Below are positions 1 through 64,000 of a stretch of DNA of 64,000 bases, piece after piece (the first letter of the stretch is position 1; each line of letters starts with the position of its first letter). Position numbers and translations under genes: made by a program. The stretch covers positions 3,822,815 through 3,886,814 of the forward strand of contig CP011806.1 of assembly GCA_001664505.1 (NCBI GenBank), written 5' to 3'. Origin of the DNA: Acidobacteria bacterium Mor1. GTDB taxonomy: Bacteria > Acidobacteriota > Polarisedimenticolia > Polarisedimenticolales > Polarisedimenticolaceae. The notes below the pieces were generated by a model that made no database searches, was not told the DNA's origin, and saw only the letters and a list, made by a program, of their open reading frames with translations.

Positions 1-1
1 G

Positions 2-1645
2 TCGGAGCGAGATGCCTCGATGTACTTCTACGAGAACGGCAACAACACCGGCAACTACCTGCGCTGGGACGATGTCCGCGCGGATACCTGCACGGGTAGC
101 GGAGCTGTGAACTCCGCTTTCGTCTGGAATATCCAGACCGCGACCTCGGCCAACACCGCCTGGATGTTTGCCAATGACAGCGATATCGAGGCGATCATCG
201 ATGACCTTGGCGCGATGCAGATCGACAGCACGCTGACCCAGTCCGGCGCCTGCGATGTGGCCGAGGGCTTCATCGGTTCGGCCGATCTCGACGCCGGGAC
301 CGTGGTGGTGCTCGACCCGAACACCCCCGAGGGTGTAACCCGCGCGACCCGCGCCCTCGATTCCACGGTGGTGGGCATCGTCTCGACCAAGCCGGGCGTG
401 CTCCTCGGCGGACCGACTGCCGATGCGTACCCGGTCTGGGATGAACTGGAACGGGTAAGGGGCGAGTTGTTCGAGGTCCAGGCGGTGATCTCGGCCCGGT
501 CGGCGGCGCCGGGTGCGTCGCACGGCACCGATCTCGACCCGGTTGTTTCGGACACCGGCTCCGAGGAATCGAACGCGAGCCTGGATGCGGAGTCCGCGGG
601 GATGCCCCGGGACCTGGCGCCGATCGACCCCGAGCTCGAGCAGCGTCGAGCCGAGCTGCAGCAGCAGGCGGTGGATCTCGAGGCGCGGCTGGACAGTTGG
701 CGCCGCGGGAACGTCCCGGTGGCGCTGGTCGGCCGGGTGCCGGTCAAGGTCACCGGCGCCGTGCAGCAAGGGGAGTACCTGACCAGCAGCGACCTCGCCG
801 GATTCGGCATGGCGTTGCGTCAACCGGGTCCCTACTTCGCGGTGGCGATGGAGTCCTCCTCAGGGGGCGAGCGCAAGATCCTGGCGTTGATCCAGCAGGG
901 CTGGTACGGCGGCACGGGTTCGGAACCGGTGGCGACCTCGCCGTACGACACGCTGAACGCCGATGCCGGCTCCGCTGCCGGATCCGTCGCGACCCTGGCG
1001 CCGGCCGGCGCCGCTGCCGGAGACGGCGTGGCCGCGATGCCGGGGCAGGCTTCCCTGGCGCTCCGCGATCCCAGCGGCGAGCGGGAGGTCTTCCGGGTCG
1101 ACGGCGAGGGCAACGTCTACGCCCGCGGGTCCTTCCGTCCCGCGGCGATGGATCTCGCCGAGTACTTCCCGGTCAGTGAATCGGTGGAGCCCGGCGACCT
1201 GCTGGTGATCGACGCCGAGGGCGACGGCGAATTGAAGCGCAGCGAGACCCCAGGGGACTCGGCGGTGGTCGGCATCGTCTCCTCGATTCCCGGCGTGTTG
1301 CTGGGGCACGGGTTCGATCGGATCCTCGAGGCGGACTCCGAACTCGCGGCCCGCTACGAGTTGGCCCGGCGCACCGGCGACACCGAGACCGCCGAGCTGA
1401 CCTGGCAGGCGCTGATCGAGCGCTTCGAGGAATCCCACGCGGCGGTGGCGATGACGGGCACCGTGCCGCTCAAGGTCGACGCGGCCTTCGGTGCGATTCG
1501 TCCCGGTGACCTGCTGGTCTCCTCGCCGACTCCCGGGCACGCCATGCGCGCCCACGACCCGCGGCCGGGCACGATCATCGGCAAGGCGCTGGGCTCACTC
1601 GAGTCGGGGACCGGAACTATCCGGGTAGTGGTCACCCTGCGCTAG
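2..1645 (+). CDS. Surface/tail-fibre-like protein with duplicated module (5' partial)
   Basis: The reading frame is open from base 2, so the true start lies to the left of the window; the visible part is about 547 residues. Two related modules can be seen. Each has a PGDLLVID-type strand, a near-identical core (VVGIVSTKPGVLLGG and VVGIVSSIPGVLLGH) and a following VPVKV or VPLKV strand leading into a GEYL/GDLL strand. Module 1 carries a charged insert of about 100 residues. Between them is a segment (FRVDGEGNVYARGSF) of the type seen near the C-termini of long secreted bacterial fibre-like proteins. No catalytic motif is recognised. A role in a surface structure is inferred. The stop codon overlaps that of the convergent hydrolase gene. 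Confidence 0.7.
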   Translation, partial: SERDASMYFYENGNNTGNYLRWDDVRADTCTGSGAVNSAFVWNIQTATSANTAWMFANDSDIEAIIDDLGAMQIDSTLTQSGACDVAEGFIGSADLDAGTVVVLDPNTPEGVTRATRALDSTVVGIVSTKPGVLLGGPTADAYPVWDELERVRGELFEVQAVISARSAAPGASHGTDLDPVVSDTGSEESNASLDAESAGMPRDLAPIDPELEQRRAELQQQAVDLEARLDSWRRGNVPVALVGRVPVKVTGAVQQGEYLTSSDLAGFGMALRQPGPYFAVAMESSSGGERKILALIQQGWYGGTGSEPVATSPYDTLNADAGSAAGSVATLAPAGAAAGDGVAAMPGQASLALRDPSGEREVFRVDGEGNVYARGSFRPAAMDLAEYFPVSESVEPGDLLVIDAEGDGELKRSETPGDSAVVGIVSSIPGVLLGHGFDRILEADSELAARYELARRTGDTETAELTWQALIERFEESHAAVAMTGTVPLKVDAAFGAIRPGDLLVSSPTPGHAMRAHDPRPGTIIGKALGSLESGTGTIRVVVTLR

Positions 1646-2940
1646 GGCTTGCGGGCGGAAAGCTCTCGTTCCCGGGCGTGGACCGCATCCCGGATGGCGC
1701 CGAAGCTGCCGTCGGGCAGGTTGCAGAAACCGACGGCCCCGCTGGAAGTAGCCGGATCGAAGTAGAGGAACGAGTAGACCCCGATCGAGCCACCGTTGTG
1801 CAGCCGGTAGCCCTGAGGCGATACGGCCCAGAAGATGCCGACGTCGTAGCTGTCTCCCAGCGGTGAATCGTCGCGACCCTCCGGAAAATAGGTCGGGTCG
1901 AGTCGGGGAGCGAACAGCGTGTCGTAGGCCTCAGGGCTCAGGATCGTGCCGTCGCCGCGACTACCCCGGATCATCTCTCGCAGGTAGCGACTCAGGTCGT
2001 CGATGGTCGACTTGAGATCCCCCGACGGGTAGCCGGTGTACTGGTAGCGCGGGTGCTCGATCGCGTTCCGCGGGGTCTCCCAGTCGTCAGGGCGGTAGAG
2101 GCGGCTGGCAGCAGCCGGATCTACTTCGTCGTAGCGCCAGGTGGTGTGTTCCATGCCCAGGGGTTCGAAGATCTGTTGCCGGGTGTATGCGTCGAAAGGC
2201 AAGCCCGAGCGAATCTCGACGATCAACGCAGCCAGCTCGGATCCCAGGTTCGAGTACTCGTAACGGGTGCCGGGGCGCCAGGGCTGAAAGTTCGATTCGG
2301 TGTACCAGGCCCCGTCGGTGGAAAGGAAGTTGCGCAGGCTTTGCTCGAGAGTCATCGGCCGGCCGAGCCGGTAGTAGGCCAGGTCCTCGTCCATCAGTGC
2401 GGCGGTGGCCGGGTCTGCGTACTCCAGCTCTTCGAGTAGCCGAATGTCCGCCTGGCCGACGTCCTCGGGATCAAAATCGTCGATGAGTGTCGCCGTGTGG
2501 GTTACCAGATGCTCCACGGTGATCGGGACCTGGGGATAGCGCGGATGATCGACGGCGAAGGGCAAGATCGAGTTGACCGGCTCATCCAACGACAGTTTGC
2601 CCTCATCAACCAGCTTCATCAACGCCACGCCGATGAAGGTCTTGGAGATCGAGGCGATGATGTGCACGGTGCCCGGAGTGAATGGGCGCCGAGCCTCGGT
2701 GTCGGCGAACCCGAAGCCGTCGCGATAGATCTCACCGTCGGCATCGACGATCGCCACGGCGGCCCCGGGGATCACGCTCTCGCCGACGAGCCGACGCAGT
2801 TGCAGGGAGAGTGCTTCGAGACCTTCCTTGTCGGTGGCCGGCTTCGAGGCAGGTTCCGAGTCGCGCTCCGACGAATCAGGGGCGCATGCCACGCAGAACA
2901 AGGCAAGGATCGTCGCTACGGTGATCGAGATACGTCTCAC
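1642..2940 (-). CDS. Beta-lactamase-family serine hydrolase, exported
   Basis: A 432-residue protein of the class C beta-lactamase / penicillin-binding-protein-like hydrolase family. All three active-site elements are visible: SISK (SxxK nucleophile motif), YSN (YxN) and HNGG in the position of the KTG box. Family members act as esterases, D-amino-peptidases or beta-lactamases, and the substrate cannot be told from sequence. The N-terminus is a signal peptide ending in CVAC, a plausible but imperfect lipobox, so it may be a lipoprotein. The GTG start at 2940 is chosen because a GGGAGG Shine-Dalgarno sits just upstream and the signal peptide begins there; an upstream extension would overlap the DUF2007 gene. 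Confidence 0.88.
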   Translation of the reverse strand: MRRISITVATILALFCVACAPDSSERDSEPASKPATDKEGLEALSLQLRRLVGESVIPGAAVAIVDADGEIYRDGFGFADTEARRPFTPGTVHIIASISKTFIGVALMKLVDEGKLSLDEPVNSILPFAVDHPRYPQVPITVEHLVTHTATLIDDFDPEDVGQADIRLLEELEYADPATAALMDEDLAYYRLGRPMTLEQSLRNFLSTDGAWYTESNFQPWRPGTRYEYSNLGSELAALIVEIRSGLPFDAYTRQQIFEPLGMEHTTWRYDEVDPAAASRLYRPDDWETPRNAIEHPRYQYTGYPSGDLKSTIDDLSRYLREMIRGSRGDGTILSPEAYDTLFAPRLDPTYFPEGRDDSPLGDSYDVGIFWAVSPQGYRLHNGGSIGVYSFLYFDPATSSGAVGFCNLPDGSFGAIRDAVHARERELSARKP

Positions 2941-3013
2941 GGCGGCCTCCCTCCCACGAGCCCTTCGGGCTTCGGGCGAGAGAACGCTGCGACAAGACAG
3001 AAGGTTGCGAACC

Positions 3014-3331
3014 CTAGGCCGGGCTGGTCTCGTTGGGCCGGTAGGCGCCGCAATTCCAGCACTGTCCGAAGTTGGCCTCGACGGTCTCGTTGCACTCGGC
3101 GCAGACCCAGTCTTCTCCCTCGTCGGGGATTCCGTCCTTGATGATCCGTCGCGCCTCTTCGACCCGGTCATCCTCGACCCACAGCTCGACCCACGCTTCG
3201 ATCGGAGGTACCTCGCCCGCCGCCGCACGCAGATGATCGCCTCGCACCTCGCAGACGATGCCCTGGGCTTCCAGCACATTCTTCAGGTTGTGTACCGGCG
3301 CGCCGGTCATGGCGCTGAATACCTTGACCAT
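3014..3331 (-). CDS. DUF2007 protein with C-terminal zinc ribbon
   Basis: A 105-residue protein. The first ~70 residues match the DUF2007 'putative signal transducing protein' pattern (xxVFSAMTGAPVHNLKNVLEAQGI, then an acidic, helix-forming stretch). The C-terminus is a zinc ribbon with CAEC and CWNC knuckles. No enzymatic function is known for the family. An AAGGGAGG Shine-Dalgarno precedes the ATG. The gene lies 73 bp upstream of the serine hydrolase on the same strand and could be cotranscribed with it. Confidence 0.85.
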   Translation of the reverse strand: MVKVFSAMTGAPVHNLKNVLEAQGIVCEVRGDHLRAAAGEVPPIEAWVELWVEDDRVEEARRIIKDGIPDEGEDWVCAECNETVEANFGQCWNCGAYRPNETSPA

Positions 3332-3354
3332 GTTGGCCTCCCTTCACTACTCCG

Positions 3355-3360
3355 ATTATA
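3355..3360 (-). promoter_or_regulatory. Candidate -10 box for the DUF2007 gene
   Basis: The minus strand reads TATAAT, a perfect sigma-70 -10 hexamer, 24 bases upstream of the ATG at 3331 and just past the end of the preceding outer-membrane protein gene. No convincing -35 box is seen at 16-18 bp, so this is only a candidate. Confidence 0.4.
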
Positions 3361-3375
3361 CCGGGAGGCGCCGGT

Positions 3376-4605
3376 CTAGAAGTAGCGGGCGAAGCGCAGG
3401 GTCAGGAAACTGTCCTGCTCGAAGAACACCAGCGGGTTCTCGGGATCGACGCTCGAGAACCAGCGGGCCTCGGCCTCGATCTTGAACCGGTCACCCAGCC
3501 GCCGCTCGAACTCCAGCAGCCCGGCGATCGAGCCGTCGCCGGCGTCGACGATCACTCCCCCAAGCACCGAGGTGTCCTGGGTGTCGTTCCGGGCCCAGCG
3601 GGCGCCGACGAAGTAGTCATCCTCGGAGACGGTAAAGGGCGCGATGAGGTCCCGGTCGTCCCACAGGTATTCCAGCAGCACGCCCAGGTCCGAGGCCCCT
3701 CCGCCGAGCTGGTAGAAGGTGTACTCGAAGCCGGCGACGGCGGCGGCAAAGTCCCGGCCCTGCCCCTGGCGGCCGATGGTCTCGAGCTTCCACAGCCACG
3801 CCTCGCGGGTGTACTGCAGGTCGACGCCCAGCTGGTGGATCACGTCGTAGGCCGGCCTTAGCGCCACGAAGGTGGAGGGATCTCCCGCTGCCGGCACCGG
3901 CACGAAGCGGGGCTCCCGCCCGGTGCCGTGGAACCAGGAGACGCCGACGTCCCAGTCGCCGAAGTAGTGAGACCAGCGCAGCGCACCGTCGATACGTTCG
4001 TCCTCGGCGCCCGAGGTGTAGAGCGGGTCATCGGTATCGACGACCAGGGGAAAGCGCAGCCGTCCCTCTTCGCCGGGGAAGGTCCGTTCGCGGAAACCCG
4101 GCAGCAGGAAGGCCTCGACCCGGCCCCAGCTACGTTGGGTCGCCGCCAGGATCATCGGCTGGCCCAGCCGGTCCTCCTCGTCGATGTCCTCGACGAAGTC
4201 CACCTGATTGATCACGTCGACCAGGTGCCGGGATTCGGTGACCCCCCAGAAGACCTTGTTGACGCCGGCCAGCAGTTCCCACTCGTCGAAGATCCACTGG
4301 ATGTACCCTTCGCGCAGATCGAAGTGGGTCCGTTCGTCGTCCCGTTCGTCCAGCCGGAAGAAGGGGGCGAAGCGTACCTGGCGCTTGCGGTCCTCGGATT
4401 CCCATTCCCATTCAGGGCGCAGCACCAACGAGCCCTGGCTGTTGCCCTCCTGGCCGGGAACGGCCGGGTCCTCGTTGAACAGGCGCCACTCGAGATCGAC
4501 GGACCCGGAGAGGTCGGTCTCGCCGGCGACGGCGACGAGGGGGTGAGGTGCCGCCGCCAGCGAAACCAGCGCCCACAGGGCGCATGCTCGAATCAGGGTG
4601 CGCAA
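3376..4605 (-). CDS. Outer-membrane beta-barrel protein of the RND export operon
   Basis: A 409-residue protein with an N-terminal signal peptide (hydrophobic stretch then VAVAGE) and a body of alternating amphipathic strands ending in an aromatic residue (LRFARYF), typical of an outer-membrane barrel. It is last in a minus-strand operon after the TetR, MMPL/RND and LolA-like genes. This RND + LolA-like + barrel grouping recurs in bacteria and suggests transport of a lipid or hydrophobic compound across the envelope. The start is TTG at 4605, one base beyond the stop of the upstream gene, implying translational coupling. No TolC-like coiled coil is present, so it is not a classical efflux channel. 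Confidence 0.75.
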   Translation of the reverse strand: MRTLIRACALWALVSLAAAPHPLVAVAGETDLSGSVDLEWRLFNEDPAVPGQEGNSQGSLVLRPEWEWESEDRKRQVRFAPFFRLDERDDERTHFDLREGYIQWIFDEWELLAGVNKVFWGVTESRHLVDVINQVDFVEDIDEEDRLGQPMILAATQRSWGRVEAFLLPGFRERTFPGEEGRLRFPLVVDTDDPLYTSGAEDERIDGALRWSHYFGDWDVGVSWFHGTGREPRFVPVPAAGDPSTFVALRPAYDVIHQLGVDLQYTREAWLWKLETIGRQGQGRDFAAAVAGFEYTFYQLGGGASDLGVLLEYLWDDRDLIAPFTVSEDDYFVGARWARNDTQDTSVLGGVIVDAGDGSIAGLLEFERRLGDRFKIEAEARWFSSVDPENPLVFFEQDSFLTLRFARYF

Positions 4606-4606
4606 A

Positions 4607-5413
4607 CTAGCGGGCCCGGCTGAGCACGCCCTTGACGAAATCCTTATCCGCCAGGCCCGTGCCGAACTCGTAGTCGTCGTAGCGAAGATCGGTGCTCTTG
4701 CCGGTCTTGTGGTTCTGCATCCTCAGCAGGTGCGAACGCCAGTAGTCGCCGTAGGCGCGGTACTCGCTGAGCTCGAGGGTCTTGAGCAGGTCCCCGCGCC
4801 GGTCGTAGAACTCGACCTTGCGCACCTGGAAGTCCTTGGTGTCGATCCAGGAAATTTGCTTGGTGTACCCCGAGTGCTCGTAGCGCGGCGTGCGCTCGAC
4901 CACGTCGCAGGTCATGTCGCCGCAGGCCTCCTGGCGCAGGAACTTGTAGGTGAACTTGTTCAGCTCGAGGGCGGTGAAGTCCTCGAAGGCGAACTCACTG
5001 CCGACGAAGGGGCCGGACTTGTTGACCGACGAGATGCGCTTGACCCGTTTCAGCGCCGGCAGGAACAGCCACTGATCGTCGGGCTCCAGAATGCGGGCGT
5101 GGGACAGTAGCGCCGTACCGTCGATGTCGGCGGGGCTGTCGAACACGATCAGGCTCTTGTCCCCCATCTGCTCGTCGGCGATCTCGAGGGTGGCCAGGGT
5201 CAGGCTGCGCTCGGTCTCCTTCCCCGCCTTGTTGCGCAGCACCATGGTCATCTGGACCCGGCTGTCGCCGAATCCACGGTCGCTGCGGTCACTGCGGGCG
5301 GCGATCTCGAACCCCTGTTCTTCGGGCGTGGCCGCCGCGGCTGCCGCAGGAAGCAGGAGCGCAACGGTCAGCAGCAGGGCGGTCAACTCAGGACGCGGTC
5401 GCGAGGGCTTCAT
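4607..5413 (-). CDS. Outer membrane lipoprotein-sorting (LolA-like) periplasmic protein
   Basis: A 268-residue protein with a signal peptide (LLLTVALLLPAAAAAA) followed by a LolA-like half-barrel of the type annotated 'outer membrane lipoprotein-sorting protein'. Recognisable parts are the segment DQWLFLPALKRVKRIS and the later strand pair YTKQISWIDTKDFQVRKVEFYD. These proteins are encoded beside MMPL/RND transporters and are thought to carry a hydrophobic ligand in the periplasm. The gene overlaps the upstream transporter gene by 26 bp and is nearly contiguous with the barrel gene, so all three are very likely one transcript. Confidence 0.85.
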   Translation of the reverse strand: MKPSRPRPELTALLLTVALLLPAAAAAATPEEQGFEIAARSDRSDRGFGDSRVQMTMVLRNKAGKETERSLTLATLEIADEQMGDKSLIVFDSPADIDGTALLSHARILEPDDQWLFLPALKRVKRISSVNKSGPFVGSEFAFEDFTALELNKFTYKFLRQEACGDMTCDVVERTPRYEHSGYTKQISWIDTKDFQVRKVEFYDRRGDLLKTLELSEYRAYGDYWRSHLLRMQNHKTGKSTDLRYDDYEFGTGLADKDFVKGVLSRAR

Positions 5414-7748
5414 CGCTTTGAACCTCTTTCTTTTTCTTGTGACCCAGCATCAGCAGGGACGGAAGCAGCAGGAAGTCGATGGGCAGGGCGATCAGGATCG
5501 CCATCATGGTCAGGAGCCCCATCTGGGCATTGATCCGGAATGCCGAGAGAGCCAGCACCCCGAAGCCGAAGGCCAGGATGATCGTCGTGGTGATGATCGG
5601 TCGCCCGACCATGCGGAAGGCGTAGCGAATCGCCTCCGGGCGGTCGAACTGTTTCTCTCGCCGGGAGCGCAGGTACTTGGCCAGGAAGTGCACCGTGTCG
5701 TCGACGACGATCCCCAGGGAGGTCGCCGAGACCGTGGCCGCAGCCATGCCCACCTGGCCGACGAACACCGCCCATATACCCAGGGCCACCAGGATCGGCA
5801 GTCCGTTGGGCAGCAGGCTCAGGGTGCCGATACCCAGGCTGCGCAGGGCGATGATCATGATGATCGCGATGAAGATCAGCGCGATCACGTTGCCCCGCAG
5901 CATGCTGTTGATGTTCCGTTCGGAGATGTAGGAGAACATCACCGCGGCGCCGGTGCCCGAGGCGTGCATCGACTCGGGTGCGTTCTCGGCGAGCCAGGCG
6001 TCGTTACGCGCCAGCAGGTTGCGCATCTCGACGGTGGTCGCCTCGCCGACGGTGACCGTCAGCCGGGTCGCCGACTTGTCGATGTTGACCCGGTCGTTGA
6101 GGTCGAGGCCGTAGGGCAGCGAAAGCTCGTAGAGCAGCAGGTACTGGGCCGCGAGCTCCCGGTCCTCGGGGATGCGGTACCAGTTTTCGTCGTCGCCGTG
6201 CATGTTCTTATTCAGCCGCTTGACGATGTCCGAGTAGCTCAACACGTGGGTCACGCCGTCCTGCTCGCGTAGCCACTGAGCATAGGAGTCCAGCGCTTCC
6301 AGGTAGGCGGGCTCGGAGATGCCGCCGGGACCGTCGGCGGGCAGCGAGTACTCGACCCGGTAGAGCCCGCCGAGGTGCTCGTCGGCGAACTCGGCGTCTC
6401 CGCGGAAATCGATACGGTGGTCGAAGTACTTGACCCATTCATCGTTGAGTTCGAGGGTCGGAACCATGGCGACGAAGGCCAGGGAGACCGCAGCGGTCCC
6501 GAACAGGACCCAGCGGTGGTTGCCGGTGACGAAGTCCGCCATCCGCTCCATGAACCCCTCGAAGCCGGCCTCGCGCTCGGTGGAGACCGCGCGCGCCTTG
6601 ATCGGTAACAGCCGGATCACCGCGGGCAGCAGGGTCAGGGAGAACACCAGCGCCCAGCCGATGCCCACCGCGGTGATGTTGCCCAGATCGCGGAACGGGG
6701 GCGCGTCGGAGAAGTTAAGCGCAAGGAAACCCACAATGGTCGTTACGCTGGTGATCACTACCGGCACAAGATTGAGCCGCAGGCTTTCCCGCATCGCCTC
6801 GCGCTTGTCCATGCCCGAGCGCATCAGCGTCAGCATGCTGCTCAGGATGTGCACGCTGTCGGCGATGGCCAGGGTCATGATGATGATCGGAGCCATCACC
6901 GAGATCGGCGTCAGCTTGATGCCGGCCCAGCCGGCGACGCCCAGGGCCGATGCCGCCGAGACCGCGACGACGCTCAGGGTCGCGACGGTTCCGGTGAAGC
7001 TGCGCAGCATGATCACCATGAAGGCGATCAGCACGACGAACATCAGCGGCATCAGGGTCTTCGAGTCGCTCTGCCCCGCTTCGGTGAAGGCGTTGTTGAG
7101 CATCGAGACCCCGGTCAGCACCACCGTGACGTCGGGGAACTCCCGCTCGACCCGGCCGGCCAGCTCCCGGGCGTAGGCCACCGCTTCCGGCACCTCCTTC
7201 AGGCTTTCCTCGGGGTACTGCAGGGTGACGTTGACCGCAGTGGTGGCGGCGTCTCTCGAGAGGAGCTGCCCCTCGATGATCGGCTCGGCCAGGGCGATCG
7301 CCTGTTTTGCTTCCAGTTCGGCGGGGCTCATCGACGCGCCGTCCCGGATCAGATCGTCGACGGTCAGGTCGTCGCCGTCGGCGAAGCTGTGCTGGAAGTT
7401 GGTGACCGAGTCGACCCGCAGCGCGTAGGGAATCTGCCAGGACTCCTCGGTCAGGCGTTCGACGGCGTCGGCCAGGCGCGGCTCGAACATCGTTCCTTCG
7501 GCGGGCCGCAGCACGAACAGGATGTTGTCGTTCTTGGTGTAGTTCCCCTGGAACTCCTCGAAGGTCACGAGCTCCGGGTTCTCCGGGCTGAAGAAGACCC
7601 GGTAGTTGTTGGAGAACTCGAGGAACCGCGCTCCACTCGCGACCAGGGCGACCAGGATCAGCGCCGCGCCGATCACCAGGATCGGGAAGCGGTCGACGAA
7701 GTCGGCAAGGCGCAGGGCGAGTCGATCGGAGGGGCTTTGCTGCTGCAT
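5388..7748 (-). CDS. MMPL/RND-superfamily transporter (HAE3-like)
   Basis: A 786-residue inner-membrane transporter. The layout is one N-terminal membrane helix, a large periplasmic loop, a block of about five helices, a second periplasmic loop and a second helix block, the internally duplicated MMPL architecture. Asp-containing helix 4 motifs are seen in both halves (TLAIADSVHILSS and LGIVVDDTVHFLAKY), consistent with proton coupling. The length fits the HAE3/hopanoid-transporter group, shorter than the ~1000-residue HAE1 drug pumps. A TAAGGAGT Shine-Dalgarno precedes the ATG at 7748. A 16-bp perfect palindrome lies 15 bp upstream of the start, indicating control by the adjacent TetR regulator. 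Confidence 0.9.
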   Translation of the reverse strand: MQQQSPSDRLALRLADFVDRFPILVIGAALILVALVASGARFLEFSNNYRVFFSPENPELVTFEEFQGNYTKNDNILFVLRPAEGTMFEPRLADAVERLTEESWQIPYALRVDSVTNFQHSFADGDDLTVDDLIRDGASMSPAELEAKQAIALAEPIIEGQLLSRDAATTAVNVTLQYPEESLKEVPEAVAYARELAGRVEREFPDVTVVLTGVSMLNNAFTEAGQSDSKTLMPLMFVVLIAFMVIMLRSFTGTVATLSVVAVSAASALGVAGWAGIKLTPISVMAPIIIMTLAIADSVHILSSMLTLMRSGMDKREAMRESLRLNLVPVVITSVTTIVGFLALNFSDAPPFRDLGNITAVGIGWALVFSLTLLPAVIRLLPIKARAVSTEREAGFEGFMERMADFVTGNHRWVLFGTAAVSLAFVAMVPTLELNDEWVKYFDHRIDFRGDAEFADEHLGGLYRVEYSLPADGPGGISEPAYLEALDSYAQWLREQDGVTHVLSYSDIVKRLNKNMHGDDENWYRIPEDRELAAQYLLLYELSLPYGLDLNDRVNIDKSATRLTVTVGEATTVEMRNLLARNDAWLAENAPESMHASGTGAAVMFSYISERNINSMLRGNVIALIFIAIIMIIALRSLGIGTLSLLPNGLPILVALGIWAVFVGQVGMAAATVSATSLGIVVDDTVHFLAKYLRSRREKQFDRPEAIRYAFRMVGRPIITTTIILAFGFGVLALSAFRINAQMGLLTMMAILIALPIDFLLLPSLLMLGHKKKKEVQSDEALATAS

Positions 7749-7763
7749 CGCAGACTCCTTAGT

Positions 7764-7779
7764 TGGAACGATCGTTCCA
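7764..7779. promoter_or_regulatory. Probable TetR operator upstream of the RND operon
   Basis: TGGAACGATCGTTCCA is a perfect 16-bp palindrome between the tetR stop and the transporter start. It matches 13 of 16 bases of the palindrome over the tetR promoter at 8429-8444, the pattern expected for one autoregulated repressor binding both sites. Confidence 0.7.
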
Positions 7780-7817
7780 GATCAGCACAAGGATCGCACC
7801 GTTCGCGTCGGACATGC

Positions 7818-8408
7818 TCAGTCTCGTTGGATCAGTTGAAACACGGACTCCATCACCTTCTGTGCGTTGGCCGGGTCGGGCCGCAGCTTGTGCAGCAGCA
7901 CCAACCCCTGCCCGGTGTGGAGAACCAGACGCGCGGCGACACGAGGATCGACATCGTCGCGGATCTCTTTTTGTTCGCGAGCCTTTTCGAACGCCTTGGT
8001 GAAGGCGTCTTCCAGGGTTCCGAAGTACTGGTTGAGGCACTTGGCCAGTTCGGTATCCGAGGGGTCCATCTGGGCCGTGGCGTTGCCCACCATGCAGCCC
8101 CGCTCGCCCATGGTCTCCAGCCGCTGATGCCAGATGCCGAGGACCTTGCGCATGTTTTCGAGGGCGGAGCCGGGGGCGTGAAGCTGGGCGATCACCGGCC
8201 CCATCACGCCGCAGAAGTAGGCGTTGAGCGCCTCGTGAAACAGCTGCTTCTTGCCGCCGAAGGTGTCGTACAGGCTCTGGCGGCCGATGCCCATCTCGCG
8301 GGTGAGGTCGGCCATGCCGGTGGCTTCGAAGCCCTGCTTCCAGAACACCTCGAGAGCTCGCTCGAGGGCCTGGGCGCGATCGAATTGCTTCTGGGGTCCG
8401 GGAGACAT
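7818..8408 (-). CDS. TetR/AcrR-family transcriptional regulator
   Basis: About 196 residues. The N-terminal DNA-binding domain has the TetR helix-turn-helix (GMADLTREMGIGRQSLYDTFGGKKQLF); the C-terminal ligand domain is of the TetR_C type seen in regulators with the GMVGNATAQ-like segment. It sits directly upstream of and codirectional with the RND exporter operon and is its likely repressor. The ATG at 8408 is preferred over a TTG at 8444. A sigma-70-like promoter (TTGACC-17-TAGATT) ends seven bases before this ATG, and an operator-like palindrome covers the TTG. There is no Shine-Dalgarno, so the message may be leaderless. Confidence 0.88.
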   Translation of the reverse strand: MSPGPQKQFDRAQALERALEVFWKQGFEATGMADLTREMGIGRQSLYDTFGGKKQLFHEALNAYFCGVMGPVIAQLHAPGSALENMRKVLGIWHQRLETMGERGCMVGNATAQMDPSDTELAKCLNQYFGTLEDAFTKAFEKAREQKEIRDDVDPRVAARLVLHTGQGLVLLHKLRPDPANAQKVMESVFQLIQRD

Positions 8409-8415
8409 GCGAGGC

Positions 8416-8444
8416 AATCTAGCCGATCTGGACCGATCGGTCAA
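8416..8444 (-). promoter_or_regulatory. tetR promoter with overlapping operator
   Basis: The minus strand reads TTGACC (8444-8439), a 17-bp spacer, then TAGATT (8421-8416), a good sigma-70 match. The -35 box lies inside the palindrome GACCGATCGGTC (8431-8442; 8429-8444 aligns with the second operator at 7764-7779). Transcription would start at or within a base or two of the ATG at 8408. Autorepression is inferred. Confidence 0.6.
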
Positions 8445-8497
8445 GGATCTATGCCGGGCCCCATTGTCGGGCCCATGGCCGACCGCGCCGCGGACAT

Positions 8498-8522
8498 AAA
8501 AAAAGGCGCCCCGAAGGGCGCC
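8498..8522 (-). terminator. Rho-independent terminator of the RRM gene
   Basis: On the minus strand a 7-bp stem GGCGCCC/GGGCGCC closes a TTCG tetraloop and is followed by seven T's. It lies 28 bp after the stop of the RNA-binding-protein gene. Confidence 0.92.
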
Positions 8523-8549
8523 TTTTGCAGTCTTTATGTGCGTCTGAAC

Positions 8550-8861
8550 TTAGTAGCGACGGAATCCGCCACCACCGCCGCCGCCGCCGGGGCCACGGCC
8601 GCCGCCGCCGGTGCGCTCACGGGCTTCGTTGACTTTCAGCGGGCGTCCGCCGAAGGAGTAACCGTCCAGTTCACGAATCGCGGCCTCGGCCTCGTCGGAC
8701 GTGCTCATCTCGACGAATCCGAATCCACGGGGACGACCGGTTTCACGGTCCGTCACCAGGTGCACGTCGGTGACCGTGCGCTCGTTCTGGGAAAACAACT
8801 GGCGGACTTCTTCACTATCCGCGCTGAAGGGCAGGTTGCCCACGTAAAGCCTCGTACCCAT
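8550..8861 (-). CDS. RRM-domain RNA-binding protein, Gly-rich tail
   Basis: A 103-residue protein with a single RNA recognition motif. RNP2 is LYVGNL near the N-terminus and RNP1 is RGFGFVEM in the middle. It ends in a glycine-rich tail with RGP and FRRY, like the bacterial/cyanobacterial Rbp family. It is probably a cytoplasmic RNA chaperone or post-transcriptional regulator; cold induction is known for relatives but not shown here. AGGAG lies nine bases before the ATG at 8861, which is therefore preferred to GTG at 8867. A small hairpin (CCCCG...CGGGG, 8883-8897) lies in the 5' leader. The gene has its own terminator, so it is monocistronic. Confidence 0.93.
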   Translation of the reverse strand: MGTRLYVGNLPFSADSEEVRQLFSQNERTVTDVHLVTDRETGRPRGFGFVEMSTSDEAEAAIRELDGYSFGGRPLKVNEARERTGGGGRGPGGGGGGGGFRRY

Positions 8862-9140
8862 TACCACGAACTCCTAATCCTTCCCCGTGTCACGGGGAGT
8901 CGTACCAGGTTCAGACCGCGTACCCGAAAATCTTTTGGACCACGCACCAACTACCAAGCACCGCGTGCCGGGGGGTTGTCCAGCCTCTGCTTCATCGCAG
9001 AAGATTGGGGACAGAACCTCGGAACTACGCTACATCAGACCTGGTCAATAGGCAAGAGAGGCAGGTGTTTCCGCGTTTTCGTCACACAACTGCCGAACGG
9101 GTCGGGGTGCTGGCCGGATCGGATTCCTGGCCGGGTCGGA

Positions 9141-9329
9141 CTACTGGCCGGACTTGTCGCTTTCGGCGGGACGGCGCCCGAACAGGGAAGAGAGTTCGAT
9201 GGTCGGCCGCGGTTCGACGGAGCCCTGGACTTCGAGTCCCTGGCGCTTGGCACGCTTCTCCGCCTGCTTCTGGGCCTTCTTTACTTCGCGTTGACGCTTG
9301 AGGATGGTCATTCGTGATTTTCTAGCCAT
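9141..9329 (-). CDS. Small basic coiled-coil-like protein
   Basis: A 62-residue protein beginning MARKSRMTILKRQREVKKA, followed by a Lys/Arg/Gln/Ala-rich helix and a short, less charged C-terminus. The ATG at 9329 is preceded by a strong AGGAGG Shine-Dalgarno. Longer in-frame starts lack one. I do not recognise the family with certainty; similar short 'KRQREL/AEKRAKR' proteins occur as conserved hypotheticals in several high-GC Gram-negative lineages. Strong positive charge suggests nucleic-acid or ribosome association, which is inference only. Confidence 0.65.
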   Translation of the reverse strand: MARKSRMTILKRQREVKKAQKQAEKRAKRQGLEVQGSVEPRPTIELSSLFGRRPAESDKSGQ

Positions 9330-9614
9330 TTTCGGCCTCCTCGTGCGACGCCGCACAGCCCTTGAGGGCGGTCTGCGGCGTTCGAATGAACCCCGGAAAA
9401 AACTCGAAAGGATGCCTGGGGGCAACGATCGATCTGCCGACGTGACGGAAGGCTCGGCAGCGACGTGGCGCAGTCCGTTACCCCGACCGCGGCGCGTTCA
9501 TGCGAACGTTCCGGCGCACCCTGCATAAGACGAGGCAACGGCAGTTTACACGAAGCTGACCTCGGCCGCGACCGCATTGCCCGGGCCGCCTCCATTTTTT
9601 GCCGCGATATGGGC

Positions 9615-11984
9615 CTAATCCCGACGCTCGACCCGCGACCCGGCCGGGGTCTTCTGCACCTGGAAGCAAACCGGAATGCGTTCGGCAAGGTCGGGGACGT
9701 GGGTCACGAGGCCCACGGTGCGACCGCGGGAACCGAGCTCTTCCAGGGTGTGGGCCACGGTGTCGAGGGTCTCCGGGTCGAGGGTGCCGAACCCCTCGTC
9801 GAGGAACATCGATTCGAGGCGCGCCGCGCCGGTTGCAGCCAGCTCCGCGACCTGTTCGGACAACGACAGGGCCAACGCCAGCGACGCCAGGAAGGTCTCG
9901 CCGCCCGAGAGCGTCCGCGCCGACCGCCGCTCGCCGGCGTTGCGATGATCGATCACGTCGACGTTCTGGTCCTCGTCGAACTCCAACGAGTAGTCCCCGC
10001 GGGACAGCTCGAGGAGCCGCTGTCCGGCGAGCTGGGCCAGGCGCTCGAAGGCTTCACGCAACAGCCAGCGTTCGAACCGGTCCGCCTTGAGATGCCGGGC
10101 GAGACCCGCGGCCACGGCGTGATGTTCTTTCTGGGTCGCACACTCCTTCTCGAGGGCGACTCGCCGTGCCTCGCTCCGCTCCAGTTCACCCAACTCCTGT
10201 TCGAGCCGGCCGAGACGCCGTTCGATCTGGGCCAGCGGTACGTCCTCCAGGGTTTCCAGTCCCGCTTCACGGCAGCGAGACCAGATCCGTTCCCGCTGTT
10301 TCGCCGCGGCGGTATCCGCCTTCTTGCGCGCGGCAGCCTGCTTGTCTCGCTCGGACTTGCGAGCAGCGATCGTCTCCCGAACCCAGTCGACGATGGCCTG
10401 CCGCGATTCGCCGGGGTCATGGCGGGCCAACTCGGGAGGGTTCATGGCGGCGACGGCGCCCCGCCTTTCCTGCAGGGAACTCCAGGCCGCATCCGCCGCC
10501 TGGTCGAGGGTCTCGCGAAGGCGGCGGGCGGCTCGTTCCACCTCTCGCAGTTCGCCGCGGCGCCGGGTCAACTGCTCGAGCGCCTGTTCCACCTCGGCCC
10601 GCGCCTCCCGTTCCCCAGCGAGCTCCTCGGGGTCTTCGGCCGCGGGCAGCGCCTCCAGTTCCTCCTCGGCGGCCGCCCGTCTCCCGGCGATGCGGTCCCG
10701 CTCGGCAGCACAGCGTTCCCAGGCAGCCGTCGCCTTATCGTGCCGCCGGGCGGCCTTGTCCCGGATCGCTTCCGCCTTGCTCAGATCTTCCGGCGGGTCC
10801 GGCTCGATCGATGCTTCTACGGTGCGCCGGCACACCGGGCATGGATCGCCGGGGGCGGTCGCGGCGGCCAACCGATGGGCCGCGTGGTGGCGATGGATCT
10901 CCTCGACCGCCTCGATGGCTCGGGTGCGATCCCGGTCCGCAGCGGCCTGGAGCTCGGCGGCCTCGGCCAGCGCCTGGGCCAGCTCATCTTCCCGGCCGGC
11001 GAATTCCGCCAGCATCGCCTCGAGACGCTCGCGCCGCTCCTGGTTCTCGAGGGCGCTACGTAGTTCCCCTTCGGAGCGATGACCTTCGAGCGCCTTTCGT
11101 TGCTCCTGCTCCCGGGAGTCCAGCTCTTCGAGTTCCCGGCCGGCCTCGTCGAGTGCGCGGGCCGCCTCACCCAAGGCGTCTTCGTCGACCGGTGCCCGGC
11201 CGGCCGCCTCTTCGAGCCGCTCCAGCGCAGCCAAGGTCTGGTCGGCCTGCTCCAGTTCCCGGTCCAGCTTGGCTCGACGAAGCTCCGCGGCGTCGACCGA
11301 CTGCATGTCCTCCCGGACCCGTTCCCGCAGGGTGCTCAAGCCGGCGACGCTCGCTTCCAGGGTTTCGCGGTCCTCATGCCGGCCTTCGAGCAACTCCTCC
11401 AGCCGGCCCTCGGTAGCGGCCAGCCTGCGTTCGAGTTCCGTCGCGCGGGCGCCGGCCAGGCCGCGCATGCGGTCGTAGACCCGGATCCCGAGCAACTCCT
11501 TGAGCAAGCCCTGACGCTCCCGGGGAGACTCATGAAGGAAACGGGCGAACTCTCCCTGGGGGAGCACCACGCAGGTGGTGAACTGATCGAAGGTCAGGCC
11601 GAACAACTTGCGCACCGCCGCGTCCAGCTCCGCGACGTTCCCTGCCAGGGTTTCGCCGTCCCGCTCCAGTCGGGCCTCACGGGTGCTGGTTCGGTTCTTC
11701 GAGCGACGTACTACCCGAACGGCGCTGTAGTCCCGGCCGTCGAGCCGGAAGTCGAAGCGCACACGGGCCTCGGACTTGCCCTGGCTGATCAACGGGGCGA
11801 CCAGGTTCGGGTTCTGGTAGCGGGCGATGCTGCCGTAGAGCGCGAAGGTCACCGCGTCGATGATGCTCGACTTGCCCGAGCCGGTCGGCCCCGACAGCAC
11901 GAACAGATCGGCATCGGTGAAATCCAGTTCGGTGCGATCGCGAAAGGCGGTGAAGCCCTGGAGTTCAAGCCGGAGCGGTTGCAT
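9615..11984 (-). CDS. sbcC: SbcC/Rad50-type exonuclease ATPase subunit
   Basis: A 789-residue SMC-like ATPase that with SbcD forms the nuclease cleaving DNA hairpins and blocked ends. Walker A is GPTGSGKS at residues 32-39. The zinc-hook CPVC is at Cys382/Cys385, flanked by long Glu/Arg/Ala-rich coiled coils. The C-terminal lobe has the signature LSGGE and Walker B MFLDEGFGTLD. It is compact compared with E. coli SbcC (over 1000 residues); the coiled-coil arms are shorter but all motifs are intact. The ATG at 11984 overlaps the sbcD stop by 20 bp, so the pair is translationally coupled. Confidence 0.96.
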   Translation of the reverse strand: MQPLRLELQGFTAFRDRTELDFTDADLFVLSGPTGSGKSSIIDAVTFALYGSIARYQNPNLVAPLISQGKSEARVRFDFRLDGRDYSAVRVVRRSKNRTSTREARLERDGETLAGNVAELDAAVRKLFGLTFDQFTTCVVLPQGEFARFLHESPRERQGLLKELLGIRVYDRMRGLAGARATELERRLAATEGRLEELLEGRHEDRETLEASVAGLSTLRERVREDMQSVDAAELRRAKLDRELEQADQTLAALERLEEAAGRAPVDEDALGEAARALDEAGRELEELDSREQEQRKALEGHRSEGELRSALENQERRERLEAMLAEFAGREDELAQALAEAAELQAAADRDRTRAIEAVEEIHRHHAAHRLAAATAPGDPCPVCRRTVEASIEPDPPEDLSKAEAIRDKAARRHDKATAAWERCAAERDRIAGRRAAAEEELEALPAAEDPEELAGEREARAEVEQALEQLTRRRGELREVERAARRLRETLDQAADAAWSSLQERRGAVAAMNPPELARHDPGESRQAIVDWVRETIAARKSERDKQAAARKKADTAAAKQRERIWSRCREAGLETLEDVPLAQIERRLGRLEQELGELERSEARRVALEKECATQKEHHAVAAGLARHLKADRFERWLLREAFERLAQLAGQRLLELSRGDYSLEFDEDQNVDVIDHRNAGERRSARTLSGGETFLASLALALSLSEQVAELAATGAARLESMFLDEGFGTLDPETLDTVAHTLEELGSRGRTVGLVTHVPDLAERIPVCFQVQKTPAGSRVERRD

Positions 11985-13128
11985 CGGCCTCTTCCAGTAG
12001 CTCCTCGAACAGGTGCCTGAGTCTCGGGTCCTCTTCGCCGCGCTCGTCGAGGTAGGCCTCGAACAGTGCCTGCGGGGCCAGGTTCGAGCGGTCCGGCCGC
12101 GGAGTGTTCTCTTCGTCTTCCTCGAGGTCACGCCGGGGGGCGATGCGGACGTCCACCGCTTGGGGCAGCAGTTCCCGCACCCGGTCCGCCAGTCCCGGTT
12201 GTGGTGTGGTCTCGACGATCACCTGCAGAAAGTCGTCGGGATACTTTCCTTCGAGGGCTTCGAGCTGATCGAGGCTCGCGCGGATCGTGCGCAGCCGTTT
12301 GCCCGATCGCAGGGGGACCACGTCGACCCGGGCCGGCCGCCGCAGGCCGAGTTCGACGATGCTCACGCTCTTGACGTCCAGGGTCTCGCCGAAATCGAGC
12401 TGGAGCGGTGAGCCGCAATAGGCGATCGGCGCCTTGGCCGGAATGCGTTGGGCCCGGTGCAGGTGTCCCAGGGCCACGTAGTGCAGCGACGCGGGGAACG
12501 CCTCGGCCGGAACTTCGTACTCGAACACGGTGTGGGCTTCACGTTCGCCCCCACCCAGGACCCCTCCGGTGACGGTCAGATGGCCGGCGAGAATGCGGAT
12601 CGCATCGGCGGGCATGCCCGCGGTCAACTCCTCGACGATCCGGCGGGCTCGCTCGGCGTAGATCGCCCGGTGCCCTTCGGCGCTCGCCGACATCAGGGCA
12701 TCCGCCTTGACGATGCTTCGCTGGGAGAGAAACGGCATGGTGGCCACGGCCACCGGCGTGCCGTTCAGCTCGAGTTCCAGCACGCCCCCTTCTTCCGGGC
12801 GCCGCAGGACCTCGCCGACGTGAACGCCGCCGAGTTCCAGCAGGGGCCGCACGGCGCGCAGGCGCTGAGGGTGGTCGTGATTGCCGGCGACCAGCACCAC
12901 CGGAACCTCGAGCCGCGCCAGGGCCAGCAGGGCGTCGTAGACGATCGCCTCGGATTCGGGCCCCGGTGCCGCGGAATCGAACAGGTCGCCGGTGACCAGG
13001 ATCAGGTCGACCTTCCGATCGGCAGCAATCGAGGCGATCTCGGCGAGAACCGCCCGATGCTCGTCGGCCCGGCTGCGGCCGCGAAGGGCGCGGCCGACGT
13101 GCCAGTCGGCGGTGTGCAGCATCCGCAT
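11965..13128 (-). CDS. sbcD: SbcD/Mre11-type exonuclease subunit
   Basis: A 387-residue metallophosphoesterase, the nuclease partner of SbcC. The conserved phosphoesterase blocks are in order: HTADWHVGR at the N-terminus, VTGDLFDS, AGNHDHPQRL and later LGHLHRAQ. The C-terminal capping domain is followed by a short Glu-rich tail. It is first in a two-gene sbcDC operon. A divergent peroxiredoxin gene begins 217 bp away, so the interval 13129-13345 must hold both promoters. Confidence 0.96.
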   Translation of the reverse strand: MRMLHTADWHVGRALRGRSRADEHRAVLAEIASIAADRKVDLILVTGDLFDSAAPGPESEAIVYDALLALARLEVPVVLVAGNHDHPQRLRAVRPLLELGGVHVGEVLRRPEEGGVLELELNGTPVAVATMPFLSQRSIVKADALMSASAEGHRAIYAERARRIVEELTAGMPADAIRILAGHLTVTGGVLGGGEREAHTVFEYEVPAEAFPASLHYVALGHLHRAQRIPAKAPIAYCGSPLQLDFGETLDVKSVSIVELGLRRPARVDVVPLRSGKRLRTIRASLDQLEALEGKYPDDFLQVIVETTPQPGLADRVRELLPQAVDVRIAPRRDLEEDEENTPRPDRSNLAPQALFEAYLDERGEEDPRLRHLFEELLEEADATAPA

Positions 13129-13345
13129 GCCCCCATTCTACGGGAAGCCGCACCCGGCGCCCTTTTTCGACGATCGACTTTTCCCGTGCAGGGGATCCGC
13201 GGGACCGGGCGATACAAAGGAGGCGACCGGTCTGCCGCGCCACGAGCCGGAAACCGGTCCGCGTCGTAGAATCCCCGAGGGGCAAGACACGTTACTTCCG
13301 CGACCCGCAAACGGGTACGCGTTCGCCTGTACTTAGGAGAAAGCA

Positions 13346-13981
13346 ATGTCGATTCGACTGGGCGACACCGCCCCGAACTTCCGGGTCCAGACCACGGAAG
13401 GCGAGATCGATTTCTATGAATGGATGGGAGAGGACTGGGCGGTGCTGTTCTCGCACCCCAAGGACTACACTCCGGTCTGCACCACCGAACTGGGCGCGGC
13501 GGCGCGGCTCAAGCCGGAATTCGCCAAGCGTGGCGTCAAGGTCATCGGACTGAGCGTCGACCCGCTCGAGGACCATCAGGGCTGGTCCCGGGACATCGAG
13601 GAGACCCAGGGGGTCGGCCTTAACTTCCCGCTGATCGCCGACTCGGATCGCACCGTGGCGGACCTGTACGACATGGTGCACCCCAACGCCGACGACACCC
13701 TCACCGTGCGCTCGGTGTTCGTCATCGACAGTCAGAAGAAGGTGCGGTTGACGCTGACCTACCCGGCCAGCACCGGGCGCAACTTCGACGAGATCCTGCG
13801 CACCGTCGACTCGCTCAAGTTGACCAGCGAGCATCAGGTGGCCACTCCGGTCAACTGGAAGCACGGGGATGACGTGATCATCGTCCCGGCGGTCAGCAAC
13901 GACCAGGCCAAGCAGAAGTACCCCGAGGGCTGGCGCGAAGAGAAGCCCTACCTGCGCTACGTCCCGGATCCTTCCAAGTAG
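13346..13981 (+). CDS. 1-Cys peroxiredoxin (Prx6/AhpC-TSA family)
   Basis: A 211-residue thiol peroxidase reducing H2O2 and organic hydroperoxides. The peroxidatic cysteine is Cys45 in DYTPVCTTE. The C-terminal arm (PEGWREEKPYLRYVPDPSK) is the Prx6-type dimerisation extension. No second, resolving Cys is seen, so the reductant would be external. An AGGAG sequence lies upstream of the ATG. The gene is divergent from sbcD and convergent with the following secreted protein, separated from it by a strong hairpin. Confidence 0.95.
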   Translation: MSIRLGDTAPNFRVQTTEGEIDFYEWMGEDWAVLFSHPKDYTPVCTTELGAAARLKPEFAKRGVKVIGLSVDPLEDHQGWSRDIEETQGVGLNFPLIADSDRTVADLYDMVHPNADDTLTVRSVFVIDSQKKVRLTLTYPASTGRNFDEILRTVDSLKLTSEHQVATPVNWKHGDDVIIVPAVSNDQAKQKYPEGWREEKPYLRYVPDPSK

Positions 13982-13991
13982 TCGGACCGAT

Positions 13992-14022
13992 GCGTGTCCC
14001 CGGGAGCTTCCCGGGGACACGC
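13992..14022. terminator. Long perfect hairpin between convergent genes
   Basis: A 14-bp perfectly paired stem (GCGTGTCCCCGGGA and its complement) closes a 3-base loop between the peroxiredoxin stop and the convergent gene's stop. There is no T-run on either side, so termination is suspected from position and stem strength alone. Confidence 0.5.
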
Positions 14023-14041
14023 GAGCCCTCCTGGTCCCGGT

Positions 14042-14749
14042 CTAGGGCGCCAGCACCGTGGTGCGAATGCGGCTGCGGGCATCCTCGACGGTGTCGGCGC
14101 TGTAACTCTCGTATGCGGTCGCACTCCAGCTGTCGCCGGCGGCGTCGTACTCGCTCCAGGCCACGTCGCCGGCGCTATCGACCCAGGTGACCCAGACGTT
14201 GCCGTCTTCGCTGAACAGCAGCACATCGACATCTCCGCCATAGCTGGTGGTATCCAGCGTCAGGCGAATCCCGTAGGGGTCCGGCTGCCATTCCTCCTGG
14301 TACACCGCGATTCCGGTGTCCGAGCCGCTGTCGTATTCGTAGGCCATGAACACATCGGAGCCGTCGCTGACGATCGATGGGTTGCGGCTGCTCTCGCCGG
14401 GTTCACTGATCACCTGTTCGGCGTCCCACGTCGAACCGTGGGGTCGCTTTCGAAGCACGATCTCGTCGGTGGCACTGTCCCGCCACCAGATCACCCAGAC
14501 GTCGCCGCTGTCCTCGATCGAGATGCGCGGTGCACGATCGTCGTCGGCGTGAGTGCTGAGGAAGGTGACGACGTTGTTGCCCGATCCGTCGTCGATGGTG
14601 ATGCGCACATCCAGATCGGATGCGTTGGTCGTTGCGTCGGCGGTTTCGATGTCGCCGGTCTGTGGGTTCACCTCGGAATCGGGGGCGTCTGCGAACAGGG
14701 GGGATCCGATCAACGCGCACACGAACAGGGCCATCAAGGTGAGTCGCAT
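14042..14749 (-). CDS. Secreted beta-propeller-like hypothetical protein
   Basis: A 235-residue exported protein with a clear signal peptide (LMALFVCALIGSPLFADA). After an Asp/Thr-rich linker come repeated strands with the pattern DGSDVFMAYEYD, DGNVWVTWVDSAGDVAW and SGDVWVIWWRDSATDEIV, resembling blades of sialidase/BNR-type propellers. The copy number is too low for a full propeller, so it may be a partial fold or oligomerise. No catalytic residues are evident. AAAGGAG precedes the ATG at 14749. The gene is monocistronic and convergent with the peroxiredoxin gene. Confidence 0.7.
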   Translation of the reverse strand: MRLTLMALFVCALIGSPLFADAPDSEVNPQTGDIETADATTNASDLDVRITIDDGSGNNVVTFLSTHADDDRAPRISIEDSGDVWVIWWRDSATDEIVLRKRPHGSTWDAEQVISEPGESSRNPSIVSDGSDVFMAYEYDSGSDTGIAVYQEEWQPDPYGIRLTLDTTSYGGDVDVLLFSEDGNVWVTWVDSAGDVAWSEYDAAGDSWSATAYESYSADTVEDARSRIRTTVLAP

Positions 14750-15058
14750 GGAAACTCCTTTCGGTTGGGGCGGGGGAACGCCGGTTGTTGAAAGGAGCGT
14801 ATGAGTGGTTCAGTAGAGGCGCTGCACGTGCAACTGGTCAGTCAAACGAAAGCTCCCCGACGATGCGGCCGGGGTGTCAGCAACGCACGTCGAAGAGACG
14901 TCAGTACGCGGAGAAGCGAACCGCAAGGTGCGTTGATGCATGCGCTGACAGCATGCGCATGCGCGCGCAGTTGAACGCAGTCGGGTGTTCACCCGGTCGC
15001 GCATCGGAAGCGCGGGTCGCGTTACTGGAAGGTGACTAGTTCGAAGATCCGATGAGGG
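14750..15058. other. Intergenic region, no gene supported
   Basis: About 310 bases between the secreted protein start and the next minus-strand stop. It must carry the promoter of the secreted protein. A short plus-strand frame from 14801 (about 57 codons, with an AAAGGAG upstream) has biased, Arg-rich composition and no recognisable features, so it is not called. The stretch around 14937-14970 is full of small GCATGC-type palindromes. Confidence 0.5.
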
Positions 15059-15538
15059 TCAGCGGGCTTCGCTGTCGCTCTCGGGAGAGGGGGGAGCATC
15101 TGTTTGCGCTTCGCCCTCGGCCGCCGGTGCTTCGCTTGCCGGCGCCTCGGCCGAAGCAGGTGCCGGCTCGGCGTCGGCGGCTGCCGGTTGTGCTTCCGCG
15201 GCTTCGGCGGGCTCGGCCGCCGGTGGCGTCTCGGGCTCGGCGGCAGCCTCGGGTTCCGGCGCCGGCTCGACGATGTAGCGCAGGCAAAACAGGTCGTCGT
15301 CGGAGTAGAGGTAGAGACCGTCGTGCTTGGCGGTGCCGTTAAGGATGACCGTCGACACCTCGCCCGACATCGAGTGCTGTTTGGCGTGGTAGAGACACGC
15401 CCCCTCGGGGACATCATGCTTGCGCAGGTAGTCCGCCCAGCTCTTGCGATCGGTGCGTTCGAGGCGATGGCCTTCCCGCGCGGCCCGCGCCAGCAGGCCA
15501 CGAAAATCGTGGAAGTCCACCTCGACCAGATTCTTCAT
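15059..15538 (-). CDS. Hypothetical protein with Ala/Pro/Glu-rich tail
   Basis: A 159-residue protein. The first ~90 residues look folded (VDFHDFRGLLARAAREGH, then YLYSDDDLFCLRYIV). The remaining ~70 are a low-complexity tail of Ala, Pro and Glu, probably disordered. No signal peptide or membrane helix is seen. I do not recognise the family. It lies just downstream of the his operon on the same strand but follows hisD by about 106 bp; whether it is cotranscribed is unknown. Confidence 0.6.
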   Translation of the reverse strand: MKNLVEVDFHDFRGLLARAAREGHRLERTDRKSWADYLRKHDVPEGACLYHAKQHSMSGEVSTVILNGTAKHDGLYLYSDDDLFCLRYIVEPAPEPEAAAEPETPPAAEPAEAAEAQPAAADAEPAPASAEAPASEAPAAEGEAQTDAPPSPESDSEAR

Positions 15539-15644
15539 AGCCTTCTCGGTCTCCCGGGCTGACCCGCGGACCGGGTGTTACGAGCCCGTAACCCAATATT
15601 GCCCAGGGCCAACCGGTTGTCCAGCCTAGACTTGGCTCCCGGTG

Positions 15645-16931
15645 TCACCTCCGGCGTACGGCGCCCTGCCGCCGGAGCTCCGCCGACCGGGCGTGGCCCT
15701 CGAGCCCCTCGAGTCGAGCCAGCGCGACCGCATCCTCCACCAGGTCCGCCGAATCCCCGCCCTCGTTCAGTTCCAGCCAGGTCTGCGGCTTCATGAAGTC
15801 CGCCACCGAGAGCCCGGAACGGAAGCGCCCGCTGCCACCTGTTGGTAGCACATGATTCGGTCCGGCTCCGTAGTCCCCGAGGACCTCGGCGGACCGTGCC
15901 CCGACGAACAGCGCTCCCGCCGTGTCGAGTTCGCGGGCAACCGGTCCGGCGTTGTCGGTCAACACCTCCAGATGCTCCGGCGCGATCCGCCGGCAGGCCT
16001 CGATCGCTTCCTCCAGGGTCGAGGCGTGGAGGGCGAACCCGTTGGCCAGCGCCTCCCGGGCGGTGTCGCGGGTCGGCAACTCCTCGAGGCGCCGCTGCAG
16101 CGCGACCTCGACGGCCTCGATCAGCGGAGCGTCGAGGGAGACCAGCATCGGCCGCGCGTCGGTGTCGTGCTCTGCCTGGGCCAGGAGGTCCGCGGCGATC
16201 ATGTCGGCATCGGCCGACCGGTCGGCCAGCACCAGCAGCTCCGACGGCCCGGCGAGCATGTCGATGCCGGTGAATGCCGAGACCACCTGCTTGGCCGCCG
16301 TGACCCAGCGGTTCCCCGGCCCGACGATCATGTCGGTGGATGGAAGCGGTCCGACCCCGTAGGCCATCGCCGCAATCGACTGGGCTCCTCCTGCGCAGAG
16401 GAATCCATCGGCGCCGGCAATCGCCGCCGCCGCAAGGGTGATCGGTGCGGGCCGCGGAGAGGCCACGCAGACCCGGGGCACTCCTGCGACCCGGGCGGGG
16501 ACCACGGTCATCAACACCGACGACGGAAGGGGGAAACGCCCTCCCGGCGCGTAACATCCAGCGGCGCGGACCGGAAGCCAGCGGTGACCTGCGTATCCAC
16601 CCGGCACGGCGCGACGACAGTCCGCCATGGTTTCCCTTTGGGCCCGGGCGAAGGCTTCGATCCGGTCCCGGGTCCGTTCCAGCAATCGGCGATCTTCGAC
16701 GGGCACCTGTTCGGCCAGTTCATGCAAGCGCTCCCGGTCGAGCCAGAGCGGCGCTCCCGGTTCCAGATCGCCCAGTCGTTCGGCGTGTTCCCGTAGCGCC
16801 ACCTCGCCCCGTTGTTCCACGTCGTCGACGATGCGCTGGGCTTCGGCCAGGGTCGCCGAATCCACGGGAGCCTGAAGCAGCCGGCCGAGTTCGGCGGACC
16901 GGATCCGGCGCAGGAGTGTGCTCTCGCTCAT
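15645..16931 (-). CDS. hisD: Histidinol dehydrogenase
   Basis: A 428-residue enzyme catalysing the last two oxidations, histidinol to histidine. Conserved blocks include RAAGCYAPGGRFPLPSS, VGPGNRWVTAAKQVV, AGPSELLVLAD, QAEHDTDA and APEHLEV. The length is that of typical HisD. The ATG at 16931 overlaps the stop of the upstream trifunctional gene (ATGA), so it is translationally coupled. It is the last gene of the operon, although hisD is near the front in enterobacteria. Confidence 0.96.
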   Translation of the reverse strand: MSESTLLRRIRSAELGRLLQAPVDSATLAEAQRIVDDVEQRGEVALREHAERLGDLEPGAPLWLDRERLHELAEQVPVEDRRLLERTRDRIEAFARAQRETMADCRRAVPGGYAGHRWLPVRAAGCYAPGGRFPLPSSVLMTVVPARVAGVPRVCVASPRPAPITLAAAAIAGADGFLCAGGAQSIAAMAYGVGPLPSTDMIVGPGNRWVTAAKQVVSAFTGIDMLAGPSELLVLADRSADADMIAADLLAQAEHDTDARPMLVSLDAPLIEAVEVALQRRLEELPTRDTAREALANGFALHASTLEEAIEACRRIAPEHLEVLTDNAGPVARELDTAGALFVGARSAEVLGDYGAGPNHVLPTGGSGRFRSGLSVADFMKPQTWLELNEGGDSADLVEDAVALARLEGLEGHARSAELRRQGAVRRR

Positions 16932-18217
16932 GGCGTCTGTCCTTCCCGGGCCGGCGGGTTGGATCCCTTGGCGTTTCCGGGGCGCCGCGTTTGCCGCCGC
17001 GCCCGGCGATCGAGTTCCGCTTCGACCTGCGCCAAGGGCACACCCGCCCGGGTCAGCGCCACCGCGGCGAAGTACAGCAGGTCTGCGGCTTCGGCGGCGA
17101 CGTGGTCCGCTTCCTCGGCGTCGGCGAGTTCGCCCGCTTCCTCGACCAGCTTGGCCCGCAGCAACGTCGAGTCGTCGAGCAGCCGTGCCGTGTACGAACC
17201 GGCCGGCGCCTGGGAACTCCGATCGTCCAGTCGGCGAAGCAGCGCCGAGAGTCCGCCGGTATCCCCCCAGCAACTCCGCGTGTCCTTGTGACAGAACCCG
17301 GCTCCCAGTTGCCGCACGGTGAAGCGCAGGGCGTCCCGGTCGCAGTCGAGATCGATACGCCGCAGTTCCTGACGCGCTCCGGAAGTCTCTCCCTTGACCC
17401 ACAGGCCGCGGGAGCGGGAACGGTAGACGCCGCGACGGGTCTCCACCGCAGCCCGCACGCTCTCGGCGTCGGACCAGCAAAGGCCCAGCGCTTCGCCCCG
17501 CTCGTCGACGACCACCGTCGGCCACAGTCCGTCGGGGCGGTCGGAGCGCATCGGAGCGATCAGTCCGTCGGACAGCGGAAGCTTGCCGCGATAGAGCGCC
17601 ATGCCGACCTGGGCGTCGACTCTCAGGGCATCCAGTTCGGCGATATCGCCGGGGGTGGTGATGCCGCCGGCAACGGTCAGGCGGGCATCGCCTGCGGCGG
17701 CGACGAGCTGACGGGTCAACTGCCGGTCGAAGCCCTGCATGCGGCCCTCCCGTTCGACGAAGGTGACCAGAAAGCCCCCGGCCAGTTGTCGAAGTTCGGC
17801 CAGACGATCGAGAACGCCGGCGCCGGTGCGGCTGCGCCAACCGTCGACCACTACCTCGCCGTAGATCGCGTCCAGGGCGGCGACCACCCGCTCTCGCGGC
17901 AGCCGGCTCAGCACTTCGGGAGTCGCCGCGGTGCCCAGCACCACGCAGTCCGCGCCGTCATCCAACCAGCGGATGGCGCGTTCGGCATCGCGAATACCGC
18001 CGCCGACCCGGCAGGGATAGCGCCGGCACAGTTGCCGAATGATCTCGCTGTTGTCCCCTTGACCCAGCGCCGCGTCCAGATCGACCACCGCGATCGGACC
18101 GGCCAGGGCGAAACGCTCGGCGATGGGGAAGGGATCGCCGGCGTCCAGCGCCTTCTCCTTGCCGCCGATCAGCTGGACCGCACGGCCGTTCATCAGATCG
18201 ATCGAGGGGACGATCAT
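16928..18217 (-). CDS. hisA-hisIE: HisA-HisI-HisE trifunctional fusion
   Basis: A single 429-residue chain joining three histidine enzymes. Residues ~1-230 are HisA, the ProFAR isomerase (beta/alpha barrel), with catalytic Asp7 in PSIDLMNG, the phosphate loops GGGIRD and AGGI, and the second-half ALDA..VDGW segment. Residues ~232-320 are HisI, PR-AMP cyclohydrolase, with the metal motif DLDCDRDA (Cys292) and CHKDTRSC. Residues ~322-410 are HisE, PR-ATP pyrophosphatase, with KLVEEAGEL and EAADLLYF. Together they perform steps 2, 3 and 4 of the pathway. Both ends overlap neighbouring genes by ATGA. No linker or stop interrupts the frame. HisI-HisE fusions are common; joining to HisA is unusual as far as I know. 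Confidence 0.93.
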   Translation of the reverse strand: MIVPSIDLMNGRAVQLIGGKEKALDAGDPFPIAERFALAGPIAVVDLDAALGQGDNSEIIRQLCRRYPCRVGGGIRDAERAIRWLDDGADCVVLGTAATPEVLSRLPRERVVAALDAIYGEVVVDGWRSRTGAGVLDRLAELRQLAGGFLVTFVEREGRMQGFDRQLTRQLVAAAGDARLTVAGGITTPGDIAELDALRVDAQVGMALYRGKLPLSDGLIAPMRSDRPDGLWPTVVVDERGEALGLCWSDAESVRAAVETRRGVYRSRSRGLWVKGETSGARQELRRIDLDCDRDALRFTVRQLGAGFCHKDTRSCWGDTGGLSALLRRLDDRSSQAPAGSYTARLLDDSTLLRAKLVEEAGELADAEEADHVAAEAADLLYFAAVALTRAGVPLAQVEAELDRRARRQTRRPGNAKGSNPPAREGQTP

Positions 18218-18969
18218 GGCCGTACCTCCACACCCGACGCCGCCATCACCTGCTTGATGCCGCCGACCTCGTAGTCTCCGCGGTGGAAGATCGACGCGGC
18301 CAGCACCGCATCGGCGCCCGCCTGAACCGCCTCGATCAGGTGTTCGGGGGAGTCGGCGCCCCCCGAGGCGATCACCGGGACCGGCACCGAACAGGAGACC
18401 CGCGTGAGCAACTCCAGCTCGTAGCCCTGCCGGGTGCCGTCCCGATCCCAACTGGTGAGCAGCAGCTCGCCGGCGCCTCGCGACGCCGCTTCACGGGACC
18501 ATTCGACGGCGTCGATACCGGTGCGCACCCGGCCCGAGTCGGTGACCACCTCGTAGTCGCCGGCGGGGGTTCGTGCGGCGTCCACGGCGATCACCGTGCA
18601 CTGGGAGCCGAAGCGGGTCGCCATCTCGTCGATCAGATCGGGCCGCCTGACCGCGGCGCTGTTGACCGAGACCTTGTCGGCACCCGCCTCGAGCAACGCG
18701 CCGGCGTCGTCGATGACGCGGACGCCGCCGCCCACGGTGAGTGGAATGCTGAGCTGTTCCCGCACGGCGCGCACGGTTTCGAGCTGTGTGCCGCGGCCCT
18801 CGGGGGTCGCCGCGACGTCGAGCAGTGCCAGCTCATCGGCACCCTGTAGTTCATAGGCCGCTGCCAGTTCGGCGGGATTGCCTTCATCCCGCAGTCCGGC
18901 GAAGCGGACTCCCTTGACCACCCGGCCGTGGCGCACGTCGAGACAGGGAATGATGCGAATGGTCAGCAT
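18214..18969 (-). CDS. hisF: Imidazole glycerol phosphate synthase cyclase subunit
   Basis: A 251-residue beta/alpha-barrel. With HisH it converts PRFAR and ammonia to imidazole glycerol phosphate and AICAR. Conserved elements: [16 protein letters not shown] (catalytic Asp11 region), [15 protein letters not shown] and [15 protein letters not shown] (second catalytic Asp), followed by IASGGADS. The length is standard. It overlaps hisH upstream by 7 bp and the hisA fusion downstream by 4 bp. Confidence 0.97.
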
Positions 18970-19580
18970 GATGCGCCTCCCTGCGCCGGCCGTTTCAGCC
19001 AGCGCGCGATCAACTCCCGGCCGAAGCGGCCGGAGAGTTCGGGGTGGAACTGGCAGGCCAGTACATCTCCGCGCTCCATGGCGGCGATGAACGGGCCCGA
19101 GTAGTCCGCCTGAGCGACCCCCCAGCCCTCGGGGGCGGTGCGCAGGCGGTAGGAGTTGGCGAAGTAGGCGTAGCCGTCGGCCAGCAATCGGCTCCCGGCT
19201 GCAGGCCGCAGGTGGTTCCAGCCGAGTTGCGGGACCCGCACCGAGGCATCGAAGCGTTCGGCGTAGCCCTCGACGATGCCAAGCCCCTCGACCCCGTCCG
19301 CCTCTTCGCTGCCCTCGCAGAGGAACTGCAGCCCCAGGCAGACCGCCAGGGTCGGCCGGCCTTCGGCGAGCCGATCCCGCAACGGGGCGATCAGCTCCGA
19401 GCGGCGCAGCGCCTCCATCCCGGCGCGGTAGGCGCCGACGCCGGGCAGCACCAACGCATCGGCGTCGGCGACCTCCCGGGGCCGAGTGGTCAGCCGCGGT
19501 TCGCTTCCCGCCCGGCGCAACGCGGCGAGCATCGACGCGATGTTGGCCACGCCGGTATCGACGACGAGTACCTCACCCAT
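18963..19580 (-). CDS. hisH: Imidazole glycerol phosphate synthase glutaminase subunit
   Basis: A 205-residue class I glutamine amidotransferase supplying ammonia to HisF. The triad is visible: nucleophile Cys in LAVCLGLQFL and His-x-Glu in QFHPELSGRFG. The N-terminal VVDTGVANIASML is typical of HisH. The ATG at 19580 has AGGAG eight bases upstream and shares one base with the hisB stop (TGATG); an adjacent GTG at 19583 is less well placed. Confidence 0.96.
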   Translation of the reverse strand: MGEVLVVDTGVANIASMLAALRRAGSEPRLTTRPREVADADALVLPGVGAYRAGMEALRRSELIAPLRDRLAEGRPTLAVCLGLQFLCEGSEEADGVEGLGIVEGYAERFDASVRVPQLGWNHLRPAAGSRLLADGYAYFANSYRLRTAPEGWGVAQADYSGPFIAAMERGDVLACQFHPELSGRFGRELIARWLKRPAQGGASC

Positions 19581-20167
19581 CACAGGGTCTCCTTGGTGCT
19601 GGGGATGTCGTCGAAGGCATCGAACGAGACCGCCTGGCGCAAGGCAAGGGCGGTCGCCTTGAACGCCGCCTCGGCTCGATGGTGATCGTTGTCGCCGCGC
19701 AGCACGTCGACGTGCAGCGTGGAGCGGGAGGCCATCGCCAGGGAGCCGAATACGTGTCCGACGTTCTCGCAGGCCAGCTCGCCGAGCATCTCCCGCCTTA
19801 GCCCCAGGTCGATTCCGGCGAAGGGGCGGCCCGAGAGATCGACCACGCAGCGGGCGAGGGATTCATCCAGCGGAGCGTAGGCGGAACCGAAGCGGCGCAC
19901 GCCCCGGCGTTCACCCAACGCCTGATCGATCGCCGTGCCCAGAGCCAGCGCGCAATCCTCGGCGGTGTGGTGATCGTCGACCCGCAGGTCGCCGCGGCAG
20001 CGCAGGGTCAGGTCGAAGCGGGCGTGCCGGGCCAGTGCGGTCAACATGTGGTCGAGGAAACCGATGCCGGTCTCGACGGTGGCATTGCCGCGGCCGTCGA
20101 GATTGAGGGTCAGGCGCACGGCGGTCTCGGCGGTCTCTCGTTCGTAGCTCACGATTCGCTGGCTCAT
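19580..20167 (-). CDS. hisB: Imidazoleglycerol-phosphate dehydratase
   Basis: A 195-residue single-function IGP dehydratase. It has the metal-binding signatures of the family: [15 protein letters not shown] and a second [13 protein letters not shown] near the C-terminus. There is no HAD phosphatase domain, unlike E. coli HisB, so histidinol-phosphate phosphatase is missing from this operon and must be encoded elsewhere. The ATG at 20167 overlaps the hisC stop (ATGA). Confidence 0.97.
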
Positions 20168-21228
20168 CGCGGGGTGTCTCCATCGTTCGAGTCGTTGGGC
20201 AGCGTGCTCAGCACCTCGGCAAGGGCGGTCTCCAGCCGGGCGAAGTCCTGTTCGTCGCCGGGGCAGGTGATGCGAAGCGCATCTTCCAGGCCCGGGCTCG
20301 TGGGGAAGGCGCGAACCGAGATGCCGCGCTGGGCCAGACCGAGGCGCACCGCGGCGGCGTCGTCGAAGCGGGCGAACACGAAGTTGGCCCGGGAGGGGTA
20401 GGGGTCCACACCCAGCTCGCGCAGCCGGGCGGCGAGCCGGTCCCGCTCCAGCGCGACCCGTTGAACGAAGGCGTTCATGGCGGGCTCCCCTTGCTGCAGC
20501 CACGCCTCCGCCACGGCCAGAGCGAGGCCGCCCACCGGGTAGGGCGCGCCGGCGGCTCGCAGCCGCTCGATCATCTGCGGAGTACCGACGGCGTAGCCGA
20601 CCCGCTGGCCGGCGAGGCCCCATGCCTTGGACAGGGTGCGTACCGCCACGGCGTTCTCGTGGCGCAAGGCGGCGACGGTCGGACCGTCGTCGTCGAATTC
20701 GGCGTAGGCCTGATCGACGACGATCGTCGTCTGGGGAAGGGCCTCGGCCAGCACGTCGACGACGCCGGCGGGGATGGTCGTGCCCGTCGGGTTGTTGGGG
20801 GTCACCACCGGAACCACCGCGGTGCGGCGGGATGCGGCCTCCAGCAGTCCGGCAACGGGGAAGCCCGCGCGGGGCCATTCGAGATCGCGAACCGTGCCGC
20901 CGGCCAGCCGCGCGTAGCGTTCGATCATCTCGAAGGTCGGCCGCGGCAGCAGGATCTCCCGGCCGCCGGTCAGGAACGCCCGCATCACCCGGTCGAGGGC
21001 ATCGTCGGCACCGGCGGTCACCAGCACCTGTTCCTGTGTGACGCCGAGCCGCTCCGCGAGCAACCCTTCCAGCGAAGACCGGTCGGGATAGCGGCGCAGC
21101 CTGTCGCCGCCGCCGGCGATACCGGCGATCAGTTCGGCGGGCGGACGGGCACCTTCGTTGCCGTCGAGGTAGAGGTCGATCGGCAGATCCAACCTCGGGA
21201 CCCGGTAGGCCTTGATCGGCGCGTTCAT
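20164..21228 (-). CDS. hisC: Histidinol-phosphate aminotransferase
   Basis: A 354-residue fold-type I PLP enzyme converting imidazole acetol phosphate to histidinol phosphate. The PLP lysine is in [16 protein letters not shown]. Other conserved parts are LDGNEG near the N-terminus, NNPTGT (PLP ring contact) and DQAYAEF. The ATG overlaps the hisG stop (ATGA) and the stop overlaps hisB, so it is fully coupled within the operon. Confidence 0.96.
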
Positions 21229-22103
21229 GGGACGATCTGCGAGAGCTGGGTCACCACCACGTCGGTGCCGCCGAGCTCCTTGAGCCGGGGAATCAGGACC
21301 GGTAGTTCCGTCCTGGGGATCGCCGCCTTGACCGCGTAGGCGGCACCTCCGTGAAGGTTGGCCACCGTCGGTTCACGCATACAGGGCAAGGCGTCGACCA
21401 GCCGCTCGAGCCGGTCGGCGGCGACGTTGACCTCGATCATCACCCGTTGGCGCGCCTCGATCACCGAACGGAGCACCATCACCAGGTCTTCGATGGTGCG
21501 GGCCCGCTCGGGGTCGTCCAGCGCCGCGCGATTGGCGTAGAGCCGGGTCGACGACCGCATCAACTCATCGACGATGCTCAACCCGTTGGCCGCCAGGGTC
21601 GAGCCGGTGGCGGTGTTGTCGACGATGCAGTCGGCGTCCTCGGGAGGAAAGACCTCCGTGGCGCCGAAGGACCGCACGAAGCGTCCGTCGATGCCCCGCT
21701 GCTCCATCCATTGGGTGGTGATGCGGCGGTACTCCGACGCGACGACAAGCGGCCGCCGTGGTAGCGCACCCTCTTCCAGCAGGGTATCCGGCGCCGCGGC
21801 GACCACCCGCACCGGGTCCAGGCCGGTGTCGAGCAGTTCGACCAGCCGGTCGGCGTCCAGTTCGCGCACCCAGTCGGCGCCGGCGAAGCCCAGATCCCGG
21901 GAGCCGGCCTGGAGCATCTGCACGACGCTCTGGGGCTTCTGGATCTTGGCGCTGATGCCCTGCAGCGAGATGGTCGGGCGATATTGACGGCTCCCCTGGA
22001 CCACGCGGATGCCCGCGTCGGCCAGCAGGGTGAACACACCGCTCTGAATTCTGCCCTTGGGGAGTCCCAGCCGTACGGCCGGTCGTTCCGGTTGACGTTC
22101 CAT
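21225..22103 (-). CDS. hisG: ATP phosphoribosyltransferase, long form
   Basis: A 292-residue long-form HisG performing the first, committed step (ATP + PRPP to PR-ATP). Catalytic-domain features are [22 protein letters not shown] and the PRPP loop [14 protein letters not shown]. The C-terminal ~75 residues form the ferredoxin-like regulatory domain that binds histidine for feedback inhibition, so HisZ is not needed. It is the first structural gene of the operon and lies about 50 bp below the attenuator-like hairpin and leader peptide. Confidence 0.96.
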
Positions 22104-22145
22104 GGCCTGCCTCGTGCCTGCCCCGGCCGGCCCGTCACGTCCCCT

Positions 22146-22195
22146 GAACGTAACAACGCCGGCCCGAGGGCCGGCGTTGGTGATTGCTTACGTTC
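22146..22195 (-). promoter_or_regulatory. Attenuator-like nested hairpin of the his leader
   Basis: The inner hairpin (22155-22178) has a 10-bp stem AACGCCGGCC/GGCCGGCGTT with a CTCG loop in the transcript. Flanking it, GAACGTAA and TTACGTTC (22188-22195 and 22146-22153) pair to form an outer stem. The hairpin is followed in the transcript by TTGTTACGTT, a weak U-rich stretch. Positioned between the His leader peptide and hisG, it fits transcription attenuation. The alternative antiterminator pairing has not been worked out. Confidence 0.65.
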
Positions 22196-22216
22196 TGAAG
22201 GCTGCTGCCTACACCA

Positions 22217-22276
22217 CTACCGGACCCCTCGGAAGGGATGGCAATGATGATGATGCTGGCGGCAGCTGAAGTTCAT
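22217..22276 (-). CDS. hisL: his operon leader peptide, 5 His of 19 residues
   Basis: A 19-codon frame on the minus strand, from ATG at 22276 to TAG, encodes MNFSCRQHHHHCHPFRGVR. It has four consecutive His codons (all CAT) plus a fifth two codons later. It lies in the 5' leader of the his operon, 113 bp before hisG and just before an attenuator-like hairpin. This is the arrangement of the classical enterobacterial his attenuator, where ribosome stalling at His codons under histidine starvation prevents termination. A GGGG stretch just upstream of the ATG is a weak Shine-Dalgarno. Confidence 0.85.
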   Translation of the reverse strand: MNFSCRQHHHHCHPFRGVR

Positions 22277-22285
22277 GACCCCAAG

Positions 22286-22314
22286 ACCCTACCAACGGAT
22301 GCCGGGGCGTGCAA
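22286..22314 (-). promoter_or_regulatory. Candidate his operon promoter
   Basis: The minus strand reads TTGCAC (22314-22309), a 17-bp spacer, then TAGGGT (22291-22286). The spacing is ideal but both hexamers are only partial matches. Transcription would begin a few bases before the leader peptide. Confidence 0.35.
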
Positions 22315-22340
22315 CCCGGCGGCGAATCGGCTGTGGGAGA

Positions 22341-22715
22341 TCAGTGAGCCCAGGCGTATTTCTGCAGATCTTCCAGGGGAACGATGTCCAGGGTGTTGAC
22401 GTGGGTCGACTCCAGCAGAACCCGGGGCGCCGCTCCCGCCTCCATGGCCTCTTTCCAGCGGGCGGCGCAGACGCACCAGCGGTCGCCGTCCTTGAGGCCG
22501 GGAAAGCCGAACTCCGGCCGGGGCGTGGAGAGGTCGTTTCCCGCCTGCTTGCTGAAGGTCAGGAACTCGTCGGTGATGCGGCAGCAGACCGTGTGCATGC
22601 CCGCGTCGTCGGTTCCGGTGTTGCAGCTTCCGTCCCGGTAGAAACCGGTCATCGGATTCCGGCAACAACTTTCCAGCGGACCGCCGAGGACGTTCAGCGG
22701 ATTGGGGTCGCGCAC
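22341..22715 (-). CDS. DUF2237 family protein
   Basis: A 124-residue protein of the DUF2237 family, recognisable by NVLGGPLESCCRNPMTGFYRDG, then HTVCCRITDEFL, LKDGDRWCVCAARW and a C-terminal ESTH segment. Several conserved Cys residues are present and may bind a metal. No biochemical function is established. The GTG start at 22715 has AAGGAG five bases upstream and overlaps the end of the upstream yqgE gene by 22 bp, so the two are likely coupled. Confidence 0.9.
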   Translation of the reverse strand: MRDPNPLNVLGGPLESCCRNPMTGFYRDGSCNTGTDDAGMHTVCCRITDEFLTFSKQAGNDLSTPRPEFGFPGLKDGDRWCVCAARWKEAMEAGAAPRVLLESTHVNTLDIVPLEDLQKYAWAH

Positions 22716-23479
22716 GCGATCTCCTTGTAGGGTTCCAGCGGATCGACTCGCGCGATCACATGTTTGAAGGCATCCAGCGGGTCGACCCGATGGATCACGT
22801 CCTTGAAGGCGCCGAGGGGATCGACCCGGGCCACCTCGATCGGGCCGAAGGGGAGGTCGGGGGAACCGGCTCGCAGGCGGTTCCGATCCCGAGGCACCAG
22901 CCGCGGCCAGACCTGGTCCGCCGGGCGGTTGAAGAACACGAAGCTCTCGTGGGCCGCCATCACGTGCCAGCGGCCGTCGGCAATCTCACGGTCCAGCTGT
23001 CCCGCGCCCCAGCCGGCGTAGCCCGCGTAGACCCGGAACATCCGGCGGGTCTGCTGCACCCGGGTCAGCCGTTCCAACAGCTCCCGTTCGCCGCTCCAGT
23101 AGACCTCGCCGAAGACGTGGTTCCCCTGGGTCAGCGGCGCGTCGCTCCGGACCAGCAGCTTGAGCAGGTCGGTCTCCACCGGGCCGCCGTAGTAGAGGCC
23201 CGGGTCGAGCTGCCCTTCGAGGTCCGGGAGCATCTCCGAAACCCGGGCGCCGATCGGCCGGTTGACGATCAGCCCCAGGGCGCCCCGGTTGTCGTACTCC
23301 AGCAACAGCACCACGCTGCGGGCGAAGTAGGGGTCGCGGCTCGATTCAGGGGCGACCAGCAGCCGTCCGGGGGCCGGATCCAGGGATTCGGCCCAGAGGC
23401 TCCCCGGGCTCGCCGATATGAGGCAGGCCAGAAGCAGGCACCCGAGTAGCCGTGAGCGGGATGATCGACCGGTGCGCAT
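22694..23479 (-). CDS. yqgE: YqgE/AlgH (DUF179) protein with signal peptide and C-terminal repeats
   Basis: A 261-residue protein. The YqgE/AlgH core is clear: PGRLLVAPESSRDPYFARSVVLLLEYD, GALGLIVNRPIG, YYGGPV and the WGAGQLDREI segment. Two additions are unusual. The N-terminus looks like a signal peptide (LLGCLLLACLISASPGSLWA), although family members are normally cytoplasmic. The C-terminus has three 13-residue tandem repeats (RVDPLxAFKxVI). The family has no settled biochemical role. It heads a two-gene unit with the DUF2237 gene. Confidence 0.88.
   Translation of the reverse strand: MRTGRSSRSRLLGCLLLACLISASPGSLWAESLDPAPGRLLVAPESSRDPYFARSVVLLLEYDNRGALGLIVNRPIGARVSEMLPDLEGQLDPGLYYGGPVETDLLKLLVRSDAPLTQGNHVFGEVYWSGERELLERLTRVQQTRRMFRVYAGYAGWGAGQLDREIADGRWHVMAAHESFVFFNRPADQVWPRLVPRDRNRLRAGSPDLPFGPIEVARVDPLGAFKDVIHRVDPLDAFKHVIARVDPLEPYKEIACATPIR
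22712..22828 (-). repeat. Three tandem 39-bp coding repeats at the yqgE 3' end
   Basis: Residues 218-230, 231-243 and 244-256 of the YqgE protein read RVDPLGAFKDVIH, RVDPLDAFKHVIA and RVDPLEPYKEIAC. The repeats are extra to the DUF179 core and look amphipathic. Confidence 0.85.
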
Positions 23480-23597
23480 GCATCAAGTATACGGACTTTC
23501 TTCCGGAGGGGTTTGTGGCGCCCTTTTGCCCGGTGGAAGCGGGCTCGCTACCATGCGCAGCCCCGGCCGGGAACGCCCGTCCGGGCGGAGGAATCCC

Positions 23598-24485
23598 ATG
23601 ACCCAGCCCGAAAACCCCGTCGTCGGCCAGATTCCGCGGCCCAGCCGGCTCTACACCTTCATCGACGAGCCCAGGGAGTTCGCCCTGTTCTTCCTCGAGG
23701 GGCAGCGCTTCGTCCACGACCTGGCGCTGATCCACCCGGTGAGCGGCCCCGGCTTCGCCTACTTCCGGGACACGGTACTGAGCGTCCAGCCGATGGTCGC
23801 CTTCCTCAAACATGGCGAGCAGTTCGGCTTCTACGTCGATTCCAAGGAGCCGTTCTTCCGGCTCAAGATCGAGACCGCCCATCACGGGCAGACCCGCTGC
23901 ATGTTGATCCCCGACGACTTCCGCCAGTTCCCCGAGGCGATGCACGGGCTGGTGCGGGTGCAGAAGCTGTTCCCCAACAACAAGGCGCCTTACGAATCGA
24001 TCGTCGAGGCCAAGGGGTTGGCGCTCAAGGAGATCATCAACCACGTGCTGCGTGAGTCGTTCCAGACCAACAGCGCCGTGATCGTCTCGGACAAGGCGGA
24101 CCAGAGCGTACTGCTGCATCAGCTGCCGCTGCTGCCCAACGCACCCGACGAGTACGACTTCTCGATGAAGCGGGTGCGGGAGCGCCGGGACGGGTTGCTG
24201 GAGAAGGTCGAACCGATCTTCGCCCGGGCGCTTCAGGAACCCGAGGACATCGGTCCCGCCTTCGCCGACATCGGCTTCCGCTATCTGGCGGTGCGGGAGG
24301 TCGCCTTCCAGTGCTCCTGTTCCCGGGAGCGGATGGTCCAGAACCTGCGGCCGATCTACCAGCGGGAAGGGGAGAAGCTGTTCGAGCCCGACAGCGACAC
24401 CCTCGAAGTGGTCTGCGAGTACTGCAAGAAGCGCTACCCGATCTCGCGAAACGACCTGAGGGGTTCGGCGGATCCGCTGAACTGA
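23598..24485 (+). CDS. hslO: Hsp33-family redox-regulated chaperone
   Basis: A 295-residue protein with the Hsp33 fold. The C-terminal redox switch has Cys239 and Cys241 (CSC) and, after 31 residues, Cys273 and Cys276 (CEYC). This matches the CxC...CxxC zinc centre that is oxidised to activate the holdase. The central linker-like Asp/Glu/Arg region precedes it. The ATG at 23598 has GGAGGAA upstream, so the longer in-frame extension is unlikely. The stop is two bases from the convergent dehydrogenase stop. Confidence 0.9.
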   Translation: MTQPENPVVGQIPRPSRLYTFIDEPREFALFFLEGQRFVHDLALIHPVSGPGFAYFRDTVLSVQPMVAFLKHGEQFGFYVDSKEPFFRLKIETAHHGQTRCMLIPDDFRQFPEAMHGLVRVQKLFPNNKAPYESIVEAKGLALKEIINHVLRESFQTNSAVIVSDKADQSVLLHQLPLLPNAPDEYDFSMKRVRERRDGLLEKVEPIFARALQEPEDIGPAFADIGFRYLAVREVAFQCSCSRERMVQNLRPIYQREGEKLFEPDSDTLEVVCEYCKKRYPISRNDLRGSADPLN

Positions 24486-24487
24486 CC

Positions 24488-26155
24488 TCAGTCCAGCTTC
24501 GGCCGCGCCCGTTCGATGATGGCGTCGAAGTCGGTGCCCGGGGGCAGGGTGCCGAAGCCGAAGGCCTGATCCCCCGCCAACCTTGACGCGCAGAAGGCGT
24601 CGGCCACCGGGTTCGGGGCGTGCTGCACCAGCAGGCTTCCCTGGAGCGCCAGCGCCATCCACTCGACCACCCGGCGCGCCCGGGGTTCGAGGTCCTCGCT
24701 ACTCTGCAGTTCCTTCTCCAGGAACTCGACGAAGCGGTCGTACATCGGGTTGGAACCCATGGCGTTGCGGATCTCGGTCAGAAGCGCGTTGCCCGCGGCC
24801 GGGTCCTTGTTCAGCGAGCGCAGCACGTCGAGACACTGGATGTTGCCGGAACCTTCCCACAGCGAGTTGAGCGGTACGTCCCGGTACAACCGCGCCAGCG
24901 GCCCCTCTTCCACGTAGCCGTTGCCGCCCAGGCACTCCAGGGCCTCGGCGACCACCGAGATGGCGCGCTTGCCCATCCAGTACTTGCCGATGGCGGTGGC
25001 GATACGGCAGAAGCTCGCCTGCTGCGGATCGTTGGGCGACTCGTCGAAGCTGCGCGCCAGCCGCAGGGACAGCGCCGTGGCCGCTTCCGACTCGAGGCAA
25101 AGGTCCGCGAGGACGTTCTTCATCAACGGATGGCTGCTCAGGCTGCGGTCGAAGGCGAAACGGTGATGAGCGTGATGGGTCGCCTCGGCGACCGCACGGC
25201 GCATGGTCGCCGCCGAACCGAAGGCGCAGTCGAGCCGGGTGTGGCGCACCATCTCGATGATCGTGCGCACCCCTTCGCCGATATCTCCGACCATCAGGCC
25301 GTAGGCGCCGTGGAACTCCACCTCGCTGGAGGCGTTGGAGCGGTTCCCCAGCTTGTCCTTCAGACGTTGGATGTGGAAGCGGTTGAGCGAGCCGTCCGGC
25401 TTGAAGCGCGGCATGAAGAAGCAGGACAGACCGCCGGGGGTCTGCGCCAGCACGAAGAACGCGTCGCACATCGGTGCCGAGCAGAACCACTTGTGCCCGG
25501 TGATCGAATACTCACTGCCCGGTCCGCCGCGGCCGATGGGCGCGGCGCGGGTGGTGTTGGATCGCACGTCCGATCCGCCCTGGCGTTCGGTCATCGCCAT
25601 GCCGATCAGGACACCCCGCTTGAGATAGGCGGGGACGAAACGGGAGTCGTACTCGGTGGAGAGGATGCGCGGTTCCCACTCCTCGGCAAGCGACGGCAGC
25701 GCGCGCAACGTCGGAATGCTGGCGAAGGTCATGGTCAACGGACAGCTCGACCCTTCGTCCAGTTGGTGGCGCATCATCGACATCGCCGCCCGGGCCACGT
25801 GAGCCCCGGGCTGGTCGGTGGTCCAGGGCATGGCGTGGTTGCCGTAGGCGATGCCCAGTTTGAGCAACTCGTGCCAGGCGGGGTGGAAGCGGACCTCGTC
25901 GACCCGGTTGCCGAAGCGGTCGTGGGTGTGCAGGGTCGGCGGGTGGGCGTTGGCCAGCCTGCCGTGCTCCAGGTTCTCCGCCTTGCCCACCATCTCGCCG
26001 AACTCGCCGGCCATGGGCATGGCCCATTCGGCCCCTTCCCGGGTCAGCCCTTCGCGGAGCGGGGCGTCCTGCTCCAGCAGGTTGTAGTCCTCGAGGACCG
26101 GGGATTGGTTCAGAACTTCCTGGGGGCCACGGCGAGCCAGCTCGTCGGTCTTCAA
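24488..26155 (-). CDS. AidB-like acyl-CoA dehydrogenase family flavoprotein
   Basis: About 555 residues, the length of the AidB branch rather than the ~380-residue short acyl-CoA dehydrogenases. Visible features are the FAD-binding MAMTERQGGSDVRSNTT and ITGHKWFCSAPMCDAFFVLAQ, and the C-terminal GNGYVEEGPLARLYRDVPLNSLWEGSGNI, which is characteristic of AidB. E. coli AidB is a DNA-binding, alkylation-induced flavoprotein; others act on branched acyl-CoAs, so the substrate here is unknown. The start is TTG at 26155, five bases after GGAGGA. An ATG inside that spacer is out of frame and stops after two codons. Confidence 0.9.
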   Translation of the reverse strand: MKTDELARRGPQEVLNQSPVLEDYNLLEQDAPLREGLTREGAEWAMPMAGEFGEMVGKAENLEHGRLANAHPPTLHTHDRFGNRVDEVRFHPAWHELLKLGIAYGNHAMPWTTDQPGAHVARAAMSMMRHQLDEGSSCPLTMTFASIPTLRALPSLAEEWEPRILSTEYDSRFVPAYLKRGVLIGMAMTERQGGSDVRSNTTRAAPIGRGGPGSEYSITGHKWFCSAPMCDAFFVLAQTPGGLSCFFMPRFKPDGSLNRFHIQRLKDKLGNRSNASSEVEFHGAYGLMVGDIGEGVRTIIEMVRHTRLDCAFGSAATMRRAVAEATHHAHHRFAFDRSLSSHPLMKNVLADLCLESEAATALSLRLARSFDESPNDPQQASFCRIATAIGKYWMGKRAISVVAEALECLGGNGYVEEGPLARLYRDVPLNSLWEGSGNIQCLDVLRSLNKDPAAGNALLTEIRNAMGSNPMYDRFVEFLEKELQSSEDLEPRARRVVEWMALALQGSLLVQHAPNPVADAFCASRLAGDQAFGFGTLPPGTDFDAIIERARPKLD

Positions 26156-26317
26156 GACATTCCTCCCGGACCTGTAATCAAGGTCTTCCTCTAGCGTGCG
26201 GCTCCGGACTCCGGGAATCAAGTGCCACGGAGTGACACCTTTGCGGCGCGGTGGGCGTCTCCATGGCGGGTGGATGAGACACACCCTCTCAAGCAAACGA
26301 AGAACGGAGGTTCGCTC

Positions 26318-26830
26318 ATGACTACGATCTTGAAACGGAGTGCGCTGTTGCTCGGGGTGCTGCTGCTGAGTGGCGGCATCGCGGTTCTGGCCTTCGGCCC
26401 CGGAATGGGCCGCGGCGATCGTCACGGCAAGGGCCCCGGCGGCGGCCTGCTGGGCCCCCGCATGGCCCAGGAACTGGGCCTGTCCGAGGCCCAGCAGGAT
26501 GAGATCCGGGGTCTGGTGGAGACCCGGATGGAGGCCGGCCTCGGCGACCAGCTGCGCCAGCTTCGCCAGGCCCGGCGTGAGATCCGTGGCCTGATGGGGA
26601 ATCCGGCCACCACCGAGGACCAGGTGCTGGCCGCGGTCCAGGCCGTGGGCACCCTGGAGCAGGAGGTCCTGGTCGAGCGCTTCCGGCTGCGCCGGGATGT
26701 CCAGGCCCTGCTCACTCCCGAACAGCAGGCCCGGGCCCAGGAAATCCATCAGCAGCGGGAGCAGAAGCGGGAAGAGTTCCGCTCTCGCCGCGGCAACCGC
26801 ATCCGGGGCGGCGACCAGATCGACGGTTGA
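26318..26830 (+). CDS. Spy/CpxP-like periplasmic LTxxQ protein
   Basis: A 170-residue exported protein with a signal peptide (LLLGVLLLSGGIAVLAFG). A helical, Gln/Arg/Glu-rich body carries two LTxxQ-type motifs (LGLSEAQQDEI and LLTPEQQARAQE) typical of Spy/CpxP/ZraP periplasmic chaperones and stress sensors. A GGAGG lies before the ATG at 26318. It is followed by an ECF sigma operon containing a second LTxxQ protein, so the cluster may respond to metal or envelope stress. A 9-bp stem (26854-26883) separates it from the sigma gene. Confidence 0.82.
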   Translation: MTTILKRSALLLGVLLLSGGIAVLAFGPGMGRGDRHGKGPGGGLLGPRMAQELGLSEAQQDEIRGLVETRMEAGLGDQLRQLRQARREIRGLMGNPATTEDQVLAAVQAVGTLEQEVLVERFRLRRDVQALLTPEQQARAQEIHQQREQKREEFRSRRGNRIRGGDQIDG

Positions 26831-26965
26831 CCCTTCCATTCGACTCAAACAGCCCGGGGTGAGCCCTGCAAGGTTCACCCCGGTCCGGCGGGGACCCCTG
26901 GCGGTTCCCGCCGTTCCGTTGCGGAGAAGCCGCGTTATGCTGACCCACGAGGGAAAAGCGTTCGG

Positions 26966-27514
26966 ATGCCGAACACCGATCTCGAGGACCTGCTGGCAGC
27001 CCGGCAGGGTGATACGGGTGCCGGGGAGGCGCTGGTGCAACGCCATGGCTCCTCGATGCTGCGTACCGCATGGCGCGTGCTCGGCCGCTACGGGGGCAAC
27101 GAGGCGGACGATGTGGTTCAGGAAGCGCTGATTGCCGCGCTGACCACCGGTGCGCTCCCCACGGGGGATGTGGGGGCCTGGCTGCGATCGATCGCGGCCC
27201 GCAAGGCGCTCGATGCGCTGCGCCGGACGGGGCGTCGCAAGGAAGACGCGCTGCCTGAACCGGAAGAAGGGGCGGAGCTCCCTGCTGCCGTCGACCTGGA
27301 AGGGCGTCTGGATGTGATGACGATCCGGCGGGGGCTCGACCAGCTCTCGGCCAAGGATCGCGCGGTCCTGACTCTGGCCGATCTCGAGGGCTACACCATG
27401 GCCGAGATCGCCGGAATCCTCGGGTCGACCACGGTGGCGATCAAGCTGCGGGCGTCGCGGGCCAGAAGAAAGCTGGCGCGCCTGCTGGAGCTCCCACGCA
27501 GGGGAGAGGTTTGA
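26966..27514 (+). CDS. ECF-family RNA polymerase sigma factor
   Basis: A 182-residue group 4 sigma factor. Region 2 is recognised by the DDVVQEALIAAL and WLRSIAARKALDALRR helices, and region 4 by LSAKDRAVLTLADLEGYTMAEIAGILGSTTVAIKLRASRARRKL. The stop overlaps the beginning of the next gene region, a small single-helix membrane protein that could be its anti-sigma factor. The order sigma, anti-sigma candidate, periplasmic Spy-like protein resembles Cnr/Ncc metal-sensing loci. Confidence 0.93.
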   Translation: MPNTDLEDLLAARQGDTGAGEALVQRHGSSMLRTAWRVLGRYGGNEADDVVQEALIAALTTGALPTGDVGAWLRSIAARKALDALRRTGRRKEDALPEPEEGAELPAAVDLEGRLDVMTIRRGLDQLSAKDRAVLTLADLEGYTMAEIAGILGSTTVAIKLRASRARRKLARLLELPRRGEV

Positions 27515-27516
27515 AC

Positions 27517-27927
27517 ATGAAGGACAAGCAGACACGGGATCGGCAGATCGCCGAGGTGTTGCGCCGGGCCACCGAAGGGCTGGACGAAGACGCCTCGCAT
27601 CTGGTGCGGTCGGTTCCGACGATGATGGCCGAAGCGCGACGCCGCGCCGAAGCACGTGCGGCCGCTCAGGTCGATCCGCTGGCGGCGATGGACGCGGCGG
27701 CCCGGGCCTGGGCGCCCCGGCTGGCGTTGGCGACCCTCGCGCCGGTGATCTTCGCGGTGTTCCTGCTGGTGACCGGTAGCGGCGGCAGCGACAGCGTGGC
27801 CACCGGCGGCGACGACACCCTCGACCGTCTGTTCCTGACCGGCGGCTACAGCGAAGAGGCCGGCGACGGACAGCAGAGCGACCCGGTCTACGAGGCGCTG
27901 TTCGGAGAGACGCAGGATCATGGCTGA
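27517..27927 (+). CDS. Single-helix membrane protein, candidate anti-sigma factor
   Basis: A 136-residue protein. The N-terminal ~65 residues are charged and helical. A single membrane helix (LALATLAPVIFAVFLLVTG) follows, then a short Gly/Asp-rich exterior tail. It lies directly after the ECF sigma gene and overlaps the next gene by 8 bp. Size and topology suit a CnrY-like anti-sigma factor, but there is no zinc-anchored anti-sigma motif and no family match is claimed. The ATG at 27517 is preferred over the TTG at 27511, which overlaps the sigma stop. Confidence 0.7.
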   Translation: MKDKQTRDRQIAEVLRRATEGLDEDASHLVRSVPTMMAEARRRAEARAAAQVDPLAAMDAAARAWAPRLALATLAPVIFAVFLLVTGSGGSDSVATGGDDTLDRLFLTGGYSEEAGDGQQSDPVYEALFGETQDHG

Positions 27928-28438
27928 GTTTTCCGAATCCTCGACCGCCCGGCGTTCGTTGCTGGGGATCGCCGCGATCTTCCTGATCGGGCTGGTGGCC
28001 GGGAGTGCGCTCACCGTGGTCACCTACCGGTTCATGGTCATGCCGAACGAACGCCACGTCTCCGACGGCGGCCACAAGCCGCCCCGCGGCCGGCCGTCGC
28101 CGGCGGAGATCATGCGTGAAGAGCTTCAGCTGACCGACGAACAGGTCGAGCAGATCGAGTCGATCTTTCATGAGCACCGGGCCGAGATCCGGCGCACCGC
28201 CGAGGAGGTTCGGGGCAAGATCCGCGAGGTGTTGACCGACGAGCAGAAGGAGGCCTTCGACAACATGCCCCGTGCGTTCGGACCGCCGGGGCCGAGGGGC
28301 CGTCGCGGGCCGGGCAGGCACGGTCCCGGTGGGCGTGGTCCCGGAGGACGTCGAGGTCCCGGAGGTCCCGATGGCGGGCCGCGAGGCGGCCATCATCCGC
28401 CCCCCGGCGACCGGCCCTGGCTCGAGAACGGGTTCTAG
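27920..28438 (+). CDS. Membrane-anchored Spy/CnrX-like sensor candidate
   Basis: A 172-residue protein with an N-terminal membrane helix (LLGIAAIFLIGLVAGSALTVV) and a periplasmic helical domain with two LTxxQ-like motifs (LQLTDEQVEQIESIF and VLTDEQKEAF). It ends in a Gly/Pro/Arg/His-rich tail. This architecture matches heavy-metal-resistance CnrX/ZraP-type proteins. As the third gene of the sigma operon it is the likely signal sensor that controls release of the sigma factor. The ligand (metal or envelope stress) is not known. It overlaps the upstream gene by 8 bp. Confidence 0.8.
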   Translation: MAEFSESSTARRSLLGIAAIFLIGLVAGSALTVVTYRFMVMPNERHVSDGGHKPPRGRPSPAEIMREELQLTDEQVEQIESIFHEHRAEIRRTAEEVRGKIREVLTDEQKEAFDNMPRAFGPPGPRGRRGPGRHGPGGRGPGGRRGPGGPDGGPRGGHHPPPGDRPWLENGF

Positions 28439-28454
28439 TGACCCGGACGGGACA

Positions 28455-30350
28455 CTAGCTCTTCCGTCCGTACTCGTCGAGCATGCTGTTGGTGTCCCAG
28501 GCGGCATCGGGCGAGGGCTTGCGGCCGAGTTCGACCTCTTCGCGGATGATCCGCTCCACGTCGCCGATGATCTGGCGGGCGCGGATCATGTAGGCCTTGC
28601 GGTCGCTCCGCATGTGCACCAGCTCCTGGACCGCCGCCTCGTCGTGACGCCGGAACTTGCGGGCGGCCCGCAGCGCCTGGTGCCTCCGGAAGCCCAGATG
28701 GCAGAGCGCGTCGACGCCCAGGCGCAGCGACGAGTCGAGGGTTTCCCGGTAGACGAACTCGACCCCGTCCTCGATCAGGTCGTAAGCCTCGTAGCGGCCA
28801 CGAGCCCGGGCCAGAATGCGCAGCTGCGGGAAGTGCTTGCGCGCGGTGTGGATGATCTCCCGCCCCTTCTCGGGAGCGTCGACGGCGACGATCAACAGCC
28901 TGGCCTTGCCGGCACCGGCGGCCTGGAGCAGGTCGACCCGGCTGGCGTCTCCGTAGAACACCTTGAGCCCCAGCTTGCGCAGCAGGTCCACCTGGTCGGA
29001 GTCGACGTCGAGGATCGTGGTGCCGACCCCGTTGGCCAGCAGCAGCCGTCCGACCGAATGTCCGAAGCGGCCGAAGCCGGCCAGGATCACCGGGTTCTCC
29101 TCGTGGATCTCGTCGGCATCCCGTGGACCCGCTTCCTTGGTGCCGAAGCGCGGCTGGATCAGTTTCTCGTTGAGCAGCATCAGCATCGGCGCCAACGCCA
29201 TCGAGACCGCGACCACCGCGACCAGCGGCCCGACCAGCTCCTGGCCCAGCACACCGTTCTGCGAGGCGAAGGAGAACAGCACGAAGGCGAACTCTCCACC
29301 CTGGGCCATCGACAGGCCGAACAGCAGGTTCTGATCGAGGCTCAGGCGGAACAGCTTGCCCAGGGCCAGCAGGATCACGAGTTTGATCGCGATCAGGCCG
29401 GCGACCAGACCCGCGATCTGCGCCGGTCGCGACGCGACCAGATCGAAATCGATCGACGCGCCGACGGCGATGAAGAACAGTCCGAGCAACAACCCCTTGA
29501 AGGGTTCGATGTCGCTCTCCAACTCGTGGCGGTATTCGCTGTTGGCCAGCACCACCCCGGCGAGGAAGGTGCCGAGGGCGGGGCTCAGGCCGACCCGGGT
29601 CATCAGCAGGGCGATGCCGATCACCAGCAACAGCGCGCCGGCGGTGAAGAGTTCGCGCAGGCCGGTGCGGGCGATGGCGCGGAAGGCGGGAACGATCAGG
29701 AAGCGGCCGGCGAGGATCACCGCGGCGACGGCGCAGAGGACCGCCAGGGTCTGCGCCCACGCGGGCATGCCTTCGACCCAGGTGGTCGCGGCGTGGCCGT
29801 CGCCATGGTGCCCGTCGTGGTGCATGACCTTGGTCGCCAGCAACGGCAGCACCGCGAGGATCGGGATGACCGCGATGTCCTGGAACAGCAGGACCGAGAA
29901 CGAACTCTGCCCCGCACGTGTGGGGAGCAGTCCCTTCTCGTTCAGGGTCTGGAGCACGATCGCCGTGGAGGACAGCGCCAACGTCAGCCCGATGGCAAGG
30001 GAGGCCTGCCAGTGCTGACCCAGCGCCAGCCCGGCCAGGGTGATCGCCGCGGCGGTCAAGCCGACCTGCAGCCCGCCGAGCCCGAGGATCGGCGTGCGCA
30101 TGCGCCATAGCAAAGCCGGCTCCAGTTCCAACCCGACCAGGAACAGCATCATCACCACGCCGAACTCGGCGAAGTGCATGATGTCCTGCCCCTTCTCACC
30201 GACGAAGTCGAGGGCGAAGGGACCGATGGCGATGCCGGCGATCAGGTAGCCCAGCACCGAACCCAGGCCCAACCGCTTGGCCACCGGCACGGTGATCACC
30301 GCCGCGGTCAGGAAAACGAAGGCCTGGTAGAAGATCCCCCCTTCGTTCAT
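28455..30350 (-). CDS. kefC: KefC-type K+/H+ antiporter (CPA2 family)
   Basis: A 631-residue protein. About twelve hydrophobic segments of the monovalent cation:proton antiporter-2 family cover residues ~1-400. The early GYLIAGIAIGPFAL, and SSTAIVLQTLNEKGL with the following LLFQDIAVIPIL, are characteristic. The C-terminal RCK/TrkA-N domain has the nucleotide loop GFGRFGHSVGRLLL and continues with a DVDSDQVDLLRKLG segment. In enteric bacteria such antiporters are gated by glutathione adducts. The start lies one base past the stop of the KefF-like gene, consistent with an antiporter/ancillary-protein operon. Confidence 0.93.
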   Translation of the reverse strand: MNEGGIFYQAFVFLTAAVITVPVAKRLGLGSVLGYLIAGIAIGPFALDFVGEKGQDIMHFAEFGVVMMLFLVGLELEPALLWRMRTPILGLGGLQVGLTAAAITLAGLALGQHWQASLAIGLTLALSSTAIVLQTLNEKGLLPTRAGQSSFSVLLFQDIAVIPILAVLPLLATKVMHHDGHHGDGHAATTWVEGMPAWAQTLAVLCAVAAVILAGRFLIVPAFRAIARTGLRELFTAGALLLVIGIALLMTRVGLSPALGTFLAGVVLANSEYRHELESDIEPFKGLLLGLFFIAVGASIDFDLVASRPAQIAGLVAGLIAIKLVILLALGKLFRLSLDQNLLFGLSMAQGGEFAFVLFSFASQNGVLGQELVGPLVAVVAVSMALAPMLMLLNEKLIQPRFGTKEAGPRDADEIHEENPVILAGFGRFGHSVGRLLLANGVGTTILDVDSDQVDLLRKLGLKVFYGDASRVDLLQAAGAGKARLLIVAVDAPEKGREIIHTARKHFPQLRILARARGRYEAYDLIEDGVEFVYRETLDSSLRLGVDALCHLGFRRHQALRAARKFRRHDEAAVQELVHMRSDRKAYMIRARQIIGDVERIIREEVELGRKPSPDAAWDTNSMLDEYGRKS

Positions 30351-30351
30351 C

Positions 30352-30966
30352 TCAACCTTCCTCGGTGGCAGGGAGCGCGACGTCAAGGTCGGCGTTGAGT
30401 CGCACCGCGTCCTTGACCGCGTCCCGATCGAGGACTCCGTCACGCAGGCCTTCGAGCACCCGGCGGTAGTCGGCCGCGTGCCGGTCGATGTCGGAGGCAT
30501 CGAGGGTGTGGGTCGCGTGGACGATGAACGGGGGCAGGTAGTCCATCCCGCAGAGCAACGCCGTCTGTTCCAGCGGCGCCAGCAGTTCCCGCACCGTGTA
30601 GCGGTTGCGCCCGACCCGGCAGTACGCCTCTTCGGGGGCGCCTGCGGTAAGCGCGTTGAGCATCGTCTTGCCGGCGAGGGCCGTTCCGCCGCTGCCGTAG
30701 GCCCAACCATGCTGCAGCACCAGGTCCTCCCACTCCTTGATAAGGGCGGGGGTGCTGTACCAGTAGAACGGGTGCTGCATCACGACGATGTCGTGGCTTT
30801 CCAGCAGCTCCTGTTCCCGCGCCACGTCGATGTCGAAATCGGGGTAGCGCTGGTACAGGTCGTGGAAGGTCACGCCGGGGAGGTCCCGGGCTGCAGCCGC
30901 CAGCCGGACATTGACCCGGGAGCGCTCCAGCGCGGGGTGGGCGAACAGGATCAGGATCGAATGCAC
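30352..30966 (-). CDS. kefF: KefF-like NAD(P)H:quinone oxidoreductase
   Basis: A 204-residue flavodoxin-like FMN protein of the KefF/KefG/NQO1 group. The N-terminus ILILFAHPALERSRVN is the phosphate-binding segment of this family, with later HPFYWYSTPALIKEWEDLVLQHGWAYG and the NALTAGAPEEAY block. KefF is required for full activity of KefC and reduces toxic quinones. Its position immediately upstream of kefC on the same strand supports that partnership. The start is GTG at 30966. Confidence 0.93.
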   Translation of the reverse strand: MHSILILFAHPALERSRVNVRLAAAARDLPGVTFHDLYQRYPDFDIDVAREQELLESHDIVVMQHPFYWYSTPALIKEWEDLVLQHGWAYGSGGTALAGKTMLNALTAGAPEEAYCRVGRNRYTVRELLAPLEQTALLCGMDYLPPFIVHATHTLDASDIDRHAADYRRVLEGLRDGVLDRDAVKDAVRLNADLDVALPATEEG

Positions 30967-31123
30967 GGGCTCAGTCTAGCGGGGCCGCCCACTGATCGCC
31001 CGATGGCGCCGGGGAGGGTGTGAAATCCACGTGAAGTATTTCATTGCTATTTGGCAAGCTGTTTTGTTAGGCTGGGTTTGCCGCGGTCTCTGGGTGGGGA
31101 GGACCACGGCCCAGGGTGACACC

Positions 31124-31519
31124 ATGAGGGCTGACCGGACCCGCGGTTACCTGCTTGTGGTCGACGACGACGAGACGATCCGGGGGTTGATGGGGGATGT
31201 GCTGCGGTGGCTGGGCCATTCGGCGGTCATCGTCGGCGATGCCGATGCCGCAGTAGCACGATTCGTCGAGGCCCGAGATACTTCGCAGCCGTTCGACGCC
31301 GTACTCACCGACCTCTATCTCGGGGTAGGGGACGACGGAGCTTCCTTGCTCCGCCGCCTGCGTAGCCTCGAGCCCACTCTGCCCGCCGTGGTCATCACGG
31401 GTAACCCGGAAGCTGCACCTGCCTCTGATTACGAGGCTTACGGCTTCCAGGCCAGGCTGGGCAAGCCTTTCCGCCTCAACGAACTGGACGCCGCAGTGGA
31501 ATCTGTGCTCCACTACTAG
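31124..31519 (+). CDS. Single-domain response regulator (receiver only)
   Basis: A 131-residue CheY-like receiver with no output domain. Acidic pocket DDDE is at residues ~14-17, the phospho-acceptor is Asp63 in VLTDLYLG, the switch Thr is in VVITGNPE, and the conserved Lys is in LGKPFRL. No histidine kinase is nearby, so it is an orphan regulator or phosphorelay intermediate. The ATG at 31124 starts the receiver fold; an upstream in-frame extension is hydrophobic but has no Shine-Dalgarno support. Confidence 0.88.
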   Translation: MRADRTRGYLLVVDDDETIRGLMGDVLRWLGHSAVIVGDADAAVARFVEARDTSQPFDAVLTDLYLGVGDDGASLLRRLRSLEPTLPAVVITGNPEAAPASDYEAYGFQARLGKPFRLNELDAAVESVLHY

Positions 31520-31872
31520 ACAGGGCGGGCCTCAGCAATCAGCAAGATCGGGGGATGGCGGCAGCCTGTGCCGGCCGGCGTGTGACTTTGCGCGCGGGCG
31601 GGAATCGGTTGTCCCAGGGACCAAAGGGTCCCGAATAAAGGTCTTATTGGGCGCGGGGACTACAGGAATTTAAATCTTCAGGGGGCCACGACGTTGCAGC
31701 ACAAGTCAGTCTTACATGCCGTGAAAAATTGTGGCAGGCGCATTACCCCGCCGTATGTTTTTGGCGTCGAAAACCCCGATCCGTTGACTCGCGGACTCCG
31801 CCATCGCGCAAGTGGGCAACCTGCAGGCGGCTTCCTCGGTCTGATCGAACTTCAATCCATGAGGGATGGCTC
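31520..31872. other. Intergenic region upstream of the giant protein gene
   Basis: A 353-base gap without a supported gene. It holds a small hairpin (GGGACC/GGTCCC, 31617-31632) that could end the response-regulator transcript although it lacks a T-run. It also contains a relatively AT-rich stretch (about 31632-31760) likely to carry the promoter of the giant gene. I tried to match a cyclic-di-GMP riboswitch here and could not. Confidence 0.5.
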
Positions 31873-34800
31873 ATGAAACGCGCGTGTATTGCGTTCCTTG
31901 TCCTTTTCATCCTCTGTTGCACCGCCGCCATGGCTCAGGAGTCGTACACGAACTTCGAAGCCTCGCAGGTGCACCCGATTGCGATGACTCCGTCGCAGGA
32001 TCGGCTGCTGGTCGTCAACACCCCCTCGGCGACCCTCGAAGTCTACTCGATCGACGCCAATGGCGATCTGAGTTTGACCGACAAGATTCCGGTCGGCCTG
32101 GAACCGGTCAGTGTCGCGGCACGATCTGACAACGAGGCGTGGGTGGTCAACCACCTGTCCGACTCGATCAGCATCGTCGACCTGAGCCTGGGTCTGGTCA
32201 CCGATACCCTGCCGACAAGCGACGAGCCCTACGACGTGGTGTTCGCCAACGGTCGCGCGTTCGTCGCGGTCTCTCAGGAAGATCAGGTCGAAGTCTTCGA
32301 CCTGTCCGACCTGAGCGCGGCGCCGACGATCATCGAGATCTTCAGCGTCGATCCCCGCGCGCTGGCGGTCTCCGGCGACGGCAGCCAGGTCTACGTCGTG
32401 GCTGAGAAGTCCGGCAACCAGACCACGGTGATGAACGCCAACGTGATGATCGACAATCCGGAGCCGTTCCGCGCCGAGACCTACCCCAACGTCGGCAAGA
32501 ACCCGCAGCTCTGCGTCAGCGAGCCGGGCGCTTACCCGCCGCTGCCTCCGGGCATGACCCGCAACCCGGCGGCTCCCGACGTCGGCGCGGATCAGACCCC
32601 CTTCGTGGGTCTGATCGTGAAGTGGAACGAACTGACCGGCGCCTGGGAAGACGAGACCGGCAAGAGCTGGAACCACTGCCTGCCCGTCGCTCTTCCCGAC
32701 CAGGACCTTTTCGTCATCGACACCACGACGTTGACCGTGACCCAGACCGTTTCCGGTCTCGGCACCACCCTCTTCGAGGCTTCGGTCAACCCGGCCACCG
32801 GCGAGATCTGGGTGCCCAACACCGAAGCGCGCAACGAAGTGCGCTTCGAGCATCCGATCGGCGTCCAGGGCCATATCGTCGAGAACCAGATGTCGATCGT
32901 CGATGTGTCGACCCCGTCGACCACGATCGTCAACCTGAACACCCATATCGACCGCAACAGCGATCCGGACACCAACCTGGCCGAACGGCAGGCGAGTGTG
33001 TCCCAGCCGGGCATGATGACCTGGGAAGCCGACGGCTCCCACGCATATCTGACGGTCATCGGTTCCCGCAAGATCTTCCGCGTTGACGGCGCCTGCCGTT
33101 CCGGCGGCTGCATCTTCGGTACCGACCGCGCCAACCCGGATGTGATCGAGATCGGTGAAGGCCCGACCGGTGTGGCCCTCAACGAGGCGGACAACCGCCT
33201 GTACGCGTTGCTGCGCTTCAGCAACGAGATCGCCATCGCCGACACCTCGACCCTTTCGGTGCTCTCCACCATCCAGATGGATGACCCGAGCTCCGAGACG
33301 GTCAAGAACGGCCGCCGCATTCTCTACGACGGTATCGACAGCTCGGCCCACGGCGACTCGTCCTGCGCCACCTGTCACGTCTCCGGCGACAACGACGGAC
33401 TCGGCTGGGACCTCAGTAACCCCGAGGGTGCCTGGGTCACCTACAGCGAGCCCCTGGACAACGTCCGCTTCGTGCGCGACGGCCCCAACGGCCCGATCAA
33501 CTGCGATCCGGCCGTCGAGAGCCGCTGCGCCATCCTCGACGGCTTCGAGCCCCACAAGGGCCCGATGACCACCCAGACCTTCCGCGGCATGATCGAGCCG
33601 CTGCACTGGCGTGGTGACCGTCCGACCTTCAGCAGCTTCAACGGCGCGTTCGTCGCGCTGATGGGCCGCAACTCGCAGATCCCGACCGAGACGATGGAGC
33701 TGTTCCGTCAGTTCGCTCTCGGCATCACCTATCCGCCGAACCCGTACCGCAACGTCGACGACTCGGAGCCCGATGCGGTGATGAGCTGGCCCGACCGCGG
33801 CTTCTCGGGTAACCCGGTGGCCGGACGCTTCCTGTTCGAGAACGTGGCCCTGCGTGGTCCGCGTACCTGTCGTGCCTGCCACGCCGCGCCCTTCGGTTCG
33901 GCCGGCGCCCAGCTCGGCGGTGTCGAGCCTGCGGATCCGACCAGCCCCGGCGCCTCGGCGCTGTTCAACGGCAACCGTGCCGACTTCGACACCCCGGCCT
34001 TCGACGTCGAGGTGGGTCACCTGCGGAACATGTACGAGAAGCAGGGTGCGACCTTCGGCGACCACGTGAGCCCGGCTCCGGATTCCAAGTCCGGCTTCGG
34101 CTTCATGCACGACGGCTCGATTCCGGACTTCGGTTCGATGATGTCCCAGGAACACATTGACGGTTGGGACTTCGTCAACGATCCGAACGGCCCCTACGAC
34201 GTGGCCGCCTTCCTGATGCTCTACAACACCGGCACCAAGCCGGGCGTCGGTCAGAACGTGACCGTCCCCGCCGGCGCGGCGCCGACCGGTACCGGCGACG
34301 AAGAAGCCCTGATCAACACCCTGTTGACCATCGGCGATATCTCCGACGCCAACCGCCACTGCGAACTGACCGCCTCGACCTTCAACGACGGCCGGGTGCG
34401 GCGCTACAGCTTCAACGGCGGTTCCTGGCGAACCGATGTCGTCGGTGAGGCCCAGATCAGCACTGCCGACCTGCGCGCCAACGCCGGCGGGCCGATCAGC
34501 TTCCTCTGCGGCACCCTCGGTAGTGGTCCGCGGCTGGGTGGCGATCCCGCCTTCACCCCGGGCGCCTGCGTCATCGACGACAACTGTGTCGATGCCGATC
34601 CTTGCACCGTCGACGTCTGTAACGCCGGTCAGTGCGAGAACAACCCGAGCCCCGACAGCGACAGCGACGGCTTCTGCGACCTGACGGACAACTGCCCGTC
34701 GGACGCCAACGCCGACCAGGCCGATGCCGATGCCGATGGCGCCGGCGATGCCTGCGACACCTGCACCGACGTCGATGGTGACGGATTCGGCAACCCGGGC

Positions 34801-37044
34801 TTCTCGGCCAACACCTGCGCCGACGACAACTGCCCCGCCGACTTCAACCCCGACCAGACCGATAGCGACGGCGACGGCGCCGGCGATGTCTGCGACGACT
34901 GCGCCAACGACAACGACTGTGACGACGGCAACGCCTGCACCACCGATACCTGCACCGGCTCCGGCTGCGTCAACACGCCGCTTCCGGACACCGACAACGA
35001 CGGGTTCTGTGACCTGCTGGACAACTGCCCCTCGGACAGCAACGCCGACCAGGCCAACGCCGATGGCGACAGCACCGGTGACGTGTGCGACACCTGCACC
35101 GACACCGATAACGACGGCTTCGGCAACCCGGGCTTCCCGGCCAACACCTGCCCCGAGGACAACTGCCCGAACACGATGAACGCCGACCAGCTCGATAGCG
35201 ACTTCGACGGTATCGGCGACGTCTGTGACAACGACGACAACGACTTCGACGGCATGGGAGACAACGACGATCCCTGCCCGCTGGATCCGCGCAACCTGTG
35301 CTTCGGTGACGTGGTCACCGACGGCAACACCGGGCTGCCGATCCGCATCAACACCAACACCTCGGGTGCCGAGTGCGCCGGCCAGCGGCTGGACTGCAAC
35401 GGCGACACCTGGTTCGCCGAGTTCGGCAGCAACCAGGGCCGCAACGCAACCTGTGACCTGCCCAACGGCTGCCCGATCAGCAACATCGACGCGCTGCTCG
35501 GCTGCTCCCCCGACGAAGGCACCGAAGACATCTTCCAGTGCGCTCGTTGGGACCGTCCGGCGGCGCCGGAGCTGATCTTCAGCTACGACGTTCCCGACGG
35601 TGAGTACGTGGTCAACCTGTTCTTCTCCGAGAACCGCAACTCGACGGCGTCCATCGGCGCCCGCGTGTTCGACATCTCGATCGAGAACCAGATCGTCTAC
35701 GACGACTTCGACACCTTCGAGACGGCCGGTGCGGCCGGTTCCGCGGTGGTCCGCTCGGCGCGGGTCAACGTGACCGACGGCAACGGTATCCAGATCGAGC
35801 TGATCCACCAGGTCGAGAACCCCTCGATCATGGCGCTCGAGATCATCGCTCCGTCCTGTGAGTTCAACAGCGACTGCGATGACGGCAACCCCTGCACCGA
35901 CGACACCTGTAACGCCGGTGCCTGCATCAACAGCAACAACACCGACACCTGCGACGACGGTGTGGCCTGTACCTCCGGCGACGTCTGCGGCGGCGGCACC
36001 TGCTCCGGTACCGACAACTGCGGCATCAACGAAGAGTGCAACCTCAACACCGGCGTCTGCGACTTCAACGGATGCGTGACCGACGCAGAGTGCGCCGACA
36101 GCGATCCGTGCACTGACGACGTCTGTAACGGCGTGGGCACCTGCGAGAACAACCCGCTGCCCGACGGCGATTCCGATGGCCTCTGCGACGCGACGGACAA
36201 CTGCCCGTCCGACAGCAACCCGGGTCAGGAAGATGCCGACGCCGACTCCACCGGCGACGTCTGCGACACCTGCACCGACACCGACGGCGACGGCTTCGGC
36301 GACCCTGGCTTCCCGGCCAACGTCTGCGCCGAGGACAACTGCCCGAACGTCTCCAACGCCGACCAGACCGACACCGATGGTGACGGTGTGGGCGATGCCT
36401 GCGAAACCGGACCCGCCAACGACGGCGACTTCGACGGCATCCTCGACGGCAGCGATCCCTGCCCGACCGATCCGCGCAACCTGTGCTTCGGTCCGGTCGC
36501 GATCGACAACACCACGACCGATCCGGTTCGTATGAACCTCAACACCTCGGGTAACTCCTGCGCCGGCGACAAGATCGACTGCAACGGAGACCTGTGGGTT
36601 CGTGAGTTCGGCAGCAACCAGGGCCGCAACGCGGTCTGCAACCTGCCGGGCGGCTGCCCGATCTCGGGCATCGACACGATCCTCGGCTGCACCGATGACG
36701 CCACCGAAGACCTGTTCCAGTGCTCGCGCTGGGATCGCCCGGCCGCGCCGGAGCTGATCTACAGCTACGACATCCCGAACGGTTCCTACGTGGTCAACAT
36801 CTACCTGGCCGAGACCTTCACCGGAACGTCCAACCCCGGTGACCGCGTCTTCGACATCGAGATCGAAGGCAACCTGGTTCACGACGACGTCGACGCCGTG
36901 GCGCTGACCGGTGGTTCCGGTATCGCCCTGGTCCGCTCGGCGGTGGTGACCGTTAGCGACGGTAACGGCATGACCATCGAGTTCCTGCACACCGGTGCGA
37001 ACAACCCGGCCGTCAAGGCCATCGAGGTCCTGTCGTCTAACTAG
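31873..37044 (+). CDS. Giant secreted multidomain protein: propeller, two c-haem sites, TSP3 and malectin modules
   Basis: A 1723-residue protein with a signal peptide (ACIAFLVLFILCCTAAMAQ). Residues ~25-480 are a YVTN-like beta-propeller. Residues ~480-790 form a di-haem cytochrome region with CATCH (Cys498) and CRACH (Cys666), resembling cytochrome-c-peroxidase/MauG-type proteins. From ~880 there are Cys-rich DxCDDGNxCTxDxC repeats and calcium-binding thrombospondin type 3 repeats (DxDxDGxxDxxDNCP). Two malectin-like carbohydrate-binding modules follow (starting DTWFAEFGSNQ and DLWVREFGSNQ). There is no sortase or autotransporter signal. It is probably a cell-surface redox/adhesion protein. 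A small cytochrome c is encoded next and may be its electron partner. Confidence 0.88.
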   Translation: MKRACIAFLVLFILCCTAAMAQESYTNFEASQVHPIAMTPSQDRLLVVNTPSATLEVYSIDANGDLSLTDKIPVGLEPVSVAARSDNEAWVVNHLSDSISIVDLSLGLVTDTLPTSDEPYDVVFANGRAFVAVSQEDQVEVFDLSDLSAAPTIIEIFSVDPRALAVSGDGSQVYVVAEKSGNQTTVMNANVMIDNPEPFRAETYPNVGKNPQLCVSEPGAYPPLPPGMTRNPAAPDVGADQTPFVGLIVKWNELTGAWEDETGKSWNHCLPVALPDQDLFVIDTTTLTVTQTVSGLGTTLFEASVNPATGEIWVPNTEARNEVRFEHPIGVQGHIVENQMSIVDVSTPSTTIVNLNTHIDRNSDPDTNLAERQASVSQPGMMTWEADGSHAYLTVIGSRKIFRVDGACRSGGCIFGTDRANPDVIEIGEGPTGVALNEADNRLYALLRFSNEIAIADTSTLSVLSTIQMDDPSSETVKNGRRILYDGIDSSAHGDSSCATCHVSGDNDGLGWDLSNPEGAWVTYSEPLDNVRFVRDGPNGPINCDPAVESRCAILDGFEPHKGPMTTQTFRGMIEPLHWRGDRPTFSSFNGAFVALMGRNSQIPTETMELFRQFALGITYPPNPYRNVDDSEPDAVMSWPDRGFSGNPVAGRFLFENVALRGPRTCRACHAAPFGSAGAQLGGVEPADPTSPGASALFNGNRADFDTPAFDVEVGHLRNMYEKQGATFGDHVSPAPDSKSGFGFMHDGSIPDFGSMMSQEHIDGWDFVNDPNGPYDVAAFLMLYNTGTKPGVGQNVTVPAGAAPTGTGDEEALINTLLTIGDISDANRHCELTASTFNDGRVRRYSFNGGSWRTDVVGEAQISTADLRANAGGPISFLCGTLGSGPRLGGDPAFTPGACVIDDNCVDADPCTVDVCNAGQCENNPSPDSDSDGFCDLTDNCPSDANADQADADADGAGDACDTCTDVDGDGFGNPGFSANTCADDNCPADFNPDQTDSDGDGAGDVCDDCANDNDCDDGNACTTDTCTGSGCVNTPLPDTDNDGFCDLLDNCPSDSNADQANADGDSTGDVCDTCTDTDNDGFGNPGFPANTCPEDNCPNTMNADQLDSDFDGIGDVCDNDDNDFDGMGDNDDPCPLDPRNLCFGDVVTDGNTGLPIRINTNTSGAECAGQRLDCNGDTWFAEFGSNQGRNATCDLPNGCPISNIDALLGCSPDEGTEDIFQCARWDRPAAPELIFSYDVPDGEYVVNLFFSENRNSTASIGARVFDISIENQIVYDDFDTFETAGAAGSAVVRSARVNVTDGNGIQIELIHQVENPSIMALEIIAPSCEFNSDCDDGNPCTDDTCNAGACINSNNTDTCDDGVACTSGDVCGGGTCSGTDNCGINEECNLNTGVCDFNGCVTDAECADSDPCTDDVCNGVGTCENNPLPDGDSDGLCDATDNCPSDSNPGQEDADADSTGDVCDTCTDTDGDGFGDPGFPANVCAEDNCPNVSNADQTDTDGDGVGDACETGPANDGDFDGILDGSDPCPTDPRNLCFGPVAIDNTTTDPVRMNLNTSGNSCAGDKIDCNGDLWVREFGSNQGRNAVCNLPGGCPISGIDTILGCTDDATEDLFQCSRWDRPAAPELIYSYDIPNGSYVVNIYLAETFTGTSNPGDRVFDIEIEGNLVHDDVDAVALTGGSGIALVRSAVVTVSDGNGMTIEFLHTGANNPAVKAIEVLSSN

Positions 37045-37072
37045 GACCCCGATCGACTCTGGTCCGCTAAAG

Positions 37073-37107
37073 GGGCGGGTGGCTTTGGTCACCCGCCCTT
37101 TTTCTTT
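37073..37107 (+). terminator. Rho-independent terminator of the giant gene
   Basis: A 9-bp stem GGGCGGGTG/CACCCGCCC is followed by TTTTTCTTT, 28 bp past the stop codon. Confidence 0.92.
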
Positions 37108-37118
37108 GTTGGGGGAGC

Positions 37119-37262
37119 GGGTTGGGTGGGGGTTGGCCTAGCGGCTTCGATGTGCGGCGTTCGAGGGGCTGCGGTGTGTGAGGGGGTTCTCTTTGGGACC
37201 TCCTGCATACGTATGCCGGTCGGCCGCACAAAGGCGCCGTACGGCCAACCCCCACCCAACCC
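37119..37262 (+). repeat. 144-bp palindromic element, copy 1
   Basis: The ends are a perfect 20-bp inverted repeat (GGGTTGGGTGGGGGTTGGCC and its complement). An internal pair GTGCGGC/GCCGCAC and the palindrome GCATACGTATGC lie between. Copy 2 (37950-38093) is the same length and differs at about nine positions by eye. It lies between the terminator of the giant gene and the cytochrome c gene. Confidence 0.92.
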
Positions 37263-37479
37263 TTTAGCCTCAACAAGGCCGGGCGCGGGTCGCAGGGCCT
37301 CCCGCGCGCTTTGGTTTGGCTCGAGGTGGCGATCGGGGTCCTGGTTTTGTCTCTAGTGGGTGGGGGCTGTGGACTAAGGGGATCCCTATTGGTCGGTTGT
37401 GGTCGGGCGAGTCGCGCTGGTTGACGTCTAAGCTCTCTGATGGAGACGTCTCCCTCAGGGGTGTTTCCAGGAGGTGACC

Positions 37480-37938
37480 ATGCGTAGGTTTTTGACGATC
37501 GTGACCATCCTGCTCTCTGCGGCGGTTGTCGGTTCATGGATCGGCCTCTGGGCCGAGAACGAGGCGGCGCCCGAGGTCGAGCCTACGGCGGAGCAGATCA
37601 AGCACCTGGTCGGTTTGCCCGACACCATTCCCGCTCACGCCAAGGATCTGGAGAACCCCCAGGCTCCGACCGAGAAGTCGTTGGAGCTCGGCGGGCTGCT
37701 GTTCTCCAGTCAGTGTGTGATGTGCCACGGCAGCGGCGGCGCAGGGGACGGTGATCTGATCGACCGCTTCGAGATGAAGATCCCCGATCTGACCGATCCC
37801 AAGTTCCACAAGGAGTGGACCGACGGCCAGCTCTACTACGTGCTGTCCCACGGCCACGGGCGCATGCCGAGTCAGAATCGGTTCAAGGAGCAGGCGCGCT
37901 GGGACATGGTGAACTTCGTTCGCTCGCTCAGTCGGTGA
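37480..37938 (+). CDS. Small exported mono-haem cytochrome c
   Basis: A 152-residue protein with an N-terminal signal or anchor helix (FLTIVTILLSAAVVGSWIGLW) and one haem motif, CVMCH, followed by GSGGAGDG. A likely axial Met lies in HGRMPSQ. It resembles class I cytochrome c electron carriers of the cbb3-subunit/cytochrome c6 type. The ATG at 37480 follows CAGGAGGTGACC. It sits between two copies of the 144-bp palindromic element, downstream of the giant haem protein, so a shared redox role is plausible but unproven. Confidence 0.92.
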   Translation: MRRFLTIVTILLSAAVVGSWIGLWAENEAAPEVEPTAEQIKHLVGLPDTIPAHAKDLENPQAPTEKSLELGGLLFSSQCVMCHGSGGAGDGDLIDRFEMKIPDLTDPKFHKEWTDGQLYYVLSHGHGRMPSQNRFKEQARWDMVNFVRSLSR

Positions 37939-37949
37939 GTTGTTGCCGC

Positions 37950-38093
37950 GGGTTGGGTGGGGGTTGGCCTAGCGGCTTCGATGTGCGGCGTTCGGGGGGC
38001 TGCGGTGTGTGAGGGGGTTCTCTCTGGGAAGCCCTGCATACGTTTGCTTGTCGGCCGCACATAGGCGCCGTACGGCCAACCCCCACCCAACCC
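37950..38093 (+). repeat. 144-bp palindromic element, copy 2
   Basis: It has the same orientation, length and 20-bp terminal inverted repeat as copy 1. It begins 11 bp after the cytochrome c stop. Differences from copy 1 cluster in the centre. Confidence 0.92.
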
Positions 38094-38241
38094 TTTTGCC
38101 ACGACATCAGCAACACGCTCGCTGCCGGTTATCTCACCCACTTAGACCGAGCCAGCAATCACCGACCAAACTTCGATGGGAAGCTAATGATTGCAACCAG
38201 GTCCACCACGAGCGAAGCGACGTGGTTGCGGTGCGGCTGAA

Positions 38242-38385
38242 GGTGGGGGCGGGGGCTCGCCGTACGGCGCCTTTGTGCGGCCGCCCCGCAAACGTATGCA
38301 GGATCTCCCAGCGAGAACCCACTCACAAGTCGCAGCGCAGAGAACGCCGCACATCGAAGCCGGTAGGCGAGCCCCCGCCCCCACC
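38242..38385 (-). repeat. 144-bp palindromic element, copy 3 (inverted, divergent arms)
   Basis: Read on the minus strand this matches the interior of copies 1 and 2 (CTTCGATGTGCGGCGTTC, CCTGCATACGT, GGCCGCACAAAGGCGCCGTA). Its terminal arms are GGTGGGGGCGGGGGCTCGCC and the perfect complement. Six positions in each arm differ from copies 1 and 2, and every change is compensated in the opposite arm. The bases between copies 2 and 3 (38094-38241) show no gene. Confidence 0.9.
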
Positions 38386-38400
38386 GCTGCCCCAACGCAC

Positions 38401-39366
38401 CTACTCCGAGAGCGACCCGGACAGCGGCAACGCCATGCGCCACGCCTTGCCTTCACCGATCGTCATCTCGACGAACGGATCGAAGGGTTCGGCCAGCAGA
38501 TCGCGGCGGAGTTCGGCGCAGAGCACCTGGTCGGGTCGCGCGGCCGCATGGCGGTACCCCGCCGAGCGTGGGCTCAGTCGGTAGGTTCCGTTCTGTCCCG
38601 CAGCGACGCCGATGCGCCGGTAGCTCTCGACCACCGCGTCGGCCCAGTCCGCAGGGGCCAGCAGGTTGCCATCCGGGTCCTCGGTGATCAGGTCGACCTC
38701 GGGGCGCACCGGCCAACCGGCGTAGGTCTCGGGTTCGTAGGCCTTGCGCAGCGCCTTGACGATGCCGGCGTCGACGTCGGTGATGTTGACCGAGCGGGGG
38801 GCGTAGCTGTGGAGGCAGAGCGCCTTTCCGCCCGGGTCACAGACGGCTGCGTAGGCCCGGTCGGCGACCTCCTGGTAGCCGGCGTGGAGGCGGGTAAGTA
38901 GATCGCGGTCCCGCGGGTCCTCGATGTAGCCGGGAAAGGGGGGCGTCAGCTTGACCCCGTCGTCGTCGCCGCCTTCCAGAACACGGTTGAGATCGACGAA
39001 GGTGCGGGGGACCCGGCCCAGCAGGACCAGGGTGCGCCGGGGCCGATCGGTGGCGGCGCGCTGCACCTGGTCGAGGAGCGCATGGGTCTCGCCGTTCGCC
39101 TCGGAGAGAGCCGGTGGGTTCTCGAAATCACCGGCGAGCTGCCGGCCGACCGCTCGGGCGCACTCGGGGGTGCCGATGTCGGTGTTGACGAAGAAGAACG
39201 CCTGGAGATCTTCGGGGAGCGCGCTGTGTAGTTGCGCCTCCAGCGTGGTGTAGTCGGTGGCCCGGGTTGCCCCGTGGGGGACCTCGATCAGCAGATCCAC
39301 CGGGCCCTGCTCCGGCCCGTACCACTCGACGTCACAGATTCCCTCGATCGACCGGATGTCCTGCAT
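38401..39366 (-). CDS. N-formylglutamate amidohydrolase-like protein
   Basis: A 321-residue protein with the layout of the N-formylglutamate amidohydrolase family. It has EVPHGAT near the N-terminus, VNTDIGTPECARAVGRQL, the RTFVDLNRV motif and later CLHSYAPRSV. The family consists of zinc hydrolases of histidine degradation and relatives acting on other N-acyl amino acids. Homology is judged from these motifs only, so the substrate is left open. It is last in a minus-strand series after the ParA-like, membrane protein and lipase genes. Confidence 0.72.
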   Translation of the reverse strand: MQDIRSIEGICDVEWYGPEQGPVDLLIEVPHGATRATDYTTLEAQLHSALPEDLQAFFFVNTDIGTPECARAVGRQLAGDFENPPALSEANGETHALLDQVQRAATDRPRRTLVLLGRVPRTFVDLNRVLEGGDDDGVKLTPPFPGYIEDPRDRDLLTRLHAGYQEVADRAYAAVCDPGGKALCLHSYAPRSVNITDVDAGIVKALRKAYEPETYAGWPVRPEVDLITEDPDGNLLAPADWADAVVESYRRIGVAAGQNGTYRLSPRSAGYRHAAARPDQVLCAELRRDLLAEPFDPFVEMTIGEGKAWRMALPLSGSLSE

Positions 39367-39392
39367 GGCGCCTCACATGCGCGCCGGCCGGA

Positions 39393-40526
39393 CTAACCTT
39401 CCATGGTCGGCGCGAGGCCACCTTTGTACAACACCAGGTCGCTGTACGCATCCATGCTGTGGGTGTTGAGCCCCTTGGCGAAGAGCTGCCCGAAGGATGT
39501 GCCGAGGGACCAGCAGTTGCCCACGTGTTTGAAGGACACCACGGGTACGTGGGTCACCGGGTCCAGGGGCCTGGAGATGCGCCAGGCACGGTGGGACTTG
39601 GCCACGTGGCAGTAGCTCGAGGCGATGTTGCGGTTCCACCACTTGGAGAAGGTCTTGTTCCCGACCCGGGGACTGCCGAAGTTGTAGAGCACCGGGTTGA
39701 AGTGGGTCGTCGCCGACAGGTCCGCCGTGGCCAGGGTGGCCAGGGCACCGCCGAGGCTGTGGCCGGTGACGTAGACCGCGGTGTTGCGGGCCAGCCGGTC
39801 GGCGGCGGCACGGGCCGCGCCTTCGCCGACGATCGGCGCCAGCAGTTTGACTGCCCGGGCATCGAGCCAGCTCGGTTTGCGCAGGGTGGCCAGCGACGTA
39901 CACGCCTCGTGAATCTTCATCCGGCAGGCCATGTAGGCGTTGAGGAAGCCCTGGTGCACCTTGCCCTCGCCGAAGGGGGTCGGCGTCATGTGCTGGTCCA
40001 TGTCGGTCTGCCAGTCCGGCGAGAACAGAAAGGTGCCGGTGGTGCCCCGGAAGCAGATCACCAATTCCCGGCGGTAGGCCAGCGGTAGCTTCAGCGCGTA
40101 GCGGATCTGGTTCTCCGCCATCTTGTTCGAGCTGGCGGTGTTGGCGGTTTGTTGCCGCTTCAGCCCGTCACCGATCACGCTCGAAGCGAACTGCAGCAGG
40201 TGTTGCTCCAGAGGCGACAGCTTGAGGCAGATCAGGCCGAAGAGGGTCGCGCGCCGGGTCCGGGTTCCGCTGACGGTGCGGAAGTTGCCCATCAGGATGA
40301 AATCCTTGTACTCCGGCTTGAGCACGCCGTTTCGCACGAAGCCCGACAGATCGTCGCCGTAGGTGTACTCGCTCAGCTCTCCGCTGTAGGGCTGGTAGAC
40401 CGAGTTGGCGAACTGGGCCAGCATCGCCGCGACATGGCGGTTGAGGCCCTTGGAGGTCGATGCCGCGAGCTCATCGGGATCTTCGGCGCGACCTTCGAGC
40501 TTTCCGGTGATTCGCTTGGCGGACAT
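39393..40526 (-). CDS. Class 3 lipase (alpha/beta-hydrolase)
   Basis: A 377-residue fungal-lipase-like (class 3) hydrolase. The nucleophile elbow is GHSLGG with Ser257, preceded by the family segment KVHQGFLNAY. The Asp is in the DPVTHVP block and the His in NTHSMDAY; LYNFGSPRVGN lies between. The N-terminal ~150 residues are an extension without recognised motifs. No signal peptide is apparent, so it may be cytoplasmic or exported by another route. The natural substrate is unknown. Confidence 0.93.
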   Translation of the reverse strand: MSAKRITGKLEGRAEDPDELAASTSKGLNRHVAAMLAQFANSVYQPYSGELSEYTYGDDLSGFVRNGVLKPEYKDFILMGNFRTVSGTRTRRATLFGLICLKLSPLEQHLLQFASSVIGDGLKRQQTANTASSNKMAENQIRYALKLPLAYRRELVICFRGTTGTFLFSPDWQTDMDQHMTPTPFGEGKVHQGFLNAYMACRMKIHEACTSLATLRKPSWLDARAVKLLAPIVGEGAARAAADRLARNTAVYVTGHSLGGALATLATADLSATTHFNPVLYNFGSPRVGNKTFSKWWNRNIASSYCHVAKSHRAWRISRPLDPVTHVPVVSFKHVGNCWSLGTSFGQLFAKGLNTHSMDAYSDLVLYKGGLAPTMEG

Positions 40527-40632
40527 ATCACCCTCCCTGGTGATTCTTCGCTTACGTGTTGAAAAGCGTCAACAGAAAGCGGTTTCCTTCATCGCTTTCC
40601 GAAGAATTCGCCGGCATTGAACGTCGCGAAGG

Positions 40633-41508
40633 CTACTCGGTGGTGAAGCTCATGCTGCCCTGTTTGCGGTTGAGGGCGAGCTCGAAGGGATTCGCTGCAG
40701 GGTGGTAGGTCGCCTCCAACCGTTCGCGGTAGGGTTCGAGGGAGGCCGCGATCGCTTCGGGTAGCCCGTCCTGCCAGGGCATGCGCTTCCGGTCGTCGCG
40801 CAGCGCCTCGAGTTCCTGTTCGAGCCGGCCGCGCCATTCGGTGTCTTCCGCGGGTACCGCGTCCAGTTGCTGCTGGAGCCCATCCACCAGGGCATCCCGC
40901 ACGTCGCCGTCGTGCATCATGCCCATGTTGACGTTCACGTTGACGTCGGAGTCGGCGCTGTCCATCGGACCCGCCTCGGGGTCGCGGCCGAGCATGGCGT
41001 AGTAGGCCAGGCAGTAGATGTAGCCGTACTCGCCGAAGCCCATCTGCTGGGCGACCAGCGCTTCGTTCCGTGCGGCGAACAGATCGCCCATGCTTCCGCC
41101 CATGCCGAAGGCCGCGCCGGTCATATTCCAGGCGGCCAGCAGCTTGTCCATGGTCGGCGCTTCGTCCAGTTCGCGGATCTGATCTTCGGAGGTGGGGAAC
41201 GCGCCGAACACCCGGGCGATCTCGTCCCGCGCCGGTTGGGTCGCCTCGCGTACGGCCAGGAACGCTTCCATCCGGTCGGCGGGAACCGCGCCGTCGGCCG
41301 GGGGCACGTAGCCCTCGCGTCCGCCGAAGTTCTCTTCGATCTCGCTGCGCAGCTCGACCGCGTCGGAGAAGCCCTTGGTGATGCTGCGCACCCCCATCAC
41401 GCTCCAACCGATGAAGAGCGCCACCAGCAGCACCACCGTGCCGCAGCCCGCCGCGGAACAACCGAGGACCCAGCGAGGGAAACGGGCCTTGCTCTGTTTC
41501 TCGCTCAC
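40633..41508 (-). CDS. Membrane-anchored hypothetical protein coupled to ParA-like gene
   Basis: A 291-residue protein with one N-terminal membrane helix (GTVVLLVALFIGWSVMGV) and a soluble, helical remainder rich in Glu, Asp and Arg. A segment DVNVNVNMGMM stands out. The start is GTG at 41508, overlapping the stop of the ParA-like gene (GTGA), so the two are translationally coupled. I do not recognise the family; a membrane partner for the ATPase is an inference from coupling. Confidence 0.72.
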   Translation of the reverse strand: MSEKQSKARFPRWVLGCSAAGCGTVVLLVALFIGWSVMGVRSITKGFSDAVELRSEIEENFGGREGYVPPADGAVPADRMEAFLAVREATQPARDEIARVFGAFPTSEDQIRELDEAPTMDKLLAAWNMTGAAFGMGGSMGDLFAARNEALVAQQMGFGEYGYIYCLAYYAMLGRDPEAGPMDSADSDVNVNVNMGMMHDGDVRDALVDGLQQQLDAVPAEDTEWRGRLEQELEALRDDRKRMPWQDGLPEAIAASLEPYRERLEATYHPAANPFELALNRKQGSMSFTTE

Positions 41509-42308
41509 GATCGCACTCCGAAACCGATACGTCGCGCAATGGGGCCGAGCCAACCCAGCAGACTGTTGGTCGACGAGAGGACTTCGCGCCAGAGGTCCCG
41601 GTACGCCTGGGCCGCCTGGCTCGACGGAGCGAAGGCGGTGACCGGCGCACGGCGGATGCCCATCTTCTCGACGTCGCTGGAATAGGGAATCGACGTCTCG
41701 AGAAAATCGTAGGGGGACTCCGTGGGCACGCTGCTGCAGACCTCGCGATGCATCGCGCGCCGGCGGTCGACCATGCAGAAGAACGGCATCACCCTGAGCT
41801 TGCCCGGACCGTCTACCTCGAGGTGGCCGCGCAGTTGTTCCAGGGTGCGCAGCGAGAGTGTGGTCGGAATCGTCGGCACCAGCAGCGCATCGGCGGCGAC
41901 GAAGACACTCTCGGAGACCACCGAGATACTAGGCGCGCAATCGACGTAGAGATGGTCGTAGTCGTCGGCCAGCGGGCCGATCAACTTGGCCAGCCGTTTG
42001 CGCGGCTTCGCGGTGGAGTCCAGCGCCAGATCGAGATTGCGATAGGAGAAATCGGCGGGCAGGAGGTCGAGGCCGCGGTAGTCGGTGCCGCGGATATGCC
42101 GCTCCAGCGGCTTGCGTCCGCGGACCAGCTTGCGGGCGCCCCCCTTGATCTTGGGCTGCACCCGGAAGTAGAAGGTCGCCGCGGCCTGGGGGTCGAGATC
42201 CCACAGCAGGGTACGCGCGCCGGATGCGGCCGACAGGTGGGCCAGGTTGACCGCCGTCGCGGTTTTCCCCACGCCTCCCTTGATGTTATAGACCGCGAAG
42301 ACCCGCAC
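41505..42308 (-). CDS. ParA/MinD-type ATPase (orphan)
   Basis: A 267-residue deviant-Walker ATPase. The N-terminal NIKGGVGKTATAVNLAHL carries the signature Lys of the ParA/Soj group, WDLDPQAAATF the switch I region, and LYVDCAPSISVVSESVF the Walker B region. No ParB or parS was seen nearby, so it is not the chromosome-partition pair. It may position another cellular structure together with the coupled membrane protein. The start is GTG at 42308. It is divergent from the OmpA-family gene, with the promoters in 42309-42477. Confidence 0.9.
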   Translation of the reverse strand: MRVFAVYNIKGGVGKTATAVNLAHLSAASGARTLLWDLDPQAAATFYFRVQPKIKGGARKLVRGRKPLERHIRGTDYRGLDLLPADFSYRNLDLALDSTAKPRKRLAKLIGPLADDYDHLYVDCAPSISVVSESVFVAADALLVPTIPTTLSLRTLEQLRGHLEVDGPGKLRVMPFFCMVDRRRAMHREVCSSVPTESPYDFLETSIPYSSDVEKMGIRRAPVTAFAPSSQAAQAYRDLWREVLSSTNSLLGWLGPIARRIGFGVRS

Positions 42309-42477
42309 TCGATCGCCTCGCCCGGAACTCGTCCTGGAACAGCGCCGCTCGCCGCAAAGCTGCGGAGTGTTGCGACCTCTTCCCTGTTGGAAACCCCGAA
42401 TGTTATGCCAGATCGAGGGATCCGGTCAACGAGGCGCCAGGGCTCAAGTTCCCGCGCCGGAGGCCGATCTGGAGGGC

Positions 42478-43521
42478 ATGTCCCGTCCAGCCCGATCGAT
42501 CTGTCCATGGCTCGCCATCCTGTGGCTGTTGGCCTCCGCATCGCCGTCGGTGTCCATGGCCGTCGAGCCCGCGGGTGGCCCTGCGCTGCGCATCGTCCAC
42601 AGCGCTCCCGGCCTGGATCTCGGCGAGGAGCCGCGGCGCGAGACTCCGGATTTCTACCTGGCCCTCGAGCCCGGAAGCGAGTCCCCGGCGCAGGACGAGC
42701 TACTCGATGTGTTCCGCAGCCAGCGGATCGGGACCGGAGTCGTTCAGAACCGTTTCGCCGTGCTGCGTGTGGTCCGGGTCTACCCCGAGCATGTGATGGC
42801 GCGTCTGGAATCGATCGAGACCGCCGGGGAGGGAGTGGAGCTGCAACCCCGCGGGGTGATGGTCGGCGACGTGGCCCGGCGCCGGGCCCGGGCGGACCGG
42901 CCCGCAGATGCGCCCGAGGTCGAACTGGCCTTGCTGGAGCCCTCTGGCGAGCCGTACCGAGAGCCGGAGTTCAGCGAGCTCCCCTGGCCGCCGACCTCGG
43001 AGAACCTGATGATCGCCGGCATGCCGTCTGAGCCACCTTCCGACCCGTACGCCGACGCTCCGATCGAGACCGCGGCGAACAAGCCGGCGCCGCTGCGAAG
43101 TGGGGACGATGACGTCCAGTTCCTGCTCTTGACCGGGGAGCCCCTCTCCTTCCCCGCCGGCGTGCTGTTCGAGCTGGACAAGGCGGAGCTTCGTCCCGAG
43201 GCCAAGCAGGCCCTGGACGTCGCCGCCGCGACCTTTGCCGGACAGGACCAGGGCAAGGTGCGGGTCGCCGGCCACACCTGCGATCTCGGCAGCGACAAGT
43301 ACAACACCGACCTGGCCAGGCGCCGCGCCGACGCGGTGTTCGTCTACCTGGCCTCCAAGGGGGTCTCGCCGGAGCGCATGACCGTCGAGGCCTTCGGCGA
43401 GAGCAAGCCGCGCAACGCCAACGAATCGGAACCCGAACGCAAGCTCAACCGCCGGGTCGAGCTGCACTTCGACGGGCCGGCGCCCCGGGACGTCACCGCC
43501 GACGCCTCGCCGCTTCCCTGA
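42478..43521 (+). CDS. OmpA-family peptidoglycan-binding protein
   Basis: A 347-residue exported protein with a signal peptide (LAILWLLASASPSVSMA). The N-terminal ~220 residues are an acidic, Pro-rich region without family match. The C-terminal ~100 residues are an OmpA domain (FELDKAELRPEAKQALDVAA, GHTCDLGSDKYNTDLARRRADAV, GESKPRNANESEPERKLNRRVEL), which binds diaminopimelate-type peptidoglycan. GGAGGG lies four bases before the ATG. The gene ends with a terminator hairpin. Confidence 0.9.
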   Translation: MSRPARSICPWLAILWLLASASPSVSMAVEPAGGPALRIVHSAPGLDLGEEPRRETPDFYLALEPGSESPAQDELLDVFRSQRIGTGVVQNRFAVLRVVRVYPEHVMARLESIETAGEGVELQPRGVMVGDVARRRARADRPADAPEVELALLEPSGEPYREPEFSELPWPPTSENLMIAGMPSEPPSDPYADAPIETAANKPAPLRSGDDDVQFLLLTGEPLSFPAGVLFELDKAELRPEAKQALDVAAATFAGQDQGKVRVAGHTCDLGSDKYNTDLARRRADAVFVYLASKGVSPERMTVEAFGESKPRNANESEPERKLNRRVELHFDGPAPRDVTADASPLP

Positions 43522-43532
43522 TCAAAGCAAAA

Positions 43533-43562
43533 GAGGCGCCCGAGTCGGGCGCCTCCCTGTTT
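43533..43562 (+). terminator. Terminator after the OmpA-family gene
   Basis: A 9-bp stem GAGGCGCCC/GGGCGCCTC closes a 5-base loop and is followed by the modest T-rich stretch CCTGTTTGT. It lies between two convergent genes and can serve both. Confidence 0.75.
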
Positions 43563-43579
43563 GTCTCCGTCGAGCCCCG

Positions 43580-44584
43580 TTACCGGTCGTCGCCGCCGGA
43601 ATCCGAATCGCTTGGTTCCGGCCTGTGGCGCCGTTCCGGCGCCGGACGGCTCGCTGCTGCCGATGGCTCCGGCTTGACCTTGTGGCCCTCGTTGGTGGCC
43701 TCGTTGGCCACGATCATCGCGTCCCGAATCTGACTGGCCAGATCGTTGAGGTGTCCCGGTGAGTGGGGCATCAGGATCGTGTTGGATACCGACGAGGCGC
43801 CGATCTCCTTGAGCGTGTCGAAATACTGGGTCATCAGGATCAGGTTCATCACATCCTGGGCCGAGGCGCCGGGGATGCTCTTCTGGAAGTCGTCCACCGA
43901 CTGTTGCAGGCCCTCGACGATGGCGATGCGCTGATCGGCGATACCCTTGCCCGAAAGCGCCTTGCTCTCCGCCTCTGCCTCGGCGGCCTTCACTTTCAGG
44001 ATCTTCTCCGCCTCACCCTTCTCGGTAGCGGCGACGCGCATGCGGGTGGCGGCGTTGATCTCGTTCATCGCCTCCTTGACCTTGGCGTCGGGGTCGATGT
44101 CGGTTACCAGCGCCTTGACGATGCCGTAGCCGAAGTCGTCCATCACCTGGGCCAGTTCGCTCTTGACCGCCACGGCGATGTCGTCCTTCTTCTCGAAGAC
44201 GTCGTCCAGCGGGATCTTCGGCACCTGGGCGCGAACCACGTCGAAGATGAACGAGGTGATCTGCTGCTCCGGGTTGTCCAGCTCGTAGAAGGCTTCCTTG
44301 ATCTTGTCCTTCAGCACGTTGTACTGCACCGAGACCAGCACGTTGACGAAGACGTTGTCGTGGGTCTTGGTCTCGACCCGCACGTCCAGCTGGCGTACCC
44401 GCAGGTTGACGGTGCCGGCGACCTTTTCGAGGAAGGGGGCTTTGAAACTGAAGCCCGGGCCGGCAACCCGATCGAACTTGCCCAGCCGCTGCACGATAGC
44501 CGCGGACTGCTGGTGCACGATGAAGAAGAACGGGCCGGTGGTCGTGCGCACCCGCTTTGCCATGCGTTTCATCTGGATAGCCAT
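43580..44584 (-). CDS. SPFH/band 7 (stomatin-like) protein
   Basis: A 334-residue band 7 protein. The N-terminal segment FFFIVHQQSAAIVQRLGKFDRVAGPGFSFKAPF is typical of the stomatin/HflC/podocin group. It continues with LDVRVETKTHDNVFVNVLVSVQY and the Ala/Glu-rich coiled coil AEAEAESKALSG. The C-terminal tail is Pro/Arg/Asp-rich. There is no evident N-terminal membrane helix, so it may be peripherally attached. Members organise membrane microdomains and modulate proteases. GGAGGG precedes the ATG. Confidence 0.92.
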   Translation of the reverse strand: MAIQMKRMAKRVRTTTGPFFFIVHQQSAAIVQRLGKFDRVAGPGFSFKAPFLEKVAGTVNLRVRQLDVRVETKTHDNVFVNVLVSVQYNVLKDKIKEAFYELDNPEQQITSFIFDVVRAQVPKIPLDDVFEKKDDIAVAVKSELAQVMDDFGYGIVKALVTDIDPDAKVKEAMNEINAATRMRVAATEKGEAEKILKVKAAEAEAESKALSGKGIADQRIAIVEGLQQSVDDFQKSIPGASAQDVMNLILMTQYFDTLKEIGASSVSNTILMPHSPGHLNDLASQIRDAMIVANEATNEGHKVKPEPSAAASRPAPERRHRPEPSDSDSGGDDR

Positions 44585-44740
44585 GGAACCCTCCTCGTAG
44601 CGATGATGCCCGGAGGTTCTAGGCCGGGCGGGGAGTCACGTTTTACTACACCCGTGAGCGGTTTGTATTCGGGTAGACCGTGAAACGTGGAGTCGGGAGG
44701 GCGGGTTCCGGGCAGCGTGGCGAGAAGGATGTCCGGCACA

Positions 44741-44772
44741 AAGAAAAAGGGCCGGGTGTGAGCCCGGCCCTT
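44741..44772 (-). terminator. Terminator of the 230-residue beta-barrel gene
   Basis: On the minus strand a 10-bp stem AAGGGCCGGG/CCCGGCCCTT is followed by TTTTTCTTT, about 27 bp after the stop codon. Confidence 0.92.
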
Positions 44773-44798
44773 CTCGCTGACTTGTCGGTTGCGGCGAG

Positions 44799-45491
44799 CT
44801 AGAAGTTGAAGCCCAGCCCCAGCAGGAAGCCGGTGGAGTCGACTTCGCCGCTGTAGTCGGTTGCGGCGGCCATCTGACGGGTGAACTCCAGGGTCTGCGA
44901 GCGGTAGCCGGCGCGCAGGTCCATGAACGGGGCGACCTTCCAGGCCACGCCGACCTGGTACTCCTGGCCTTCCAGCTCGGCGAACACATCGCCGGCGGCA
45001 TTGTCGTAGTCGTCGAGTTCCGGCATCAGGGTGTAGTGGCCGAAGATCTGCACCATCGAGGCGACACCGATCCGGGCTTCGAGGGTCGCCCGGGGGCCGG
45101 AGGTCTCGACCAGGACCGGCAGCACGCCGGACTCGGTGAAGTCCATGTCCGACCAACCGAGACCGAGGGCCAGGAAGTTGTTGTCGGTGACGCCGAAGAG
45201 GCGGAACATCACGTCGGCGCTCAGGTACTCGGCGTCCTCTTCGTTGAGGTCACCCAGATCCGAGCTGAAGGTCTCGGCGCGCACGCCGACCTTGCTGGCG
45301 AACCACAGCTCACCGCGGAAGCCGGGGGCGCCGGCGTCGATCGAAACGTCTTCGATGTCGGTGCTGCGGTCGAAGTCGGTCTGCCACCAGACCAGGCCCA
45401 CCTCGCCGTCGATCGGGCCGACCGCGAATGCAGGGGCGGCAAGCACCAGGGCGGTGAGCGCGAAGCAAGCAAAACGGATGGACTTGAACAT
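44799..45491 (-). CDS. Outer-membrane beta-barrel protein, ~230 aa
   Basis: A 230-residue protein with a signal peptide (FACFALTALVLAAPAFA) and alternating amphipathic strands ending in FLLGLGFNF with a C-terminal Phe, the signal for BAM-dependent barrel insertion. It resembles small OmpW/porin-like barrels. No substrate is predicted. Two adjacent ATGs (45494 and 45491) exist; the second is better spaced from GGAG. It has its own terminator and is not in an operon. Confidence 0.8.
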   Translation of the reverse strand: MFKSIRFACFALTALVLAAPAFAVGPIDGEVGLVWWQTDFDRSTDIEDVSIDAGAPGFRGELWFASKVGVRAETFSSDLGDLNEEDAEYLSADVMFRLFGVTDNNFLALGLGWSDMDFTESGVLPVLVETSGPRATLEARIGVASMVQIFGHYTLMPELDDYDNAAGDVFAELEGQEYQVGVAWKVAPFMDLRAGYRSQTLEFTRQMAAATDYSGEVDSTGFLLGLGFNF

Positions 45492-45694
45492 CATGATCTC
45501 CAATGTCCCCCCCTTCGAGAGCCTCAGGGCCTTCGGTCGTTTGGATAACCCGATGACCTTTGCATCCGAGGGGCGACTGGTTAGGGCGCCCGAGCCGCAA
45601 GACCGGCAGGGCGCGCACCTGGCAAAGATGACCCCCGCCGCGGCCCCGCGCAAGCGTCGGGGTTTTCCGGGTTTTCCGGTGGGGGTCTGAGAGC

Positions 45695-47236
45695 TTAGTC
45701 GAGCCCGGCGATGCCCCGTAACCGCGCCAGATCCTCGTCGACATAGAGCTGGAGGGCGCGGAAGCCCTGGCCCGCCTCGCCGTGGTGGCGCGGGTCCGCG
45801 GGCAGTTCCGGATGGGCCAGGCGGCGGGCCTCGCCGATTCGGCCGCAGGCGGCCAGCAGGGCCGCCAGGTCCTGGGTCACGTCGGTCCGGTGGGGCAGGC
45901 CCGCACGGGCCGCCTCCAGATCGACGATCCCGTCGCAGTTCGAGCGGTAGAGCAGGGTCTTGCCCCGCAGCGCCACCAGGGCGAAATCCGCGGGCCTCAG
46001 GGCGATCCCCTCGCCCAGCAGGGATTCGGCCTGGGCCAGGGTCGCGTCGCCCGGGTCGCTCTGGATGCCCAGATCCCGGGCGCGGTGCAGCAGGGTCTCG
46101 CCCAGCCGCAGCCTGGCCGTGGGGTCCGAAGGGTTGCAGGCCAGCACCTGGCGGAAGTGGCCCTCGGCCTTGTCCCAGCGCCGGCTGCGCAGGGCCACCA
46201 GGCCCAGTGCGTTCTCGATCTCCAGCGACGCCGGCGACAGCTCCAGGGCAGCCTCGAGGTGCTCACGAGCCGACTGCAGGTGTCCCGGATCGTTGTGGGC
46301 CAGCAGGTTGCCCAGGTGGTACAGCGTCTCCCGGCGGCTCAGTGCCGTGACCCCGTCGATATCCCGCTCCACGGGTTCGACCGTCAGCCGGAAGCGGCCG
46401 GGGAGGCCGGCGTCGACGTAGTCCCGCAGCTCCCGGTTCGCCTCCCGGGGCCGCAGGCCCAGGGCGCTCTTGAAGGCGGCGGCGGCCGGCTGGCCCAGAT
46501 GCAGGCGTTGTTCGAAGTCGGCGATCTCTTCCCGGGTGAAGCGCCCCGAGAGCCAGATGTAGTGCACCAGCGCCCAGCTCTGGGGATAGAAGATGCGCGG
46601 GATGCGGCCCTCGAAGTAGCGCGGCGGGTTGTCTCCCAGCCGGAAGAACTCCTCCAACGGAATGAGCGAACCCTGCTGCAGCGAGCTAAGGTGTACCGGC
46701 GGGGCCTCGCCGAGGATCGCCCTGTGCTTGCGTTGGCGCACGGTGCTGTAGAGCTCGGCGATGCCTTCTTCGAACCAGATCGGCAGGCGATGCCCCCGGC
46801 GGTTCAGATAGTGATGGACGAATTCGTGGCGCGCCGCACGGGCCGGGTTGATCGCACCCGAGAGCGCGATGAAGTCGCCGTCCCGGTGGCCGAGGAACAT
46901 CCCGTCGATGTGTGCCGGGCGGTCGCCGCTGAGGAACTTGTAGGGACGGAAGCTGCGATCGTGCTGGAAGAAGTAAACCGTTAGCGGTTGAGCGGTCTCG
47001 TCGTTCTGCGGATGCAGCACCTCGAGGATTCGGTTCATCGACTCGAGGGCGGCGGCGATGCGGGCGACTCTCTTGGGCCTGGCGTCGCTGAGAAGGACGA
47101 ATCCGTCGCGGTCCAGGCGGTTCCAGCTCGCGTCGGGATCGGGTAGGCTCGCGGCGGCTACCCCGGAGGCGGCCGGCAGGCCGAGGCCGATCAGGATCGT
47201 GCTCAGGATGGTGCTGACGAGACGAAGGTGAATCAC
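45695..47236 (-). CDS. Exported HExxH peptidase-like protein with TPR repeats
   Basis: A 513-residue exported protein with a signal peptide (STILIGLGLPAASGVAAA). Residues 137-141 are HEFVH, the HExxH zinc motif, followed 20 residues on by WFEEGIAEL, giving the Glu third ligand of gluzincin/peptidase MA-type (DUF1570-like) enzymes. The C-terminal half consists of TPR-like helical repeats (LGNLLAHNDPGHLQSAREHLEAAL, NALGLVALRSRRWDKAEGHFRQVL). Proteolytic activity is therefore likely but the target is unknown. The start is GTG at 47236. Confidence 0.85.
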   Translation of the reverse strand: MIHLRLVSTILSTILIGLGLPAASGVAAASLPDPDASWNRLDRDGFVLLSDARPKRVARIAAALESMNRILEVLHPQNDETAQPLTVYFFQHDRSFRPYKFLSGDRPAHIDGMFLGHRDGDFIALSGAINPARAARHEFVHHYLNRRGHRLPIWFEEGIAELYSTVRQRKHRAILGEAPPVHLSSLQQGSLIPLEEFFRLGDNPPRYFEGRIPRIFYPQSWALVHYIWLSGRFTREEIADFEQRLHLGQPAAAAFKSALGLRPREANRELRDYVDAGLPGRFRLTVEPVERDIDGVTALSRRETLYHLGNLLAHNDPGHLQSAREHLEAALELSPASLEIENALGLVALRSRRWDKAEGHFRQVLACNPSDPTARLRLGETLLHRARDLGIQSDPGDATLAQAESLLGEGIALRPADFALVALRGKTLLYRSNCDGIVDLEAARAGLPHRTDVTQDLAALLAACGRIGEARRLAHPELPADPRHHGEAGQGFRALQLYVDEDLARLRGIAGLD

Positions 47237-47428
47237 GCGCTCCCCGGCTCAGCGGTGCCTGGTTTGTCGGTTTCGTCACAAACCTAGGTTCCGGCTGCTG
47301 GGTGAACCACGTGGAACGGGCCGTGTTCCCGGGGTTTTTTGTTACATTCCGAGACCGGGGCGAATCCGGAGCGAAGCTTCGGTGACCGACTTACGAAAAC
47401 GAAATCGAAGGATGAGAGGGCGACTCAG

Positions 47429-48205
47429 ATGAAGCTGGCCACCTGGAACGTCAACGGACTACGCGCGCGGCAGGACTTCGTGCTGCACTGGCTACGCTCG
47501 CGCCAACCGGACGTGGTCGGGTTTCAGGAACTCAAGCTCACCGAGGAGCAGTTCCCCTTCGACGTGTTCGAGGCCGAGGGCTACCGATCGGCGATCCACG
47601 CCCAGAAGAGCTGGAACGGGGTCGCGGTGCTCTCGAAGCATCCGCTTGAAGTCCGCGAATGCGGACTCCCGGGTGAGGAAGCCTTCGGCGCGCGGCTGAT
47701 CTCGGTGGATGTCGAGGGCATCCGCTTCATCACCATCTACGCGCCCAACGGCAAGACCCTGGAGCACGACGACTACCCGAAGAAACTGGTCTGGTACGAC
47801 CGGCTGGCCGATTGGCTGGGCGAGCATGTCGCCGACGGACAGCCGGCGGTGCTGTGCGGCGACTTCAACATCTGCACCGAGCCCATCGACAGCTGGAACG
47901 AGGACCTGCTCAAGGGGCGGATCTTCCACACCGACGAGGAGCGGTCGCGGATGAAGGCGCTGGCCGACGGCGGGTGGATCGACTCCTTCCGCCGACTCAA
48001 CCCCGACGCCCAGGTGTTCTCCTGGTGGGACTATCGGGGCGGCGCATTCCACCGCAAGCAGGGGCTGCGCATCGACCTGCTGCTGGCGACAGCGCCGCTG
48101 ATGGAGCGGATCGAGAAGGTCGAGACCGACCGGGACTACCGCAAGAAAAAGGACGGGCTGACGGCGTCGGACCACGCGCCGGTGATCGCGACGCTCAAGG
48201 CGTAA
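47429..48205 (+). CDS. xthA: Exodeoxyribonuclease III / AP endonuclease
   Basis: A 258-residue enzyme of the exonuclease III (EEP) family, nicking DNA at abasic sites and trimming 3' ends in base-excision repair. It shows MKLATWNVNGLRAR, GFQELKL with the metal-binding Glu, WNGVAVLSK, CGDFNI and the C-terminal SDHAPV. The length is normal. The ATG at 47429 begins the fold exactly; in-frame codons upstream are unlikely. Its 3' side faces the 40-bp-period palindrome array. Confidence 0.96.
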   Translation: MKLATWNVNGLRARQDFVLHWLRSRQPDVVGFQELKLTEEQFPFDVFEAEGYRSAIHAQKSWNGVAVLSKHPLEVRECGLPGEEAFGARLISVDVEGIRFITIYAPNGKTLEHDDYPKKLVWYDRLADWLGEHVADGQPAVLCGDFNICTEPIDSWNEDLLKGRIFHTDEERSRMKALADGGWIDSFRRLNPDAQVFSWWDYRGGAFHRKQGLRIDLLLATAPLMERIEKVETDRDYRKKKDGLTASDHAPVIATLKA

Positions 48206-48208
48206 CCC

Positions 48209-48378
48209 AGTCCGCGTCCGCGGACTCGTTGCGTCACCGGGATAGAACGGTCTGCACCTGCAGACTTGTTGCCGATGCGGGACAAATCAGTCTGCATGTG
48301 CAGACTCAGAGGCGGACCGGGACCGATCAGTCTGCAATTGCAGACTCGTCGCCGAAGCGCGACGGTTCAGTCTGCATG
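48209..48378. repeat. 40-bp-period palindrome array between convergent genes
   Basis: Palindromes begin at exactly 40-bp intervals: 48209 (AGTCCGCGTCCGCGGACT), 48249 (one base shorter in match: GTCTGCACCTGCAGAC from 48250), 48289 (AGTCTGCATGTGCAGACT), 48329 (AGTCTGCAATTGCAGACT, perfect) and a half-site at 48369 (AGTCTGCA). The 22-bp spacers also share the pattern CGTxGCCGA-x-CGGGA. The array starts three bases after the xthA stop and ends at the stop of the convergent acylase gene. No CRISPR features are present. Confidence 0.9.
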
Positions 48379-48381
48379 CCC

Positions 48382-50874
48382 CTACTCCTTCGGCACCAGC
48401 GTCAACGTATGCAGCGTCGCCCCGGGCAACAGCGGCGAGCGCGCGCCGTCGACCCACGCCTGGTGGTCCGTCCTGTAGAACGGCGAGCGGGGATGCCCGC
48501 TTTGCCCGCCCGGCATGTGGAACAGCGCACGATCCTCACGCCCCGGCGTGATCGCGAAGCGTTCCGACGCGCCGGAGCTGGCTCCCTGGACCCGCGGCAT
48601 GTGGCTGTCGCCGGGGAGCGGTTCTGCCGGCATGTCCAGGTCCAGCTTCAGCCAGTCCAACAGCTGTTGCGGCACCTGGCCGCTGAAGTGGTGGGTCATC
48701 GCCAGCGTGTTGCGCTTGCCCCAGGTCAGCCCGGCCAGGGTGTCGCCGTCTTCACGCACCTCTTCGATCACCTTGTCGATCACGTCCAGCAGCAGCGCGT
48801 CCCAGTTCTCGAAGTCCGGGTGCAGCAGGTGCAGCGGCCGCTCTTCGATCAGTCGGCGCACCGGCTCCTCGTACTGGGAGTGGAACAGCGCACCGATCTC
48901 CGCCGGCCCGACCAGCGGCTCCATCACGGCGACGGCGGTGCGGATGCGGAAGAAGCGCACCAATCGATACGCGGCGGAGTCGATCGACGCCCGGCCGGTC
49001 CAGTTCTCCCGCAACACTCGCGCGAGCTCGTCCCGTCCCTCGGTGGATTCCCCGGCCTCGAGTGTCGCCAGCAACAGCTCCTTCCACCACTCGAGGAACA
49101 GCGCCCGGTCGTCGAGGCCGACCTCGAGGATCGCTCCCTCGTCGGGGCTCTCGAGCGCCAGCAGGTCGTCGCGAATCTGTAGCTGCCGCGCGCCGAGGGC
49201 GAACCCCTGGTTACCCAGCACCTCCGCCGGCTCGCCGCCGATGATCCGGGCGTTGGCGGTCCACAGGTAGCCGGACTCGGGGTCGACCACCCGGGGATAC
49301 TCGGAGGGCTCGAGGAAGCCGTTCCAGCGGCGGGTCCCATCGGCCCAGGAGCCGCGGAAGCGGCCGTCGTGCCCCTCCCGCCGGGGGATGCGCCCCATGA
49401 TCGTCCAGCCGATACGTCCACTGCGATCGGCGACGACGAAGTTCTGGGCCGGAATGCCGCAGAGGTTGGCCTGGGTCATCGCTTCTTCGAGGGTGCGTTT
49501 CTTGAGCAGGTCCAGCGAGCGCAAGTTGATCGCCTCGAGATCGTGAGCGACCCACTTGACCGCCATCAGCGGTTCGGGGTTCTCGTCCTCCTCGGCATCC
49601 TCATCCTGCTCGGGCTCGGGGATCACCGGGCCCCAGATGGTTTCGCGGATTTCGAGGGCCTCGCTCTCGCCCCCTGCCAGCTTGATCTCCTCGGTGTAGG
49701 TCTCGAACTCCCTGTAGCCGTCGGGGGTGAGGTAGCGCTCGGGGTTTTGGGGATCGAGTTCCAGCTCGATCACGTCGACCCAGTCGCCGTAGCTGTTGGT
49801 GAAGCCCCAGGTGATGTCGCCGTTGCTGCCCGCCACCAGGCCGGGAGTGCCCGGCAGGGTCACGCCGACGGCGCGGCGCTCTTCGCCGGTCTCCTCGTCG
49901 GGCCAGATCAGCACCATGCGATACCAGATGTGGGGTACGTCGAGGCCGAGGTGCATGTCGTTGGCCACGATCGCCTCGCCGCTGGCCGAGTGGCTGCCGG
50001 CAACCGCCCAGCTGTTGCTGCCCAGGTGAATCGCGAACTCATCGTGTTCCGAGTCCAGGAAGGCGACCTTCTCTTCCTCCTCGGCCTTCTGCTCCTCGAA
50101 CCAGTCCTGCCAGGGCTGCATGCTGCGGATGTCGACCTGCTCGGCGGTAGGCGTCGGCACCGGATCGAACATCGTGCCGTCGATGGCGGCATCGAAGCGG
50201 GTGCCCTTGGGTGTGACGAAGTCGAACAGTTCCTGGCCCACGGCCTCGCGCACCAGGCTGTAGCGCCGTTCCTCGACGCCGTAGTCGTCCTGCAGCACGA
50301 AGAACATCGAGGCCAGCACCAGCGTCGCGTCCTCGTGGCTCCAGGGCGCCGGGTCCTGACGCAGGGCGACGTACTCCGGAGGCGGCGCGCCCAGGGATTC
50401 GAGGCCGGAGTTCACTCCTTCGGTGTAGGCCGAAAGGGTCCGCTTGGCCGACGGAGAACCGATGCGCACCAGTTCCTCGGCCCGGGTGCGGAAGCGATGG
50501 AAGCGGGCACGGCGATCCCGGCCCACGGCCGCAGCGATCACCTCGGCCAGCTCACCGCCGCCACTCCGCCGCTGAAGGTCCATCTGAAAGTAGCGATCCT
50601 GGGCATGCAGGAATCCCTGGGCCCGGATCAGGTCGTTCCAGCTCTGCGCCCGCACCGTGGGAATACCCAGGGCGTCCCGCTCGATGGTCACCGGCGCGCT
50701 CAATCCGGGAATCGACACCTCGCCGTCGAGGGTCGCCAGGCTGGCGTCGATCTTCCGGTCGATCGAGCGGCCCAACAGGAACAGGGCGACCAGGGCGACG
50801 ACGAGGAGCAGTCCGACAATGAGCAGCAGTCGACGCCAGAGCGGCTTTCTGGTTTTCGAACCGTTGGTTTCCAT
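48382..50874 (-). CDS. Penicillin acylase-family (S45) amidase
   Basis: An 830-residue N-terminal-nucleophile hydrolase. An N-terminal membrane helix (LLLIVGLLLVVALVALFLLG) anchors it to the envelope. The alpha chain has the family start IERDALGIPTVRAQSWNDLIRAQGFLHAQDR. The autoprocessing site is LGSNSWAVAGSHSASG, with Ser286 as the predicted nucleophile of the mature beta chain. GSNGDITWGFTNSYGDWVD follows. Relatives hydrolyse acyl-homoserine lactones, beta-lactam side chains or other N-acyl compounds. It overlaps no neighbour but is followed closely (4 bp) by the MDR reductase gene upstream on the same strand. Confidence 0.93.
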   Translation of the reverse strand: METNGSKTRKPLWRRLLLIVGLLLVVALVALFLLGRSIDRKIDASLATLDGEVSIPGLSAPVTIERDALGIPTVRAQSWNDLIRAQGFLHAQDRYFQMDLQRRSGGGELAEVIAAAVGRDRRARFHRFRTRAEELVRIGSPSAKRTLSAYTEGVNSGLESLGAPPPEYVALRQDPAPWSHEDATLVLASMFFVLQDDYGVEERRYSLVREAVGQELFDFVTPKGTRFDAAIDGTMFDPVPTPTAEQVDIRSMQPWQDWFEEQKAEEEEKVAFLDSEHDEFAIHLGSNSWAVAGSHSASGEAIVANDMHLGLDVPHIWYRMVLIWPDEETGEERRAVGVTLPGTPGLVAGSNGDITWGFTNSYGDWVDVIELELDPQNPERYLTPDGYREFETYTEEIKLAGGESEALEIRETIWGPVIPEPEQDEDAEEDENPEPLMAVKWVAHDLEAINLRSLDLLKKRTLEEAMTQANLCGIPAQNFVVADRSGRIGWTIMGRIPRREGHDGRFRGSWADGTRRWNGFLEPSEYPRVVDPESGYLWTANARIIGGEPAEVLGNQGFALGARQLQIRDDLLALESPDEGAILEVGLDDRALFLEWWKELLLATLEAGESTEGRDELARVLRENWTGRASIDSAAYRLVRFFRIRTAVAVMEPLVGPAEIGALFHSQYEEPVRRLIEERPLHLLHPDFENWDALLLDVIDKVIEEVREDGDTLAGLTWGKRNTLAMTHHFSGQVPQQLLDWLKLDLDMPAEPLPGDSHMPRVQGASSGASERFAITPGREDRALFHMPGGQSGHPRSPFYRTDHQAWVDGARSPLLPGATLHTLTLVPKE

Positions 50875-50877
50875 CGC

Positions 50878-51897
50878 TTACCCCTCGTGCTCGATGCAGA
50901 TCTTGCCGAAGTGGCCGCCCCCGGCCATGTGTTCCAGCGCTTGCCGGCTGTCCGCCAGGGGAAAGACCTTGTCGACCACCGGCTTAAGCTCGTGTTGCGC
51001 GATCGCCCGGCTCATCGCCGCGTGAGCGGCGCGGCTGCCGACGAAGATCCCCTGGACCCGGATCTGTTTCATCAGCACCGGCAGGATGTTGGTATCGGAA
51101 CTGACTCCCGAGAGCACGCCGATCAGGCTGACCTGTCCGCCGTGGCGCACGGCGTCCAGCGATTGCGCCAGGGTGCCGGCGCCGCCGACCTCCAGCACGT
51201 GATCCACGCCCCGGCCGTCGGTCATCTCCCGCACGGTCTTGGCCCAGGCCGGCGCCTCCCGGTAGTTGATCGTTTGCCAGGCGCCGAGCTCCCGGGCCCG
51301 GGCCAGCTTCTCGTCGCTGGACGAGGTGACGATGGTGCGCACACCGAGGATGTTGGCGAACTGAAGCGCGAAGATCGAGACCCCTCCGGTGCCCAGCACC
51401 AGCAGCGTGTCGCCGGCCCGCAGCGTGTCGTGAACCGCCAGCGCGCTCCAGGCGGTCACCCCGGCACAGGGCAGGCAGGCCGCCTCCACATGGCTCAGGT
51501 GTTCGGGCACCTCGACGATGCCCTGGGGGGAAACTTCCATCCAACCGCTGAGCGCTCCGTCCAGCGGTCCTCCGAGGGTCGAGCGTCCCACATCCTTCGA
51601 AGGCTCGCCGGCGGGCCAGGCCTGAGCGAAGGTCGGCGTCACCCGGGAGCCGAGCTTTACACCCTCGACTCCGTCTCCGAGGGCGACCACCTCGCCGACA
51701 CCGTCGGAGCAGGGCACCAGGGGTAGCGGCTGCCGCGGGTTGTAGTGGCCGCGCACCATCAGCAAATCGCGGAAATTGAGGGATGCCGCGTGCATGCGCA
51801 GCAGCACCTTGCCGGGGGCCGGCCGGTCCGGCATCGGCCGCTCGGCCGGGTGCAGGTTTTCGAGGCCGAAGGCGTCCCGCAGCTCGATGGTGTTCAT
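50878..51897 (-). CDS. MDR-family zinc-independent alcohol/quinone dehydrogenase
   Basis: A 339-residue medium-chain dehydrogenase/reductase. It has the N-terminal substrate domain (SLNFRDLLMVRGHY, SDGVGEVVALGDGV) and the NAD(P)-binding LGTGGVSIFALQFANILG. The structural-zinc Cys cluster of classical alcohol dehydrogenases is absent. It is closest in appearance to NADPH:quinone reductase and zinc-independent MDRs. The substrate is unknown. It is cotranscribed with the penicillin acylase (3-bp gap). Confidence 0.9.
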   Translation of the reverse strand: MNTIELRDAFGLENLHPAERPMPDRPAPGKVLLRMHAASLNFRDLLMVRGHYNPRQPLPLVPCSDGVGEVVALGDGVEGVKLGSRVTPTFAQAWPAGEPSKDVGRSTLGGPLDGALSGWMEVSPQGIVEVPEHLSHVEAACLPCAGVTAWSALAVHDTLRAGDTLLVLGTGGVSIFALQFANILGVRTIVTSSSDEKLARARELGAWQTINYREAPAWAKTVREMTDGRGVDHVLEVGGAGTLAQSLDAVRHGGQVSLIGVLSGVSSDTNILPVLMKQIRVQGIFVGSRAAHAAMSRAIAQHELKPVVDKVFPLADSRQALEHMAGGGHFGKICIEHEG

Positions 51898-51961
51898 GTC
51901 CGAATAACCTCAGTTCATCTCGCGGTGCGCGAGGCGTTCTTTCAGAACCGCAGAGTCTAGC

Positions 51962-51991
51962 TTAAATAGTTGGAAACAAGCGCATTATACT
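51962..51991 (+). promoter_or_regulatory. Candidate promoter of the DUF4388 gene
   Basis: TTAAAT (51962-51967), an 18-bp spacer and TATACT (51986-51991) form a plausible sigma-70 promoter 60 bp upstream of the ATG at 52052. The -10 box is good, the -35 weak. Confidence 0.4.
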
Positions 51992-52051
51992 GCGCGCCCC
52001 TTGACCGTGAGGCCGTGGAAACCGAGCTTTTGCCCCGCAAGGAGTGTTTGC

Positions 52052-53278
52052 ATGGCGATTCACGGCGATCTCTCGACGATGCCCCTGACCGACCTGTTGC
52101 AGTGGGCCGGCACGTGCAGCCGCACCGGCACGCTGAAGGTGGAACGCGACCGGGTCACCCGTCGCATCCACATCAAGAACGGCCGGGTCATCGGTTGTTC
52201 TTCCGACGATCCGCCGAACCGGCTGGGGCAGTTCCTGCTCAGCCGGGGACGGATCAACGAGGCGCAGCTTCAGCAAGCCCTGGCCCGTCAGGAGGCGTCC
52301 GGCGGCAACATGGGCAACATCCTGGTGGAGATGGGTGTCATCACCACCAAGGACCTGCTGCGCCACGTCGCCGACAAGGGGCAGGAGACGATCTACGGAT
52401 TGTTCGACTGGGAAGACGCGGTGTTCCACTTCTCCGATCACCTCGAACCCGATCCCTACATGATCGATGTCGACCTCGAGGTGCAGGAGGTCCTACTCAA
52501 GGGGCTCGAGCGCTTCGACGAGATGAAGATGTTCCGGGAGACCTTTCACGACCGGGGCATGGTGCTGGCCCACACCGACGTGGCGCCGCCGGAGAAGATC
52601 CTCGCCGCCCGCATGCCTCGCCGGATCTACGATTCGATCAACGGCGAGCGGACCATCGCCGAGGTGCTGCTCCACGCCCACGCGTCGGAGTACCTGGTGA
52701 TCAAGTTCCTGCACCAGCTACACAAGAAGGGCATGGTCGAGGTCAAGGAGATCCGCACCTTGCAGGCCCAGCAGGCGGTCGCCGAACTGCAGCAGCAGGT
52801 TGAGGCTGCCCGGGCGGTCGGCGGCCTGGCCGTGGCTGCCGGCGATACCGTCGGCGTAAGCGCCGAGGGTTCCGGCGGTGAGGCAGGTTCGCCTGACATC
52901 GCGCCGGAGATCCAGGTCGCCGTGCGCCTGATGGACCGCGGCGAGTTCGAGGCCTCCCTCGAGCTGCTCAACGCAGCCTATCGCGCCTGCCCCTCGGACC
53001 TGACCGTGCGCCAGCTGATCATCCGGGCCGAGCACGAACTGGAGCAGGCCCACCAGCATGATCTGGGACCCAACAAGGTGCCGATCCTGCAGTGCCCGGT
53101 CGAAGACCTGGCCGAACACGGCCTCTCTCCCGAGGCGTCGTTCCTGCCGAGCCTGATCGACGGCCGCAACGACATCAAGTCGATTCTCTGGGTCGCTCCG
53201 ATGCGCACGGTGGACGTGCTGCGGGCGCTCAAACAGATGGTCGACAAGGACCTGATCGCGCTCTGCGACCCGGTCTGA
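52052..53278 (+). CDS. DUF4388-domain signalling protein
   Basis: A 408-residue protein. The N-terminal ~140 residues match DUF4388 (PatA-like), a domain found in deltaproteobacterial and acidobacterial signalling proteins: GDLSTMPLTDLLQWAGTCSRTGTLKVERD, then GQFLLSRGRINEAQLQQAL. The middle contains a helical region with a Gln-rich stretch, and the C-terminus resembles a second winged-helix-like repeat (FLPSLIDGRNDIKSILWV). No signal peptide is present. AAGGAG lies seven bases before the ATG. It ends in a bidirectional terminator. Role: unspecified regulation. Confidence 0.88.
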   Translation: MAIHGDLSTMPLTDLLQWAGTCSRTGTLKVERDRVTRRIHIKNGRVIGCSSDDPPNRLGQFLLSRGRINEAQLQQALARQEASGGNMGNILVEMGVITTKDLLRHVADKGQETIYGLFDWEDAVFHFSDHLEPDPYMIDVDLEVQEVLLKGLERFDEMKMFRETFHDRGMVLAHTDVAPPEKILAARMPRRIYDSINGERTIAEVLLHAHASEYLVIKFLHQLHKKGMVEVKEIRTLQAQQAVAELQQQVEAARAVGGLAVAAGDTVGVSAEGSGGEAGSPDIAPEIQVAVRLMDRGEFEASLELLNAAYRACPSDLTVRQLIIRAEHELEQAHQHDLGPNKVPILQCPVEDLAEHGLSPEASFLPSLIDGRNDIKSILWVAPMRTVDVLRALKQMVDKDLIALCDPV

Positions 53279-53301
53279 TTCCGCAAAGCTCCTTCCTTCA
53301 C

Positions 53302-53337
53302 AAAAAAACGCCGGCAGCGAGAGCTGCCGGCGTTTTG
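53302..53337. terminator. Bidirectional Rho-independent terminator
   Basis: A 12-bp stem AACGCCGGCAGC/GCTGCCGGCGTT with a GAGA loop is flanked by seven A's on the left and TTTTGCTTTT on the right. It serves both the DUF4388 gene (+) and the beta-barrel gene (-). Confidence 0.93.
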
Positions 53338-53378
53338 CTTTTCAGGCGATTCCGGCGTGAGCCGGAAGTCCCGTCAGG

Positions 53379-54872
53379 CTACCAGTGGAGGGTAGCGGAG
53401 ACGGTCAGGTCGGAGGTGTCGATGCCGGTACGGCCACCGGAGAAGGCCGTGGTGATCGGCAGGCCGTCGATGATGGTGATGTCGTTGGCACCGGCGAGCT
53501 CGGTGTAGCTGAGCATCAGGTTCAGGTTGCCGCGGACCCACTCGAGGCCGATGCCGTAGCGGGTCGTGGTCGTCGTCCACTCTTCCTCGTCACGGGAGGT
53601 GCCGGTGGTGGTGAAGACGTCTTCGAAGCTGCCGTCGTTGTAGACGCCGTGGGCGAAGGCGACCGCGCGGAAGTTGTCGGTCAGGTGCTCACGGTAGCCG
53701 ACGACCAGGTCGAGCTGGGTCGACGAATCGTCGATGGACTCGGTCGTCACGGTGCCGAAGTTGTCGACGGTGGTCGAACCGTCCTGGTCGTTCAGCGCCA
53801 GGCTGGCACCGAAGAAGAAGTCCGAGGTGCCGTGGGAGCAGAGGCCCTCGGCGCCGACCATGAACTGGTCCCAGGTGATGTCGTCGGAGCCGAGCAGGGT
53901 GCGCTCGGGGGTGACGGTGCCACCGCTGGTGGTGAACTCGAGGTCGTTGTTGTCGAACGAGCGCTCGGTCATGTAGTAGCCGCCGAAGATGCGCAGCTCA
54001 CCGTTGTTGTAGCGCTGGTTGTAGGCGCCGTGCAGGCCGATGGTGTCGTTGCTCAGGTTGATGTTGTCGCTGATGCTGCTGCTGACGACGTTCATCGAGG
54101 CGTCGAGGCTCTCGAAGCGATCGAAGACGCCCATGTCGCCGGTGGCGTAGCTCAGGGCCACGTCGAAGCTGCGATCGTCGGAGATGAAGTTGCGGCCACC
54201 GAACTTCAGCTTGATGCCGTCGGCTTCCTGGCCGAAGTCGGAGCGGCTGCCGCCGGAACCGGTGGTGAAGTTCATGCTGTTGGAGCTGATCTCCTGGTCG
54301 TTGTACTCGAGACGACCACCCAGGTTCCACTTGTCGTTGAGCTCCCAGCCGACCGAGATACCGAGGCCGAGGCCGTTGATGTCGGTGCCGAAGTTGCTGG
54401 TGAAGCTACCGGACTCGTTGATGTCGTTGTGCTCGTCGGTCAGCAGGCCGATGTCGAACGAGTAGGTGAAGTTCTCGGTCTGGTTGACGAAGCCACCGGC
54501 GAAGGTGCCGGCTTCCGAGAAGTTGAAGCCGCCGCCGTCGGTGAAGATGGTGTTGAGCTGGTTGCCCGCGGCGTTGACGCCACCGTTACCCACGAGGAAG
54601 TTCAGGTAGTTGCCGTTTTCGCCGGCATCACCCTTCCAGGGCGAGAGCTGGCGCAGGCTGTCGACGTTACCGTTGGGCAGGTTCCACGGGCGCTTCTGCG
54701 CTTCGTCGAAGATGTTGAACAGAATGCCGCCCGAGGTGTCGCGCAGGACGGACTGGTTGAACTGGAACTGGAACGCACTGGCGTTCGCGGCGTCGCGAGT
54801 GGTGGCCAACGCCGGCGTCGCCAGCAGGGCCATCACAACGATCGCGACCGTCGTTTTCTGAAGTCGGCTCAC
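53379..54872 (-). CDS. Large outer-membrane beta-barrel protein
   Basis: A 497-residue exported protein with a signal peptide (TVAIVVMALLATPALA). The body is built of about twenty alternating strands, many with Asp/Asn/Gly turns (DDRSFDVALSYATGDMG, NNGELRIFGGYYMTER). It ends in TVSATLHW with a terminal aromatic residue. A porin or adhesin-type barrel is inferred. The start is GTG at 54872, preceded by GGGGGA; the in-frame extension upstream is unlikely. Repeated blocks ending in 'LDLVVGYREHLTDNFRAVAF' suggest a duplicated barrel unit. Confidence 0.8.
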   Translation of the reverse strand: MSRLQKTTVAIVVMALLATPALATTRDAANASAFQFQFNQSVLRDTSGGILFNIFDEAQKRPWNLPNGNVDSLRQLSPWKGDAGENGNYLNFLVGNGGVNAAGNQLNTIFTDGGGFNFSEAGTFAGGFVNQTENFTYSFDIGLLTDEHNDINESGSFTSNFGTDINGLGLGISVGWELNDKWNLGGRLEYNDQEISSNSMNFTTGSGGSRSDFGQEADGIKLKFGGRNFISDDRSFDVALSYATGDMGVFDRFESLDASMNVVSSSISDNINLSNDTIGLHGAYNQRYNNGELRIFGGYYMTERSFDNNDLEFTTSGGTVTPERTLLGSDDITWDQFMVGAEGLCSHGTSDFFFGASLALNDQDGSTTVDNFGTVTTESIDDSSTQLDLVVGYREHLTDNFRAVAFAHGVYNDGSFEDVFTTTGTSRDEEEWTTTTTRYGIGLEWVRGNLNLMLSYTELAGANDITIIDGLPITTAFSGGRTGIDTSDLTVSATLHW

Positions 54873-55415
54873 TAGATCATCCCCCAGGCCTGGTTTTTGA
54901 AAACTCGAGGTGCCATGCAGCCAGGCCTGTGGCCGCCGGACACCGCAGGAACCGAGAAACCGTTCACAGTGCTTTGTTGGATTCACCGATCGCTTCGGAC
55001 GACTGCGCGCGCACGACGTAGCGGCCGGCCTTGGCGATTGATTCGAAGCAGCGCATTTCGGGTTATTCGCAGAAGACGTTATTGCTTGCGCTCCGAAGAC
55101 AGCGGATCCGCAAAGATGTGATGGAAGATTGTAGCCAATGCACGGACTTTCTCAAGGGTGTCAAGGCATGTTCTTGCTCCAATGTGTTGAATCCAAAATG
55201 CCGTTTCTGAACGACTTGAGTCCTGTTCGAAATGGCAACGAACCAACCTCCCTCGAGGCCCGCGTGTGCTCTGGGATACGGGCAGGTATGAAACACTCTT
55301 GTTGCGGTTGAGTGGTGGCGCCGACATGAGCTTGGAGATGTCGGCGGGTCGGAAAGTGACAGTCTCATGACGCCCCTCTAAACTGCTCAGCCGGGCCCGC
55401 AAACGGAGAGCCACC
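54873..55415. other. Long intergenic region, lower GC, no gene supported
   Basis: About 540 bases between two divergent genes. It is clearly more AT-rich than its surroundings, especially around 55040-55310, and lacks a credible reading frame. A hairpin (CGCCGACAT/ATGTCGGCG, 55319-55346) lies close to the SDR gene. Promoters for both flanking genes must lie here. Confidence 0.55.
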
Positions 55416-56243
55416 ATGAAGAACATCCGGGACAAGCGCGTGTTGATCACCGGAGCGGCACGGGGCATCGGCCTCGAGATCGCCCGTCGGTTCGCCGCCG
55501 AGGGCGCGCATCTGCTGTTGACCGACCTGGATCCCGCCGCTTTGGAGCAGGCCGCCGCGGAGCTCGCGCCGGCGAAGGTCTCGACCTTCCGCAGCGACGT
55601 GGCCGACGTCGAGGGTGTCGCCGAGCTGCGTAGGGCGGTCCACGCCGAGGGCGGCCCGATCGACATCCTGGTCAACAACGCCGGAGTCGTGTTCGGCGGC
55701 GCCTTCCTCGACGTCCCCGTCGAGCGGCACATGACCACCTACCGGGTCAACACCCTCGGGCTCGTGGCGATGACCCACGCGTTCCTGCCCGACCTGATCG
55801 AGCGTCCCGAAGGCCACCTGGTCAACATCGCCAGCGCCTCGGGTTTCGTCGGCCTGCCCTACGGCTCGACCTACGCCTCGAGCAAGTGGTCGGTGATCGG
55901 CTTCTCCGAGTCGGTGCGTCTCGAGCTCGCCCAGCTGGGCATCAAGCACGTCAAGCTGACCATCGTCTGCCCGAGCTACGTCTCGACCGGGTTGTTCGAG
56001 GGGGTCAAGCCGCCGCTGGCCTCGACCTGGCTGACTCCCGAGTGGCTGGCCGGCGCCATCGTGCGCGCCGTGCGCAAGGAGCGGCTGTGGATCCTGGCGC
56101 CGTGGCTGGTGCGCATCACCCCCTTCGTGCGGGGCATCCTTCCGGGGCGGCTGTTCGACTTCGTGACCTGGACTCTAGGCGTCACGTCGAGCATGAAACA
56201 CTGGAAGGGCTACGGAGCGACCAGTGAGCGTCCCGGTGGCTAG
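55416..56243 (+). CDS. Short-chain dehydrogenase/reductase
   Basis: A 275-residue classical SDR. It has the nucleotide loop GAARGIG, NNAG, the catalytic Ser in NIASASGFVG and YASSK with the catalytic Tyr and Lys. A C-terminal helix (ILAPWLVRITPFVRGILPG) may bind membranes or substrate. The cofactor is likely NADP(H), because an acidic residue is not obvious after the loop. The substrate is unknown; neighbours are an aldehyde dehydrogenase (opposite strand) and HMG-CoA reductase. Confidence 0.93.
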   Translation: MKNIRDKRVLITGAARGIGLEIARRFAAEGAHLLLTDLDPAALEQAAAELAPAKVSTFRSDVADVEGVAELRRAVHAEGGPIDILVNNAGVVFGGAFLDVPVERHMTTYRVNTLGLVAMTHAFLPDLIERPEGHLVNIASASGFVGLPYGSTYASSKWSVIGFSESVRLELAQLGIKHVKLTIVCPSYVSTGLFEGVKPPLASTWLTPEWLAGAIVRAVRKERLWILAPWLVRITPFVRGILPGRLFDFVTWTLGVTSSMKHWKGYGATSERPGG

Positions 56244-56270
56244 CTCTACCCGGCGGCGAGCTTCCGGCGA

Positions 56271-57950
56271 CTAACCCCGGGCTGCGGCGAGTCCGACGCC
56301 GGGCACCTTCAATGGCGACGGCGCCGCTTCGAAAGCGGTCACCCGGCGGCCGACCGCAAGCAGCGTGCGGTGGTCCGCCATCCAGACCGGTTTGGGGAAC
56401 GGCCGGAACGGGCCGTAGACCACCGACTTCTGCGGGTGGTCGAACAGGTAGGTGTTGTGCACCGTGCCGACCCCGGAGACGATCTCCTGCCGGCCATGCC
56501 CCGGGAACGCTCCCCAGCTGGTCGAGCCGATCCCGAAGTTGACGCCGGTCCAGACGTTGATCCCGATACCGCCATAGCGCAACGCCGCAACCGCCTGCCG
56601 GAACTCCTTCTCATAGCGACGCCGGGTTGCCGGGTGGATCAGCATCACGCAGGAGAGGGTGCCCCAGATGTCCTCGTTGGCCAGGGCGACCGCCTTTTCG
56701 AGGAACGCGCCGGGATCGTCGACCGGCAGCGCTACCTCGGCGAGGACGCCGCAAAAGGCCTCCTGGGTCAACGCGTATTCCCCCCGTTGGGCAGGGACGT
56801 CGGGAATCAGGGTCCAGGGCAGCGCGCCCTCTGCCGGGGCGCCGCCCAGAGCCTGCGCCGCGGGATACTGTTCGAGGAAGCGGGCGTAGCGTTCCGCGGC
56901 GCCGGGGTAGTAGGCCCGGCGGGTCGGGATCTCTCCCAGCCGGGTCGCCAGACGCCGGCGGAACGCGTCGTGACGATCCCAACCGCCGGCGGTGACCAAC
57001 ACCTTGGCCGCGGTGCAGTTGAAGCTCACGTTGTGGGTCACCATCGAGGCCACGTTGCGCGCCTGGAAGTCCAGGTCGCCGCCGGACCAGGGGCCGGGCA
57101 CCACCAGCACCGGGGTCACGCAGCCCAGTTCGGCGGTGAAGGGTTTGTCCAGCACCGGCTGATCGGCCGCCTTGCGCTGCGCATGCTCGTTCCGGTCGGG
57201 ACCCCACACGATGGCGTCGAAGGTGCGGTCGGAGCCGGTCAGGTGGATGGTATCGACCGCGGGGTGGTGGCACAGGTGGTGGCCGGTCTCGATGCCGCCG
57301 CAGACGAAACGCAGCACGCCTCGTTCGATCAAGGGCGCCAGGCCCCGCTCGAAAAAGGGGGTCAGGTATTCGTTGACCGGGTTCATCTTGACGACCACGG
57401 TCTGGTTCTCGACGAACAGCTTGTGGATGGCATCGGTCGGCGCGATCGAGGCAATGTTCCCGGCGCCGAGGACCAGGCCGACGGCGGCGGGGTTCGGGTC
57501 GGTCTCCCGGTAGATCTTCCCCTGGGTCGCCGGCTTGCCCGGTTCGAGCCAGACCTCGGCGCTCACTCCGGGATAGAACATCCGGTCGTACAGGCTGTCG
57601 GGCACCACGGTGGCGATCTGTTGTTCGCCGCGTTGCGTCATCGAGGGGACCCGAGGCCGGGCCTGCCGGTCCAGCGACTCCGCCAGGAGCCGTATCAGGC
57701 GGATGGTCACCATCGGACCGCTGATCCACTCTTCGCCGGCCAGCGGCGACGCCGGAGACACACCCTTGGCCCGGCACGCGGCGTCGACCCATTCAGGAGC
57801 CACTTCCAGCAGGCGTGGAATGCAGGCGCGCAACAATCCCGCGCGCTCCGCCATGCCGGTGTCACGCCAGGCCGCGGCATGATCGACCAGTCCGGCCACC
57901 ATGCCGTCGAGTTGTCGGCGATCGCTCGCCGCGGGTGCTTCGGTGGTCAT
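56271..57950 (-). CDS. Aldehyde dehydrogenase family protein
   Basis: A 559-residue ALDH-superfamily enzyme. The catalytic Cys312 is in NVSFNCTAAKV, and the activating Glu in the TAELGCVTPVLV block. The NAD-binding part has VGLVLGAGNIASIAPTD. It is longer than the ~480-residue norm, mainly by a C-terminal extension. Relatives include acyl-CoA reductases and glyceraldehyde-type dehydrogenases; the substrate cannot be assigned. It is divergent from the HMG-CoA reductase gene (160 bp). Confidence 0.88.
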   Translation of the reverse strand: MTTEAPAASDRRQLDGMVAGLVDHAAAWRDTGMAERAGLLRACIPRLLEVAPEWVDAACRAKGVSPASPLAGEEWISGPMVTIRLIRLLAESLDRQARPRVPSMTQRGEQQIATVVPDSLYDRMFYPGVSAEVWLEPGKPATQGKIYRETDPNPAAVGLVLGAGNIASIAPTDAIHKLFVENQTVVVKMNPVNEYLTPFFERGLAPLIERGVLRFVCGGIETGHHLCHHPAVDTIHLTGSDRTFDAIVWGPDRNEHAQRKAADQPVLDKPFTAELGCVTPVLVVPGPWSGGDLDFQARNVASMVTHNVSFNCTAAKVLVTAGGWDRHDAFRRRLATRLGEIPTRRAYYPGAAERYARFLEQYPAAQALGGAPAEGALPWTLIPDVPAQRGEYALTQEAFCGVLAEVALPVDDPGAFLEKAVALANEDIWGTLSCVMLIHPATRRRYEKEFRQAVAALRYGGIGINVWTGVNFGIGSTSWGAFPGHGRQEIVSGVGTVHNTYLFDHPQKSVVYGPFRPFPKPVWMADHRTLLAVGRRVTAFEAAPSPLKVPGVGLAAARG

Positions 57951-58110
57951 CGCGGTCCTCGTCTCGCCGGGTTGCGGCCTGGCCGGCGGCTCAGCGATTG
58001 TGTTCGCTACCCCGATAGAATATATAGGTGAGGTTCATCCAGCGAATACGGGAGCTTAGCGGTCCGCGAGGTGCGGTCCGGCAGGCTCTTTCTCCGACCG
58101 GAGCGAGTCC

Positions 58111-59658
58111 ATGAAGATTCCATCCCTCGTATTGCGCCAGCTCTACACCTTCGGCAGCCTGCAGAACATCGAGGGAGGTATCGCGTTCAGTCTCAAGAAC
58201 CGGCTGAGCGACGCAACGTTGACCGGTCTCAAGCAGATCAAGGTCAACGGCACCCCGCTGCCGCTGGACGGGCTCAGCCTGGTGCTCGACGACGGCACCG
58301 AGATGCCGGCCGATGCGGTCGGCGCCGACGGCGTTCCCTTTGCCCTGCGGTCGTCGGTTCAGATTCGTTCGAAGTCGGCTCAGCTCGATACCGGGCGCCA
58401 CGAGTTGGCGCTGTCCTTCGAGTGCAAGCCTTTCGGCAGCCTCGAGTTCAAGGTCAAGGACGCCATCTCGAGCCAGAAAGAAACGCGCCAGACCGTTCCC
58501 TACGACAAGGTCGACAACTACTCCGACGCCGTCATCGCCAAGCGTCAGCGCTACGTCGAGGAGTACAGCGGCGTCAAGCTGCAGCACATCGACAAGTACT
58601 CGATCGATCCCCAGGACACCCAGGGCAACATCGAGAACTTCACCGGCGTGGCCCAGATCCCCATCGGGTTCGCCGGCCCGATCCAGGTCAACGGCGAACA
58701 CGCCGACGGTGAGTTCCTCGTTCCGTTGGCGACTACCGAGGGCACCCTGGTCGCTTCCTACAACCGGGGCATCAAGGTAGTGAACCTCTCCGGCGGTGTG
58801 ACCACCACGGTGGTTGCCGACGCCATGCAGCGCGCGCCGGTGTTCATCTTCGAGTCCGCCCGGGGCGCCAAACAGTTCGAAGCGTGGGTGCGGGAAAACG
58901 AGAAAGAGATCGCCAAGGCCGCCGAGGAAACCTCCAGCATCGCCAAGCTGCTCTACATCGACACGTTCCTGTCGAACCGCTTCGCTTACCTGCGCTTCAA
59001 CTACAGCACCGGCGATGCCGCCGGTCAGAACATGGTCGGCCGCGCCACCTTCGCCGCCTGCAGCTGGATGCTCGAGCAGGAGCTGCCCAAGAAGCTGGTG
59101 ACCCGCTTCTATCTCGAGTCCAACCTGGCTACCGACAAGAAGAGTTCCCAGATCAACGTGATGCGAACCCGCGGCAAGCGGGTCATCGCCGAGTGCACCG
59201 TCAAACGTGAGGTGCTGGAAGAGGTGATGCGGGTCAAGCCCGAGAGCCTGCACTACCACTCCAACGTGAGCACCATCGGAGCGTTCCTCTCCGGGGCCAA
59301 CAACAACGGCGCCCACTCGCCCAACGCGATCACCGCGATCTTCATCGCGACCGGCCAGGACGTGGCCAACGTCTCCGAGTCGTCGGCGGGCATCCTCTAC
59401 TCGGAGATGACCCCCGACGGAGATCTCTACATCTCCCTGACCATCCCCTCGCTGATCGTCGCGACCTACGGCGGCGGTACCTCGATCGGCACCCAGAAGG
59501 AGTGTCTCGAGATCATGGGCTGTTGGGGCCGCAACAAGGTGATGAAGTTCGCCGAGATCGTGGCCGGAGTGGCGCTCGCCGGCGAGCTGTCGCTGGGGGC
59601 GGCGATCTCGTCCCTGGACTGGGTCTCCAGTCACGAAAAGTACGGCCGCAACCGGTAG
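58111..59658 (+). CDS. Hydroxymethylglutaryl-CoA reductase, class I
   Basis: A 515-residue HMG-CoA reductase, the mevalonate-forming step of isoprenoid synthesis. The catalytic set is complete by comparison with class I enzymes: Glu210 (TTEGTLVAS), Lys343 (TDKK), Asp417 (ATGQDVANV) and His508 (SSHEKYGRN). The NADPH-contact GDAAGQNM is also class I. The first ~150 residues are a soluble domain not found in the enzyme core, and no membrane helix is present. The gene lies nine bases before an acyltransferase gene, suggesting cotranscription. Confidence 0.93.
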   Translation: MKIPSLVLRQLYTFGSLQNIEGGIAFSLKNRLSDATLTGLKQIKVNGTPLPLDGLSLVLDDGTEMPADAVGADGVPFALRSSVQIRSKSAQLDTGRHELALSFECKPFGSLEFKVKDAISSQKETRQTVPYDKVDNYSDAVIAKRQRYVEEYSGVKLQHIDKYSIDPQDTQGNIENFTGVAQIPIGFAGPIQVNGEHADGEFLVPLATTEGTLVASYNRGIKVVNLSGGVTTTVVADAMQRAPVFIFESARGAKQFEAWVRENEKEIAKAAEETSSIAKLLYIDTFLSNRFAYLRFNYSTGDAAGQNMVGRATFAACSWMLEQELPKKLVTRFYLESNLATDKKSSQINVMRTRGKRVIAECTVKREVLEEVMRVKPESLHYHSNVSTIGAFLSGANNNGAHSPNAITAIFIATGQDVANVSESSAGILYSEMTPDGDLYISLTIPSLIVATYGGGTSIGTQKECLEIMGCWGRNKVMKFAEIVAGVALAGELSLGAAISSLDWVSSHEKYGRNR

Positions 59659-59667
59659 GCCGCCGGC

Positions 59668-60849
59668 ATGCCCGGGCCCGGGAAGCGCCAGGAACTGTAC
59701 GAGCCCTTTGACCCGGAGTATCTCCGCGGGTTGATGGACTCCGGTTTCGGCGAGCTCCTCGACCGCTACTTTCGCGCCCGGATCATCGGCGCCGAGAAGA
59801 TTCCCGACAGGGGGCCGATCCTGATGGCGCCCAATCACAGCGGCACCGCGTTTCCCTACGACGCCATGGTGCTGGACGGACTGCTCTGGCGCCGGGACGG
59901 TTACCGGCCCGAGAAGAAGTTCCGCTCGGTGTTCGAGAAACAGCTCTCGCTCACCTGGTGGATGCGCCCCTTCGGTATCGACAACTTCTGGCGCCGCTGC
60001 GGCGGGGTCGACCTGACCTTCGAGAACCTGCATCTGCTGCTTGAGCGGGGCGAGCGGGTGGTCTACTACCCCGAAGGAGTGCCCGGCATCGGCAAGGGCT
60101 TCGACAACCGTTACCAGCTCCAGCGCTACAGCACCAGCTTCATCATTCACTGCGCCCGGAACAACGCGCCGGTGGTTCCGATCTCGGTGGTCAACGCCGA
60201 GTGGGTGATCCCGTTCTGCTACACCTTCCGCCCCGTCGACTGGCTGGTGCAGAAACTGGGCGTGCCCTTTCTGCCGCTACCCGGCGCGTTGATCGCGATC
60301 ACCTTCCCCTGGGCCTGGTACATGGCGCTGCCCGCGCGCATGGTCTTCGTCGTCGGCGATCCGATCGACGTCGCCGCGATGTGCCGGGAAGAGGGGTTGA
60401 CCAAACTGGACAAGTCCGAACGCGAGGGGCTGCAGCGGGTGGCCGAGAAGGTGCGGCTTCAGAGCCAGGCGGCGCTGAACAAGGCGGTGGAAAGCCACGG
60501 ACGCTGGCCCTACCAGTGGCGTTCGCTACGCAAGGAACTGTGGGCCGCGCGCAAACGGATCTTCAAGCTGCTGCCGCTGGGTTGGCCGGCGGAGTTCATC
60601 CGCTACGAGCGGGACACCCGTTTCCCTCCGGCGAGGCGTGGGCTCGAGCGTCTGCTGCGGGACTGGGACCTGATCGGCTTCTACCTGCCGCTGGGCTGGC
60701 CGTTGCTCTCGTTGTTCCGCGCCCTGCGCAAGCCCCCCTTCGGCTACCGTGGCCTCAGCCGCGAGGAGCGCAAGAACCGCGAGGGCGCCTACTACTGGCA
60801 CCTGGCCCGCAACCCGTTGCCGCCACGGGACGATGCGTCTTCTTCATGA
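59668..60849 (+). CDS. Lysophospholipid acyltransferase-family protein
   Basis: A 393-residue membrane-associated acyltransferase. The PlsC-type motif is NHSGTAFPYDAMVLD: H and D are separated by seven residues, not four, as in the MGAT-like LPLAT subgroup. Motif III-like YYPEGVPG follows about 80 residues later. A hydrophobic segment (LPLPGALIAITFPWAWYMALP) lies in the middle. The C-terminal part is basic. Acceptor and acyl donor are unknown; linkage to HMG-CoA reductase suggests a lipid or isoprenoid-derived product but does not prove it. Confidence 0.88.
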   Translation: MPGPGKRQELYEPFDPEYLRGLMDSGFGELLDRYFRARIIGAEKIPDRGPILMAPNHSGTAFPYDAMVLDGLLWRRDGYRPEKKFRSVFEKQLSLTWWMRPFGIDNFWRRCGGVDLTFENLHLLLERGERVVYYPEGVPGIGKGFDNRYQLQRYSTSFIIHCARNNAPVVPISVVNAEWVIPFCYTFRPVDWLVQKLGVPFLPLPGALIAITFPWAWYMALPARMVFVVGDPIDVAAMCREEGLTKLDKSEREGLQRVAEKVRLQSQAALNKAVESHGRWPYQWRSLRKELWAARKRIFKLLPLGWPAEFIRYERDTRFPPARRGLERLLRDWDLIGFYLPLGWPLLSLFRALRKPPFGYRGLSREERKNREGAYYWHLARNPLPPRDDASSS

Positions 60850-60871
60850 CCGCAACGGTCGCGGAGCGAAC

Positions 60872-61297
60872 ATGGGCACATGGGGAATCGGAAACTTCGA
60901 GAACGACAACGCCGGCGATTGGGTCTTCGAGCTGGAAGAGAGCCGGGACAAGTCGATCCTGAACCGTGCGTTCGCCGCGGTCGGCCCGAGTGGTGAAGAG
61001 CGTGAGGCCCATGTCTGCGAGGAGGCCCTCGCGGCTGCCGAGGTGGTTCTCGCGGGGCTGAGCGCCGGCTTCGAGCGCGTACCCGAAGCGGTAGCGACCT
61101 GGGTTACGGCGAAGACCGGGCTGTTCCGTCGTCCACGAACCTTCGATTCCGAAGATGCGCGGTCAGCGCTCGCTGCCGTCAAACGCGTGCTGGAGGATTC
61201 GGAGCTACGTGACCTGTGGGCCGAGTCCGATGAACTCGCCAACTGGGAAGCCCATCAGCAACCGCTCATTCAGGGCTTGGAACGCCACGCCGGGTAG
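60872..61297 (+). CDS. DUF4259 family protein
   Basis: A 141-residue protein beginning MGTWGIGNFENDNAGDWVFEL, the diagnostic N-terminus of DUF4259. The rest is helical with EALAAAEVVLAGLSAG and a C-terminal WESDELANWEAH-like region. No function is known for the family. It follows the acyltransferase by 22 bp. The ATG at 60872 is chosen because the family start coincides with it. Confidence 0.9.
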   Translation: MGTWGIGNFENDNAGDWVFELEESRDKSILNRAFAAVGPSGEEREAHVCEEALAAAEVVLAGLSAGFERVPEAVATWVTAKTGLFRRPRTFDSEDARSALAAVKRVLEDSELRDLWAESDELANWEAHQQPLIQGLERHAG

Positions 61298-61324
61298 AGC
61301 GCCTTCGCTGGGCTCGTCGAACCC

Positions 61325-61371
61325 CAAAAAGCTGAGGGCGGCAACCGGATCGAGATCCGATCGCCGCCCTC
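61325..61371 (-). terminator. Terminator of the pilus gene pair
   Basis: On the minus strand a 9-bp stem GAGGGCGGC/GCCGCCCTC with an inner GGATC/GATCC pairing is followed by AGCTTTTTGGGG. It lies about 50 bp after the PilX-like stop and can also serve the convergent DUF4259 gene. Confidence 0.85.
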
Positions 61372-61421
61372 GGGTGCGCCCGTAGCAAACGCGGGCGCTC
61401 GTGGTGCCGTGCCGGCCGGCT

Positions 61422-63212
61422 TTACATGTTGAACTGGCGCACGAACAGCTCCTGCCGCAGGTAGACGAAACGCGGGCTCAGCGGAGGCAGGTTCGCGGCG
61501 TCGTTGAAGTCGGTGTCGTAGCCCCAGTCGCGGATCGGCGGGCTGTAGATCTGGCTGCTCCAGGTGCCGTCGACGTGCCGCGGCACGTTGAGGCTGACGA
61601 ACGAACCCCGGTAGGTCAGCCGCTTGCCGCTCCACTTCTCGTGGAAGCGGGGGTAGTTCTCGAGGCCGCCGTTGTAGTTGCCGCTGTCCTGGCCCGCGGT
61701 GCCGTCGGAGCCGCCGGTCAGATCGGTGCCGCCGAGGAACGCCGCGTTGATCGTGGTGTCGGTGGCGGGGCGCAGGTCCCGGTTGGTGACCTCCACGCCG
61801 CCGCTGTAGCTGTGGGAGTCATCCCAGTTGTTGGACAGCACGTTGAGCGAGTCGCCGAGGAAGGCGGCCGGCTTCTTGTTGACGCTGTTGAAGTCACCCC
61901 AGGTGTACATCGCCTGGTTGGTCACCACGGTCATGCCCTGGACGGTGGGGGCGCCCGCTACGCTGGACGCGAGTTCGGCGCCGTCGGACACCCGCACGCC
62001 GTAGCTGTTGACGACGGTGTCGTTGGGCCCGTCGACGCCCAGGTAGAACACCAGGCCGCCCTCGGTGCTGTCGTCGAGCTGGCGGCTGCCCATCAGCAGG
62101 CTGTTGCTGTGGATGCAGTCCAGGGTGTCGTCGAGGTCGACCTCGAGCATGTCGATCAGCGTGTCCTCGCGACTGTTGTAAAAGGTGTTGGAGTAGCTCG
62201 TGGCGCCGGAGCAGCCAATGAGCGCCGCGCTTCCCAGCGCGTCGACGGTGCCGTCGGGGTTGCGGATCTCGACCACCGGCGTGCCGCTATGCAGGTTGAG
62301 CATGATGCGGATGTCCGCCTTGTCCCAGTAGGTCTGGCCCGGAGTCGGGTCCAGCGCTTCGGGGGCCGGGATGGTGACTTCGTCGACGCCCATCTGGATC
62401 ATGCCGTTCCAGGCGGTGACGTCGCTGTCCTGCACGTGGTAACGCTTGTTGCCCGAGGCACAGGAGGGCAGGGTCCGCAGCGACCCCGGGTCGATCACGT
62501 TGACGTCCCGGGTCGAACAGGAGTCGTTGTTCTTACGGCCGCGGTAAAGGTCGCCGGTGGTGGTCACCTGGCCGTGGATGTTCAGCGCCGCGCCCGCCTG
62601 CATGTACAGATCGCCGTTGACGTGGACCGGTCCCGCCAGGGTCATGGTCGGACCCGGCAGGATCTCCAGATCCTTGTTGTAGAACGCCGCGAACTGGAAG
62701 AGCGGGACCAGGCGGCTCTTCAGCTGCATCTCCAGGATCGCTTCGGTGTCCTGGTCGCCGTTGTAGGCCACCGACGACAGGGTGTAGAGGTACTCCTGGG
62801 CGTTGAGGTTCTGGTACGGCTCGCCCCGGGGAATCACGATCTGGCTCGGGTTTCCAGCGTCCTCGTTCACGTAGGTCTGGCTTCGGTGGTTCGACAGCGA
62901 ATGCCACGAGCAGGCGAAGTCGTTGTAGCCCGCGTTGAATCCCTCGCACGGGGTACCGAATGCGGAATCCGGCCCGGGACCAGACGGCCGGTTGTAGCCG
63001 ATGAAGGTCGAGCGAATCGACTCGGCGCGGATGTTCAAGCCCGCCTCGGCGGCGTAGAACCCGCTGGAACTGTCGATGGTCGACTGGGTCGTGCTCATGT
63101 CGATCGAGGTCAGGGCAAAGTAGCCCACCAGCATCGACATCAGGAGCGCCATCAACAGCAGTACGGTGACGAGGGCAAAGCCCTGTTGGTCAGACGAAGG
63201 TGTGTGTTTCAT
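61422..63212 (-). CDS. PilX-like minor pilin / pilus assembly protein
   Basis: A 596-residue protein. The N-terminus is a short charged leader followed by GFALVTVLLLMALLMSMLVGYFALTSIDMSTTQS, a type III signal like those of PilX minor pilins; the usual Glu at position 5 of the mature pilin is replaced. The AAEAGLNIRAE segment is characteristic of PilX N-terminal domains. The remainder is a large beta-rich extracellular domain, much bigger than the ~200 residues of Pseudomonas PilX. It lies 9 bp downstream of a PilW-like gene. Confidence 0.85.
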   Translation of the reverse strand: MKHTPSSDQQGFALVTVLLLMALLMSMLVGYFALTSIDMSTTQSTIDSSSGFYAAEAGLNIRAESIRSTFIGYNRPSGPGPDSAFGTPCEGFNAGYNDFACSWHSLSNHRSQTYVNEDAGNPSQIVIPRGEPYQNLNAQEYLYTLSSVAYNGDQDTEAILEMQLKSRLVPLFQFAAFYNKDLEILPGPTMTLAGPVHVNGDLYMQAGAALNIHGQVTTTGDLYRGRKNNDSCSTRDVNVIDPGSLRTLPSCASGNKRYHVQDSDVTAWNGMIQMGVDEVTIPAPEALDPTPGQTYWDKADIRIMLNLHSGTPVVEIRNPDGTVDALGSAALIGCSGATSYSNTFYNSREDTLIDMLEVDLDDTLDCIHSNSLLMGSRQLDDSTEGGLVFYLGVDGPNDTVVNSYGVRVSDGAELASSVAGAPTVQGMTVVTNQAMYTWGDFNSVNKKPAAFLGDSLNVLSNNWDDSHSYSGGVEVTNRDLRPATDTTINAAFLGGTDLTGGSDGTAGQDSGNYNGGLENYPRFHEKWSGKRLTYRGSFVSLNVPRHVDGTWSSQIYSPPIRDWGYDTDFNDAANLPPLSPRFVYLRQELFVRQFNM

Positions 63213-63220
63213 CGGACACC

Positions 63221-64000
63221 TCACTGCGAGAGGACGTTTCTCGGGAAGTAGCGGGAAGAGAGCGCACGGTCCATGGTCCGGTCCATGAACGTGCTGCGGC
63301 CACTCAGGTTGACCTCGATGGCCTCGAGGTTGGACCAGTCGTCGGCTGCGGCCAGGGCAGTCTGGATCGTGCCGTCCTGGAAGATCGCCCGCAGCTGGAA
63401 GTCGACGACGTCGTCCACCAGGCTGAACGGCGATCCGGAGCCGTTGATGTCCATCTCGAGAATCCCGCCGCTCAGGCTGAACTCCCGTTCTTCCATCACG
63501 TAGACCCGGGCCGAGTCGCTGGCCAGGTAGTCGTTGGTCCAGGTGCCCGAACTGGAGCGGTCCAGGTGATAGGCGGCGGCGTCCTCTCCATCGAACTCGA
63601 AGAACTCTCCGAGCCGGGTGGTCGGGTTGTAGATGTAGGCGGTCATGGTGCCGCCGGCGGCGATACGCTCGGCGCGCCAGTTGCCCAGGTTGTCCGCCCA
63701 CCCGTCGGTGTTGGTGTCGGCGACGGGGTCGCAGCCGGCGGGGATGGTGCCGGTGGTCAGGGCGATGGTCACTTCGGCGGTCGAGGAGCCGGACGCGATG
63801 TCGACACAGACCGGCAACACGTCGTCGGCCAGGTTGCGGCGAACGACCAGGGTATCCGCGGCGCCCGAGGCGCCGTCCCGGATCTCCAGCGCCGGCACGT
63901 CGGCGGGGAGCCGCTCGCCGGCCTGGCGGATGTCGATGCCGACCAGGTCCATGCCGCTACGCAGGTTCTGGTTCAGGGTCGTGCGGTTCTGGTCCGAACG
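63221..64000 (-). CDS. PilW-like minor pilin (5' end beyond window)
   Basis: At least 259 residues; the frame stays open to the right edge, where it reads QNRTTLNQNLRSGMDLVGID, a typical PilW segment, so the start is outside the window. The visible part is a secreted beta-rich domain with two Cys (LPVCVDIA, AGCDP) and ends in FPRNVLSQ. Together with the following PilX-like gene it belongs to a type IV pilus minor-pilin operon, and further pil genes (FimT/PilV/PilE) are expected beyond 64000. Confidence 0.82.
   Translation of the reverse strand, partial: RSDQNRTTLNQNLRSGMDLVGIDIRQAGERLPADVPALEIRDGASGAADTLVVRRNLADDVLPVCVDIASGSSTAEVTIALTTGTIPAGCDPVADTNTDGWADNLGNWRAERIAAGGTMTAYIYNPTTRLGEFFEFDGEDAAAYHLDRSSSGTWTNDYLASDSARVYVMEEREFSLSGGILEMDINGSGSPFSLVDDVVDFQLRAIFQDGTIQTALAAADDWSNLEAIEVNLSGRSTFMDRTMDRALSSRYFPRNVLSQ

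Follow-up and report, generated by a model that had tools for sequence, protein, structure and literature searches.

What are the palindromic elements that lie on either side of a cytochrome c gene in the genome of Acidobacteria bacterium Mor1, and does their folded form matter? The window analysed here is a stretch of 64,000 nucleotides (positions 3822815-3886814 of one 5.985-Mb contig). A sequence-only reading of this window had described three palindromic elements of exactly 144 bp, the third inverted, with perfectly pairing 20-bp terminal arms whose differences are matched on the opposite side. The positions and exact lengths of the three elements (c1, c2 and c3) were confirmed (Table 1), and perfect arms are present in each. 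The arm of c3 differs from that of c1 and c2 at six positions (3, 4, 5, 9, 15 and 17), all of which are compensated opposite. The inner pair GTGCGGC/GCCGCAC and the block CTTCGATGTGCGGCGTTC are common to the three copies, and the gene bracketed by c1 and c2 is indeed a cytochrome c gene (Pfam Cytochrome_CBB3). The 144-bp measure holds for this part of the element, but the complete fold is longer, reaching 167-175 bp in the window copies with an additional outer helix. The fold consists, in order, of the outer helix, a small loop, the 20-bp helix, loop A, a 4-bp helix (helix 2), loop B, a 5-8-bp helix (helix 3) and a variable top. The MFE of c1-c3 ranges from -104 to -107 kcal/mol (z = -9.5 to -10.5), a value as low being found in 0 of 200 dinucleotide shuffles. 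In 2.14 Mb of the genome, each of the six longest perfect inverted repeats whose spacer measures 20-260 nt belongs to this hairpin family. Three long perfect hairpins with arms of 15-17 bp that do not belong to the family were also seen in the genome sample (L217 2938-3001, L180 4410-4473 and L208 6569-6683).

Table 1 Hairpin copies and neighbouring features. Positions are those of the window for c1-c3 and their surroundings, and those of the genome for c4-c9.
Feature	Position	Strand	Remarks
c1 full fold	37104..37278	+	outer helix 37104-37114 / 37268-37278 plus 144-bp part
c1 144-bp part	37119..37262	+	perfect 20-bp arms
Loop A of c1	5' side 37139..37141 (UAG), 3' side 37240-37242 (UAC)	+	conservation 83/92%
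Loop B of c1	5' side 37146..37150 (UUCGA), 3' side 37231-37235 (AAGGC)	+	conservation 86/95%
c2 full fold	37939..38105	+	starts right after cytochrome c stop codon (37938)
c2 144-bp part	37950..38093	+	94% identity to c1
c3 full fold	38227..38399	-	1 bp from stop codon of minus-strand gene 38401-39366
c3 144-bp part	38242..38385	-	six compensated arm differences vs c1/c2
Intrinsic terminator of gene ending 37044	37069..37102	+	ordinary, just upstream of c1; terminator scan
Cytochrome c gene between c1 and c2	37474..37938	+	Pfam PF13442
Gene upstream of c3 in c3 orientation	38401..39366	-	321-aa protein, no Pfam match
c4	4824096		covariance model
c5	5050887		covariance model
c6, c7	2553999 and 2554385		inverted pair; covariance model
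c8	1225181		covariance model
c9	3983718		covariance model

The three copies in the window are all real but do not make up the whole family. Covariance models built stepwise from five, eight and then nine copies, with scores given to the best candidates only in the genome-wide search, revealed nine members in the 5.985-Mb genome, spread over six loci and with c3 and c7 inverted. When the last model was run over 2 Mb of the genome, c9 was the only copy returned, so that nine is close to the full count. Among the genomes compared, the genus is represented by this genome alone. No family member was detected in 59 relatives (covariance model), in 198 further genomes of the phylum (model search), in 395 genomes of the phylum (pattern search) or in the plasmids and phages searched. 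The only pattern match in another genome (G052) was a chance match, a weak match in the relative G026 (L167) was not a copy, and two viral matches were not family members; a two-part pattern gave chance matches only among the matches listed for public genomes. The sequence-only reading had proposed this search of the full genome and its relatives, and had named as grounds for refutation that the three copies stand alone or that no relatives show the paired changes; the claim was not refuted on these grounds. Paired changes run across nine diverged copies, all of which lie in the same genome, and nothing related to the element turned up in the other genomes searched.

Covariation was evaluated in the nine-copy alignment. 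Standard pairs account for 95.8% of 288 cells, against 73% in shuffles, and double-sided changes occur in 20 of the 32 pairs, although the copies are related and the counts are therefore not independent. The covariation score was 0.58 against 0.14 in shuffles, none of 500 shuffles reached the observed level, and a control in which the partner was displaced by 1-3 columns gave only 40-48% pairing. Paired changes thus recur in diverged copies far beyond the level of shuffled sequences. They also extend beyond the arms into the short helices: a C-G pair is swapped to G-C in helix 2, GTGC/GCAC is replaced by GAAC/GTTC in helix 3 of c9, and the first position of helix 3 shows three pair types. The outer helix beyond the 144 bp has a copy-specific sequence (CTTTGTTGGGG/CCTCAACAAGG in c1 and CCTGTCCTTAG/CTAAGGGCAGG in c9); its pairing is significant when summed over copies (p < 0.001) but not in every copy, being weak in c2 alone (p 0.28).

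Do these paired changes reveal selection on the fold? Within the 20-bp arms, 174 of the 180 cells are Watson-Crick pairs, the rest being five mismatches (three A-C and two of other kinds) and a single U-G, and the pairs are strongly biased (G-C 104 vs C-G 39; T-A 28 vs A-T 3). A helix kept by RNA selection alone is expected to hold more wobble pairs. When template switching occurs at DNA replication, one arm of a palindrome serves to correct the other, with G-C and U-A being favoured (PMC8794818). Given the near-pure Watson-Crick arms and this bias, the covariation of the arms alone is no proof of selection and can be partly mutational in origin. The earlier claim that covariation is strong evidence for a fold that matters is supported in part, by its recurrence across nine copies, and weakened where it rested on the arms. 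Spacer inversion, sought as a trace of template switching, gave no convincing inverted match.

Better evidence for a selected fold comes from the unpaired loops conserved in all nine copies, the covarying helices 2 and 3, and the consistent placement relative to genes. With the near-duplicate c2 left out, the 20-bp arms have a mean pairwise identity of 60-62%, helix 3 of 64-67%, the top of 55% and helix 2 of 86%; the values for loop A are 83-92% and those for loop B 86-95%. The unpaired internal loops UAC/UAC and UUCGA/AAGGC are the most conserved parts of the element and are present in every copy, the 5' side of loop A reading UAG in c1 and UAC in most copies. On direct reading, the U-C mismatch and the G-A mismatch of loop B are kept in all nine. 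These loops bear on the alternative that the copies are old repeats without present function, the paired arm changes having arisen when replication template switching copied arm onto arm. Such a process would account for the composition of the arms, including a pair bias that matches intrastrand template switching (PMC8794818). It should, however, have erased the internal loops too, and both persist as the most conserved sequence of the family; it also leaves the gene-sense placement unexplained. We consider this alternative improbable.

Eight of the nine copies follow a gene on its 3' side, in the orientation of that gene (sign test ~0.004 if the copies are independent), and three begin at or within 1 bp of a stop codon. 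A malectin/thrombospondin-repeat protein gene, followed by its terminator, precedes c1; c4 follows a TonB-dependent receptor gene, c5 an S9 peptidase gene and c6 a gene without a Pfam match. The copies c2 and c3 are located between convergent genes, c8 lies about 260 bp past an S49 peptidase gene on the same strand and beyond a terminator, and the stop codon of the gene at c9 falls inside the outer helix of that copy. The exception is c7, the inverted partner of c6, which is not 3' of a gene. As c1, c4 and c8 lie beyond the terminator or a terminator-like hairpin of the gene, they may not be part of the upstream mRNA. The malectin / thrombospondin type 3 repeat protein upstream of c1 (31729-37044) is large, and a 1746-codon open frame opposite its gene (31852-37092) is probably a by-product of high G+C.

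Could the hairpins be transcription terminators of an unusual kind that lack a long U-tract? They are very stable and lie 3' of genes, some copies have up to four T's behind the stem, and the position of c2 and c3 between convergent genes would suit this role. Yet the terminator scan detected no stem with a U-tract at the elements and found only the separate terminator that already precedes c1. No T-tract follows c4, c5 or c9, and a terminator does not need conserved internal loops. A terminator function is thus very unlikely.

Our preferred reading, which we put forward tentatively, is that the elements form a new low-copy family of about 170-bp hairpins at gene 3' ends, nine in number, that are selected when folded, most probably in RNA form at the end of the upstream gene's transcript. 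In all eight copies compared, folding is better for the sense strand than for the antisense strand. When the cores are compared by z-score, sense is the better strand in eight of nine copies, although the margin is slight in several cases and c9 shows the opposite. This sense-strand folding and the placement at stop codons favour action as RNA at transcript ends. The arm mismatches in sense, three A-C against one U-G, favour RNA pairing no more than DNA pairing. According to this 3'-end RNA reading, the helices would tolerate any sequence as long as pairing is kept and would serve as a scaffold, and the fixed internal loops would be the recognition site for a protein or a ribonuclease. The hairpin would then probably act on the mRNA 3' end by defining, processing or protecting it. 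Template-switch correction and selection probably act jointly to keep the arms perfect, and the copies may have been spread in the past by an enzyme. A bolder version, which we hold to be unlikely, would make the hairpin a structure-only element: half of the stem, the outer one, would have no fixed sequence and be rewritten in each copy, and recognition would depend on the two loops alone. The loops would be read at the 3' ends of mRNAs by an RNA-binding protein or a ribonuclease, or else by an undescribed enzyme mobilising the folded strand.

The c6-c7 block (L155 9484-10061) and the c1-c3 block (window 37104-38415) are homologous, and the homology extends into the flanks, so a larger block was duplicated at least once. 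The cytochrome c gene and c2 are present only in the window block, between c1 and c3, as if they had been inserted there or lost elsewhere. An empty site was sought through the gene next to c6, orthologues of which were found only in another family and are too distant. A second short hairpin, CCACGTCGCTTCGCTCGTGG, occurs in nearly identical form just downstream of c3 (window 38206-38225) and c7 (L155 9850-9869). As a candidate for a separate genome-wide repeat it was rejected, close matches being limited to c3 and c7 and 11 loose matches in 2.1 Mb being attributable to chance. The downstream flanks of the nine copies do not align with one another. No excess of direct repeats indicative of target-site duplication was detected in the flanks of the copies; 8-bp words shared by the flanks of c2 and c7 looked promising against mononucleotide shuffles, but the signal disappeared against dinucleotide shuffles and random genomic pairs.

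The dispersal of the copies over several unrelated loci, the 94% identity of c1 and c2 and the presence of the cytochrome c gene with c2 in only one of two homologous blocks would fit a non-autonomous mobile element whose folded single DNA strand or cruciform is the form recognised, as RAYT recognises REP and IntI recognises attC. In that case the fold would serve transposition and not RNA. The near-pure Watson-Crick arms and the interrupted stem with strand-polar loops are consistent with such recognition. The sequence-only reading had suggested a search for a RAYT-type transposase, and none emerged: PF01797 (Y1, RAYT) had no match in the genome (G000), with positive controls, and the RAYT/REP reading was rejected on this absence. 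An integron reading was likewise rejected, four recombinases scored with TIGR02249 (XerD, a XerC-like protein, a fragment and a phage-type) being far below the cut-off. The same genome encodes one truncated and one divergent phage-type tyrosine recombinase (L163 1354-1986 and L164 958-1977). The absence of a Y1 transposase, of an integron integrase over the cut-off and of significant flanking direct repeats, as well as the strong gene-sense orientation and a count of only nine copies, speak against this mobile-element reading, which we regard as possible but somewhat unlikely. The special case of attC-type sites in an integron-like system, with the cytochrome c gene and c2 as a cassette, is largely refuted here and extremely improbable. 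The hairpin does resemble attC in following directly on a gene stop, in its interrupted stem of variable sequence with conserved unpaired features, and in a length near the attC range of 57-142 nt (PMC2727003). However, the genome lacks an integrase over the cut-off, the copies are dispersed over six loci with c3 and c7 inverted instead of forming a head-to-tail cassette array, and the conserved sequence is internal, not in the boundary R boxes.

The nine hairpins provide a compact natural test, within one genome, of selection against template-switch repair as the source of perfect pairing, and point to something that reads the loops at the ends of genes in a lineage that has been little studied. 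To which known repeats are they closest? The sequence-only reading did not recognise a REP or MITE family, and the comparison agrees. No Rfam family exceeded the gathering threshold, and a permissive Rfam search returned far-sub-threshold matches only, mostly generic miRNA hairpins. REP and BIME elements are also palindromic and extragenic, with an interrupted stem and some copies in inverted pairs. However, REPs are units of 20-40 bp, GTAG-tagged, of high copy number and often accompanied by a Y1 transposase (PMC3733652), none of which applies to the present family; its 144-bp part has variable ends with neither a GTAG nor a CGTC tag. The sequence-conserved terminal inverted repeats and target-site duplications of MITEs of the ERIC, NEMIS and RUP type are lacking as well, the arms being only about 60% identical though paired. 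With nine dispersed, mainly intergenic copies sharing a common fold, the family is filed broadly under structured intergenic repeats, as a member of no named family, and on the best reading by analogy it would be functionally closest to ERIC, YPAL and NEMIS repeats. YPAL (RU-2) of Yersinia, about 168 bp long, is similar in length, internal palindrome, intergenic location, hairpin RNA and a proposed effect on upstream transcripts (PMC2229807). This likeness is by description only, and YPAL has target duplications of 3-26 bp, whereas the present hairpins have no significant ones and their outer stems are sequence-free. ERIC (IRU, 127 bp) is likewise a structured intergenic repeat, is co-transcribed with flanking genes and affects mRNA stability (PMC2229807), but has short conserved 7-bp terminal repeats, while the ends of the present copies are fully different. 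NEMIS (Correia) elements share the long terminal stem and small size, and their RNA has been proposed as an RNase III substrate (PMC2229807); they differ in having sequence-conserved 24-bp terminal repeats and a TA target, the arms here not being conserved. Small structured repeats are widespread, and most known families of them keep conserved ends, whereas in the present family the ends are sequence-free and only the pairing and two loops are kept.
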